Assembly (NCBI GenBank): GCA_003818495.1
Contig: RPRK01000024.1
Coordinates: 1-40,092 of the forward strand
Direction: 5' to 3'
From: Burkholderiales bacterium
GTDB lineage: Bacteria; Pseudomonadota; Gammaproteobacteria; Burkholderiales; Burkholderiaceae_E
Length of the DNA stretch: 40,092 bases
The notes beneath the pieces were generated by a model. That model was not told the DNA's origin. It saw only the letters and a list, made by a program, of their open reading frames with translations, and made no database searches. This document shows, one piece after another, positions 1 through 40,092 of the stretch (position 1 is its first letter; every line of letters begins with the position of its first letter). Both the position numbers and the translations under genes were made by a program.

Positions 1-137
1 ACGATCAGGAAGATCATCAGCGCCGCCAGCACATCGTGCCGGCCGAGCACGGGAGGCGGCGGCGGTGCCGGCAGGGCCACGATTCGGGCGCGGATCGCCT
101 CCAGCTCCGCCGGGGAGACCCGTCCCGCCGCCCTCAC
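1..137 (-). CDS. 5' end of an unidentified membrane protein gene (cut by window edge)
   Basis: Only the first 45 or so codons are present. A GTG start at 137 overlaps the TGA stop of the outer-membrane efflux gene in a GTGA arrangement, which argues for translational coupling and makes this the fourth gene of the efflux operon. The visible protein has a charged N-terminus (SPAELEAIRARIVALP), a proline run, then HDVLAALMIFLIV, which looks like the beginning of a transmembrane helix. The family cannot be fixed from so short a piece. A VIT1/CCC1-like or other small integral membrane protein is possible, but this is a guess. Confidence 0.5.
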   Translation of the reverse strand, partial: MRAAGRVSPAELEAIRARIVALPAPPPPPVLGRHDVLAALMIFLI

Positions 138-1639
138 CGTCCCGCCGCCACCGCCGCCGGGTCCCAGCCGCCGCCCAGCGCCCGATACAGCTGGATCACC
201 GACCCGTAGGTCGCCGCCGTCGCCTGCGCCAGCTGCAGCTCCGCGTCGAACAGCACGCGCTGCGAGTCGAGCACCTCGAAATAGCTCGAGATCCCGTTCA
301 GGTAGCGCAGGTCGACCAGCCGCAGCCGCTCCTGGCTCGACGCGACGATCCGCTCGAGCGCCTCGCGCTGCTCGCGCCGCCGCTGGAAGCCGGCGAGCGC
401 GTCCTCGACGTCGCGCAGCGCGCCCTGCACCGTGCGGCCGTAGTCCTCGATCGCGATCCGCTGCCGGGCGGCCGTCGCGTCGAGGTTGGACTCGAGGCGC
501 CCGCCGGTGAAGATCGGCAGCGTCACCCCCGGCGTGACCGACCAGGCCGCGCGGTCGGCACCCAGCAGCTGCGAGAGCTGCGGGCTCACGACGCCGAGGA
601 AGCCGCTCAGGGAGATCGAGGGCAGGAAGGCCTTGCGGGCGGCGTCGACGTCGGCCTCGGTGGCGGCCATCGAGCGTTCGGCGGCGATGATGTCGGGCCG
701 GCGGCGCAGCAGGTCCGACGGCAGCCCGGCGGGCAGCACGGTGGGCACCGGCATCTCGCGCAGCCCCTGGGTGCGCGCGATCGGGCCGGGGTTGCGGCCG
801 AGCAGCAGGGACAGCGCGCTCTCGCCGAGGCTGCGCCGGCGCTCGAGGTCGGCGATCGCCTGGTCGGCCTGCGCGAGCGAGGTCTCGGCCTGCGTGACGT
901 CGACCATCGAGACCACGCCGGCCTGGAAGCGCAGCCGGATGAGCCGCAGCGAGTCGCGGCGCGAATCGCGCGTGCGGCGCGAGACGGCGAGCTGCTGGTC
1001 GATCTCGAGCAGCTCGAGCCAGCTGCCGGCCACCGACGCGACGAGGCTGACCTCGGCCGCGCGGCGCTGCGCTTCGGTCGCCTCGACATTGAGGCGGGCG
1101 GCATCGACCTGCGAGCGGATCCGGCCCCAGAGGTCGATCTCCCAGGTCGGCATCGCGAGACCGGCCGAGTAGCTCTCGCCGCTGCGGTTGCGGTTCGGGT
1201 CGAGCGGCGTCGGGCCGCGCTGCGCGGTCGCGCTCGCGTCGGCGGCGATCGTCGGCACCAGCGCCGAGCGCGCCAGGCCGTACTGCGCGCGGGCGAGCTC
1301 GATGCGCTCGGCGGCGATCCGCAGGTCGCGGTTCGCGCGCAGCGCCTCGTCGATCAGCGCCGGCAGGTCGCCGTAGGCGAAGAAGGTCCGCCACGACTGG
1401 TCGGCGAGGCTCGAGCCGGACGCGCTCGGCGACTGCCAGGCGGGCGGCGTCGCGGGGGCGCGGTCGGCGGGCGCGGCGGGGGCTGCGGGCGGGCTCAGCA
1501 TCGAGCAGGCCGACGCGAGCGCAGCGGCGGCCAGCGCCGCCGCGAGGCACGGTCGGGTGGGCGCGCGCCTCGGGCGGGCGGGCGCGATCCTCGGTGCGTT
1601 CATCGGTGCGTTCATCGACGCATCCAGGGGCGCGTTCAT
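134..1639 (-). CDS. RND efflux outer-membrane factor lipoprotein (OprM/NodT family)
   Basis: The 501-residue product is the outer-membrane channel of a tripartite RND pump and carries substrates from the pump and adaptor across the outer membrane. A signal peptide ends in LASAC with a probable lipidated Cys45, so it should be anchored as a lipoprotein. The two OEP repeats follow (about residues 75-270 and 285-490), with family motifs such as WEIDLWGR, LPSDLLRRRPDI and a C-terminal LYRALGGGW. The ATG at 1639 overlaps the stop of the pump gene (ATGA). Two more in-frame ATGs follow at 1615 and 1603, created by a 12-bp repeat that encodes MNAP several times, so the exact start is uncertain. Length fits the family. 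Substrate is unknown, and no regulator gene is visible beside the operon. Confidence 0.93.
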   Translation of the reverse strand: MNAPLDASMNAPMNAPRIAPARPRRAPTRPCLAAALAAAALASACSMLSPPAAPAAPADRAPATPPAWQSPSASGSSLADQSWRTFFAYGDLPALIDEALRANRDLRIAAERIELARAQYGLARSALVPTIAADASATAQRGPTPLDPNRNRSGESYSAGLAMPTWEIDLWGRIRSQVDAARLNVEATEAQRRAAEVSLVASVAGSWLELLEIDQQLAVSRRTRDSRRDSLRLIRLRFQAGVVSMVDVTQAETSLAQADQAIADLERRRSLGESALSLLLGRNPGPIARTQGLREMPVPTVLPAGLPSDLLRRRPDIIAAERSMAATEADVDAARKAFLPSISLSGFLGVVSPQLSQLLGADRAAWSVTPGVTLPIFTGGRLESNLDATAARQRIAIEDYGRTVQGALRDVEDALAGFQRRREQREALERIVASSQERLRLVDLRYLNGISSYFEVLDSQRVLFDAELQLAQATAATYGSVIQLYRALGGGWDPAAVAAGR

Positions 1640-1640
1640 G
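1593..1640. repeat. 12-bp tandem repeat (about 4 units) over the efflux pump/channel gene junction
   Basis: The unit ggtgcgttcatc occurs twice exactly (1593-1604, 1605-1616), then once degenerate (1617-1628) and once nearly intact (1629-1640). It covers the stop codon of the pump gene and the start of the channel gene. On the minus strand it produces repeated ATG-AAC-GCG-CCC (MNAP) codons, giving three possible starts. Confidence 0.85.
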
Positions 1641-4600
1641 CGTGCCCCCCGCCGTGCGGCGCGGCCGGCACGGTCGCGGCCGCCCCGTCCCCGGGCGGCT
1701 TCGCGACCGGCGGCGGCCGCTTGCCGCCCATCCAGGTCGTGACCAGGAAGTAGAACAGCGGCGTGAAGAACACGCCGATCAGCGTCGCGGCCAGCATGCC
1801 GCCCAGGATGCCGGTGCCCACCGAGTGCTGGGTCGCGGCGCCCGCGCCGTCGGCCTTCACCAGCGGCAGCACGCCGAGGATGAAGGCCAGCGAGGTCATC
1901 ACGATCGGGCGCAGCCGCTGGCGGCCGGCGTCGATCGCCGCGTCGAGCGCGCTCATGCCGGCCTCGTACTGCTGCTTGGCGAACTCGACGATCAGGATGC
2001 CGTTCTTGCCCGCCAGGCCCACCAGCGTGATCAGCGACACCTGGAAGAACACGTCGTTCGGGCTCGCACGCAGCAGCAGCGCGATCAGCGCGCCGAGGAT
2101 GGCGATCGGCACGATCAGGAACACCGCCACCGGCAGGCTGAAGCTCTCGTACAGCGCCGCGAGGAACAGGAACACGAAGATCAGCGACAGCACGAAGATG
2201 CCCGTCGCCTGGCCGCCGGCCACGCGCTCCTGCAGCGACTGGCCCGACCACTCGAAGGTCGTGCCCTCGGGCAGCTTCTCGGCGGAGATCGCCTCCATCG
2301 CGAGCAGCGCCTCGCCGGAGGCGCGGCCCGGCGCCGGCGCGCCGTTGAGCTGCACCGACGGATAGCCGTTGTAGCGGGTCAGCGCGATCGGCGCCGAGCG
2401 CCACTCGGTCTTCATCAGCGCGGCCAGCGGCACCAGGTTGCCCTCGGCGTTGCGGATCTGGAAGCGCTGCAGCGCCGCCGGATCGGCGCGGAACGCCTGC
2501 TCGGCCTGCAGCTTGACCTTCAGGCTGGTGCCGAACGCGGTGAACTGGTTGACGAAGGACGAGCCGAGCAGGCTGCCGAGCGTCGCGTACAGGTCCGAGA
2601 GCGGCACGCCGAGCGCCTTGGCCTTGTTGCGGTCGACGTCGAGGAACAGGGTCTGCACGTTGGGCGCCGCGACGCTGCGCACCGCGAAGAGCGCCGGGTC
2701 CTGCTGCGCGGCACCCACGATCTCGGCGACCGTCGCGTCGAGCTTGGCGCGGTCGCCGTCGGTCGACAGCAGCCGGTAGTCGAAGCCCGCCACCGAGCCC
2801 ATGCCCGAGATCGGCGGCTCGTTGAGCGCGAAGACCCGCGCCTCCGGGATCGCGAGCAGCTGGCGGTTGAGCCGCTGCAGCACCTTCGAGACGTGCTGGT
2901 CCTCGCCCTTGCGTTCGTCCCAGGGCTTGAGCGTGGCGAACACGAAGGCCTGGTTCGCGTAGCGATAGAAGATCGAGAAGCCGACGATCGCGATCGACTC
3001 CTGGACCGTCTCCTCCTTCGCGAGGATCGCCTCCGCCTTCTTGAGCGCCTCGCGGGTGCGCTCCACCGAGGCGCCCGCGGGGGCGTCGACCACCACGTAG
3101 ATCGTGCCCTTGTCCTCCTCGGGCACGAAGCCGCCGGGGATGGCGCTGAAGAGGTACACGACGCCGGCGATCATCGCGCCGTAGACGATCAGGAACACCA
3201 GCTTGTGCGACAGGATGCCGCCCACCGCGCTCGCGTAGCCGTCGGTGACCCGGTTGAAGATCCGGTCGAAGACCTGGATCGGGCGGAGCTTCGTCATCCC
3301 CGGCTTGAGGATCAGCGCGCACAGCGCGGGCGTGAGCGTGAGCGCCGTGATCGCCGACAGCAGCGTCGAGATGGTGATGGTGATCGCGAACTGCTTGTAG
3401 AGCGTGCCGGTCACGCCGCCGAGGAAGGCGATCGGCACGAACACCGCGCAGATCACCGCGGTGACGCCCACGATCGCGCCGCCGATGCCCTGCATCGCCT
3501 TGCGGGCCGCGACGCGCGCGTCGCAGTGCTCGTCGTGCATGATCTTCTCGACCGCCTCGACCACCACGATCGCGTCGTCGACCACGATGCCGATGGCCAG
3601 CACCATGCCGAACAGCGTGAGCATGTTGATCGAGAAGCCGGCGACCAGCAGGCCCGCGAGCGTGCCGACGATGGACACCGGGATCGCGATCAGCGGGATG
3701 ATCGTCGCGCGCAGGCTGCCGAGGAACAGGTAGACCACCACCAGCACGAGCAGGAAGGCCTCGACGAAGGTGTGCAGCACCAGCTCGATCGAGGCGTTCA
3801 CGAACTTGGTGGTGTCGTACGACACCTGCCAGCGGATCTCGGGCGGGAAGCCCGCGGCGAGCGCGTCCATCTTCGTGCGCAGCGCCTTCGCGAGCTCGAG
3901 CGCGTTGGCGCCCGGGCGCAGGTACACGCCCATCGCGACCGCCGGCTTGCCGTCCAGGCGCGACTCGAACTGGTAGTCGTCGGCGCCCAGCTCCACGCGC
4001 GCGACGTCGCGCACCCGCACCACCGAGCCGTCGGCCAGCGAGCGGATGACGATGTCGGCGAACTGCTCCACCTCGACCAGGCTGCCCGCGGTCTGCACCG
4101 GGAAGGTCAGCGTCTGGCCGCGGTCGGCCGGCGCCTGGCCGATCTCGCCGACCGGGAAGTTCTGGTTCTGCTCGCGGACCGCGTTGATCACGTCGTTGAC
4201 GCTCAGCCGGTACTTGGCGAGCCGGTCCGGGTCCACCCACAGCCGCATCGCGTAGGGCGCGGCGAACAGCGTGACGTCGCCGGCGCCGGGCAGGCGCTTG
4301 AGCTCGTTGACGATCTGGCTGTTGGCGAGGTTGGCGATGTAGGTCGCGTCGAAGCGCGGGTCCTCGGACTGCAGCACCACCACCTGCAGGATCTGCGGGT
4401 TGGTCTTGTCGACGCGCAGGCCCTGGCGCAGCACTTCCTGCGGCAGCAGCGGCTCGACCCGCTTGGAGCGGTTGCTGACCTCGACCGCCGCGAGGTTCAG
4501 GTCGGTGCCGGGCTCGAAGTAGACCTGCAGCTGCATCAGCCCGCTGGCCGACGAGGTGGACTGCATGTAGAGCAGCCCGGGGATGCCGTTCATCTCGCGC

Positions 4601-4794
4601 TCGAGGGGCGCGGCGACCGTGGTCTCGAGCGTCTCGGGGCTCGCGCCCGGGTAGACGGCGGTGATCTGCACCTGCGGCGGCGCGACGCTCGGATACTGCT
4701 CGACGGCGAGCTGGGTGCCGCCCAGCACGCCCAGCAGCGAGATGATGATCGCGATGACGGTCGCGAAGACCGGACGGTCGACGAAGAAACCCAT
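1636..4794 (-). CDS. RND multidrug efflux pump, inner-membrane transporter (HAE1/AcrB-type)
   Basis: This 1052-residue protein is a full-length proton-driven RND pump. It opens with MGFFVDRPVFATVIAIIISLLG, the usual first transmembrane helix. The periplasmic porter domain includes the YPSVAPPQVQITAVYPGAS motif. TM4 contains GIVVDDAIVVVE, whose two aspartates form the proton relay, and TM10 has LVGLAGKNGILIVEFAKQ with the partner lysine. Two repeated halves and about 12 helices fit the HAE1 group (MexB/MexF/AcrB). It lies 15 nt downstream of the adaptor gene and overlaps the channel gene by ATGA, so the three form an operon. Role by homology is drug or solvent export. The actual substrate cannot be read from sequence. 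Confidence 0.96.
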   Translation of the reverse strand: MGFFVDRPVFATVIAIIISLLGVLGGTQLAVEQYPSVAPPQVQITAVYPGASPETLETTVAAPLEREMNGIPGLLYMQSTSSASGLMQLQVYFEPGTDLNLAAVEVSNRSKRVEPLLPQEVLRQGLRVDKTNPQILQVVVLQSEDPRFDATYIANLANSQIVNELKRLPGAGDVTLFAAPYAMRLWVDPDRLAKYRLSVNDVINAVREQNQNFPVGEIGQAPADRGQTLTFPVQTAGSLVEVEQFADIVIRSLADGSVVRVRDVARVELGADDYQFESRLDGKPAVAMGVYLRPGANALELAKALRTKMDALAAGFPPEIRWQVSYDTTKFVNASIELVLHTFVEAFLLVLVVVYLFLGSLRATIIPLIAIPVSIVGTLAGLLVAGFSINMLTLFGMVLAIGIVVDDAIVVVEAVEKIMHDEHCDARVAARKAMQGIGGAIVGVTAVICAVFVPIAFLGGVTGTLYKQFAITITISTLLSAITALTLTPALCALILKPGMTKLRPIQVFDRIFNRVTDGYASAVGGILSHKLVFLIVYGAMIAGVVYLFSAIPGGFVPEEDKGTIYVVVDAPAGASVERTREALKKAEAILAKEETVQESIAIVGFSIFYRYANQAFVFATLKPWDERKGEDQHVSKVLQRLNRQLLAIPEARVFALNEPPISGMGSVAGFDYRLLSTDGDRAKLDATVAEIVGAAQQDPALFAVRSVAAPNVQTLFLDVDRNKAKALGVPLSDLYATLGSLLGSSFVNQFTAFGTSLKVKLQAEQAFRADPAALQRFQIRNAEGNLVPLAALMKTEWRSAPIALTRYNGYPSVQLNGAPAPGRASGEALLAMEAISAEKLPEGTTFEWSGQSLQERVAGGQATGIFVLSLIFVFLFLAALYESFSLPVAVFLIVPIAILGALIALLLRASPNDVFFQVSLITLVGLAGKNGILIVEFAKQQYEAGMSALDAAIDAGRQRLRPIVMTSLAFILGVLPLVKADGAGAATQHSVGTGILGGMLAATLIGVFFTPLFYFLVTTWMGGKRPPPVAKPPGDGAAATVPAAPHGGGHA

Positions 4795-4809
4795 GGCGCG
4801 GCCCCCGCG

Positions 4810-6147
4810 TCAGGGCTTGGCGGACGGGGCGGCGGCCGGCGGCGCGACCGCGGCCGGCGGTGCCAGGGCGGCCGGCGGCGCGGCTGCACCCGCCGGCGCC
4901 GCGGCGGGCGGGGCGGCCGGGACGCCGGGAGCGCCCGGCGACACGGCCTTGACGGCTCCGGCCCCGGCTCCGGCCCCGGCCCCGGCTCCCGCACCGGGAG
5001 TCGGCGTCCACGGCACCGCCTTGACCGGCGCGCCCGGCTGCAGCTTCTGGTAGCCGTCGACCACCACCGCCTCGCCGGCCCCGAGACCCTTCTCGATGAT
5101 CCAGTCCTCGCGCAGCCACTGGCCGACGACGAGGTCGCGCCGCGTCGCACGGCCCTCCTTGTCGATCACCCAGGCGATGTGCCCGGTCGGCGTCTTGATG
5201 ACCGCCTGCTGCGGCACCAGGATGGTGTCCGGGCGTTTCGCCGAGATGAACTCCACGCGCACGAACATGCCGGGCAGCAGGTTCTGGCCGGGGTTGGGCA
5301 TCACCGCGCGCAGGCTGATCGTGCCGGTGTTCGGGTCGACCCGCGAATCGGTGAAGTCGAGCTTGCCGAGTTCGGCGTACTCGGTGCCGTCGGGCAGGAA
5401 CACGCGGGCCCGCGAGCCGCCGTCGGCCTCGCGGATCTCGCCGCTCGACATCGCGCGCTTGAACACCAGCGCGTCGCGGTCGGCCATGGTGAAGTTGACG
5501 TAGACCGGCTCGAGCCGGTCGATCGTCGTCAGGTGGGTGGCCTCGCCCTTGCCGACCAGCCGGCCCTCGGGCACCAGGGTCGCGCCGATGCGGCCGCTCT
5601 CGTTCGCCACCACGCGGGTGTAGCCGAGGTTGATCTGGGCGCGCTCGACCGCGCCGCGCGCGCTCGCCAGCAGCGCCTCGTTCTGCTTCACCGCCGTGAC
5701 CGCGTCGTCGTAGTCCTGGCGGCTGATCGCGTTCTCCTTGACCAGCGGCGCGTAGCGCTGCTCGCGCGAGCGGGTGTTCGCGAGGTTGGCCTCGGCACGG
5801 GCGACCTCCGCGCGGGCATCGTTGAGCACCGTCTGGTAGGGCGTCGGGTCGATCGTGTAGAGCAGCTGGCCGCGCTTGACCTCGGTGCCCTCGGTGAAAT
5901 GCCGCTTCTCGAGGATCCCCTCGACCCGGGCCCTCACCTCGACCGAGCGGAACGCGGCCACGCGGCCGACATGCTCCTGGATGACCGGCACGGTCTCCGA
6001 TCTGGACGGGATCACGCGGACCACGGCGGGCGGCCGGGCCGCGGGCTTGGGCGGCTCGGGCTTGCTGCAGGCGGCGAGCCCGGCCAGCAGGGCGCCGGCG
6101 CAGACAACGGTGAGGAAGCGGGCGGGAGCGACGCGGATCGGCTGCAT
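4810..6147 (-). CDS. RND efflux periplasmic adaptor (membrane fusion protein, AcrA/MexA type)
   Basis: The 445-residue lipoprotein links the inner-membrane pump to the outer-membrane channel. The signal peptide ends LAGLAAC, with lipidated Cys27. The lipoyl half-motifs ([26 protein letters not shown] and the later [19 protein letters not shown]) flank an alpha-hairpin at about residues 100-165, followed by beta-barrel and membrane-proximal domains. The last 60 or so residues are an Ala/Pro/Gly tail that includes a GA-dipeptide run encoded by a 12-bp repeat (4954-4989), longer than usual for the family. It is the first gene of the efflux operon. The start is ATG 6147. I see no strong Shine-Dalgarno sequence and no adjacent regulator gene. 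Confidence 0.94.
4954..4989. repeat. 12-bp repeat (3 units) inside the adaptor gene's 3' end
   Basis: ggctccggcccc occurs twice exactly, then a third unit has its two 6-bp halves swapped. It encodes the GAGAGAGAGAG stretch in the low-complexity C-terminal tail of the adaptor. Confidence 0.75.
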
Positions 6148-6433
6148 GGTGTCGGGCGGGGCGCGTGCCGCGCAGGTCTTTCGACCGGCGGCGCGCGGCG
6201 TCCCGCGACGGGCGGAGGTCGCCGATCATACCGCCGCGCTGCCCACCTCGGCTGCGGGCGGCCGCGGACGGTCCCGACCCCTGTGCGCGCCCCCGACGCG
6301 CCCGACGGGGCGTCTCCCGATCCGATGGCGGGCTCCGGCCGGTAGCCCCGGCCGTTCGTCCCGGTACCCCGGGTGCACCGTCGCCGTCGCGATACCATCG
6401 ACGGACCGAATCGAAGATCAGACCCTCCCGGAC
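6148..6433. other. Divergent intergenic region between the efflux operon and metH
   Basis: The 286 bp carry promoters for both directions. A TACCAT hexamer at 6393-6398 could be the -10 of metH, with a leader of about 30 nt. No convincing -35 is visible. I searched by eye for a cobalamin riboswitch (B12 box) and an SAH riboswitch, both known ahead of metH in other bacteria, and found neither. Confidence 0.4.
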
Positions 6434-10267
<3,834 letters not shown>

Positions 10268-10290
10268 TCGGACGCCGGGGGCACGGGACC

Positions 10291-10767
10291 ATGGCGCAGG
10301 CGCCTGCCGAGGACCGGTCCGTGCCCGAGGGCTTCGTGCCGCTCGCGTTCGGCGACAACCCCTTCGTCGACTCGGTCGGCCCGCTGCTGGGCCACGCGGC
10401 CGAAGGACGCGACGGGCGGCTGGTGATGGGGCTGCGCGTCGAGCGCAGGCACTGCAGCCCCTCGGGCTTCTGCCACGGCGGCATGCTGATGTCGCTGGCC
10501 GACATGCTGGTGGTGGTCGGCTCGAACCTGCAGACCGGTCAGGACCGCTTCATGAGCACCGTCAGCCTGTCGGCCGACTTCCTCGCGCCGGTGCCCGAGG
10601 GGGCGTGGATCGAGGGACGGCTCGAAGTGCTGCGCGCCACCCGCAACCTGGTGTTCTCCCAGGGGCTGTTCCGCGTCGAGGGCGCGCCGGTGCTGCGCGT
10701 CGACGGCATCGCCAAGCCGATCGGCGACGCGTCGCCCGCCCACTCCGCGAAGCGCTACTTCGGCTAG
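10291..10767 (+). CDS. PaaI-like hotdog-fold acyl-CoA thioesterase (unknown substrate)
   Basis: The 158-residue protein has the single hotdog domain of the PaaI/4HBT superfamily, which hydrolyses acyl-CoA thioesters. The active-site segment is SGFCHGGMLMSLADML (residues 58-73), with the conserved HGG at the helix start and Asp71 as the likely catalytic acid. A core strand segment (DRFMSTVSLSADFLAPVPEG) follows. It begins 23 nt after metH, with a GGGG-rich stretch just upstream, so it is probably co-transcribed. Its stop codon overlaps the stop of the facing DUF1840 gene. The substrate is unknown. A second hotdog thioesterase follows metX-metW at 37782. Confidence 0.87.
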   Translation: MAQAPAEDRSVPEGFVPLAFGDNPFVDSVGPLLGHAAEGRDGRLVMGLRVERRHCSPSGFCHGGMLMSLADMLVVVGSNLQTGQDRFMSTVSLSADFLAPVPEGAWIEGRLEVLRATRNLVFSQGLFRVEGAPVLRVDGIAKPIGDASPAHSAKRYFG

Positions 10768-11081
10768 ACGCCCCAGGTCACCGGCTGCTTCGCGGCGTGC
10801 GCGGTGCGCAGCATGTCGATCAGCGGCCAGGCCCGCTGCTTGAGGGACACCGAGCGGGCCGCCTCGCGCGCGCGGTCGTCGGTCTCCTCCTGCCCCGCTC
10901 CGCCCTCGTCGCGCTCGCGGTCGATCGCGGCCTGCAGCGCGGCGATCGCGTCGGGCATCTGCTCGACGGTGAAGACGCCTTTGGCGGCCGGCTCGCGGCC
11001 GACGATGCCGAGCAGGCGTTCGGCGACCGGGCCGGTCATCACCACGTTGCCGGTGGCCTTGGACTTGAACTCGTACAGCAT
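10764..11081 (-). CDS. DUF1840 family protein
   Basis: This 105-residue protein starts MLYEFKSKATGNVVMTGPVAERLL and matches what I know of the DUF1840 family, small cytoplasmic proteins of beta- and gammaproteobacteria with no assigned function. The middle (about 35-55) is a predicted helix, followed by a charged linker (RERDEGGAGQEETDDRAREA) and a C-terminal helix ending in HAAKQPVTWGV. ATG 11081 has a reasonable Shine-Dalgarno (GGGAG) 6 nt upstream. The gene faces the thioesterase gene and their stop codons overlap by a few bases. It is divergent from the lipoprotein gene at 11154. No function can be inferred from context. Confidence 0.8.
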   Translation of the reverse strand: MLYEFKSKATGNVVMTGPVAERLLGIVGREPAAKGVFTVEQMPDAIAALQAAIDRERDEGGAGQEETDDRAREAARSVSLKQRAWPLIDMLRTAHAAKQPVTWGV

Positions 11082-11141
11082 CTCGCGCTCCCGGCGCCGG
11101 CCGCCCGCGCGGCATCGCGAGGATACGGTCGGCGGCATTGT

Positions 11142-11147
11142 TACCAT
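11142..11147 (+). promoter_or_regulatory. Candidate -10 (TACCAT) for a leaderless lipoprotein mRNA
   Basis: TACCAT ends 6 nt before the ATG at 11154, so transcription from it would begin at or next to the start codon. No -35 match is visible at the expected distance. Confidence 0.35.
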
Positions 11148-11153
11148 TATGCG

Positions 11154-11732
11154 ATGGATGCAACGAGGAGACCCGCGCGCGCCTCGCGCCGCGCGGTGGT
11201 GGGAGTGCTGGGGGCGGCGCCGCTGGCCTGGCTCGCGGGCTGCTCGCCCGATCACGACTGGCGGGAGATCCGCGCCGAGGAGGTCGGCGTGCTGGTGATG
11301 CTGCCCGCCAAGCCCGCCCGCATGGCGCGCACGATCAATCTCGAGGGCCTGTCGCTCGAGATGACGATGCTCGGTGCGCAGGCGCGCGAGGTCGCCTACA
11401 CCGTCGGCACCGTGACGCTGCCCGAGGACTCCGACGCGATGCGTGCGCGCGCGCTGGCGTCGATGCGCGCCGCGATGGTCCGCAACATCGGCGGGACGGT
11501 GAGCGCCGAACGCCCGGTCCAGATCGTGCGGGTCGACCTGGGCGGTCAGCGGACCGGCACGGACGCCGCGGTCGAGATCGAGGCCACCGGACGGATGCGC
11601 GACCGCGAGGCGACCCTGATCGCCCGGTTCGTGGCGGTCGGCACCCAGGCCTGGCAGGCGGTGGTGCTCGGCACCCGCCCCGATCGCGAGGCCGCGGCCC
11701 TCTTCCTCGAATCGCTGAAGCTGATGCGATGA
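11154..11732 (+). CDS. Putative lipoprotein of unknown function
   Basis: The 192-residue protein begins with an arginine-rich n-region, a hydrophobic stretch and a textbook lipobox LAGC (Cys30), so it is predicted to be lipidated and exported. The mature part contains EIRAEEVGVLVMLPAKPARMARTINLEGLSLEMTML and a repeating beta-rich pattern, ending ALFLESLKLMR. It resembles small envelope lipoproteins that resist classification, and I do not recognise the family. ATG 11154 gives the complete signal. No Shine-Dalgarno precedes it, and a -10-like hexamer lies right upstream. The stop overlaps the start of the MFS gene (ATGA), which suggests they are co-expressed. Confidence 0.8.
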   Translation: MDATRRPARASRRAVVGVLGAAPLAWLAGCSPDHDWREIRAEEVGVLVMLPAKPARMARTINLEGLSLEMTMLGAQAREVAYTVGTVTLPEDSDAMRARALASMRAAMVRNIGGTVSAERPVQIVRVDLGGQRTGTDAAVEIEATGRMRDREATLIARFVAVGTQAWQAVVLGTRPDREAAALFLESLKLMR

Positions 11733-12985
11733 GCGCGGCTCCCGCGCCCCGCGAGGCCCGGGGCGCCCTCGCGCTGCGGATCTTCGGCTGCTTCGCGGCC
11801 GGCTACTTCATGTCGTACGGGCTGCGCTCGGTGAACGCGGTGCTCGCGCCCGAACTCACGGCCGAGCTCGGCCTGACGCACGCACAGCTCGGCGCGATGT
11901 CGGCGGCGTACTTCCTCGCGTTCGCGGCGATGCAGGTGCCGCTCGGCGTGTGGCTCGACCGTTTCGGTCCGCGCCGGGTCGATGCGGCGCTGCTCGGCGT
12001 GGCCGCGTCGGGATGCATCGTGTTCGCGCTCGCCACGTCGGCCGCGATGCTGTGGGTCGGGCGGGCGCTGATCGGCGCCGGCGTCGCGGGTGCGCTGATG
12101 GCCTCGCTGACGGCCTATCGGCAGTGGTTCCCGGCGTCCCGCCAGACGCAGCTCGCGGCGTGGATGCTGATGTCGGGCACCGTCGGCGTGCTGGTCACCA
12201 CGGTGCCGGTGCACTGGGCGTTGCCCGTGCTCGGCTGGCGCGGCGTGTTCTGGCTCGCGGCGGCGCTGCTCGCCGCGATCGGCGTCGCGATGTGGACGCT
12301 GCTGCCGCGCGACCACGAGCGTGCGCGCGAGCCCGGAGTGCCCGCCGCCTCGTTCCTCGCATCGCTGGGCGGCTACCGCGAGGTCTTCGCCAGCGGCTAC
12401 TTCTGGCGCATGACGATGACCGCCGGCGTCGTGCAGGGCGGCTTCGTGTCGATGCAGAGCCTGTGGGTGGGACCGTGGTTCGCCACCGTCCTCGGCGTGC
12501 AGGGCGCCGCGCGCGCGGACCTGCTGTTCGCGTTCAATTTCGGGCTGATGCTGTGCTTCTTCGCGCTCGGCTGGATCGCGCCGCGCGTCGGCACCGACGG
12601 CGACGCGCTCGCCCGGATCGTCGCCCGGGGCACTGCCGCGGTCGTGGCGCTCGAGCTCGCGATCGCCTGGGCCCACGGACCGTCGGCCTGGTGGCTGTGG
12701 GTCGCCTACGCGGCGGCCGCCACCGTCTACACCCTGGTGCAGCCGCGCGTGGGCCTGGCCTTCCCGTCGCGGCTCGCCGGTCGCGCGCTCACCGGATTCA
12801 ACCTGGTGATCTTCTCGTGGATGTTCGCCAGCCAGTGGGGCTTCGGCGTCGCGATCGACGCATTCCGTGCGGGCGGCCTCGACGAGGTGGCCGCGTTCCG
12901 CGCGGCGATGGTCGGATTCGCGGCGGTGCACGCCGCCTGTCTGGTGTTGTTCGTGGCGTGGCCGCGGCGCTGGGGCGGTCGCTGA
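11729..12985 (+). CDS. Major facilitator superfamily transporter
   Basis: The 418-residue protein has about 12 hydrophobic segments arranged in two halves. The loop between helices 2 and 3 carries the MFS signature GVWLDRFGPRRV (residues 73-84). The N-terminal GYFMSYGLRSVNAVLAPELTAELGL is typical of the NNP/ACS-like and related MFS groups. It should be a proton-coupled inner-membrane carrier, but its substrate is not evident. Its ATG at 11729 overlaps the lipoprotein stop (ATGA), indicating translational coupling. It converges on the EamA transporter gene with a 40-bp gap and no obvious terminator. Confidence 0.9.
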   Translation: MSAAPAPREARGALALRIFGCFAAGYFMSYGLRSVNAVLAPELTAELGLTHAQLGAMSAAYFLAFAAMQVPLGVWLDRFGPRRVDAALLGVAASGCIVFALATSAAMLWVGRALIGAGVAGALMASLTAYRQWFPASRQTQLAAWMLMSGTVGVLVTTVPVHWALPVLGWRGVFWLAAALLAAIGVAMWTLLPRDHERAREPGVPAASFLASLGGYREVFASGYFWRMTMTAGVVQGGFVSMQSLWVGPWFATVLGVQGAARADLLFAFNFGLMLCFFALGWIAPRVGTDGDALARIVARGTAAVVALELAIAWAHGPSAWWLWVAYAAAATVYTLVQPRVGLAFPSRLAGRALTGFNLVIFSWMFASQWGFGVAIDAFRAGGLDEVAAFRAAMVGFAAVHAACLVLFVAWPRRWGGR

Positions 12986-13025
12986 CGAAGGCGCCGTCGG
13001 TTCCGGGGCCGATGCGGCCGCGCCG

Positions 13026-14006
13026 TCAGTCCGGAGCGTGCTGGAACGTCCGCACGCCGATCACCACGCCGAGCACCAGCAGCGCGATGCCGGCCGCAGC
13101 GCCGGCTCCGGGCGGTTCGCCGCGCCACAGGAAGCCGTAGGCCAGCGCCGACAGCGTCTCGAACACGATCAGCTGCCCGACCAGCGAGGTCGGCAGCAGC
13201 CGCGACGCCTGGTTCCAGAGCAGCGTGCCCAGCCATGACGCGGCGAGCCCGATCGCGGCCATCAGGCCGATGAAGGCCCAGGGCTGGCTGCCCAGCGGGA
13301 AGTCGAACGCGCCGCCGCCGTCGCCGGCCTGCAGCGGCCGCAAGGCGTGCCAGACAGCCACCACGGCCCAGCCCGCGAGGGCGAGCGGCAGCGTGGTGAG
13401 CCCCTGTGCGGTCGCCCAGGTGGCGGGGCTGAAGCCCGGATTCGCCCGCATCCAGCGTGCGTTGCGGATCGGATACCAGGTCCAGCAGACGACCGCGCCG
13501 AGCGCGAGCACGGTGCCCATCAGCAGGCGCGGTCCGGCGTCGGACGACGCCGTGCGCAGGCGCTCGTACTCGGCATGGTTGACCAGCGCGATGCCGGCGG
13601 CGATCACCGCGAGCGAGGGCGCGAGCCGGGTCCAGGGCAGCGCGCGATCGGTGAGGTTCGAGACCACCGCGATCACCAGCGGCAGCGTGCCGATCAGCAT
13701 CGTCGGCAGCGGCACGCCCGCCGTCTGGATCGCGGCGGCGAGGCAGGCGTAGTAGAGCAGGTTGCCGACCAGCGACAGCCGCGCCGCTTCCGCCCAGTCC
13801 GCGCGGGTGAGGCGCCCCAGCGGTTCGCGGGCCGACCAGGCGAGCGCGAGGGCGATCAGTCCGAAGGCCGCGTACCGGCCGACCGACAGCACCGCCGCCG
13901 GATAGCCGGGCAGCATGACCGGCGCGACGAAGACCAGGCCCCAGGCCAGGCCGGCGCCGAGCGCGCAGGCCAGGCCCGCGCCGAGATCACCGGCGCGCGT
14001 CGGCAC
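13026..14006 (-). CDS. EamA/DMT-superfamily transporter
   Basis: The product is about 326 residues with ten hydrophobic helices in two EamA repeats (roughly 12-150 and 175-320), as in drug/metabolite transporters that export amino acids or other small metabolites. Diagnostic stretches include ALGAGLAWGLVFVAPVMLPGYPAAVLSVGRY at the start and SLVGQLIVFETLSALAYGFLWRGEPP near the end. GTG 14006 is chosen because it lies just downstream of the CoA-transferase stop (52-bp gap) and leaves a complete first helix. No good Shine-Dalgarno supports it and no ATG is available, so the start is uncertain. It is probably in one transcript with the CoA-transferase gene. Confidence 0.85.
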   Translation of the reverse strand: MPTRAGDLGAGLACALGAGLAWGLVFVAPVMLPGYPAAVLSVGRYAAFGLIALALAWSAREPLGRLTRADWAEAARLSLVGNLLYYACLAAAIQTAGVPLPTMLIGTLPLVIAVVSNLTDRALPWTRLAPSLAVIAAGIALVNHAEYERLRTASSDAGPRLLMGTVLALGAVVCWTWYPIRNARWMRANPGFSPATWATAQGLTTLPLALAGWAVVAVWHALRPLQAGDGGGAFDFPLGSQPWAFIGLMAAIGLAASWLGTLLWNQASRLLPTSLVGQLIVFETLSALAYGFLWRGEPPGAGAAAGIALLVLGVVIGVRTFQHAPD

Positions 14007-14058
14007 GTGCGAGGGTCTGGGGCGCGGGGGCGATGCGGACGCTGCGGGCGTGCACCGG

Positions 14059-15105
14059 TCAGCGCGCGAACCCGATCGTCCGATCGGGCTGCGGGAACGG
14101 GTCGTCGCGGTACAGCGAGTTGGCCCGGTTGTGCGGGTGCGCGGCCGCCTCGAGGAGATCGAGCACCGGCGACAGGCAGGCGTCGGTCGGCTCGGCCGCC
14201 GCTGCCCACTCGTCGCGCGTGCGCTGCGCGAAGCGCTCCGCGAACGTGCGCGCGGTGTCCGGCCAGGTGCTGCGGTCGTTCTGCTTCTTCGGGTCGAGCG
14301 TGCCCGCCAGGCCGGTGACCTGCAGCAGCTGGGCGTAGAACTTCGGCTCGATCGCGCCGACCGCGACGAACTTCGCGTCGGAGGTCCGGTAGACCCGGTA
14401 GTACGGGGCGCCGCCGTCCAGCAGGTTCGCCGCGCGCGGCAGCGTCCACATGCCCGCGGCGAGCAGACCGTAGAAGATCGGCGACAGTCCCACCGAGCCG
14501 GCGAGGATGCTCGACTCGACGACACCGCCGCGCCCGTCGACGCCCCGTCGCACGAGCTGCGCGAGCACGCCGACCGCGAGGTGCATCGCGCCGCCGCCGT
14601 AGTCGCCGACGACGTTGAGCGGCGGCACCGGCGTCTCGGCGGTGCCGATGGCGTTCAGCAGCCCGGCCATCGCCAGGTAGTTGATGTCGTGGCCCGCGCG
14701 ATCGGCGAGCGCGCCGCGCGCACCCCAGCCGGACAGGCGCCCGATGACCAGCCGCGGATTGCTCGCCAGCAGCTGCGCCGGCGCGAGACCGAGGCGCTCG
14801 ATCACGCCCGGGCGGAAGCCCTCGAGCAGCACGTCGGCCGCATCGATCAGCGTGCGGGCCTGCACCAGGCCGTCGGCCGACTTCAGGTCGATCGCGACCG
14901 GGCGCTTGCCGGCGTTCGACACGTCGAAGCGGGGATTCGTCGAGACGCCCAGCCCGGGGTCCGCGGGCGGCGAGATCCGCTGCACGTCGGCACCGAGGCT
15001 GCGCAGCAGCTGGCCCGCGAAGGGCACCGGCCCGATCGCGTGGAGCTCGACGATCTTGATGCCGGCGAGCGGCAGGGCGGCGGGATCGTGCGGTGTCGCG
15101 GACAT
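14059..15105 (-). CDS. CaiB/BaiF family CoA-transferase (alpha-methylacyl-CoA racemase-like)
   Basis: The 348-residue protein belongs to family III CoA-transferases. It is closest in motifs to alpha-methylacyl-CoA racemase (AMACR), which epimerises 2-methylacyl-CoA in branched-chain fatty acid breakdown. RAGHDINYLAMAG (residues 136-148) carries the His-Asp pair used by the racemase, and VVGDYGGGAMHLAVG is the usual second signature. The N-terminal IKIVELHAIGPVPFAGQLLRSLGADV is the Rossmann-like CoA-binding start. Length is slightly short of the 360-380 usual for AMACR. An unspecified CoA-transferase cannot be excluded. An EamA transporter gene lies downstream and a FrnE-like gene 213 bp upstream on the same strand. 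Confidence 0.9.
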   Translation of the reverse strand: MSATPHDPAALPLAGIKIVELHAIGPVPFAGQLLRSLGADVQRISPPADPGLGVSTNPRFDVSNAGKRPVAIDLKSADGLVQARTLIDAADVLLEGFRPGVIERLGLAPAQLLASNPRLVIGRLSGWGARGALADRAGHDINYLAMAGLLNAIGTAETPVPPLNVVGDYGGGAMHLAVGVLAQLVRRGVDGRGGVVESSILAGSVGLSPIFYGLLAAGMWTLPRAANLLDGGAPYYRVYRTSDAKFVAVGAIEPKFYAQLLQVTGLAGTLDPKKQNDRSTWPDTARTFAERFAQRTRDEWAAAAEPTDACLSPVLDLLEAAAHPHNRANSLYRDDPFPQPDRTIGFAR

Positions 15106-15318
15106 GGTGCGGACTCGGTGGACGGGTCCGGCGATTCTAGCCCGCGGCCCGAGCCCGGGCCGGCCGGCACGGCACGCCTCGCGATGCGCCCGGGGGGCGC
15201 GCGTGCCATTTCAGCCGCGGTGCGCGGACCCGTCGGGCCAGAGGCGGCCGGGTCCGCCGCGACGCCGTGCCGCAGCGCTGCACCGCACCCCGCGGGCGGT
15301 GCGGGCGGCGCGGCCGTA

Positions 15319-15975
15319 TCAGGCCTGCGCGCGGGCCTGGGCCGCGGCCTCGAGCAGCGCGTCCGGGCCGGCGGCGCCCGAGACGCCGACCCGGCCGTCG
15401 AACACGAAGAACGGCACGCCGCCGATGCCCATCTCGCGGGCCCGGCGATCGGCCGCGGCGATCTGCTCGCTGCCCTCCTCGGAGTCCAGCATCGCGGCCG
15501 CCGACGCGGCGTCGAAGCCGGCCTCGCCCGCGATCCGCGCCAGCTCGGCCCGGTCGCCGATGAAGCGGCCCTCGACGAAGTAGGCGCGGAACAGCGCCTC
15601 GACCAGCGGCTCGGCATCGCGCCCGTCATGAGCCTGCGCCCACGCGATGAGCCGATGCGCGTCGAGCGTGTTCGGCTGCTTCTCGATGCGGTCGAACTCG
15701 AGCGTCAGCCCGGCGCCGCGGCCGGCCGCGCGCACGCGCTCGTAGATCTGCGCGGCGCGCTCGGGGCCGCCGAACTTCTGCTCGAGGTAGCTGCGCCGCG
15801 CGATGCCTTCCGCGGGCAGGTCCGGGTTCAGCTGGAACGGGTGCCAGCGCACGACGGGGCGCTCGGCCTCGGGCATCCGCTCGATCGCGGCCTCGAGCTG
15901 GCGCTTGCCGATGTAGCACCACGGGCAGACGACGTCCGAGACGACGTCCAGGGTCGGGGGGAGGGAGGTGTCCAT
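15319..15975 (-). CDS. DsbA-family oxidoreductase, FrnE-like
   Basis: The 218-residue protein is a thioredoxin fold with the helical insertion typical of FrnE/2-hydroxychromene-2-carboxylate isomerase relatives. The active site is C17-P-W-C20 in VVSDVVCPWCYIGKRQLE, and the cis-proline region is GIGGVPFFVFDGRVGVSGA near residue 185. There is no signal peptide, so it is cytoplasmic, unlike classical DsbA. Family members act as disulfide oxidoreductases in oxidative stress. ATG 15975 has AGG just upstream. A 213-bp gap separates it from the CoA-transferase gene downstream, in which I see no clear signal. A 12-bp repeat lies upstream of its start. Confidence 0.92.
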   Translation of the reverse strand: MDTSLPPTLDVVSDVVCPWCYIGKRQLEAAIERMPEAERPVVRWHPFQLNPDLPAEGIARRSYLEQKFGGPERAAQIYERVRAAGRGAGLTLEFDRIEKQPNTLDAHRLIAWAQAHDGRDAEPLVEALFRAYFVEGRFIGDRAELARIAGEAGFDAASAAAMLDSEEGSEQIAAADRRAREMGIGGVPFFVFDGRVGVSGAAGPDALLEAAAQARAQA

Positions 15976-16022
15976 CCTGGAACTGTACCTGCAGGCGTCG
16001 CGAACCGCCCGGCCCGGCCGCC

Positions 16023-16028
16023 TATACT
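16023..16028 (+). promoter_or_regulatory. Candidate -10 (TATACT) upstream of the Gfo/Idh gene
   Basis: TATACT is a near-consensus -10, rare in this GC-rich sequence. Transcription from it would give a leader of about 140 nt that contains the 12-bp repeat. No -35 match is seen 17 bp upstream. Confidence 0.35.
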
Positions 16029-16086
16029 GGCCCACGGTCCGGCTCGTGGTCCGGGCCGCCCGCGGCGGTCCGCGTGCCGGCGTGCC

Positions 16087-16134
16087 GGTCGTGGTCCCGG
16101 TCGTAGTCCCGGTCGTAGTCCAGGTCGTCGTCCA
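16087..16134. repeat. 12-bp tandem repeat, 4 units, between divergent genes
   Basis: Four contiguous 12-bp units (16087-16098, 16099-16110, 16111-16122, 16123-16134) share ggtcgt-N-gtcc-N and differ at two positions. The block lies in the 200-bp divergent region between the FrnE-like and Gfo/Idh genes. Confidence 0.85.
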
Positions 16135-16175
16135 TGCGGTCGGCGCGCATGGCGAACCCTCTGAAAGGCTTGGGC

Positions 16176-17219
16176 ATGGCACGACGTCGCATCGCGGTGG
16201 TCGGACTCGGGATGGCGGTGGCGCCGCATGCGGAGAGCGCGATCGCGCTCGCCGACCGCGTCGAGCTCGCCTGGGTGTGCTCGCCGTCGCCCGCGCGCAG
16301 GCAGGCGTTCGCGGCGCGCTGGCCCGCGCTCGCCGGCGTGCCGCAGACCGGCTCTCTCGACGAGGTGCTCGCCGATCGAAGCGTCGAGGCGGTGGTGCTG
16401 CTGACGCCGCCGGCGACCCATCTGCCCCTCGTCGAGCGCTGCGCCGCGGCGGGCCGGCACGTGCTGCTCGAGAAGCCGCTCGAGGTGTCGACCGCACGCG
16501 CCGAGCGCCTCGTGGCCGCCTGTCGCGATGCCGGCGTGACGCTCGGCGTCGTCCTGCAGCACCGCTTCAGGCCGGCCGCGCTCGAGCTCGCCGCGCGGCT
16601 GCGTGCCGGGGCCCTCGGACGCATCGTGTCGGCGTCGGCCGGCATCCGGCTCTGGCGGCCGCAGTCGTACTACGACCAGCCCGGCCGCGGCACGATCGAA
16701 CGCGACGGCGGCGGCGTGCTGCTCACGCAGGGCATCCACACCCTCGACCTGCTGCTGCACCTGGCCGGCCCGATCGCCGAGGTGGCCGCGTTCGCGACGA
16801 CGACGCCGGTGCACCGCATGGAGACCGAGGACCTGGTGTGCGCGGCGGTCCGCTACCGCAGCGGCGCGCACGGCACGATCGAGGCCAGCACCGCCGCCTT
16901 CCCCGGCTACCCCGAGCGCATCGAGCTGACCGGCGAAGCCGGCACCGCGACGCTCTCCGGCAGCGCGCTCCGGCTGCGGCTGCACGACGGCACCGCCGTC
17001 GACCTCGAGCCCGCGGCCGGCCCGGGCGGCACCGGCGCCGACCCGATGGCCTTTCCGTCCGACTGGCACCGCGCGCTCTGGAGCGACTTCCTCGATGCGC
17101 TGGACACCGGTCGCCCGGCCGCGATCGATGGTGGGCAGGCGCTGGACGTGCACCGGCTGATCGACGCGCTGCTCGCGAGCGGTGCGGCGGGCGGACAGCC
17201 GCGGCCGGTGGCCCCCTGA
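16176..17219 (+). CDS. Gfo/Idh/MocA family NAD(P)-dependent oxidoreductase
   Basis: The 347-residue protein starts with a Rossmann fold (RRIAVVGLGMAVAPHAE) and carries the family motif LLEKPLEVS (about residue 107), whose lysine is part of the active site. The C-terminal alpha/beta domain includes GGGVLLTQGIHTLDLLLHLAG, with the catalytic His region. Such enzymes oxidise or reduce sugar or cyclitol hydroxyls. The LQHRFRPAA segment recalls UDP-sugar dehydrogenases of the WlbA type, but the substrate is undetermined. ATG 16176 is preferred over upstream ATGs at 16134 and 16149 because a GAAAGG Shine-Dalgarno lies 7 nt before it. It converges with comM 10 bp away. Confidence 0.9.
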   Translation: MARRRIAVVGLGMAVAPHAESAIALADRVELAWVCSPSPARRQAFAARWPALAGVPQTGSLDEVLADRSVEAVVLLTPPATHLPLVERCAAAGRHVLLEKPLEVSTARAERLVAACRDAGVTLGVVLQHRFRPAALELAARLRAGALGRIVSASAGIRLWRPQSYYDQPGRGTIERDGGGVLLTQGIHTLDLLLHLAGPIAEVAAFATTTPVHRMETEDLVCAAVRYRSGAHGTIEASTAAFPGYPERIELTGEAGTATLSGSALRLRLHDGTAVDLEPAAGPGGTGADPMAFPSDWHRALWSDFLDALDTGRPAAIDGGQALDVHRLIDALLASGAAGGQPRPVAP

Positions 17220-17229
17220 GCCGCAGGGC

Positions 17230-18738
17230 TCAGCCCCAGCGCCGATACCCGATCGCCTCGGCCACGTGCGCCGGGGCCAGCCCCGTCGCCCCGGCGAGGT
17301 CGGCGATCGTCCGGGCGAGCTTGAGCAGCCGCGGCAGCGCGCGCGCGGACAGGTTCAGCCGCTCGATCGCGGTGGCGAGCAGCGCGCGGCCGGCCGCGTC
17401 GACCGCGCAGTGCGCATCGACCTCCGGCCCCACGAGCGCGGCATTCGACTTGCCCTGGCGCGCGAGCGCGATCTCGCGCGCGCCTGCCGCCCGCGCCCGC
17501 ACGGTCGCGGTGGACTCGCCGGCGGGTTGCGCGAGCAGCTCGCCCTGCGGCACGGCCGGCACCTCGACGTGCATGTCGATGCGGTCCAGCAGCGGGCCCG
17601 ACAGCCGGCCGCGATAGCGCGCGACGTCGGCCGGCGCGCAGCGGCAGCGCCCGCGCGCGTGGCCGAACCATCCGCAGGGGCAGGGGTTGGTCGCCGCCAC
17701 CAGCTGGAACGCGGCCGGGAACTCGGCCTGCCGCCCGGCGCGCGAGATCGAGACGCGGCCGGTCTCGAGCGGCTCGCGCAGCGTCTCGAGGACGCCGCGA
17801 TGGAACTCGGCCAGCTCGTCGAGGAACAGCACGCCGCGATGGGCCAGCGAGATCTCGCCGGGCCGCGGCATGCCGCCGCCGCCCACCAGCGCTGCACCCG
17901 ACGCCGAATGGTGCGGTGCGCGGAACGGCCGCCGCCCCCAGGCCCGCGGCTGCCAGCCGGTGCCGGCGAGCGAGAGCACGGCTGCCGACTCCAGCGCCTC
18001 GTCCTCGGTCATCGGCGGCAGCAGCCCGGGCAGCCGCTGCGCGAGCATCGACTTGCCGCTGCCCGGCGGTCCGACGAGCAGCATGCCGTGGCCGCCGGCC
18101 GCGGCGATCTCCAGCGCGCGTCGCGCGCCGGCCTGGCCGCGCACGTCGGCGAGGTCGACGACGGGCGCGGCGGGCGCTCCGGGATCGGACGCCGGGTCCG
18201 ACGGCGGCGCCGCGAGGGGCCCGCCCTCGGCGAGCGCGGCCCACACCTCGCGCAGCGACGACGCCGCGCGGGTGCCGGCGTGACCGGCGGGCACCGCTTC
18301 CGCCGCGCTCGCGGCCGGCAGCACCAGCAGCCGCCCGGGCGCGTGGCGGCGGACGGCCAGCGCCAGCACCAGTGCGCCGCGGACCGGTCGCAGCGCGCCC
18401 GTCAGCGACAGCTCGCCCATCAGCTCCCAGGACTCGAGGGTCTTCGCCGGCGTGCCGGCGGCGGCCGCGAGGATGCCGATCGCGATGGGCAGGTCGAAGC
18501 GGCCCGATCCCTTGGGCAGGTCGGCCGGAGCGAGGTTCACCGTGATCCGGCGATTGGGAAAGTCGAAGCCGCTGTGCAGCAGTGCCGCCCGGACCCGCTC
18601 GCGGCTCTCGCGCACCTCCGCATCGGGCAGGCCGACCACGTGGAACGCCGGCAGGCCGTTGGCGAGGTGGACCTCGACGCTGACCGAGGGCGCCTCGACC
18701 CCGACCAGCCCGCGACTGTGGACGACCGCAAGCGACAT
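17230..18738 (-). CDS. comM: ComM/YifB family AAA+ ATPase (Mg chelatase-like)
   Basis: ComM is a hexameric helicase that promotes branch migration during natural transformation. The 502-residue product has the N-terminal ChlI-like domain (MSLAVVHSRGLVGVEAPSVSVEV, residues 1-170). The AAA+ core has Walker A GPPGSGKS (223-230) and Walker B GVLFLDEL (302-309). NPCPCGWFGH and the RCRCAP cysteines follow, then the C-terminal Mg_chelatase_C domain ending EAIGYRRWG. Length matches the family. It lies downstream of ubiK on the same strand with a 121-bp gap. Its presence is consistent with, but does not prove, competence. Confidence 0.96.
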   Translation of the reverse strand: MSLAVVHSRGLVGVEAPSVSVEVHLANGLPAFHVVGLPDAEVRESRERVRAALLHSGFDFPNRRITVNLAPADLPKGSGRFDLPIAIGILAAAAGTPAKTLESWELMGELSLTGALRPVRGALVLALAVRRHAPGRLLVLPAASAAEAVPAGHAGTRAASSLREVWAALAEGGPLAAPPSDPASDPGAPAAPVVDLADVRGQAGARRALEIAAAGGHGMLLVGPPGSGKSMLAQRLPGLLPPMTEDEALESAAVLSLAGTGWQPRAWGRRPFRAPHHSASGAALVGGGGMPRPGEISLAHRGVLFLDELAEFHRGVLETLREPLETGRVSISRAGRQAEFPAAFQLVAATNPCPCGWFGHARGRCRCAPADVARYRGRLSGPLLDRIDMHVEVPAVPQGELLAQPAGESTATVRARAAGAREIALARQGKSNAALVGPEVDAHCAVDAAGRALLATAIERLNLSARALPRLLKLARTIADLAGATGLAPAHVAEAIGYRRWG

Positions 18739-18859
18739 CGCGAGGCTCCTCGACAGGACGAGACGAGACCCGCCCGGACCGCAGGGGGCGGGGCGGAACG
18801 GAACTGGACGGAAGGGAACCGGAGGGGCGGGATCGGGCCGGGGGCCCGCGCCGACGAAC

Positions 18860-19102
18860 TCAGGGTGCGGGGTCGGTCCTGGCCGCGGCCGCGGCCCGCG
18901 CCTCGAGCGCCTCGACCCGCTGCCTCAGTCGGGCGACGGTCTCGACCTGGATCTCGAATTCCTCGCGCGTGACGAGGTCCATCCGCTGGAAGGTCTGGGC
19001 GAGCATCGCCTTGACGTTGCGTTCCAGGTCGGCGGCCGGACTGGATCGGAACAGCTCGGCGATCCGCTGCTGGACGTCCTGCAGAAATGCTTGATTTTCC
19101 AT
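18860..19102 (-). CDS. ubiK: Ubiquinone biosynthesis accessory factor UbiK (BMFP/YqiC family)
   Basis: The 80-residue protein matches the BMFP (membrane fusogenic) family, called UbiK in E. coli, where it assists the ubiquinone biosynthesis complex with UbiJ. The N-terminal amphipathic segment (NQAFLQDVQQRIAELFRSSPAADLERNVKAMLAQTFQRMDLVTREEF) is followed by a C-terminal coiled coil (VETVARLRQRVEALEARAAA), as in the family. ATG 19102 follows a GGAG by 11 nt. A GTG 12 nt farther upstream is an alternative. It is divergent from the porin-glnK-amtB operon across a 300-bp region that holds the nitrogen-control sites. Confidence 0.92.
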   Translation of the reverse strand: MENQAFLQDVQQRIAELFRSSPAADLERNVKAMLAQTFQRMDLVTREEFEIQVETVARLRQRVEALEARAAAAARTDPAP

Positions 19103-19231
19103 GCGCCGACACACTCCGGATGACGATCGAGTCTAGCACCGGGGGCGGCGGCGCCCGCCCGCGGGCCTCGGCAGCAAAGCCTACGTCCGACGGCCGATTC
19201 AGGCCTGTCGGCACCGCCAGCGGGCGACCGG

Positions 19232-19246
19232 GCACCGAACTGGTGC
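19232..19246 (+). promoter_or_regulatory. NtrC binding site 1 (GCACC-N5-GGTGC)
   Basis: GCACCGAACTGGTGC is an exact match to the symmetrical NtrC half-site arrangement known from glnA promoters (GCACC-N5-GGTGC). Its centre is about 109 bp upstream of the start predicted from the sigma-54 promoter at 19322, a typical enhancer distance. Confidence 0.75.
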
Positions 19247-19297
19247 ACCATGGGGACGGCATCCAACCCGCCCGACCCGTGCCGCGACCCCTTGTCC

Positions 19298-19312
19298 GTA
19301 CCACCGTGGTGC
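19298..19312 (+). promoter_or_regulatory. NtrC-like site 2 (one mismatch)
   Basis: GTACCACCGTGGTGC fits GCACC-N5-GGTGC with a single mismatch. Its centre is 66 bp downstream of site 1 and about 43 bp before the predicted transcription start, closer to the promoter than most NtrC enhancers. Confidence 0.5.
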
Positions 19313-19321
19313 GGGTGCGAG

Positions 19322-19337
19322 TGGCACGGGAAATGCT
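19322..19337 (+). promoter_or_regulatory. Sigma-54 (RpoN) promoter of the porin-glnK-amtB operon
   Basis: TGGCACGGGAAATGCT matches the sigma-54 consensus TGGCACG-N4-TTGCW at all positions except one. The GG (-24) and GC (-12) elements have the correct spacing. Transcription should start near 19348, leaving a leader of about 55 nt before the porin ATG. The NtrC sites upstream and the glnK-amtB content support nitrogen-limitation control. Confidence 0.8.
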
Positions 19338-19402
19338 CAGGTGATGCCACCCGACGCCAACCGATCGATCGATCGAACCCGAAAGTACCCCGGAGCCTCT
19401 TG

Positions 19403-20164
19403 ATGAAAAAAACCCTGATCGCCCTCGCAGCCGTCGCCTCGGTGGTGCCCTCGTTCGCGAGCGCCCAGGCCGCGACCAGCCCGTTCACCGGCAACATGAC
19501 CCTCACGTCGGACTACCGGTTCCGGGGTCTCTCGCAGAGCTACAAGCTGCCCGCCCTCCAAGGCGGCATCGACTGGGCGCACGAGAGCGGCCTGTACCTC
19601 GGCAACTGGAACTCGAGCATCTCGGGCAACCAGTACCCGAACGGCGCCAGCCTCGAGATGGACTTCTACGGCGGCTACAAGTTCCCGATCGGCAAGGACG
19701 TGATGCTCGACGTCGGTGCCCTGTACTACTACTACCCCGGCGCGTACTACAACGGCTTCAGCGGCAAGCCCAAGTTCGACAACTTCGAGCTGTACTTCGG
19801 CGGCGCGATGGGCCCCTTCAGCGCCAAGATCTTCTACGCGATCAGCGACTTCTTCGGTCTCGACGAGACGGTCGGCGGCAAGTCGTCGAGCGGGTCGTAC
19901 TACATCGACCTGAACTACTCGACCGAGATCATGCCGAAGCTGACGCTGGGCGCGCACCTCGGCTACCAGAGCGTCAAGAACTACTCGAACCTCAGCTACA
20001 CCGACTACAAGATCGGCGTGACCTACGACTGGACCGGCTGGCTCCTGGGCGCCGCCTTCGTCGGCACGAACGCCGAGAAGGCGCCGTACACGGCGGTCGA
20101 CGCGCAGGGCTCGAAGTTCGTCGGCAACAACACCCTCGTGCTGTCGATCGGCAAGACCTTCTGA
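19403..20164 (+). CDS. TorF-family putative porin (gcw_chp family, NlmA-like)
   Basis: The 253-residue protein has a clear signal peptide (MKKTLIALAAVASVVPSFASAQA) and a beta-strand-rich mature part full of aromatic residues (LTSDYRFRGLSQSYKLPALQGGIDW, LYYYYPGAYYNG), ending in Phe. This is typical of an outer-membrane barrel and of the TorF/gcw_chp family. An equivalent gene, nlmA, precedes glnK-amtB in Herbaspirillum seropedicae, as I recall. A role in nitrogen-compound passage through the outer membrane is inferred from context and not proven. ATG 19403 has a GGAG Shine-Dalgarno 7 nt upstream. It is the first gene of the sigma-54 operon, with glnK 56 bp downstream. Confidence 0.9.
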   Translation: MKKTLIALAAVASVVPSFASAQAATSPFTGNMTLTSDYRFRGLSQSYKLPALQGGIDWAHESGLYLGNWNSSISGNQYPNGASLEMDFYGGYKFPIGKDVMLDVGALYYYYPGAYYNGFSGKPKFDNFELYFGGAMGPFSAKIFYAISDFFGLDETVGGKSSSGSYYIDLNYSTEIMPKLTLGAHLGYQSVKNYSNLSYTDYKIGVTYDWTGWLLGAAFVGTNAEKAPYTAVDAQGSKFVGNNTLVLSIGKTF

Positions 20165-20169
20165 TGTGA

Positions 20170-20559
<390 letters not shown>

Positions 20560-20591
20560 CCGAACCCAAGCACGCTACTGAGGACTCCAGA

Positions 20592-22127
20592 ATGAACCGC
20601 ATCGCACGAACGCTGGCGCTGGTCGCAGCGCTGTGCCTCGCCCCGTGGGCCGGCGCCATCGCCGCCGACGCCGGGGTGACCGTTGCCAAGGCCGCTCCGG
20701 TCGTCCTGCTCGCGCAGGCCGACGCGAAGAAGGACGAGGCGCCCGCCAAGGCCGAAGCCGCTCCGGCCGCGGCAGAAGCCCCGAAGGCCGAGGCGCCGGC
20801 GGCCGCTGCGCCGCCCGTCCCGAACAAGGGCGACACCGCCTGGATGATCGTGGCGACGGTCCTCGTCATCCTGATGACGATCCCGGGCCTGGCGCTGTTC
20901 TACGGCGGCCTCGTCCGCACGAAGAACATGCTGTCGATCCTGATGCAGGTGATGATGGTTTTCTCCGTCATCACGGTGCTGTGGGTGACCTACGGCTACA
21001 CGCTCGCGTTCGGCGGAGCCGGCAGCTTCTTCGGGAGCTTCGACAAGCTGTTCCTGAAGGGCGTCACCCCGGACTCGGTGGCCGCGACCTTCTCCAAGGG
21101 CGTCTACATCCCCGAGTACATCTTCATCGCGTTCCAGTGCACGTTCGCGGCGATCACGCCGGCGCTGATCATCGGTGCCTTCGCCGAGCGCATCAAGTTC
21201 TCGGCGGTGCTGCTGTTCTGCGTGATCTGGTTCACCTTCTCGTACCTGCCGATCGCGCACATGGTCTGGTACTGGGACGGTCCCGACGCGATCACCGACG
21301 CCAAGACCCTCGAGGCGGTCACCGCCAACGCGGGCTGGCTGTGGGCCAAGGGCGCACTCGACTTCGCGGGCGGCACGGTGGTGCACATCAACGCGGGCAT
21401 CGCCGGCCTGGTGGGTGCGTTCATGCTCGGCAAGCGCGTCGGCTACGGCCGCGAGTCGATGGCGCCGCACTCCCTCGCGTTCACGATGGTCGGTGCGTCG
21501 CTGCTGTGGGTGGGCTGGTTCGGCTTCAACGTCGGCTCCAACCTGGAAGCCAACGGCGTGGCCGCGCTCGCCTTCGTCAGCGCCTTCGTCGTGACCGCCG
21601 CGGCCACGGTGGCCTGGACCTTCGCCGAGTGGATGAGCAAGGGCAAGCCCTCGATGCTGGGTGCGGCCTCGGGTGCGGTGGCCGGCCTGGTCGCCATCAC
21701 CCCGGCCTGCGGCTTCGTCGGACCGATGGGCGCCATCGTGATCGGCCTGGTCTCCGGCATCGTCTGCCTGTGGGGCGTCAACGGCCTCAAGCGGATGCTC
21801 GGTGCGGACGACTCGCTGGACGTGTTCGGTGTCCACGGCGTGGGCGGCATCGTCGGTGCGCTGCTGACCGGCGTGTTCGCCGCGCCGTCCCTCGGCGGCA
21901 CGGGCGTGTTCGACTACGTCACCAACGCGGCCAACCCCGACTTCTCGATCGCGAGCCAGGTCTGGATCCAGCTGCAGGGCGTGCTCGTCACGATCGTCTG
22001 GTCCGCCGTGGTCTCGTTCGTCGCCTACAAGCTCGTCGACATGATCGTCGGCCTGCGGGTGGCCGAGGACGAGGAACGCGAAGGCCTCGACATCACCGCC
22101 CACGGCGAGTCGGCCTACCACTCCTGA
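20592..22127 (+). CDS. amtB: Ammonium transporter AmtB
   Basis: This is a trimeric inner-membrane ammonium channel. The 511-residue precursor has a signal peptide (to about residue 25), then an unusual Ala/Lys/Glu/Pro linker (about 42-77) before the first helix at DTAWMIVATVLVILM. The pore histidines lie in VVHINAGIAGLVGA and VFGVHGVGGIVGALLTGVF, and the phenylalanine gate region is IFIAFQCTFAAITPALIIGA. The core matches Amt/Mep proteins. It is the last gene of the nitrogen operon. A strong terminator starts 57 bp after its stop. Uptake should be blocked by GlnK docking at the cytoplasmic face. Confidence 0.97.
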   Translation: MNRIARTLALVAALCLAPWAGAIAADAGVTVAKAAPVVLLAQADAKKDEAPAKAEAAPAAAEAPKAEAPAAAAPPVPNKGDTAWMIVATVLVILMTIPGLALFYGGLVRTKNMLSILMQVMMVFSVITVLWVTYGYTLAFGGAGSFFGSFDKLFLKGVTPDSVAATFSKGVYIPEYIFIAFQCTFAAITPALIIGAFAERIKFSAVLLFCVIWFTFSYLPIAHMVWYWDGPDAITDAKTLEAVTANAGWLWAKGALDFAGGTVVHINAGIAGLVGAFMLGKRVGYGRESMAPHSLAFTMVGASLLWVGWFGFNVGSNLEANGVAALAFVSAFVVTAAATVAWTFAEWMSKGKPSMLGAASGAVAGLVAITPACGFVGPMGAIVIGLVSGIVCLWGVNGLKRMLGADDSLDVFGVHGVGGIVGALLTGVFAAPSLGGTGVFDYVTNAANPDFSIASQVWIQLQGVLVTIVWSAVVSFVAYKLVDMIVGLRVAEDEEREGLDITAHGESAYHS

Positions 22128-22131
22128 TCCG

Positions 22132-22149
22132 CGGGTTCTCGCGAACCCG
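22132..22149 (+). other. Short stem-loop after amtB
   Basis: A 7-bp perfect stem (cgggttc/gaacccg) with a TCGC loop starts four bases after the amtB stop. It has no T-run, so it is not a terminator alone and may protect the mRNA 3' end. Confidence 0.4.
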
Positions 22150-22183
22150 GTCTCTCCTCTCTCCTCTCGTTTCTGGATCGATT

Positions 22184-22214
22184 CGCGCCGGGTTCGCCCG
22201 GCGCGTTTTTTTTT
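22184..22214 (+). terminator. Rho-independent terminator of the porin-glnK-amtB operon
   Basis: A 9-bp perfect stem (cgcgccggg/cccggcgcg) with a TTCG tetraloop is followed directly by nine T residues. This is the clearest intrinsic terminator in the window. Confidence 0.92.
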
Positions 22215-22307
22215 CGCGTCCCCGCCCGGGCAGGACGGCGCCGCGACCCGCCGTCCCGGCCCGCCGCGGCACGGGCCCCGCGACGCCGGCGGTCCTCGCA
22301 CCCCCGC

Positions 22308-22313
22308 TACACT
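22308..22313 (+). promoter_or_regulatory. Candidate -10 (TACACT) for a leaderless mRNA
   Basis: TACACT ends 7 nt before the ATG at 22321, so the transcript would start at the initiation codon. No -35 match is apparent. Confidence 0.35.
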
Positions 22314-22320
22314 CGGACGC

Positions 22321-22725
22321 ATGACCGATCCCGCCCCTCCGGCCGGCCGGAACCCGTCGATGCCGCGGGTCGCCGCGCTCGCGTTCGGGGTGCTCGCGGC
22401 CACGCTGGCGGTCCGGCACGTCGCGATCGAGCCCGCCGCCATCGCGCACGCGTGCGATCCGGCGCCGTGGTCCGGTGCGTGCGCGCTGCGCAGTGCGGTG
22501 ATCCTGGGCTTCGTCAACCAGGAGGTGGGCTGGTTCGCGCTGGCCGCGGGCGTGCTCGCCATGCTGCTCCGAGGCGGGCGGCTCGCGGTGCTGGCGGTCT
22601 GCGCCGGCCTGGCGGGGCTGGTGCTCTACAGCTACGAGCCTTCGGCGATCGGCCTGCTGCTCGGGGTGCTGGTGCTCGCCCGCAGCAGGGCGCCGCCCGC
22701 GAGCACGGCCATCAGTCCGCCGTAG
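22321..22725 (+). CDS. Small integral membrane protein of unknown function
   Basis: The 134-residue protein has about three to four hydrophobic helices: ALAFGVLAATLAVRHVAI, RSAVILGFVNQEVGWFALAAGVLAML, LAVLAVCAGLAGLVLYSY and AIGLLLGVLVLA. Between helices 1 and 2 is a loop with two cysteines (CDPAPWSGAC), which may form a periplasmic disulfide. I do not recognise the family. It lies just past the amtB terminator. A -10-like hexamer directly precedes ATG 22321. A second Met at residue 14 (MPRVAALAFG) is an alternative start. Its last 94 bp overlap the 3' end of the convergent GH17 gene. Confidence 0.7.
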   Translation: MTDPAPPAGRNPSMPRVAALAFGVLAATLAVRHVAIEPAAIAHACDPAPWSGACALRSAVILGFVNQEVGWFALAAGVLAMLLRGGRLAVLAVCAGLAGLVLYSYEPSAIGLLLGVLVLARSRAPPASTAISPP

Positions 22726-24356
22726 CCCAGCGCCTGCGCGTTGGCGGGGCCCTCGGAGACCCCCATCACCACCGCGCCGGCGAGCAGCGTCCAGGCGAGC
22801 CAGCGTTCCTCGACGGCGCCTTCCGAGCGGGACACGCCTGCGGCCCACAGCAGCGCGACGGCGACCGCGGCCGGCGCGAACAGCGCCCAGTCGAAGCCGC
22901 GGTACCGGGCGTCGAAGGCGTGCAGCACGACGGTCAGCGTGGCCGCGAACAGCACTCCGGCGTGCAGCAGGGCCACCCAGCCGGCGAGCGGCGGATCGCG
23001 CCCGGTCCGCAGCCAGGCCGACAGCGTGGCGGCGGCGGTCGGCAGGGCGACCTGCCCGTCGTCGTCGCCGGTCAGCCGCCGCGCGATCAGCGCGGCCGAG
23101 GCGATGCAGGCCGCGCCGACGACCAGCGTGGCCACCGAAGTCGCCAGCCATTCGAGCGGCGTGCGGTTCCAGACGACCATGTAGCGCGCCTGCTCGGCGA
23201 GCATCACGCCCAGCCCGGGGCCGGCGAGCGCGCCGAACAGGGCGCCCGTCCTGGCCGACGCGGCCCGCGCGGGCTTCGCTCGCCCGTGCCCGTGCCCGCG
23301 CCTGTGCCCGCGCGCGGCGAGCCCGACCGCCAGCGCACCCAGCAGCGCACCGATGCCCGCCGCGGTCCGCCAGGCCGTCCAGTCGTCGCGCGGCGCGACC
23401 GGGCCGTGCCAGTCGAACTTCGGACGGCCTTCGCTGTCGAGCAGGCCCCAGGCACCCCCCATCGCACCTTCGAGCTGTCGCTTCCACGGCTGGTCGAAGG
23501 CCTCGATCAGGTTGTATCGGATGCCGTGCTCGGCCGCCGCGCGGCTGAACTGGCGGACGAACCGAGCCTGCTCGACGCGCCCGGGCACCGCGTCGCGACG
23601 CGCCCGACCCTCGCTCGGCCAGCCGGTCTCGCCGACCAGGATGTCGCGGCCGGGCAGGGCGGTGCGCATCGCGCGCCAGACCTCGACCACGTGCGTGATC
23701 GCCGCGTCGATGCCGACCGGCTCGTCCTCCCAGTACGGCAGGATGTGGATCGTCACGAACGTGACGGCCGGCGCGAGGCTCGGATGCTTCAGCCAGAACT
23801 CCCACACGTCGGCATAGGTGACGGGCACGGGGACCTCGCGGCGCACCCGCTCGATGTAGGCGACCAGCTCGGCCTCGGGCAGCTCGCGCCGCAGCATCAC
23901 CTCGTTGCCGACCACCACCGCGCGCACGGTGGCCGCATGCTCGCGGGCGACTCCGATCGCGGCGGCGAGCTCGGCCTCGTTCTCGGTCCGATCGCGGCCG
24001 AGCCATGCGCCGAGCAGCACGGTCATGCCGAGCCGCTGCGCGACGCGCGGCACCGCATCGAGCCCCTGCGACACCGAGTAGGTCCGCACGCAGCCGCTGC
24101 GTGGCGCGATCAGCCGCAGGTCGGCTTCGATGCGGGCCTCGTCGACGAACGCCGCCGGGTCGAACGGCGTCTCGCCGGGCCGCCGGAACGGTGCGTAGGA
24201 GACGCACTCGAGGCGCTCGGCGCCGGGCTCGGCGATCGCTTCGGGGACACCCGTGCGCCAGCCGTGCCAGAGCGCAACCAGCGTGGCCATGAGCACGGCG
24301 GCGAGCAGCGCCGCACGAGGCGCACCGGCGGCCTGCGGCCTAGCCGCGGTGCGCAT
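22632..24356 (-). CDS. GH17 membrane protein, beta-(1,6)/(1,3)-glucan synthesis type
   Basis: The 574-residue protein has an N-terminal signal anchor, a glycoside hydrolase family 17 domain (about 48-325) and about seven C-terminal transmembrane helices. The GH17 catalytic residues are present: the acid/base Glu152 in VVVGNEVMLR and the nucleophile Glu243 in VGETGWPSEG. GH17 proteins of this layout are often annotated as beta-(1-6)-glucan synthases and act as transglycosylases in cyclic beta-(1,3)-(1,6)-glucan production, the NdvB/NdvC-type pathway of bradyrhizobia. The divergent GH17-glycosyltransferase gene at 24690 supports a shared pathway. The exact product here is an inference. The 3' end overlaps the small membrane protein gene. 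Confidence 0.85.
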   Translation of the reverse strand: MRTAARPQAAGAPRAALLAAVLMATLVALWHGWRTGVPEAIAEPGAERLECVSYAPFRRPGETPFDPAAFVDEARIEADLRLIAPRSGCVRTYSVSQGLDAVPRVAQRLGMTVLLGAWLGRDRTENEAELAAAIGVAREHAATVRAVVVGNEVMLRRELPEAELVAYIERVRREVPVPVTYADVWEFWLKHPSLAPAVTFVTIHILPYWEDEPVGIDAAITHVVEVWRAMRTALPGRDILVGETGWPSEGRARRDAVPGRVEQARFVRQFSRAAAEHGIRYNLIEAFDQPWKRQLEGAMGGAWGLLDSEGRPKFDWHGPVAPRDDWTAWRTAAGIGALLGALAVGLAARGHRRGHGHGRAKPARAASARTGALFGALAGPGLGVMLAEQARYMVVWNRTPLEWLATSVATLVVGAACIASAALIARRLTGDDDGQVALPTAAATLSAWLRTGRDPPLAGWVALLHAGVLFAATLTVVLHAFDARYRGFDWALFAPAAVAVALLWAAGVSRSEGAVEERWLAWTLLAGAVVMGVSEGPANAQALGYGGLMAVLAGGALLRASTSTPSSRPIAEGS

Positions 24357-24689
24357 CCGGTCCGCTCGACCCGGGTCGATGTCCTACGGGGTGGGGGCTG
24401 TTCATCACGCTATCCTCGCCAGCGCCCGATGCGGCGGCAGGTACACGACTTGCCGGTGTCGTGCGTTCATCAGGGTACGGACCGGCTCGTCACGCAGCGA
24501 TCGTAGCGCGAGCGAACCGGGCCCCGCCCCGACCCGTCCTCCGGTCACACCCGATGCGCCCTCGGAGCACGTCGCGTGACCGCCTCCCGGACGGGCATCC
24601 GACACGAAGAGACCCGTCGCGGCCGCGGTCCGGCCGCAGGACTCCTTGGGGTCGTGCGCGTTCGCGCGCGGCCCCGTGCCCGAACCGAC
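24357..24689. other. Divergent intergenic region between the two GH17 genes
   Basis: These 333 bp probably hold promoters for both GH17 genes. I see a TATCCT hexamer (24411-24416) without a clear -35, and a CACGAC-N8-GTCGTG inverted repeat (24444-24463) that could be an operator. The plus-strand reading frame stays open from ATG 24576, so part of the region may be coding if that start is used. Confidence 0.35.
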
Positions 24690-27449
24690 ATGCAACGACA
24701 GACATCGATCGGCCGCATCGCCGGCCTGCTGCTCGCCGCGAGCCTCGCGGTCGGCAACCTCTTCGCCTGGCACGGCTGGCACCAGCCGGAGGCGGCGCCC
24801 GCCGCCCAGGGCCCGGTCGCCGGCCTCGCCTACAACGCCTTCCAGCGCTGGGACAGCCCCATCGAGCGGAAGTATCCGGGCAACGACTCGATCTCGGCGG
24901 ACCTCGGCATGCTGTCGGGCCTGACCCGCCGCATCCGCACGTACAGCTCGAGCGAATTCCCCGACCTGCCGTCGCTCGCCGCGCAGCACGGCATCAAGGT
25001 CACCGCGGGGGTCTGGCTCGACGGCCGCGAGCTCGAGGATCGCAAGGAGATCGAGGCGGTCAAGGAAGCGGTCCGGCTGAACCGGAACATCGAGCGGGTG
25101 ATCGTCGGCAACGAGACGCTGCTGCACGGCTCGCTGGGCATCGACGAGCTCGTCGCGCACCTCAAGGAGCTGCGCCGTGCCCTGCGCGTGCCGGTCTCCA
25201 CGGCCGAGCCCTGGCACATCTGGATGCGCTACCCGGAGCTCGCGAAGAACGTCGACTACATCGCGGTCCACCTGCTGCCCTACTGGGAGGGCGTGCCGTC
25301 CGACGTCGCCGTCGAGTACGCGATGGACCGCTACGAGCAGATCAAGGCGCGGTTCCCGAACAAGCACGTCGTGATCGGCGAGATCGGCTGGCCGAGCCGC
25401 GGCGACCGGCTGACCCGCAACGGCAGCACCGCCACGGCCTCGCCGCTCGAGCAGGCCCGCTTCACCCGCGAGTTCCTCGCGCGGGTCAAGGGCAAGCCGG
25501 TCGACTACTTCGTGATGGAAGCGATCGACCAGCCCTGGAAGGCCAACAACGAAGGCCGGGTCGGCGCGTACTGGGGGCTCTTCCATGCGGACCGCACGCC
25601 CAAGTTCGAGCTCGACGGGCCGGTCGCGCCCGACCGCTACTGGGAGATCAAGGCAGCGCTCGCGTCGCTGCTCGGCTTCGTCGCGATGGCCTGGTTCGCC
25701 ACGCGCTTCGGACGGCTCAGGCTCGCGAGCCGGGCGGTCTACTGCGTCGCGCTGCAGGGCGTGGCCTCGTTCGCGGTCTGGCTGCTGGCGGTGCCGTTCG
25801 ACCACTACCTGCGGCCCGCCGACTGGATGGCGCTCGCGGTGCTGGTGCCCACGCTCGGCCTGATGGTGTCGATCGTCCTGGCGAACGGCTTCGAGTTCGT
25901 CGAGATGTTCTGGCGGGGCAACCTGCGACGTCAGTTCCATCCGAAGCCGCTGCGGGCGGGCGCGCCCGAGCCCAAGGTGTCCCTGCACCTGGCCTGCTGC
26001 AACGAGCCGCCGGAGATGGTGATCGCGACGCTGCGCAGCCTCGCGCGCCTGGACTGGACGCACTACGAGGTGGTGGTCGTCGACAACAACACGAAGGATC
26101 CGGCGCTCTGGGAACCGGTGCGCGACTGGGTCGATCGGCTGGGCGATCCGCGCTTCCGCTTCTTCCATCTGCCGAAATGGCCGGGCTTCAAGGCCGGCGC
26201 GCTGAACTTCGCCCTCGAGCAGACCGCGGCGGACGCGGACATCGTGGGCGTGGTCGACGCCGACTACATCGTGCGCCCGGACTGGCTGCGCTCGAACGTC
26301 GCGCACTTCGAGGACGCGCAGGTCGCGGTGGTGCAGTCGCCGCAGGCCCATCGCGCCTGGGAGCGCCATCCGTTCCGCCGGATGATGAACTTCGAATACG
26401 ACGGCTTCTTCCGCATCGGCATGCACCACCGCAACGAGCGGGACGCGATCATCCAGCACGGCACGATGACGCTGATCCGGGCGCGCGCGCTGCGCAGCCT
26501 GGGCCGGTGGTCGGAGTGGACGATCTGCGAGGACGCCGAGCTCGGGCTGCGGCTGATGAAGGCCGGGCTGCGCACGGTCTACGTCGACCGCGTGATGGGC
26601 GAGGGCCTGACGCCCGACGACTTCGCGCAGTTCCGCAAGCAGCGCCGCCGCTGGGCGCAGGGCGCGATGCAGATCATGAAGGCGCACGCCGGTGCGCTGC
26701 TCGGCGGCGGCTCGCTCACGCCCGCGCAGCGCTATCACTTCGTCTCGGGCTGGCTGCCCTGGATCGGCGACGCGCTGCACCTGGTGTTCACCTTCGGCGC
26801 GATGGCCTGGACGATCGCGCTGCTCGCCGCGCCCGTGCAGTTCACCTACCCGATCACGTTGTACATGGTGCCGCTGGTGGCGTTCTTCGGCGTGCGCGCG
26901 CTGCTCGGACCGCTGCTGTACGCGCGGCGCGTGCGCTGTTCGCCGCTCGAGACGCTGGGGGCCGCGCTGGCCGGCATGGGCCTGTCGCATGCGATCGGCC
27001 TGGGCGTGTTCGCCGGGCTCGCGCAGCGCGAGGGCGTCTTCGAGATCACCGCGAAGGGGGCGAAGGCGGGCGCGGCACGGCCGGCGGGTTCGAGCTTCGG
27101 CGGCGTGCGCGAGGAGGCGCTGCTGTTCGCGGGGCTCGCCTCGTGCGCGGCGGGCGTCCTGCTCACCCGTCAGCCCGGACACCTGGAGTCGGCGCTGTGG
27201 CTGGTGGTGCTCGGCCTGCAGGCCTTCCCGTACGCGGCGGCGCTCGTCTGCGCCGCGCTGGCGCGGCTGCCGGAGTCGCCGCTGACGGCCGCCGAGCCGG
27301 TGCGCGTGCCCGAGCGGACGGGCGCGCGGACGGTGGCCGCGCCGCGCCGCGCAGCCGGTGCGGCCGGTGCGGCGGGCGCGGCGGGCGAAGGGTGGGGCGG
27401 CGCGGTGATGCAGCGCGCCGTGCTGCCGCCGTCCGGCCCGGGCCGCTGA
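24690..27449 (+). CDS. GH17-GT2 fusion: beta-glucan synthase with glycoside hydrolase family 17 domain
   Basis: The 919-residue protein joins an N-terminal GH17 domain to a membrane-bound family 2 glycosyltransferase. GH17 (about 45-320) keeps the acid/base Glu142 in VIVGNETLLHGS and the nucleophile Glu231 in VIGEIGWPSRG. After several helices, the GT2 domain (about 427-660) shows D522-A-D524, the CED acid (Glu614-Asp615) and QRRRW (651-655), the processive synthase signature. This is the layout of proteins that build beta-(1,3)/(1,6)-glucans. The C-terminus is a low-complexity AAG tail from a 9-bp repeat (27354-27389). ATG 24690 begins a signal anchor. An in-frame ATG at 24576 would add 38 arginine-rich residues and seems less likely. 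Confidence 0.88.
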   Translation: MQRQTSIGRIAGLLLAASLAVGNLFAWHGWHQPEAAPAAQGPVAGLAYNAFQRWDSPIERKYPGNDSISADLGMLSGLTRRIRTYSSSEFPDLPSLAAQHGIKVTAGVWLDGRELEDRKEIEAVKEAVRLNRNIERVIVGNETLLHGSLGIDELVAHLKELRRALRVPVSTAEPWHIWMRYPELAKNVDYIAVHLLPYWEGVPSDVAVEYAMDRYEQIKARFPNKHVVIGEIGWPSRGDRLTRNGSTATASPLEQARFTREFLARVKGKPVDYFVMEAIDQPWKANNEGRVGAYWGLFHADRTPKFELDGPVAPDRYWEIKAALASLLGFVAMAWFATRFGRLRLASRAVYCVALQGVASFAVWLLAVPFDHYLRPADWMALAVLVPTLGLMVSIVLANGFEFVEMFWRGNLRRQFHPKPLRAGAPEPKVSLHLACCNEPPEMVIATLRSLARLDWTHYEVVVVDNNTKDPALWEPVRDWVDRLGDPRFRFFHLPKWPGFKAGALNFALEQTAADADIVGVVDADYIVRPDWLRSNVAHFEDAQVAVVQSPQAHRAWERHPFRRMMNFEYDGFFRIGMHHRNERDAIIQHGTMTLIRARALRSLGRWSEWTICEDAELGLRLMKAGLRTVYVDRVMGEGLTPDDFAQFRKQRRRWAQGAMQIMKAHAGALLGGGSLTPAQRYHFVSGWLPWIGDALHLVFTFGAMAWTIALLAAPVQFTYPITLYMVPLVAFFGVRALLGPLLYARRVRCSPLETLGAALAGMGLSHAIGLGVFAGLAQREGVFEITAKGAKAGAARPAGSSFGGVREEALLFAGLASCAAGVLLTRQPGHLESALWLVVLGLQAFPYAAALVCAALARLPESPLTAAEPVRVPERTGARTVAAPRRAAGAAGAAGAAGEGWGGAVMQRAVLPPSGPGR
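27354..27389. repeat. 9-bp repeat (4 units) at the 3' end of the GH17-GT2 gene
   Basis: gccggtgcg occurs twice exactly and is followed by two variant units. It encodes the alanine/glycine run in the protein's C-terminal tail. Confidence 0.7.
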
Positions 27450-27584
27450 CACGCCCGCGCGCGGCGCCGCCGCGTGCAGGCCCGGCAACGCCGACGCGCG
27501 CCCGCGCGGCGTCGCCGGGTGGGGCCGGGGCCCACGCCCCGGCCGGCCGTACGGACGCTCGCGCCCGCGGCATCGAGGCTCGGC

Positions 27585-27590
27585 CATAAT
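27585..27590 (+). promoter_or_regulatory. Candidate -10 (CATAAT) for leaderless purU
   Basis: CATAAT ends 6 nt before the purU ATG at 27597. It matches the TATAAT consensus at five of six positions. No -35 element is recognisable, and no Shine-Dalgarno precedes the start codon. Confidence 0.45.
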
Positions 27591-27596
27591 CCGCCG

Positions 27597-28457
27597 ATGC
27601 TCTCCGAACGCCACTACACGCTGACCATCGACTGCCCCGACCGCGTGGGCATCGTCGCCGAGGTCTCCCGGTTCATCGCCGAGCGCGGCGGCTGGATCCT
27701 CGAAGCCAACCACCATGCCGACCGCGAGCGCGGGCGCTTCTTCATGCGCAACGCGATCCTCGCGTCCTCGCTGCCCGAGGGACGCGACCGCTTCGCGGCC
27801 GGCTTCGCCCCGATCGCCGACCGCTATGACATGACCTGGCGGCTCTCCGACTCGGCGGTGCCGCGCCGCGTGGCGCTGCTGGTCAGCAAGCTCGACCATT
27901 GCCTCATCGACCTGCTCTACCGCTGGCGTGCGGGCGAGCTGCGCTGCGAGATCCCGTGCGTGATCGCCAATCACGACGACCTGCGCCGGGACGTCGAGGT
28001 CCACGGCATTCCGTTCCACCACGTTCCGGTCACGCCCGAGACCAAGCCGGCGGCGTTCGCGGAGATCGAGCGGCTGCTGCAGGGTCACGAGGTCGACACG
28101 CTCGTGCTCGCGCGCTACATGCAGATCCTGCCGCCCGACACCTGCGCACGCTACCCGGGCCGCGTGATCAACATCCACCACAGCTTCCTGCCCTCGTTCA
28201 TCGGCGCGAAGCCGTATCACCGTGCGTTCGAGCGGGGCGTGAAGCTGATCGGCGCCACCAGCCACTACGTGACGGCGGATCTCGACGAGGGGCCGATCAT
28301 CGAGCAGGACGTGGTCCGCGTGGAGCACGGCGACACCGTCGACGACCTGATCCGCTACGGTCGGGACGTCGAGCGGGCGGTGCTGGCGCGCGCGCTGCGG
28401 TATCACCTGGAGGACCGGGTGATGCTCAACGGGCACAGGACGGTCGTGTTTCGGTGA
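27597..28457 (+). CDS. purU: Formyltetrahydrofolate deformylase
   Basis: PurU hydrolyses 10-formyl-tetrahydrofolate to formate and tetrahydrofolate, which balances one-carbon pools with purine and methionine synthesis. The 286-residue protein has an N-terminal ACT domain (YTLTIDCPDRVGIVAEVSRFIAERGGWILEANHH) and a formyltransferase-fold catalytic domain. The latter carries RVINIHHSFLPSFIGAKPY (Asn-His-His region, about 180-198) and the conserved Asp in ATSHYVTADLDEGPIIEQDV. Length matches the family. ATG 27597 starts the ACT domain properly. A -10-like hexamer lies 6 nt upstream. gshA follows after 79 bp under its own probable -10, so purU may be monocistronic. Confidence 0.96.
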   Translation: MLSERHYTLTIDCPDRVGIVAEVSRFIAERGGWILEANHHADRERGRFFMRNAILASSLPEGRDRFAAGFAPIADRYDMTWRLSDSAVPRRVALLVSKLDHCLIDLLYRWRAGELRCEIPCVIANHDDLRRDVEVHGIPFHHVPVTPETKPAAFAEIERLLQGHEVDTLVLARYMQILPPDTCARYPGRVINIHHSFLPSFIGAKPYHRAFERGVKLIGATSHYVTADLDEGPIIEQDVVRVEHGDTVDDLIRYGRDVERAVLARALRYHLEDRVMLNGHRTVVFR

Positions 28458-28504
28458 GACCGGCGGACGCCGGAGGGGCCGAGCGGGCTTGCGCGGTCCG
28501 AGGC

Positions 28505-28510
28505 TACAAT
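28505..28510 (+). promoter_or_regulatory. Candidate -10 (TACAAT) of the gshA-gshB-PTS operon
   Basis: TACAAT differs from TATAAT at one position and lies 26 nt before the gshA ATG, giving a leader of about 20 nt. A -35 match at 17 bp spacing is not evident. Confidence 0.45.
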
Positions 28511-28536
28511 GGCCGCCCGAGGACGCCCCCACGCTC

Positions 28537-29829
28537 ATGGTCCCCCATTTCGTCACATCGCTGACCGGCCCGCTGCTGGAGCTCGAGCACAAGTTCCTCG
28601 ACGCCACGCCGCGCATCGAACGCTGGTTCCGCATGGAATGGCAGGAGCACACGCCGCCGTTCTACTGCTCGGTGGATCTGCGCAACGCCGGCTTCAAGCT
28701 CGCGCCCGTCGACACCAACCTGTATCCGGGCGGCTTCAACAACCTCTCCGCCGAGGCGCTGCCGCTGGCGGTGCAGGCGGCGACCGTCGCGATCGAGAAG
28801 TACTGCCCCGACGCGAAGAACCTGCTGCTGATCCCCGAGAACCACACCCGCAACACGTACTACCTGACGAACGTGGTGCGGATCGCGGCGCTGCTGCGCC
28901 AGACCGGACTCACGGTCAGGCTGGGCACGCTCAATGCCGAGATCACCGCGCCGACGCGGGTCGAGCTGCCCGACGGGCAGGCCCTGACGATCGAGCCGCT
29001 GGTGCGCGCCAACGGACGCGTCGGACTCGACGGCTTCGACCCCTGCGCGATCCTGCTGAACAACGACCTGTCGGCCGGCATCCCCGACATCCTGCGCGAC
29101 CTGCAGGGCCAGATCCTGCTGCCGCCGCTGCACGCCGGCTGGGCGGTGCGCCGCAAGTCGCATCACTTCTCGGCGTACAACGACGTCGCCCGGCAGTTCG
29201 GCAAGCTGCTCGACGTCGACCCGTGGCTGGTCAACCCGTACTTCTCCACCTGCGGCAAGGTCGACTTCCAGGCGCGCGAGGGCGAGGAATGCCTCGCCCA
29301 CAACGTCGACGCGACCCTCAAGCTCATCCGCGCGAAGTACAAGGAATACGGGATCGACCAGACGCCCTTCGTCATCGTGAAGGCCGACGCCGGCACCTAC
29401 GGCATGGGCATCATGTCGGTGAAGGACGCCTCCGAGGTGCAGAACCTCAACCGCAAGCAGCGCAACAAGATGGCGGTGGTCAAGGAGGGGCTGGAGGTCA
29501 GCGAGGTGATCATCCAGGAAGGCGTGCCGACGATCGAGACGGTCGACAACGGCGTCGCCGAACCGGTCGTCTACATGGTCGACAAGTACGTCGTGGGCGG
29601 CTTCTACCGCGTGCACGGCGAGCGCGGCCGCGACGAGAACCTGAACGCGCCGGGCTCGCGCTTCGTGCCGCTGCCCTTCGCCGCCCCGTGCAACATGCCG
29701 GACGCCGAGGGCACGCCCGAGTGCGCGCCGAACCGCTTCTACGCGTACGGCGTGGTCGCGCGCCTGGCGCTGCTGGCCGCGTCGCTCGAGCTCGAGCGGA
29801 CCGATCCCGACCCCACCCGCTTCGGCTGA
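28537..29829 (+). CDS. gshA: Glutamate-cysteine ligase (non-E. coli type, TIGR02049-like)
   Basis: GshA joins glutamate and cysteine with ATP, the first and rate-limiting step of glutathione synthesis. The 430-residue protein belongs to the proteobacterial group first named in Acidithiobacillus (gshA_ferroox), not to the E. coli or plant-type enzymes. Recognisable stretches are MEWQEHTPPFYCSVDLRNAGFKLAPVDTNLYPGGFNNL, NLLLIPENHTRNTYYL, VIVKADAGTYGMGIMSVKD and GGFYRVHGERGRDENLNAPGSRF. Assignment rests on these stretches and on the gshB gene 40 bp downstream. ATG 28537 is followed directly by a conserved N-terminus. Confidence 0.93.
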   Translation: MVPHFVTSLTGPLLELEHKFLDATPRIERWFRMEWQEHTPPFYCSVDLRNAGFKLAPVDTNLYPGGFNNLSAEALPLAVQAATVAIEKYCPDAKNLLLIPENHTRNTYYLTNVVRIAALLRQTGLTVRLGTLNAEITAPTRVELPDGQALTIEPLVRANGRVGLDGFDPCAILLNNDLSAGIPDILRDLQGQILLPPLHAGWAVRRKSHHFSAYNDVARQFGKLLDVDPWLVNPYFSTCGKVDFQAREGEECLAHNVDATLKLIRAKYKEYGIDQTPFVIVKADAGTYGMGIMSVKDASEVQNLNRKQRNKMAVVKEGLEVSEVIIQEGVPTIETVDNGVAEPVVYMVDKYVVGGFYRVHGERGRDENLNAPGSRFVPLPFAAPCNMPDAEGTPECAPNRFYAYGVVARLALLAASLELERTDPDPTRFG

Positions 29830-29869
29830 AGCGGCGACCCTCTCCCGAGCCGCCGCGCCGAGGACCCCG

Positions 29870-30844
29870 ATGCGCATCCTGATCGTCGCCGACCCGATCG
29901 AGACCTTCAAGACCTACAAGGACTCGACCTACGCGATCATGGTCGCGGCCGCGGCCCGCGGCCACACGCTCGCCCTGTGCGAGCAGGGCCAGCTCTGGCT
30001 CGAGGGCGGGCATGCCTGGGCCGATGCGTCGACCCTCGAGCTGTCGGGCCCGCAGCTCGGCGAGCCGGGCCACGATCCGCACGGCTGGTGGGTCCGCGGC
30101 GAGCCGCGGGCCGAGCGCATCTCGGCGTTCGACGCGGTGCTGATGCGCAAGGACCCGCCGTTCGACCTCGAGTACGTCTACAGCACCTACCTGCTCGAGC
30201 ATGCGGTGCGCGAGGGCGCACGCGTCTTCAACGACCCGGCCGCGATCCGCGACCACAGCGAGAAGTACGCGATCGCCGAGTTCCCGGAGTTCACCGCCGA
30301 CACGATGGTCACGCGCGATCCGGCGCGGCTGCGCGGCTTCGTGCAGCGCCACGGCGAGGCGGTCTTCAAGCTGCTCGACGGCATGGGCGGCGCGTCGATC
30401 TTCCGCGCGCGCGCCGACGACATGAACCTGTCGGTGATCATCGAGACCATGAACCAGTTCGGCGCGCGCAGCGTGATGGCGCAGCGCTACCTGCCGGCGA
30501 TCGCCGAGGGCGACAAGCGCGTGCTGCTGATCGGCGGCGAGGTCGTGCCGTTCGCGCTCGCCCGGATCCCCAAGCTCGGCGAGTCGCGCGGCAACCTCGC
30601 CGCCGGCGGCACCGGGCGCGCGCAGCCGCTGTCGGCGGACGATCGCCGGATCGCCGAGTCGCTCGCGCCGCGGCTGTTCGCGCGCGGCCTGTTCCTGGTC
30701 GGCCTCGACGTGATCGGCGACTGCCTGACCGAGGTGAACGTGACCAGCCCCACGTGCTTCCGCGAGATCGCCGAGCAGACCGGCTTCGACGTCGCGGCGC
30801 TGTACGTGCAATGCCTCGAGCGCGAGGTCGCGCGCCCGCGATGA
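29870..30844 (+). CDS. gshB: Glutathione synthetase
   Basis: GshB adds glycine to gamma-glutamylcysteine using ATP, the second step of glutathione synthesis. The 324-residue protein has the ATP-grasp fold with MRILIVADPIETFKTYKDSTYAIMVAAAARGH at the start, VLMRKDPPFDLEYVYSTYLLE, the glycine-rich loop in FKLLDGMGGASIF, RGNLAAGGTGRAQPLS, and the Mg-binding VNVTSPTCFREI near the C-terminus. Length and motifs are standard. Its stop overlaps the ATG of the EIIA gene (ATGA at 30841), so glutathione synthesis and the phosphorelay genes are translationally coupled. Confidence 0.97.
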   Translation: MRILIVADPIETFKTYKDSTYAIMVAAAARGHTLALCEQGQLWLEGGHAWADASTLELSGPQLGEPGHDPHGWWVRGEPRAERISAFDAVLMRKDPPFDLEYVYSTYLLEHAVREGARVFNDPAAIRDHSEKYAIAEFPEFTADTMVTRDPARLRGFVQRHGEAVFKLLDGMGGASIFRARADDMNLSVIIETMNQFGARSVMAQRYLPAIAEGDKRVLLIGGEVVPFALARIPKLGESRGNLAAGGTGRAQPLSADDRRIAESLAPRLFARGLFLVGLDVIGDCLTEVNVTSPTCFREIAEQTGFDVAALYVQCLEREVARPR

Positions 30845-31248
30845 TCGGCATCCTCGTCGTCTCGCACGAGCCGCTCGGCACCGCGCTGATCCACTGCACG
30901 CGGCACATCTTCGGGCGCATGCCGCCGCAGCTCGCGGCGCTCGACGTGATTCCCGACGAGGACCCGGAGCTCGCGCTGCAGTCCGCCCGCGAGCTGCTCG
31001 CGCGGATCAACGACGGCTCGGGCGTCATCGTGCTCACCGACCTGTTCGGCGCGACGCCCGCGCGCATCGCCGCGCGGCTCGCCGAGCCGAGCCGCATCGT
31101 GGTGATCGCCGGCGTGAACCTGCCGCTGCTGGTCAAGGCACTGACCCATCGGCGCGGACCGCTGGACGAGGTCGCGGTCAAGCTGCTCGACGGCGTGCGC
31201 GAGACGATCCTGCCGATCGAGGCGCGCGCCGACGGAGACGAAGCGTGA
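30841..31248 (+). CDS. PTS IIA component, mannose (EIIA-Man) family
   Basis: The 135-residue cytoplasmic protein has the EIIA-Man fold. The phosphorylated histidine is His9 in MIGILVVSHEPLGTAL, and VIVLTDLFGATPARIAARL with GVNLPLLVKAL completes the family pattern. In betaproteobacteria such a protein usually takes phosphate from HPr without any partner IIB or IIC, and acts in regulation rather than sugar uptake. None is visible here. The ATG overlaps the gshB stop, and its stop overlaps the HPr start (GTGA), showing a tightly coupled set. Confidence 0.93.
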   Translation: MIGILVVSHEPLGTALIHCTRHIFGRMPPQLAALDVIPDEDPELALQSARELLARINDGSGVIVLTDLFGATPARIAARLAEPSRIVVIAGVNLPLLVKALTHRRGPLDEVAVKLLDGVRETILPIEARADGDEA

Positions 31249-31547
31249 AGCAGACCCAGGTGACCATCGTCAACAAGCTCGGGCTGCATGCGCGGCCTTC
31301 GGCGGCGCTCACTCAGACCGCGACGCGCTTCAAGTCCGACGTCTGGCTGTCGAAGGGAACGCGTCGGGTGAACGGCAAGAGCATCATGGGCGTGATGATG
31401 CTGGCGGCCGCGCGCGGCGCGACGCTGACGATCGAGGCCGACGGCCCCGACGAGGACGCGGCGCTGGCGGCGCTCGCGGAGCTGGTGGGGTCCGGGTTCG
31501 GCGAAGGGACCTTCACCCCCGATCCCTCCGATCCGCCGAATCGCTGA
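31245..31547 (+). CDS. ptsH: HPr phosphocarrier protein
   Basis: HPr passes phosphate from enzyme I to EIIA proteins. The 100-residue product has the phosphorylated His15 in KLGLHARPSAAL and the regulatory Ser46 in NGKSIMGVMMLAA, the site phosphorylated by HPr kinase in organisms that have it. The C-terminus carries a short extension (GEGTFTPDPSDPPNR) beyond the usual 88 or so residues. A GTG start overlaps the EIIA stop (GTGA), leaving a 13-bp gap to ptsI. Confidence 0.95.
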   Translation: MKQTQVTIVNKLGLHARPSAALTQTATRFKSDVWLSKGTRRVNGKSIMGVMMLAAARGATLTIEADGPDEDAALAALAELVGSGFGEGTFTPDPSDPPNR

Positions 31548-31560
31548 GGCCGGGCGCGCC

Positions 31561-33297
31561 ATGCTGACCCTGCACGGTACCGGCATCGGCGGTGGCGTCG
31601 TGGTCGGCCGCGCGGTGGTGCTCGAGACGCGGCTGATCGACGTGCCGCGCTACCGCGTGGAGTTCGCGCAGCGCGCGGGCGAGGCGGCGCGTCTCGCGCG
31701 CGCGGTGACGACCGTGCGGGCCGAGCTCGAGGCGCTGGGCACGCACCTGCCGGCCGATGCGCCGGTCGAGGCGCAGGCGCTGCTGCAGGTCCACGCGATG
31801 ATCCTCGACGACCCGTCGCTCGCGCCTCAGGCGACCGTCGCCATCGAGTCGCACGGTCAGAACGCCGAGTGGGCGTTCGCCTCGCAGGCGGAGCATCTGG
31901 CCGCGCAGTTCGAGCAGTTCGACGATCCCTACCTGCGCGAGCGCGGGCGCGACGTCACGCAGGTCGCCGACCGCGTGCTGCGGGTGCTGTCGGGCTCGGG
32001 CCGTGCGCTGCGGGCCCGCGCGTTGCCGGGCGACGTGCCGCTGATCTTCGTGGCGCACGACATCTCGCCGGCCGACATGCTGCAGCTCAAGCACGCCGGC
32101 GGCTTCGCGATCGACCTCGGCGGCACCGCGTCGCACACCGCCATCCTCGCGCGCAGCATGAACGTGCCGGCCGTCGTCGGCCTGGACCGCGCGAGCCAGA
32201 TGGTGCGCGACGACGACTGGCTGGTCATCGACGGCGACACCGGCGTGCTGGTGGTCGCGCCCGATCCCGCGGTCCTCGACGAGTACCGTCACCGGATGGT
32301 GCTCGGCCTGCTCGAGAGGAAGCAGCTCGAGCGGCTGGTGCACGTGCCGTCGGCGACGCTCGACGGCGAGCCGATCGAGCTGCTCGCGAACATCGAGCTG
32401 CCCGCCGAGGCCGCGCAGGCGCGTGACGCGGGGGCCTCGGGCGTCGGCCTGTTCCGCACCGAGTTCCTGTTCATGAACCGGCGCGAGCTGCCCGGCGAGG
32501 ACGAGCAGTACGAGGCCTACCGCGAAGCGGTGCTCGGCATGGCCGGCGGTCCGGTCACCATCCGCACCATCGACATCGGCGCCGACAAGGCCCTCGACGG
32601 CGACGACGACGTGCACGAGCCGGCCGCCTCGCCCAACCCGGCGCTCGGGCAGCGCGCGATCCGCTACAGCCTCGCCGAGCCCGACGTGTTCCTCGAGCAG
32701 CTGCGGGCGATCCTGCGCGCCGCCGAGCACGGCCCGGTGCGGCTGCTGATCCCGATGATCGCCCACGGCCACGAGGTCGACCAGACGCTGCGCCTGATCG
32801 CGCAGGCGCGCACGCAGCTCGCCGATCGCCTGCGTCGCCAGATGCCGCCGGTGCCGGTCGGCGGCATGATCGAGGTGCCCGCCGCGGCGCTCACGTCACC
32901 GTTCTTCGCGCGCCGGCTCGATTTCCTGTCGATCGGCACCAACGACCTGGTGCAGTACACGCTCGCGATCGACCGGGCCGACCACGCGGTCTCGTCGCTG
33001 TACGACCCGTTCCACCCCGCCGTGCTGCAGCTCGTCGCGCAGACCATCCGCGCCGGCGAGCGCGCGGGCAAGCCGGTCTCGGTCTGCGGCGAGATGGCCG
33101 GCGACCTCGACGCGACGCGGCTGCTGATCGGCATGGGCCTGCGCGCCTTCTCGATGCATCCGGCGAGCCTGCTGCGCATCAAGCGCGAGATCCTGCGCTG
33201 CGACGCCGGCCGGCTGCGCACGCGGGTGGCGCGGCTGCTCGCCGCCGACGACCCGATGCGCGTGCAGTCGGGGCTGGAGCGTCTGCGGGAGGCCTGA
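31561..33297 (+). CDS. ptsI: PTS enzyme I (phosphoenolpyruvate-protein phosphotransferase)
   Basis: Enzyme I takes phosphate from phosphoenolpyruvate and gives it to HPr. The 578-residue protein carries the active-site histidine His192 in LGGTASHTAILARS, preceded by the swivelling-domain region (VAHDISPADML). The C-terminal PEP-binding barrel has GVGLFRTEFLFMNR, DIGADKALDGDDD, LSIGTNDLVQYTLAIDR and SVCGEMAGD with the reactive cysteine. Length is normal. With the EIIA and HPr genes it forms a phosphorelay lacking a membrane permease in this window. A 12-bp repeat begins at its TGA. Confidence 0.96.
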   Translation: MLTLHGTGIGGGVVVGRAVVLETRLIDVPRYRVEFAQRAGEAARLARAVTTVRAELEALGTHLPADAPVEAQALLQVHAMILDDPSLAPQATVAIESHGQNAEWAFASQAEHLAAQFEQFDDPYLRERGRDVTQVADRVLRVLSGSGRALRARALPGDVPLIFVAHDISPADMLQLKHAGGFAIDLGGTASHTAILARSMNVPAVVGLDRASQMVRDDDWLVIDGDTGVLVVAPDPAVLDEYRHRMVLGLLERKQLERLVHVPSATLDGEPIELLANIELPAEAAQARDAGASGVGLFRTEFLFMNRRELPGEDEQYEAYREAVLGMAGGPVTIRTIDIGADKALDGDDDVHEPAASPNPALGQRAIRYSLAEPDVFLEQLRAILRAAEHGPVRLLIPMIAHGHEVDQTLRLIAQARTQLADRLRRQMPPVPVGGMIEVPAAALTSPFFARRLDFLSIGTNDLVQYTLAIDRADHAVSSLYDPFHPAVLQLVAQTIRAGERAGKPVSVCGEMAGDLDATRLLIGMGLRAFSMHPASLLRIKREILRCDAGRLRTRVARLLAADDPMRVQSGLERLREA

Positions 33298-33343
33298 GTG
33301 GCGTCGTGAGTGGCGTCGTGCCCGCCGTCGTGCCCGCCGCCGC
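33296..33343. repeat. 12-bp tandem repeat, 4 units, at the ptsI stop codon
   Basis: Units gagtggcgtcgt (33296-33307 and 33308-33319), gcccgccgtcgt (33320-33331) and gcccgccgccgc (33332-33343) form two exact and two diverged copies. The first overlaps the stop codon of ptsI, and the block ends just before the convergent small gene's stop. Confidence 0.8.
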
Positions 33344-33346
33344 GGG

Positions 33347-33508
33347 TCACTTGCCCGAGCAATGCCCGGCGCCCGAGGCGCGCTCGTTGCCGAGCGCGAG
33401 CGGCGGCGGTTCGGCGAACCGGTCGCGCGGCGCGGAGCGGGTCGCATCCAGCACCACGAATCCGGCGAGGGCGGCCCAGAAGGCGAGGGCGAGTCCGATG
33501 CGTCTCAT
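33347..33508 (-). CDS. 53-residue small membrane-anchored protein, unknown function
   Basis: A short gene has a very good start: GGGGTGAGG lies 2-3 nt before ATG 33508, only 4 nt after the YeeE-type transporter stop, so it is the third gene of that operon. The peptide begins MRRIGLALAFWAALAGFVVLD, a single hydrophobic helix or signal anchor, then a charged and proline-containing segment (TRSAPRDRFAEPPPLALGNERAS) and ends GAGHCSGK with one cysteine. I do not recognise it. Its position after a thiosulfate-type transporter suggests an accessory role in sulfur import, which is speculation. It ends by the 12-bp repeat at 33296-33343. Confidence 0.65.
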   Translation of the reverse strand: MRRIGLALAFWAALAGFVVLDATRSAPRDRFAEPPPLALGNERASGAGHCSGK

Positions 33509-33512
33509 GGCC

Positions 33513-34640
33513 TCACCCCTTCATGCCCAGCCGCTCGCGCAGCCGGATGCCGAGCGTCGAGCCCGCGAAGGCCGCGGCGAACCAGACCCATCCGTGCAGA
33601 CTGCCGGACGAGATGCCCGAGAAGAACGCGCCGACGTTGCAGCCGAACGCCAGCCGTGAGCTGTAGCCGAGCACGAGGCCGGCGACGATCGCGGCGAGCC
33701 ACTGGCGCATCGGCACCGGACCCAGGTCCGGGCACGCGGTGCCGCGCCGTGCCGCCACCAGCAGCGAGCCCGCGAGCAGGCCGAGGTTGGTGATGGTGGT
33801 GACGTCGTCGAGCACCGGTGCGGCGACCTGCGCCATCCGGGCCTCGGTGCCCCAGAAGGCGTTGCCCGACAGGTCCGCACCCAGCCAGGTGACGATCTTC
33901 GCGCCCCACAGCCCCGGGCCGTAGACGATGCCCCAGGGCTGGCCGGCGATGACGAGGTTGGCCACCCCGAGCACCGCGAGCAGGATCGCGCCGATCCAGA
34001 CGCCGCGCCCGACCCAGCGGGTGCCGGTGGCGCGGCGCGCGCGCCAGGCGAGCGCGCCGAGCACGACGAGCGCGGCACCCTGCGCGGCGATCGTGCCTCC
34101 CGCGCCGAGCGTCTCGACGAGCGACACGCCGGGCAGGCTGCCCCACGACAGCCACCAGTCCTGATGGGCGGCGCCCAGGAAGCTGCCGATCACCAGTCCC
34201 GGGAAGGCGGCGATGCTCGCCGGATGTCCGAGGCCGGCCTTGTAGAGCGTGCCCGAACCGCAGCCGTCGGCGACCTGCATCGCCGCGCCGAACACGAACG
34301 CGCCGAGCACCAGGCTCCACGACAGCGGCGCCACCGCACCCGAGAGCTCCGGGTGCGTGGCGAGCAGCGGCACGGTGCCGAGCATCGCCAGTCCGATCGC
34401 GAGGAACTGGGCCAGCAGGCCGGTCGGGTCGCGCTGCCTGAGCCACACGCGCCAGCCGGTGGTGAATCCGAACGCGGTGGCGGCCAGGACCGCGCCGAAC
34501 CCGAGCCCTACCAGCACCAGCAGCCCCTGGCGCACGCCGGCCACCCAGGTGACCGCGAACCAGGCGAGCGGCACCACCGCCCACGGCGCGAGCCGGGGCA
34601 CCGCGCCCACCGCCGGATGCGGTCGTGCGACGCTGCTCAT
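33513..34640 (-). CDS. YeeE/YedE (TsuA-like) thiosulfate-type transporter
   Basis: The 375-residue inner-membrane protein has about ten helices arranged as two repeats. Each repeat has a conserved cysteine segment: QVADGCGSGTLYKAGLG (Cys127) and RLAFGCNVGAFFSGISSGSLHGW (Cys334). In the structurally known thiosulfate transporter TsuA, conserved cysteines pass thiosulfate along the pore. The sulfurtransferase gene lies 7 bp upstream on the same strand and may supply or process sulfur on the periplasmic side. ATG 34640 fits. Substrate (thiosulfate or another sulfur anion) is by homology only. Confidence 0.88.
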   Translation of the reverse strand: MSSVARPHPAVGAVPRLAPWAVVPLAWFAVTWVAGVRQGLLVLVGLGFGAVLAATAFGFTTGWRVWLRQRDPTGLLAQFLAIGLAMLGTVPLLATHPELSGAVAPLSWSLVLGAFVFGAAMQVADGCGSGTLYKAGLGHPASIAAFPGLVIGSFLGAAHQDWWLSWGSLPGVSLVETLGAGGTIAAQGAALVVLGALAWRARRATGTRWVGRGVWIGAILLAVLGVANLVIAGQPWGIVYGPGLWGAKIVTWLGADLSGNAFWGTEARMAQVAAPVLDDVTTITNLGLLAGSLLVAARRGTACPDLGPVPMRQWLAAIVAGLVLGYSSRLAFGCNVGAFFSGISSGSLHGWVWFAAAFAGSTLGIRLRERLGMKG

Positions 34641-34647
34641 CGGGGCC

Positions 34648-35622
34648 TCAGCTCCCCGACAGCTTCAGGTCGATCAGCAGCTGGCGCATGCGGTTCGGCA
34701 CGTTCGACATCGGCAGCCCCGCGCGCGACCACTCCACCATCGACTCCGGGTACAGCTTCACGTCCTTCTCGCCGAGCATCTCGGACATCACGAACCAGTT
34801 GGTCGCCGCCCAGTGGCCGGTGTTGCAGAACGAGACCGCATCGGTGCCCGAGCCGGGCTCGATGCCGTTGGACTGCGCCACGCGCTTGACGTCGGCGGCG
34901 GCGAGCAGCGCGCCGCTGCCCTTGTTGAACCACACCGCCGAGTCGACGTTGCTCGCGCCGGCGATGGTGCCCGGCGCCTTGGCGGCGACGTGGCGGGTCT
35001 CGCCCTCGAAGAAGGCCTTCGGGCGCGCGTCGATCAGCTTGGCCTTCTGCGCCGACTGGGCCTGCACGACGTCGTCGCGGGTCGCGATCAGCCGCGTGTC
35101 GATCTGCGCGACGTAGCCCGACGGGCGCACCTGGACGGCGTCGGTCGGCAGCGGCCGGCCGGCCGCGCGCCACGCGCTCACGCCACCGTTGAGGATCGAC
35201 AGCTTCGACAGCCCGGCGGTCTTGAGCGTCCAGTACACCCGGGCGGCCGCGCCGAAGTCGGTCGCGTCCTTGCCTTCGTGGGCCACCACCACCTCGGTGT
35301 CGCGATCGATGCCCAGCCGCTGCAGCAGCGCGGTGAGCGCCTGCGCATCGAGCGGCTTGCCGGGGTTGTCCTTGGGGCCGCGCCACAGCGAGTAGGGCGC
35401 CGACACCGCACCCGGCAGGTGTCCGGTCTCGTACGGCGTGCGGCCGGCGGGATCCTTGCCGTCGCGGATGTCGAGGATCCGCAGCTGCGGCGCGTCGAGC
35501 TTCGCGGCCAGTTCGGCCTGCTCGACGATCGGTGCGGCCTGCACAGCCGGCGCGGCGAAGCTCAGCGCGGCGGCGAACAGCGCGGCCGACAGGAGGCGGT
35601 GGGAGGGGCGCATCGAGGTCAT
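34648..35622 (-). CDS. Exported two-domain sulfurtransferase (rhodanese family)
   Basis: The product is 324 residues if ATG 35622 is used, with a signal peptide (SAALFAAALSFAAPAVQA), so it should act in the periplasm. Two rhodanese domains follow. The first (about 35-155) has no catalytic cysteine. The second carries the active-site loop CNTGHWA with Cys266 (VSFCNTGHWAATNWFV). Family members move sulfane sulfur from thiosulfate to thiophilic acceptors. It precedes the YeeE-type transporter gene by 7 bp. A start at 35613 is also possible, and neither ATG has a good Shine-Dalgarno. It is divergent from the SAM-II-controlled metX operon. Confidence 0.88.
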   Translation of the reverse strand: MTSMRPSHRLLSAALFAAALSFAAPAVQAAPIVEQAELAAKLDAPQLRILDIRDGKDPAGRTPYETGHLPGAVSAPYSLWRGPKDNPGKPLDAQALTALLQRLGIDRDTEVVVAHEGKDATDFGAAARVYWTLKTAGLSKLSILNGGVSAWRAAGRPLPTDAVQVRPSGYVAQIDTRLIATRDDVVQAQSAQKAKLIDARPKAFFEGETRHVAAKAPGTIAGASNVDSAVWFNKGSGALLAAADVKRVAQSNGIEPGSGTDAVSFCNTGHWAATNWFVMSEMLGEKDVKLYPESMVEWSRAGLPMSNVPNRMRQLLIDLKLSGS

Positions 35623-35708
35623 CCGGGGAACCGTGAGGGGACGCGATGGTGCGTCACCCTGGCCGCGGGCGTGAACCCCCGTTCGGTGCATGAGCTCATT
35701 CCCGCGGG

Positions 35709-35737
35709 TTGACACCCGCCGGCCCGGCCGCTACCGT
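35709..35737 (+). promoter_or_regulatory. Sigma-70 promoter of the metX operon
   Basis: A perfect -35 TTGACA (35709-35714) is followed by exactly 17 bp and then TACCGT (35732-35737), a plausible -10. Transcription should start near 35744, at the first base pairs of the SAM-II aptamer, which strongly supports both assignments. Confidence 0.85.
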
Positions 35738-35743
35738 CACCGC

Positions 35744-35792
35744 TCGCGCCGATTTGACCCAGCTTGCGGGCGCGTTACAAATGCGGCTAAAG
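35744..35792 (+). promoter_or_regulatory. SAM-II riboswitch (SAM_alpha aptamer)
   Basis: The RNA begins CGCGCC-GATTTGACC (35745-35759), which pairs by a 6-bp P1 stem with GGCGCG (35769-35774). The loop contains GCTTGC, and the 3' part has CGTTACAAATG and GGCTAAAG. These conserved blocks match the SAM-II (metA) motif of alphaproteobacteria and the metX structure, including GATTT-ACC, GCTTGC and GCTAAA. It binds S-adenosylmethionine to repress methionine genes. The metX gene lies downstream, and an intrinsic terminator follows at 35817. I compared it from memory; the pseudoknot pairing was not worked out base by base. Confidence 0.88.
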
Positions 35793-35816
35793 CGGCGCAC
35801 CGCGACCCCGCCCGTG

Positions 35817-35850
35817 CCCGACCGCCGCAGCCAAGCCGGTCGGGTTGTTT
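35817..35850 (+). terminator. Terminator downstream of the SAM-II aptamer (likely attenuator)
   Basis: An 8-bp perfect stem (CCCGACCG, 35817-35824, with CGGTCGGG, 35837-35844) has a 12-nt loop and is followed by TTGTTT. Lying between aptamer and metX, it could stop transcription when SAM is bound. The T-run is short and contains a G, so strength is moderate. Confidence 0.7.
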
Positions 35851-35905
35851 CATTCCAGGCCGTCCGCGGCCGACGATGACCACACGGGATACGGGACACG
35901 ATTCG

Positions 35906-37114
35906 ATGACCGATTCGGTCGGAGCCACCACCCCGCAGCGGCTGCGCTTCGAGGCCCCGCTCGCGCTCGCCAGCGGCGCCTCGATCGCCGGCTACGAGCT
36001 CGTCTACGAGACCTACGGCACGCTCTCGCCGGCGCGCGACAACGCGGTCCTGGTCTGTCATGCGCTGAACGCGTCGCATCACGTCGCGGGCACCTCGGCC
36101 GCCGACCCGTCCGACCTCGGCTGGTGGGACAACATGGTCGGTCCCGGCAAGCCGCTCGACACCGACCGGTTCTTCGTCGTCGGCGTCAACAACCTCGGCT
36201 CGTGCTTCGGCTCGACCGGGCCGATGTCGATCAATCCGGCGACCGGCCGGCCCTACGGCCCCGACTTCCCCGTCGTCACCGTCGAGGACTGGGTGCGCAC
36301 GCAGGCCCGGCTCGCCGACGCCCTCGGCATCGAGCGCTTCGCGGCGGTCATGGGCGGCTCGCTCGGCGGCATGCAGGCGCTCGCCTGGAGCACGCTGTTC
36401 CCCGATCGGCTCGGCCACTGCATCGCGATCGCGACCGCACCGAAGCTCTCGGCGCAGAACATCGCCTTCAACGAGGTCGCGCGCCGCGCGATCGTCACCG
36501 ACCCCGGCTTCCACGGCGGGCGCTTCTACGATCACGGCACCGTGCCCGCGCACGGGCTGAGCGTGGCGCGGATGATCGGCCACATCACCTACCTGTCGGG
36601 CGACACGATGGCCGAGCGCTTCGGACGCACGCTGCGCCGGCACGCCTCGGACACCGCGCTGCGCGACGGCTACCGATTCACCTTCGACGTCGAGTTCGAG
36701 ATCGAGTCGTACCTGCGCTACCAGGGCGAGAAGTTCTCGAAGTACTTCGACGCGAACACCTACCTGCTGATCACGCGCGCGCTCGACTACTTCGACCCGG
36801 CGGGAGCCCACGGCGGCGACCTCGCGGCCGCGATGGCGCCGGCGCGCTGCGACTTCCTGGTCGCCTCGTTCACCACCGACTGGCGGTTCGCGCCCGAGCG
36901 CAGCCGCGAGATCGTCGCGGCGCTGCTCGCCAACCGCCGCCGCGTGACCTACGCCGAGATCGACGCGCCGCACGGCCACGACGCCTTCCTCCTCGACGAC
37001 GTCCGCTACCACGCGCTGGTGCGTGCGTACTTCGACCGGATCGCCGCGGCACTGCCCGGCGCCCCCGTCCGCAGTGCCGCGCCGGCCCGCGACCACGCGG
37101 TGCTCGCATCATGA
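35906..37114 (+). CDS. metX: Homoserine O-acyltransferase
   Basis: MetX acylates homoserine (acetyl or succinyl donor, not decided here) as the first committed step of methionine synthesis. The 402-residue protein is an alpha/beta hydrolase. The nucleophile Ser152 lies in [12 protein letters not shown], and the catalytic Asp/His are near the C-terminus in [15 protein letters not shown]. Strong family stretches include [49 protein letters not shown] and [16 protein letters not shown] 35906 matches the usual MetX N-terminus ([16 protein letters not shown]). ATG 35876, ten codons upstream, is an alternative. Expression should be repressed by SAM through the riboswitch. metW follows with an ATGA overlap. 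Confidence 0.96.
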
Positions 37115-37785
37115 GCACCCTCGCACCCGGCGCAACGGGGCGCGGCACGGCGCCCGTGATGGCCTCGCAGCGCCCCGACGCCAACGGCCTGCGGCCCGAT
37201 CTCGCGGTGATCGCCGACTGGATCGCACCCGGCTCGCACGTCCTCGACCTCGGCTGCGGCGACGGCGCGCTGCTCGATCACCTGCAGCGCGCCAAGCGCT
37301 GCACCGGGTACGGCGCCGAGATCGACGACGCCCAGGTGCTCGCCTGCGCGCGGCGCGGCGTCGACGTCATCCAGCAGGACATCGAGGCCGGCCTCGACGT
37401 GTTCGCGGGCAGCCGCTTCGACGTCGTCGTGCTGTCGATGGCGATCCAGGCGACCCACCAGACCGAGCGCGTGCTGCGCGAGATGAGCCGGCTCGGCGCC
37501 GAGGGCATCGTGTCGTTCCCGAACTTCGGTCACTGGTCGCACGCCTGGTCGATCCTGCGCGGCCGCATGCCGATCTCGCGCGAGATGCCCTACCGCTGGT
37601 ACGACACGCCGAACCTGCACCTGTCGACGCCCAAGGACTTCGAGGACTTCCTCGACGGACTCGGACTCGCGATCACGCGGCGCGGCTTCCTCGCGGACGG
37701 CCGGCCGGTCGGCGTGCTGCCCGGCCTGCGCGCGACCCAGGCGATCTACCGCTTCCGGGTGCGCCCGGTCCGGGGCGCCGCGTGA
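37111..37785 (+). CDS. metW: Methionine biosynthesis protein MetW (methyltransferase-like)
   Basis: MetW is the usual partner of MetX in proteobacteria and is needed for full homoserine acyltransferase activity in several species. The 224-residue product has a SAM-dependent methyltransferase fold with the glycine motif [15 protein letters not shown] (motif I) and later [23 protein letters not shown] and [27 protein letters not shown], a MetW hallmark. The ATG at 37111 overlaps the metX stop (ATGA). An in-frame ATG at 37159 (MASQRPD) fits the family start better, so the first 16 residues may not be translated. It overlaps the next gene by GTGA. Confidence 0.94.
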
Positions 37786-38219
37786 CGGACGCCCCCGACA
37801 ACTACATCCTGCGGCTGATCCGGGGCGAGGCGCCCCAGCATCCGATCGGCGAGACCCTGGGCGCCCGCATCCTCGAACTCGACCTCGCGGCCGGCCGCCT
37901 GGAGATGGAGTTCGTCGGCACCGACGCGTTCCGCAACCCGGCGGGCACCGTGCAGGGCGGCATGCTCGCGGCGATGCTCGACGACGTGACCGCGTCGCTC
38001 GCCACCGCGACCGCCACGCAGGACGAGCGCTGCGCGACCCTCGATCTGCACACCTCGTTCCTGCGGCCGGCGAAGGTCGGCCCCATCCGCGCGAGCGCCC
38101 GCGTCGTGCGTCGTGGCCGCGAGATCGTGCACGTCGCCGGCGAGCTGTCGCAGGACGGCCGGCCCGTGGCCACGGCCACGGCGACCTGCATGCTGGTCGC
38201 ACCGCGCCCCGGCGGCTGA
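37782..38219 (+). CDS. PaaI-like hotdog thioesterase, second copy type
   Basis: The 145-residue protein has the single hotdog domain of PaaI/DUF4442-type thioesterases. The active-site segment is FRNPAGTVQGGMLAAMLDDVTASLA (residues 50-74), with the family Asn52, the QGGM turn (59-62) and Asp67/Asp68 as catalytic candidates. LHTSFLRPAKVGPIRASARVVRRGREIVHVAGEL follows as core strands. Substrate is unknown. It begins with GTG at 37782, overlapping the metW stop (GTGA), so it belongs to the SAM-II operon. It is distinct in sequence from the thioesterase after metH. Confidence 0.87.
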   Translation: MTDAPDNYILRLIRGEAPQHPIGETLGARILELDLAAGRLEMEFVGTDAFRNPAGTVQGGMLAAMLDDVTASLATATATQDERCATLDLHTSFLRPAKVGPIRASARVVRRGREIVHVAGELSQDGRPVATATATCMLVAPRPGG

Positions 38220-38317
38220 GCGCTGGCGACACGAGACAGGCGGGTCCGGCCACCGGGCAGCCCGGGTCGGACCGATGCAATTCCGGGGGATTGCCGCGGC
38301 CCCGGCTCGCGCCGGGC

Positions 38318-38323
38318 TACGCT
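38318..38323 (+). promoter_or_regulatory. Candidate -10 (TACGCT) for a leaderless mRNA
   Basis: TACGCT ends 6 nt before the ATG at 38330. There is no Shine-Dalgarno before this ATG, and a possible TTGCCG lies 21 bp upstream of the hexamer, too far for a normal spacer. Confidence 0.35.
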
Positions 38324-38329
38324 GCGCGG

Positions 38330-39574
38330 ATGTCCCAGCTCCCTCTCCTCGCGGGCGAGACCGGCTTCGAGCCGACGCCCGAGGCCGCACGCGCGCGCCT
38401 CGAGGCCGTCGACCCCGGCGCCTACGCCCGCACCCGCAACGCCCTCGACGGCGCGGTCACGCGGCTCTCGCCGTACCTCACGCACGGCCTGCTCGACGTG
38501 CCGGAGGCGCTCGCCGCGATCCGCACCCGGCACCACGTGCCGGTCTCGCACAAGCTCGCCTTCGAGTTCGGCTGGCGCGAGTACTTCCGCCATGCGTGGC
38601 GGCATCTCGGCGAGGGCGTGCTCGCCGACGTGCGTCCGCCGCCGTGGTCGGGCCGGTACGCGTCGGCGATGCCGGCCGACATCCTCGAGGCGCGCACCGG
38701 CGTGCCCGCCATCGACCATGCGGTGCGCGAACTGCATGCGACCGGCTGGCTGCACAACCACGCGCGCATGTGGGTGGCGTCCTACGTCGTGCACCTGCGC
38801 AAGGTGCACTGGCGCGCGGGGGCCGACTGGATGCATGCGCACCTGCTCGACGGCGACCTCGGCGCGAACCACCTGAGCTGGCAGTGGGTGGCCGCGACCT
38901 TCTCGGCCAAGCCCTACGTCTTCGATGCGGGCAACGTCGCGCGCTATGCGCCGCGCGCGTGGCAGTGCGGCGGCACGGTGGTGGACCGCTCCTACGAGGC
39001 GCTCGACGCGCTCGCCCGCGGCGCGCCCGACGTCGGTCCGGAACCCGCCGACCCGCGTGGTCGGTCCGGCCCGCGTCCCGCCACCGAGCCGCCGGCGGTC
39101 CACGCCTCGCCGCCCGCCGATGCGCTGGCCGGACTGCGCACGGCCGACGAGCCCGCCTGGCTCGCGGAGATCGTGGCGGCCTGCGCGGCGTCCGGAGACG
39201 CGCGGGTGCGCATCGTCCATCCGTGGTCGCTCGGGGCGCCGCGCGAGGGTGGGCCCGCGACCCGCGTCGGTCTGCTGCATGCGCCGTATCATTCGCGGTT
39301 CCCGTGGTCGTCCCGACGCTGGGCGTTCGTGCTCGGCGCGATGCGCACGCACGTCGAGGGGGTCCACCTCGGCGACGCGCGCCGCGCGCTCGATGCACTG
39401 CTGGACGCGGGCCTCGTGCCCGTCCTGCGCGACGCGCTGGTGCCGGGCTGGCGTGAGGCCATCGAGGCCGCGGCCCGACGCGGTGCGGTCGTCGAGCCGG
39501 TGCCGCGCGAGTGGGACGACCCCGACCGGCTGTGCGGGTCCTTCACCCGGTTCTGGAACATCGTCTCCCGCTGA
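38330..39574 (+). CDS. Photolyase/cryptochrome-like FAD-binding protein with C-terminal extra domain
   Basis: The 414-residue protein starts directly in the FAD-binding helical domain of the photolyase/cryptochrome family. It has SPYLTHGLLDVPEAL, AFEFGWREYFRHAW, TGWLHNHARMWVASYVVHLRKVHW and GADWMHAHLLDGDLGANHLSWQWVAATFSAKPYVFDAGN (residues 46-205), the last being the adenine and FAD pocket. No N-terminal antenna domain is present. Instead, after a proline-rich linker (about 220-265), a C-terminal alpha/beta-like domain (about 270-414) contains RFPWSSRRWAFVLGAMRTHVEGVHLGDARRALDALLDAG. Function could be DNA repair or a blue-light sensor, or neither. ATG 38330 is favoured over an in-frame ATG at 38291. 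A short tandem repeat begins at its stop. Confidence 0.82.
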   Translation: MSQLPLLAGETGFEPTPEAARARLEAVDPGAYARTRNALDGAVTRLSPYLTHGLLDVPEALAAIRTRHHVPVSHKLAFEFGWREYFRHAWRHLGEGVLADVRPPPWSGRYASAMPADILEARTGVPAIDHAVRELHATGWLHNHARMWVASYVVHLRKVHWRAGADWMHAHLLDGDLGANHLSWQWVAATFSAKPYVFDAGNVARYAPRAWQCGGTVVDRSYEALDALARGAPDVGPEPADPRGRSGPRPATEPPAVHASPPADALAGLRTADEPAWLAEIVAACAASGDARVRIVHPWSLGAPREGGPATRVGLLHAPYHSRFPWSSRRWAFVLGAMRTHVEGVHLGDARRALDALLDAGLVPVLRDALVPGWREAIEAAARRGAVVEPVPREWDDPDRLCGSFTRFWNIVSR

Positions 39575-39626
39575 CCCGCTGACCCGCTGACCCGCTGACC
39601 CGCTGACCTGCCGACCTGCCGACCCA
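39571..39626. repeat. 8-bp tandem repeat, 7 units, between the photolyase-like and DUF3429 genes
   Basis: ctgacccg occurs four times exactly (39571-39602), followed by ctgacctg, ccgacctg and ccgaccca. The repeat starts at the stop codon of the photolyase-like gene and ends at the ATG of the next gene (39626), so it fills the whole 51-bp spacer and contains further TGA triplets. Confidence 0.85.
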
Positions 39627-40092
39627 TGACCGATTCGCGCGACATCCCCGCCACCCAGCGCTTCGCCTGGATCCTCGGCCTGGCCGGGCTCCTGCCCTTC
39701 GCCTCGCATGCGCTGTTCTCGTGGCTGTCGCCGCCGTCCGAGCTGGGCGGCGTGCTGCGCTCGCAGGCGCACTACGCGGCCGCCATCCTGACCTTCCTCG
39801 GCGCGCTGCACTGGGGGGTGACGCTGGCCTCGCCGTCGATCGTCGACTTCCGCGCGGTCACGCGCATGTTGTGGGGCGTGACCCCGTCGGTGTTCTGCTG
39901 GGTGGTCACGCTGTATCCGACCGACACCTCGCTGCCGCTGCTCTTCGGCGGGCTGCTGGTGGCCCTGGCCGTCGACTGGCTGCTCTACCGCGACACGCCG
40001 GTGCCGCGCTGGTTCCTCACCCTGCGCACCGTGCTCACCGGCGGCGCGCTGCTGGCGGTCGGCGCGAGCTGGCTGGCCCTGGCCACGCGGCT
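39626..40092 (+). CDS. DUF3429 family membrane protein (truncated by window edge)
   Basis: About 155 codons are visible. The protein has four to five hydrophobic segments: RFAWILGLAGLLPFASHALFSWL, SQAHYAAAILTFLGALHWGVTLA, AVTRMLWGVTPSVFCWVVTLY, PLLFGGLLVALAVDWLLYRD and VLTGGALLAVGASWLAL. The HYAAAILTFLGALHWG pattern is typical of DUF3429, a small family of inner-membrane proteins of unknown function also seen in mitochondrial relatives (TMEM69). ATG 39626 follows the 8-bp repeat directly, with no Shine-Dalgarno. Only a few residues of the C-terminus should be missing. Confidence 0.82.
   Translation, partial: MTDSRDIPATQRFAWILGLAGLLPFASHALFSWLSPPSELGGVLRSQAHYAAAILTFLGALHWGVTLASPSIVDFRAVTRMLWGVTPSVFCWVVTLYPTDTSLPLLFGGLLVALAVDWLLYRDTPVPRWFLTLRTVLTGGALLAVGASWLALATR

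Follow-up and report, generated by a model that had tools for sequence, protein, structure and literature searches.

A SAM-II riboswitch upstream of metX in a Burkholderiales bacterium and its relatives within the order

The window, by which we mean the whole 40,092-nucleotide stretch of DNA that was analysed, comes from a Burkholderiales bacterium and contains a metX gene whose start is either the ATG at 35876 or an in-frame ATG at 35906; an earlier sequence-only reading of this DNA, which ended the leader at 35906, presumes the second. The leader and the genes behind it are laid out below, with the promoter, P1, the conserved blocks and the hairpin all located where that reading had placed them.

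35709–35714, plus strand: −35 box TTGACA, perfect consensus
35732–35737, plus strand: −10 box TACCGT, 3/6 match, after a 17-nt spacer
35736–35811, plus strand: SAM-II aptamer as delimited by RF00521, with its core at about 35745–35795
35745–35750, plus strand: P1 5′ strand CGCGCC, pairing with 35769–35774 in six Watson-Crick pairs
35751–35759, plus strand: conserved block GATTTGACC
35759–35767, plus strand: P2 pseudoknot, 5′ side (C35759, C35760, C35763, G35766 and C35767; columns 21, 22, 25, 28 and 29 of alignment A1)
35762–35767, plus strand: conserved block GCTTGC
35769–35774, plus strand: P1 3′ strand GGCGCG, six Watson-Crick pairs with the 5′ strand
35773–35777, plus strand: conserved block CGTTA
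35785–35792, plus strand: conserved block GGCTAAAG
35786–35795, plus strand: P2 pseudoknot, 3′ side (G35786, C35787, G35792, G35794 and G35795; columns 48, 49, 54, 56 and 57 of A1)
35817–35854, plus strand: intrinsic terminator, with stem CCCGACCG (35817–35824) and CGGTCGGG (35837–35844) and a 12-nt loop
35845–35854, plus strand: U-rich tail TTGTTTCATT, directly 3′ of the terminator hairpin
35876–37114, plus strand: metX, homoserine O-succinyltransferase type (NF047916 MetX_succinyl, 651.6 bits, cut-off 560)
37111–37785, plus strand: metW, overlapping metX by 4 nt (TIGR02081, 241.2 bits, cut-off 189.5)
37782–38219, plus strand: hotdog-fold thioesterase with a GTG start, overlapping metW by 4 nt (TIGR00369, 58.8 bits, cut-off 36.6)

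Divergent from metX, positions 33513–35613 on the minus strand encode two proteins that score below curated cut-offs, one a rhodanese-like sulfurtransferase and the other a YedE/YeeE-like membrane protein; this pair makes a sulfur-related neighbourhood upstream of metX. A 416-aa protein is encoded at 38324–39574 on the plus strand. Its residues ~31–191 align, below the curated cut-off, with the C-terminal portion of DASH-type photolyase/cryptochrome models (positions 229–397 of the profile), the remainder being unmatched. The nearest named relatives of the metX product, among the matches listed, come from a Burkholderiales MAG (90% identity) and Zeimonas arvi (79%). A metW homologue was found at 79/80 named metX loci. 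The same loci contained no homologue of the thioesterase, the rhodanese or the photolyase-like protein (0/80; tblastn, E ≤ 1e-6), in a search that reached at most 3 kb either side of metX and less at contig ends. These three were found in only two of the seven same-genus loci fetched (L142 and L144), and a locus from a different genus (L149) likewise lacks them. The sequence-only reading had metX, metW and the thioesterase repressed together. Its first part, metX together with metW, is plausible given the 4-nt overlap and can safely be adopted; the thioesterase was added locally and is a lineage-specific member of the putative operon.

A scan of 4227 Rfam families against the 40-kb window returned RF00521 (SAM_alpha) as the sole family to reach its gathering score. 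The match covers 35736–35811 on the plus strand and the full length of the model (positions 1–79), with 36.9 bits (E 6.8e-5) against a gathering cut-off of 36 bits. A search with this model had been proposed from the sequence; its outcome is a significant match. At E ≤ 0.001 the whole genome yielded one reported match, the metX leader. RF01726 (SAM-II long loops) and SAM-V, which we take to be RF01826, did not reach their own gathering scores in the window. The P2 pseudoknot comprises five pairs from the P1 loop to the 3′ tail. The folding stability of the full leader does not exceed that of its shuffles (z 0.34).

Transcription is predicted to start at ~35744–35745, at or beside the first base of P1. 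A generic promoter and terminator scan of the window reported neither feature, because the −10 box matches at 3/6 positions and the 12-nt terminator loop exceeds the limits of the scan. The promoter immediately 5′ of P1 recurs: among 27 distinct same-family metX leaders, 26 have TTGACA (TTGACG in L026) followed 16–18 nt on by a −10-like box, and the sole exception, L006, showed no match. From the end of this box to P1 is 6–14 nt in the family and 7 nt in the window. Across 76 distinct metX leaders, 29 have a promoter match of at least 8/12 with the −10 box ending 5–11 nt before P1, compared to a mean of 0.75 and a maximum of 3 in 100 composition shuffles. So neat a placement had been thought notable. 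It is usual for the class, since a possible start site commonly lies a few nucleotides before P1 in SAM-II, according to the relevant section of Corbino et al. (2005, PMC1273637).

Within the same family, RF00521 was matched at E ≤ 0.001 in 44/74 genomes (32 above the cut-off), and within the class, presumably GTDB Gammaproteobacteria with Burkholderiales included, in 118/369 sampled genomes (31 above the cut-off). Control genomes gave 0/14 in each search, and both searches were run with stricter filters at the expense of weak matches. The element lies immediately 5′ of metX and on the same strand at 29/31 same-family loci, the window's own counted; the remaining two are L020, where it precedes metZ (NF006003, 640.2 bits, cut-off 522), and L031. 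From 61 loci we assembled an alignment (A1) of 55 distinct elements, leaving out five exact duplicates and one pattern mismatch (L033). Standard pairs occupy 97.0% of P1 and P2 cells in these 55 elements, compared to 31.7–50.7% when the partners are slid out of place. There are 44 two-sided changes, 20 of them at a single P1 pair, whereas shuffles gave a mean of 6.5 and none of 500 reached 44; because many of the elements are closely related, these changes should not be read as independent. P1 is 98.5% paired over the 55 sequences, with two-sided changes at four of its six pairs. P2 is 90.9–100% paired per helix, with two-sided changes at one pair and two pairs invariant. The identification as SAM-II therefore holds, on both the RF00521 match and the covariation of P1 and P2. 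Judged in this way, the metX leader carries a standard, ordinary SAM-II riboswitch, a member of RF00521, and its element would be expected to bind SAM.

The terminator that the sequence-only reading had seen between aptamer and metX is likewise in place. Of 28 distinct same-family leaders, 23 have a hairpin with a U-rich tail, the scan finding none in the other five; overall the count is 35/76 leaders. Four of these five leaders, all from the same genus as the window (L007, L022, L024 and L030), retain the aptamer without the U-rich tail, so some of the control may work in another way. In equilibrium folds of the 23 same-family leaders the mean terminator probability was 0.96 in the bound state, in which the aptamer is withdrawn from pairing, 0.89 in the free state and 0.91 with a shuffled aptamer. 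The free state fell below the shuffled one in only 6/23 of these leaders, and in 4/12 of the others; a general equilibrium antiterminator is therefore unsupported across the 35 of 76 distinct leaders that have a terminator. In the window itself, the terminator probability was 0.99 with the aptamer withdrawn versus 0.38–0.99 when free, varying with the chosen 3′ end.

Folds of the growing transcript in the window gave a candidate antiterminator. Before the 3′ arm of the terminator is complete, its 5′ arm and its loop are paired with the aptamer at probabilities of 0.62 and 0.42, respectively, and P1 still has a probability of 0.96 when the transcript reaches 35836. The pairs involved are UGCGGC (35782–35787) with GCCGCA (35824–35829) and CGG (35793–35795) with CCG (35818–35820). 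The two halves, taken from the minimum-energy fold of 35744–35836, are as follows.

35782–35800, plus strand: candidate antiterminator, 5′ half (35782–35787, 35793–35795 and 35797–35800), overlapping the 3′ side of P2
35814–35829, plus strand: candidate antiterminator, 3′ half (35814–35820 and 35824–35829), covering the larger part of the terminator 5′ arm and the first bases of the loop

Since the P2 3′ strand is part of this candidate, SAM binding would preclude antitermination and vice versa. Across 28 same-family leaders we also scored how far segments of the aptamer are complementary to the leader behind it. The 5′ P2 segment had a mean z of −1.15, and five other segments ranged from −0.18 to 0.45; this is suggestive only, because the leaders are not independent. 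A z of −2.26 for a 'burk' group was not used, being biased by the choice of that group through a motif complementary to the tested segment.

Computation establishes the aptamer with its structure, the promoter, the terminator and the gene, whereas SAM binding, the antiterminator and the size of the effect are inferred; attenuation in the window would work as follows. Transcription would begin at or next to the first P1 base, and P1 would fold. SAM binding would let the loop strand pair with the 3′ strand (GGCUAAAGCGG) and close the P2 pseudoknot, barring 35782–35795 from downstream pairing, and the terminator at 35817–35844 with its U-rich tail would form. Without SAM, the 3′ strand (35782–35787 and 35793–35795) would pair with 35824–35829 and 35818–35820 before the 3′ arm of the terminator exists, and the terminator would then form too late to stop polymerase from reading through into metX. 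The strands expected to be protected by SAM are GCUUGC and GGCUAAAG.

A different account accepts a genuine SAM-II and places control mainly at translation or at Rho, with the terminator merely setting a constant read-through. It is the lesser of the two accounts, though one to be reckoned with at perhaps a quarter of the weight. The equilibrium terminator is alike in bound and free states in most leaders tested, and the four same-genus leaders with an aptamer and no U-rich terminator fit this account. So does the metA leader of S. meliloti, where part of the published account (PMC9373788) describes a validated terminator behind a SAM-II for which no SAM-II-driven antiterminator could be predicted. 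However, the possible metX start codons at 35876 and 35906 lie 80–110 nt past the end of the aptamer at 35795, so direct cover of the ribosome-binding site by the aptamer is impossible. Moreover, promoter (26/27) and terminator (23/28) recur in same-family leaders, and co-transcriptional folding of the window yields a candidate antiterminator. The best explanation of the whole is, with high confidence, a SAM-II riboswitch that switches metX–metW off at high SAM, probably by attenuation.

Known aptamers have variants with altered specificity, and the fold could in principle sense a related compound, such as S-adenosylhomocysteine, in place of SAM. We consider this very unlikely. The signature letters GATTTG, CUUGC and GCUAAAG are all present in the window, and each of their columns is at least 90% conserved, if not invariant, in the 55 elements of A1. 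Moreover, the genes behind the elements, among those scanned, are metX in the window and its relatives and metZ, metY or metK in relatives, which SAM feedback would fit. Weaker still, to the point of being scarcely credible, is the view that a degenerate relic, or mere chance, produced a match barely above the Rfam threshold: the score is just 0.9 bits over the gathering cut-off, but R1, a covariance model from the 55 elements (the window's among them), scores the element at 74.5 bits, near-identical aptamer, promoter and terminator precede metX in relatives, and recurrence among genomes together with covariation rules out a chance match.

The sequence-only reading had also singled out a SAM-II in a betaproteobacterium as noteworthy. 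Such elements were already in print by 2007–2009, as excerpts of that literature indicate, and R1 finds the element in 67/100 genomes of the order. In the 80 genomes with named metX loci, RF00521 was matched in 12 at the cut-off and in 20 at E ≤ 0.001; weaker matches were not counted, because 3/14 controls also match at E ≤ 0.1. With R1 at E ≤ 0.01, an element was found 5′ of metX, and always on its strand, in 53/80 loci (of which L062–L065 copy members of the model), and a pattern search gave 53/80 as well. The union is 54/80, so at its cut-off RF00521 misses many members in Burkholderiales. The 26 loci without an element by R1 or pattern include Massilia, Janthinobacterium and Polynucleobacter. 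Loci assigned to Comamonadaceae and Alcaligenaceae were placed there according to what we take to be their taxonomy.

Leaders with an element number 82 (29 same-family and 53 named); parsing succeeded for 71 and failed for 11. As parsed, the linker from P1 to the P2 3′ strand is 9 or 11 nt in 38/71 and at least 18 nt in 33/71. All 32 distinct long linkers are predicted hairpins, 29 of them with z below −2 against shuffles; leaders of this kind include L069, L077, L082, L089, L125 and L130, and the form precedes metX in Burkholderia, Paraburkholderia, Cupriavidus, Ralstonia and others. When 16 metX loci (14 with an insertion) were scanned with cmscan, RF00521 was reported only in L085, which is free of an insertion, and RF01726 in none. 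Rfam therefore misses many metX elements because a hairpin is inserted between P1 and the P2 3′ strand. In L069, L072, L080, L082, L086 and similar Burkholderia-type leaders the terminator scan was negative. The same leaders have a TTTAGCCGC-like segment, complementary to aptamer GCGGCTAAA, just 5′ of GGCGGA at the metX start. In this group, itself selected by the motif, the segment suggests translational control.

Before metZ, the element meets another Rfam entry. RF02424 (Bp2_287, a 'sRNA') was matched at E ≤ 0.001 in 5/14 genomes searched, and above its cut-off in three, all Paraburkholderia. Eight such places were inspected. At the four best (L162–L165; the three Paraburkholderia and a sub-cut-off Pandoraea) R1 found a SAM-II on the opposite strand, followed by a hairpin that ends in a T-rich tail and then by metZ; at the four weakest (L166–L169, 27.9–32.8 bits) R1 found no SAM-II. 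Weak RF02424 matches in L151, L152, L153, L155 and L157 also lie opposite the SAM-II strand.

In the window's own genome, R1 gives a second match (G000:C11:10897–10966, 33.4 bits) before metK (TIGR01034, 598.3 bits, cut-off 309.4), the element extending over L150:2396–2475, or G000:C11:10895–10976. The only Rfam match at this place was on the opposite strand and far below the cut-off (E 2.7). An SAH riboswitch (RF01057, 52.6 bits) lies ~3 kb away on the same contig, at L150:5603–5666. This divergent form, with loops GUUAA and ACAACUUGC, was found 54–97 nt 5′ of metK in 12/37 loci fetched with model R2, the own genome included; four of the metK genes were verified by family model. A further 13/37 have the divergent form elsewhere, several as the second element of a tandem, and 12/37 were not matched by its pattern, three of these having metK. 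Over 25 sequences, 94.3% of its P1 and P2 cells are paired, with 19 two-sided changes, as many as none of 500 shuffles showed, of which 15 come from one P1 pair. The R2 tallies of 71/100 and 121/274 are not counts of the divergent form, because R2 also matches ordinary SAM-II (the window at E 5.1e-9). The relatives suggest that a SAM-II-like leader, matched by no Rfam family, is frequent before Burkholderiales metK.

In L151–L158 a SAM-II is followed ~90–170 nt further on by a divergent SAM-II-like element. Downstream lies a MATE-like transporter in L151 and L154–L157 (confirmed by TIGR00797 in L155 and L157) and the start of a sulfhydrylase-like gene in L158. One genome (G320, contigs C2 and C6) has ten R2 matches, two at each of five places, one of which is L043; the protein nearest the L043 element matched no NCBIfam model at E ≤ 1e-20. 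Outside Burkholderiales, within the class, three genomes of one genus have a SAM-II directly 5′ of metK (TIGR01034; L041, L054 and L060). SAM-II and its relatives are probably the common SAM sensor of the Burkholderiales methionine branch, in three forms: compact, as in the window; enlarged by an inserted hairpin that separates P1 from the P2 3′ strand; and divergent, alone before metK or second in a tandem.

Compared with known systems, the window alone adds one more well-formed SAM-II to a known class, and its relatives are more interesting than the instance. It resembles the SAM-II (SAM_alpha, RF00521) of Corbino et al. (2005, PMC1273637) in its full-length match, P1, P2 pseudoknot and signature loops, and in a promoter just before P1 and a terminator before a methionine gene; the corresponding section of that paper gives many members with terminators and a few members in other proteobacteria. 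The difference from what is described there lies in the host, a member of Burkholderiales versus an alphaproteobacterium, and none is structural. RF01726 (Weinberg et al. 2010, PMC2864571) is a SAM-II variant with enlarged loops, but is listed, in the entry concerned, for Bacteroidetes and marine samples and is unmatched in the window. Tandem SAM-II doublets are known, with 44 examples in PMC9481103, which also treats SAM-II/SAM-V, so that the divergent form may already count as SAM-II there. As in several of our relatives, the first aptamer of these doublets is followed by a terminator and the second lies near the gene, whereas the window has a single SAM-II.

The best four RF02424 matches coincide with a SAM-II and terminator before metZ, but the Rfam model runs on the opposite strand, is typed as an sRNA gene and is unmatched in the window. 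The family therefore looks strand-inverted, and these four matches suggest that RF02424 represents the antisense of a SAM-II leader that belongs to metZ. Khoo et al. (2012, PMC3521395), the source of Bp2_287, themselves proposed, in their passage on it, a cis-acting element of methionine metabolism.

Lastly, the metXZ element, a term used within the literature searched only by Leyn et al. (2014, PMC4239095), was reported in the pertinent section of that paper as novel, with ligand unknown, a single copy per genome and consistent terminators, and SAM_alpha was given there for Rhizobiales and Rhodobacterales only. By the same section it stands before metXW or metZ, the place of the SAM-II elements here; its regions 1–4 and 2–6 pair as a pseudoknot, a topology we compared by its verbal description; and it occurs in Burkholderia, Ralstonia, Comamonadaceae and Alcaligenaceae, groups that our loci share. 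A terminator lies behind metXZ as behind our elements. Two points speak against identity: Leyn et al. report the terminators as consistent, whereas ours were found in 35/76 metX leaders, and they give one copy per genome, where R1 detects two or more elements in many genomes. Position, worded topology and taxa agree with a pseudoknotted element before metXW or metZ, and from these described features the betaproteobacterial metXZ is most likely a SAM-II, in many cases carrying an inserted hairpin. Taken together, these comparisons suggest that the 'novel' betaproteobacterial RNA element of 2014 and an Rfam 'sRNA' family are an unrecognised and a strand-inverted SAM-II. If the three-form reading is true, it identifies the orphan metXZ and the inverted RF02424 as SAM-II, and fills the gap noted in the metK portion of Leyn et al. 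(2014, PMC4239095), where betaproteobacterial metK had no known methionine regulator.
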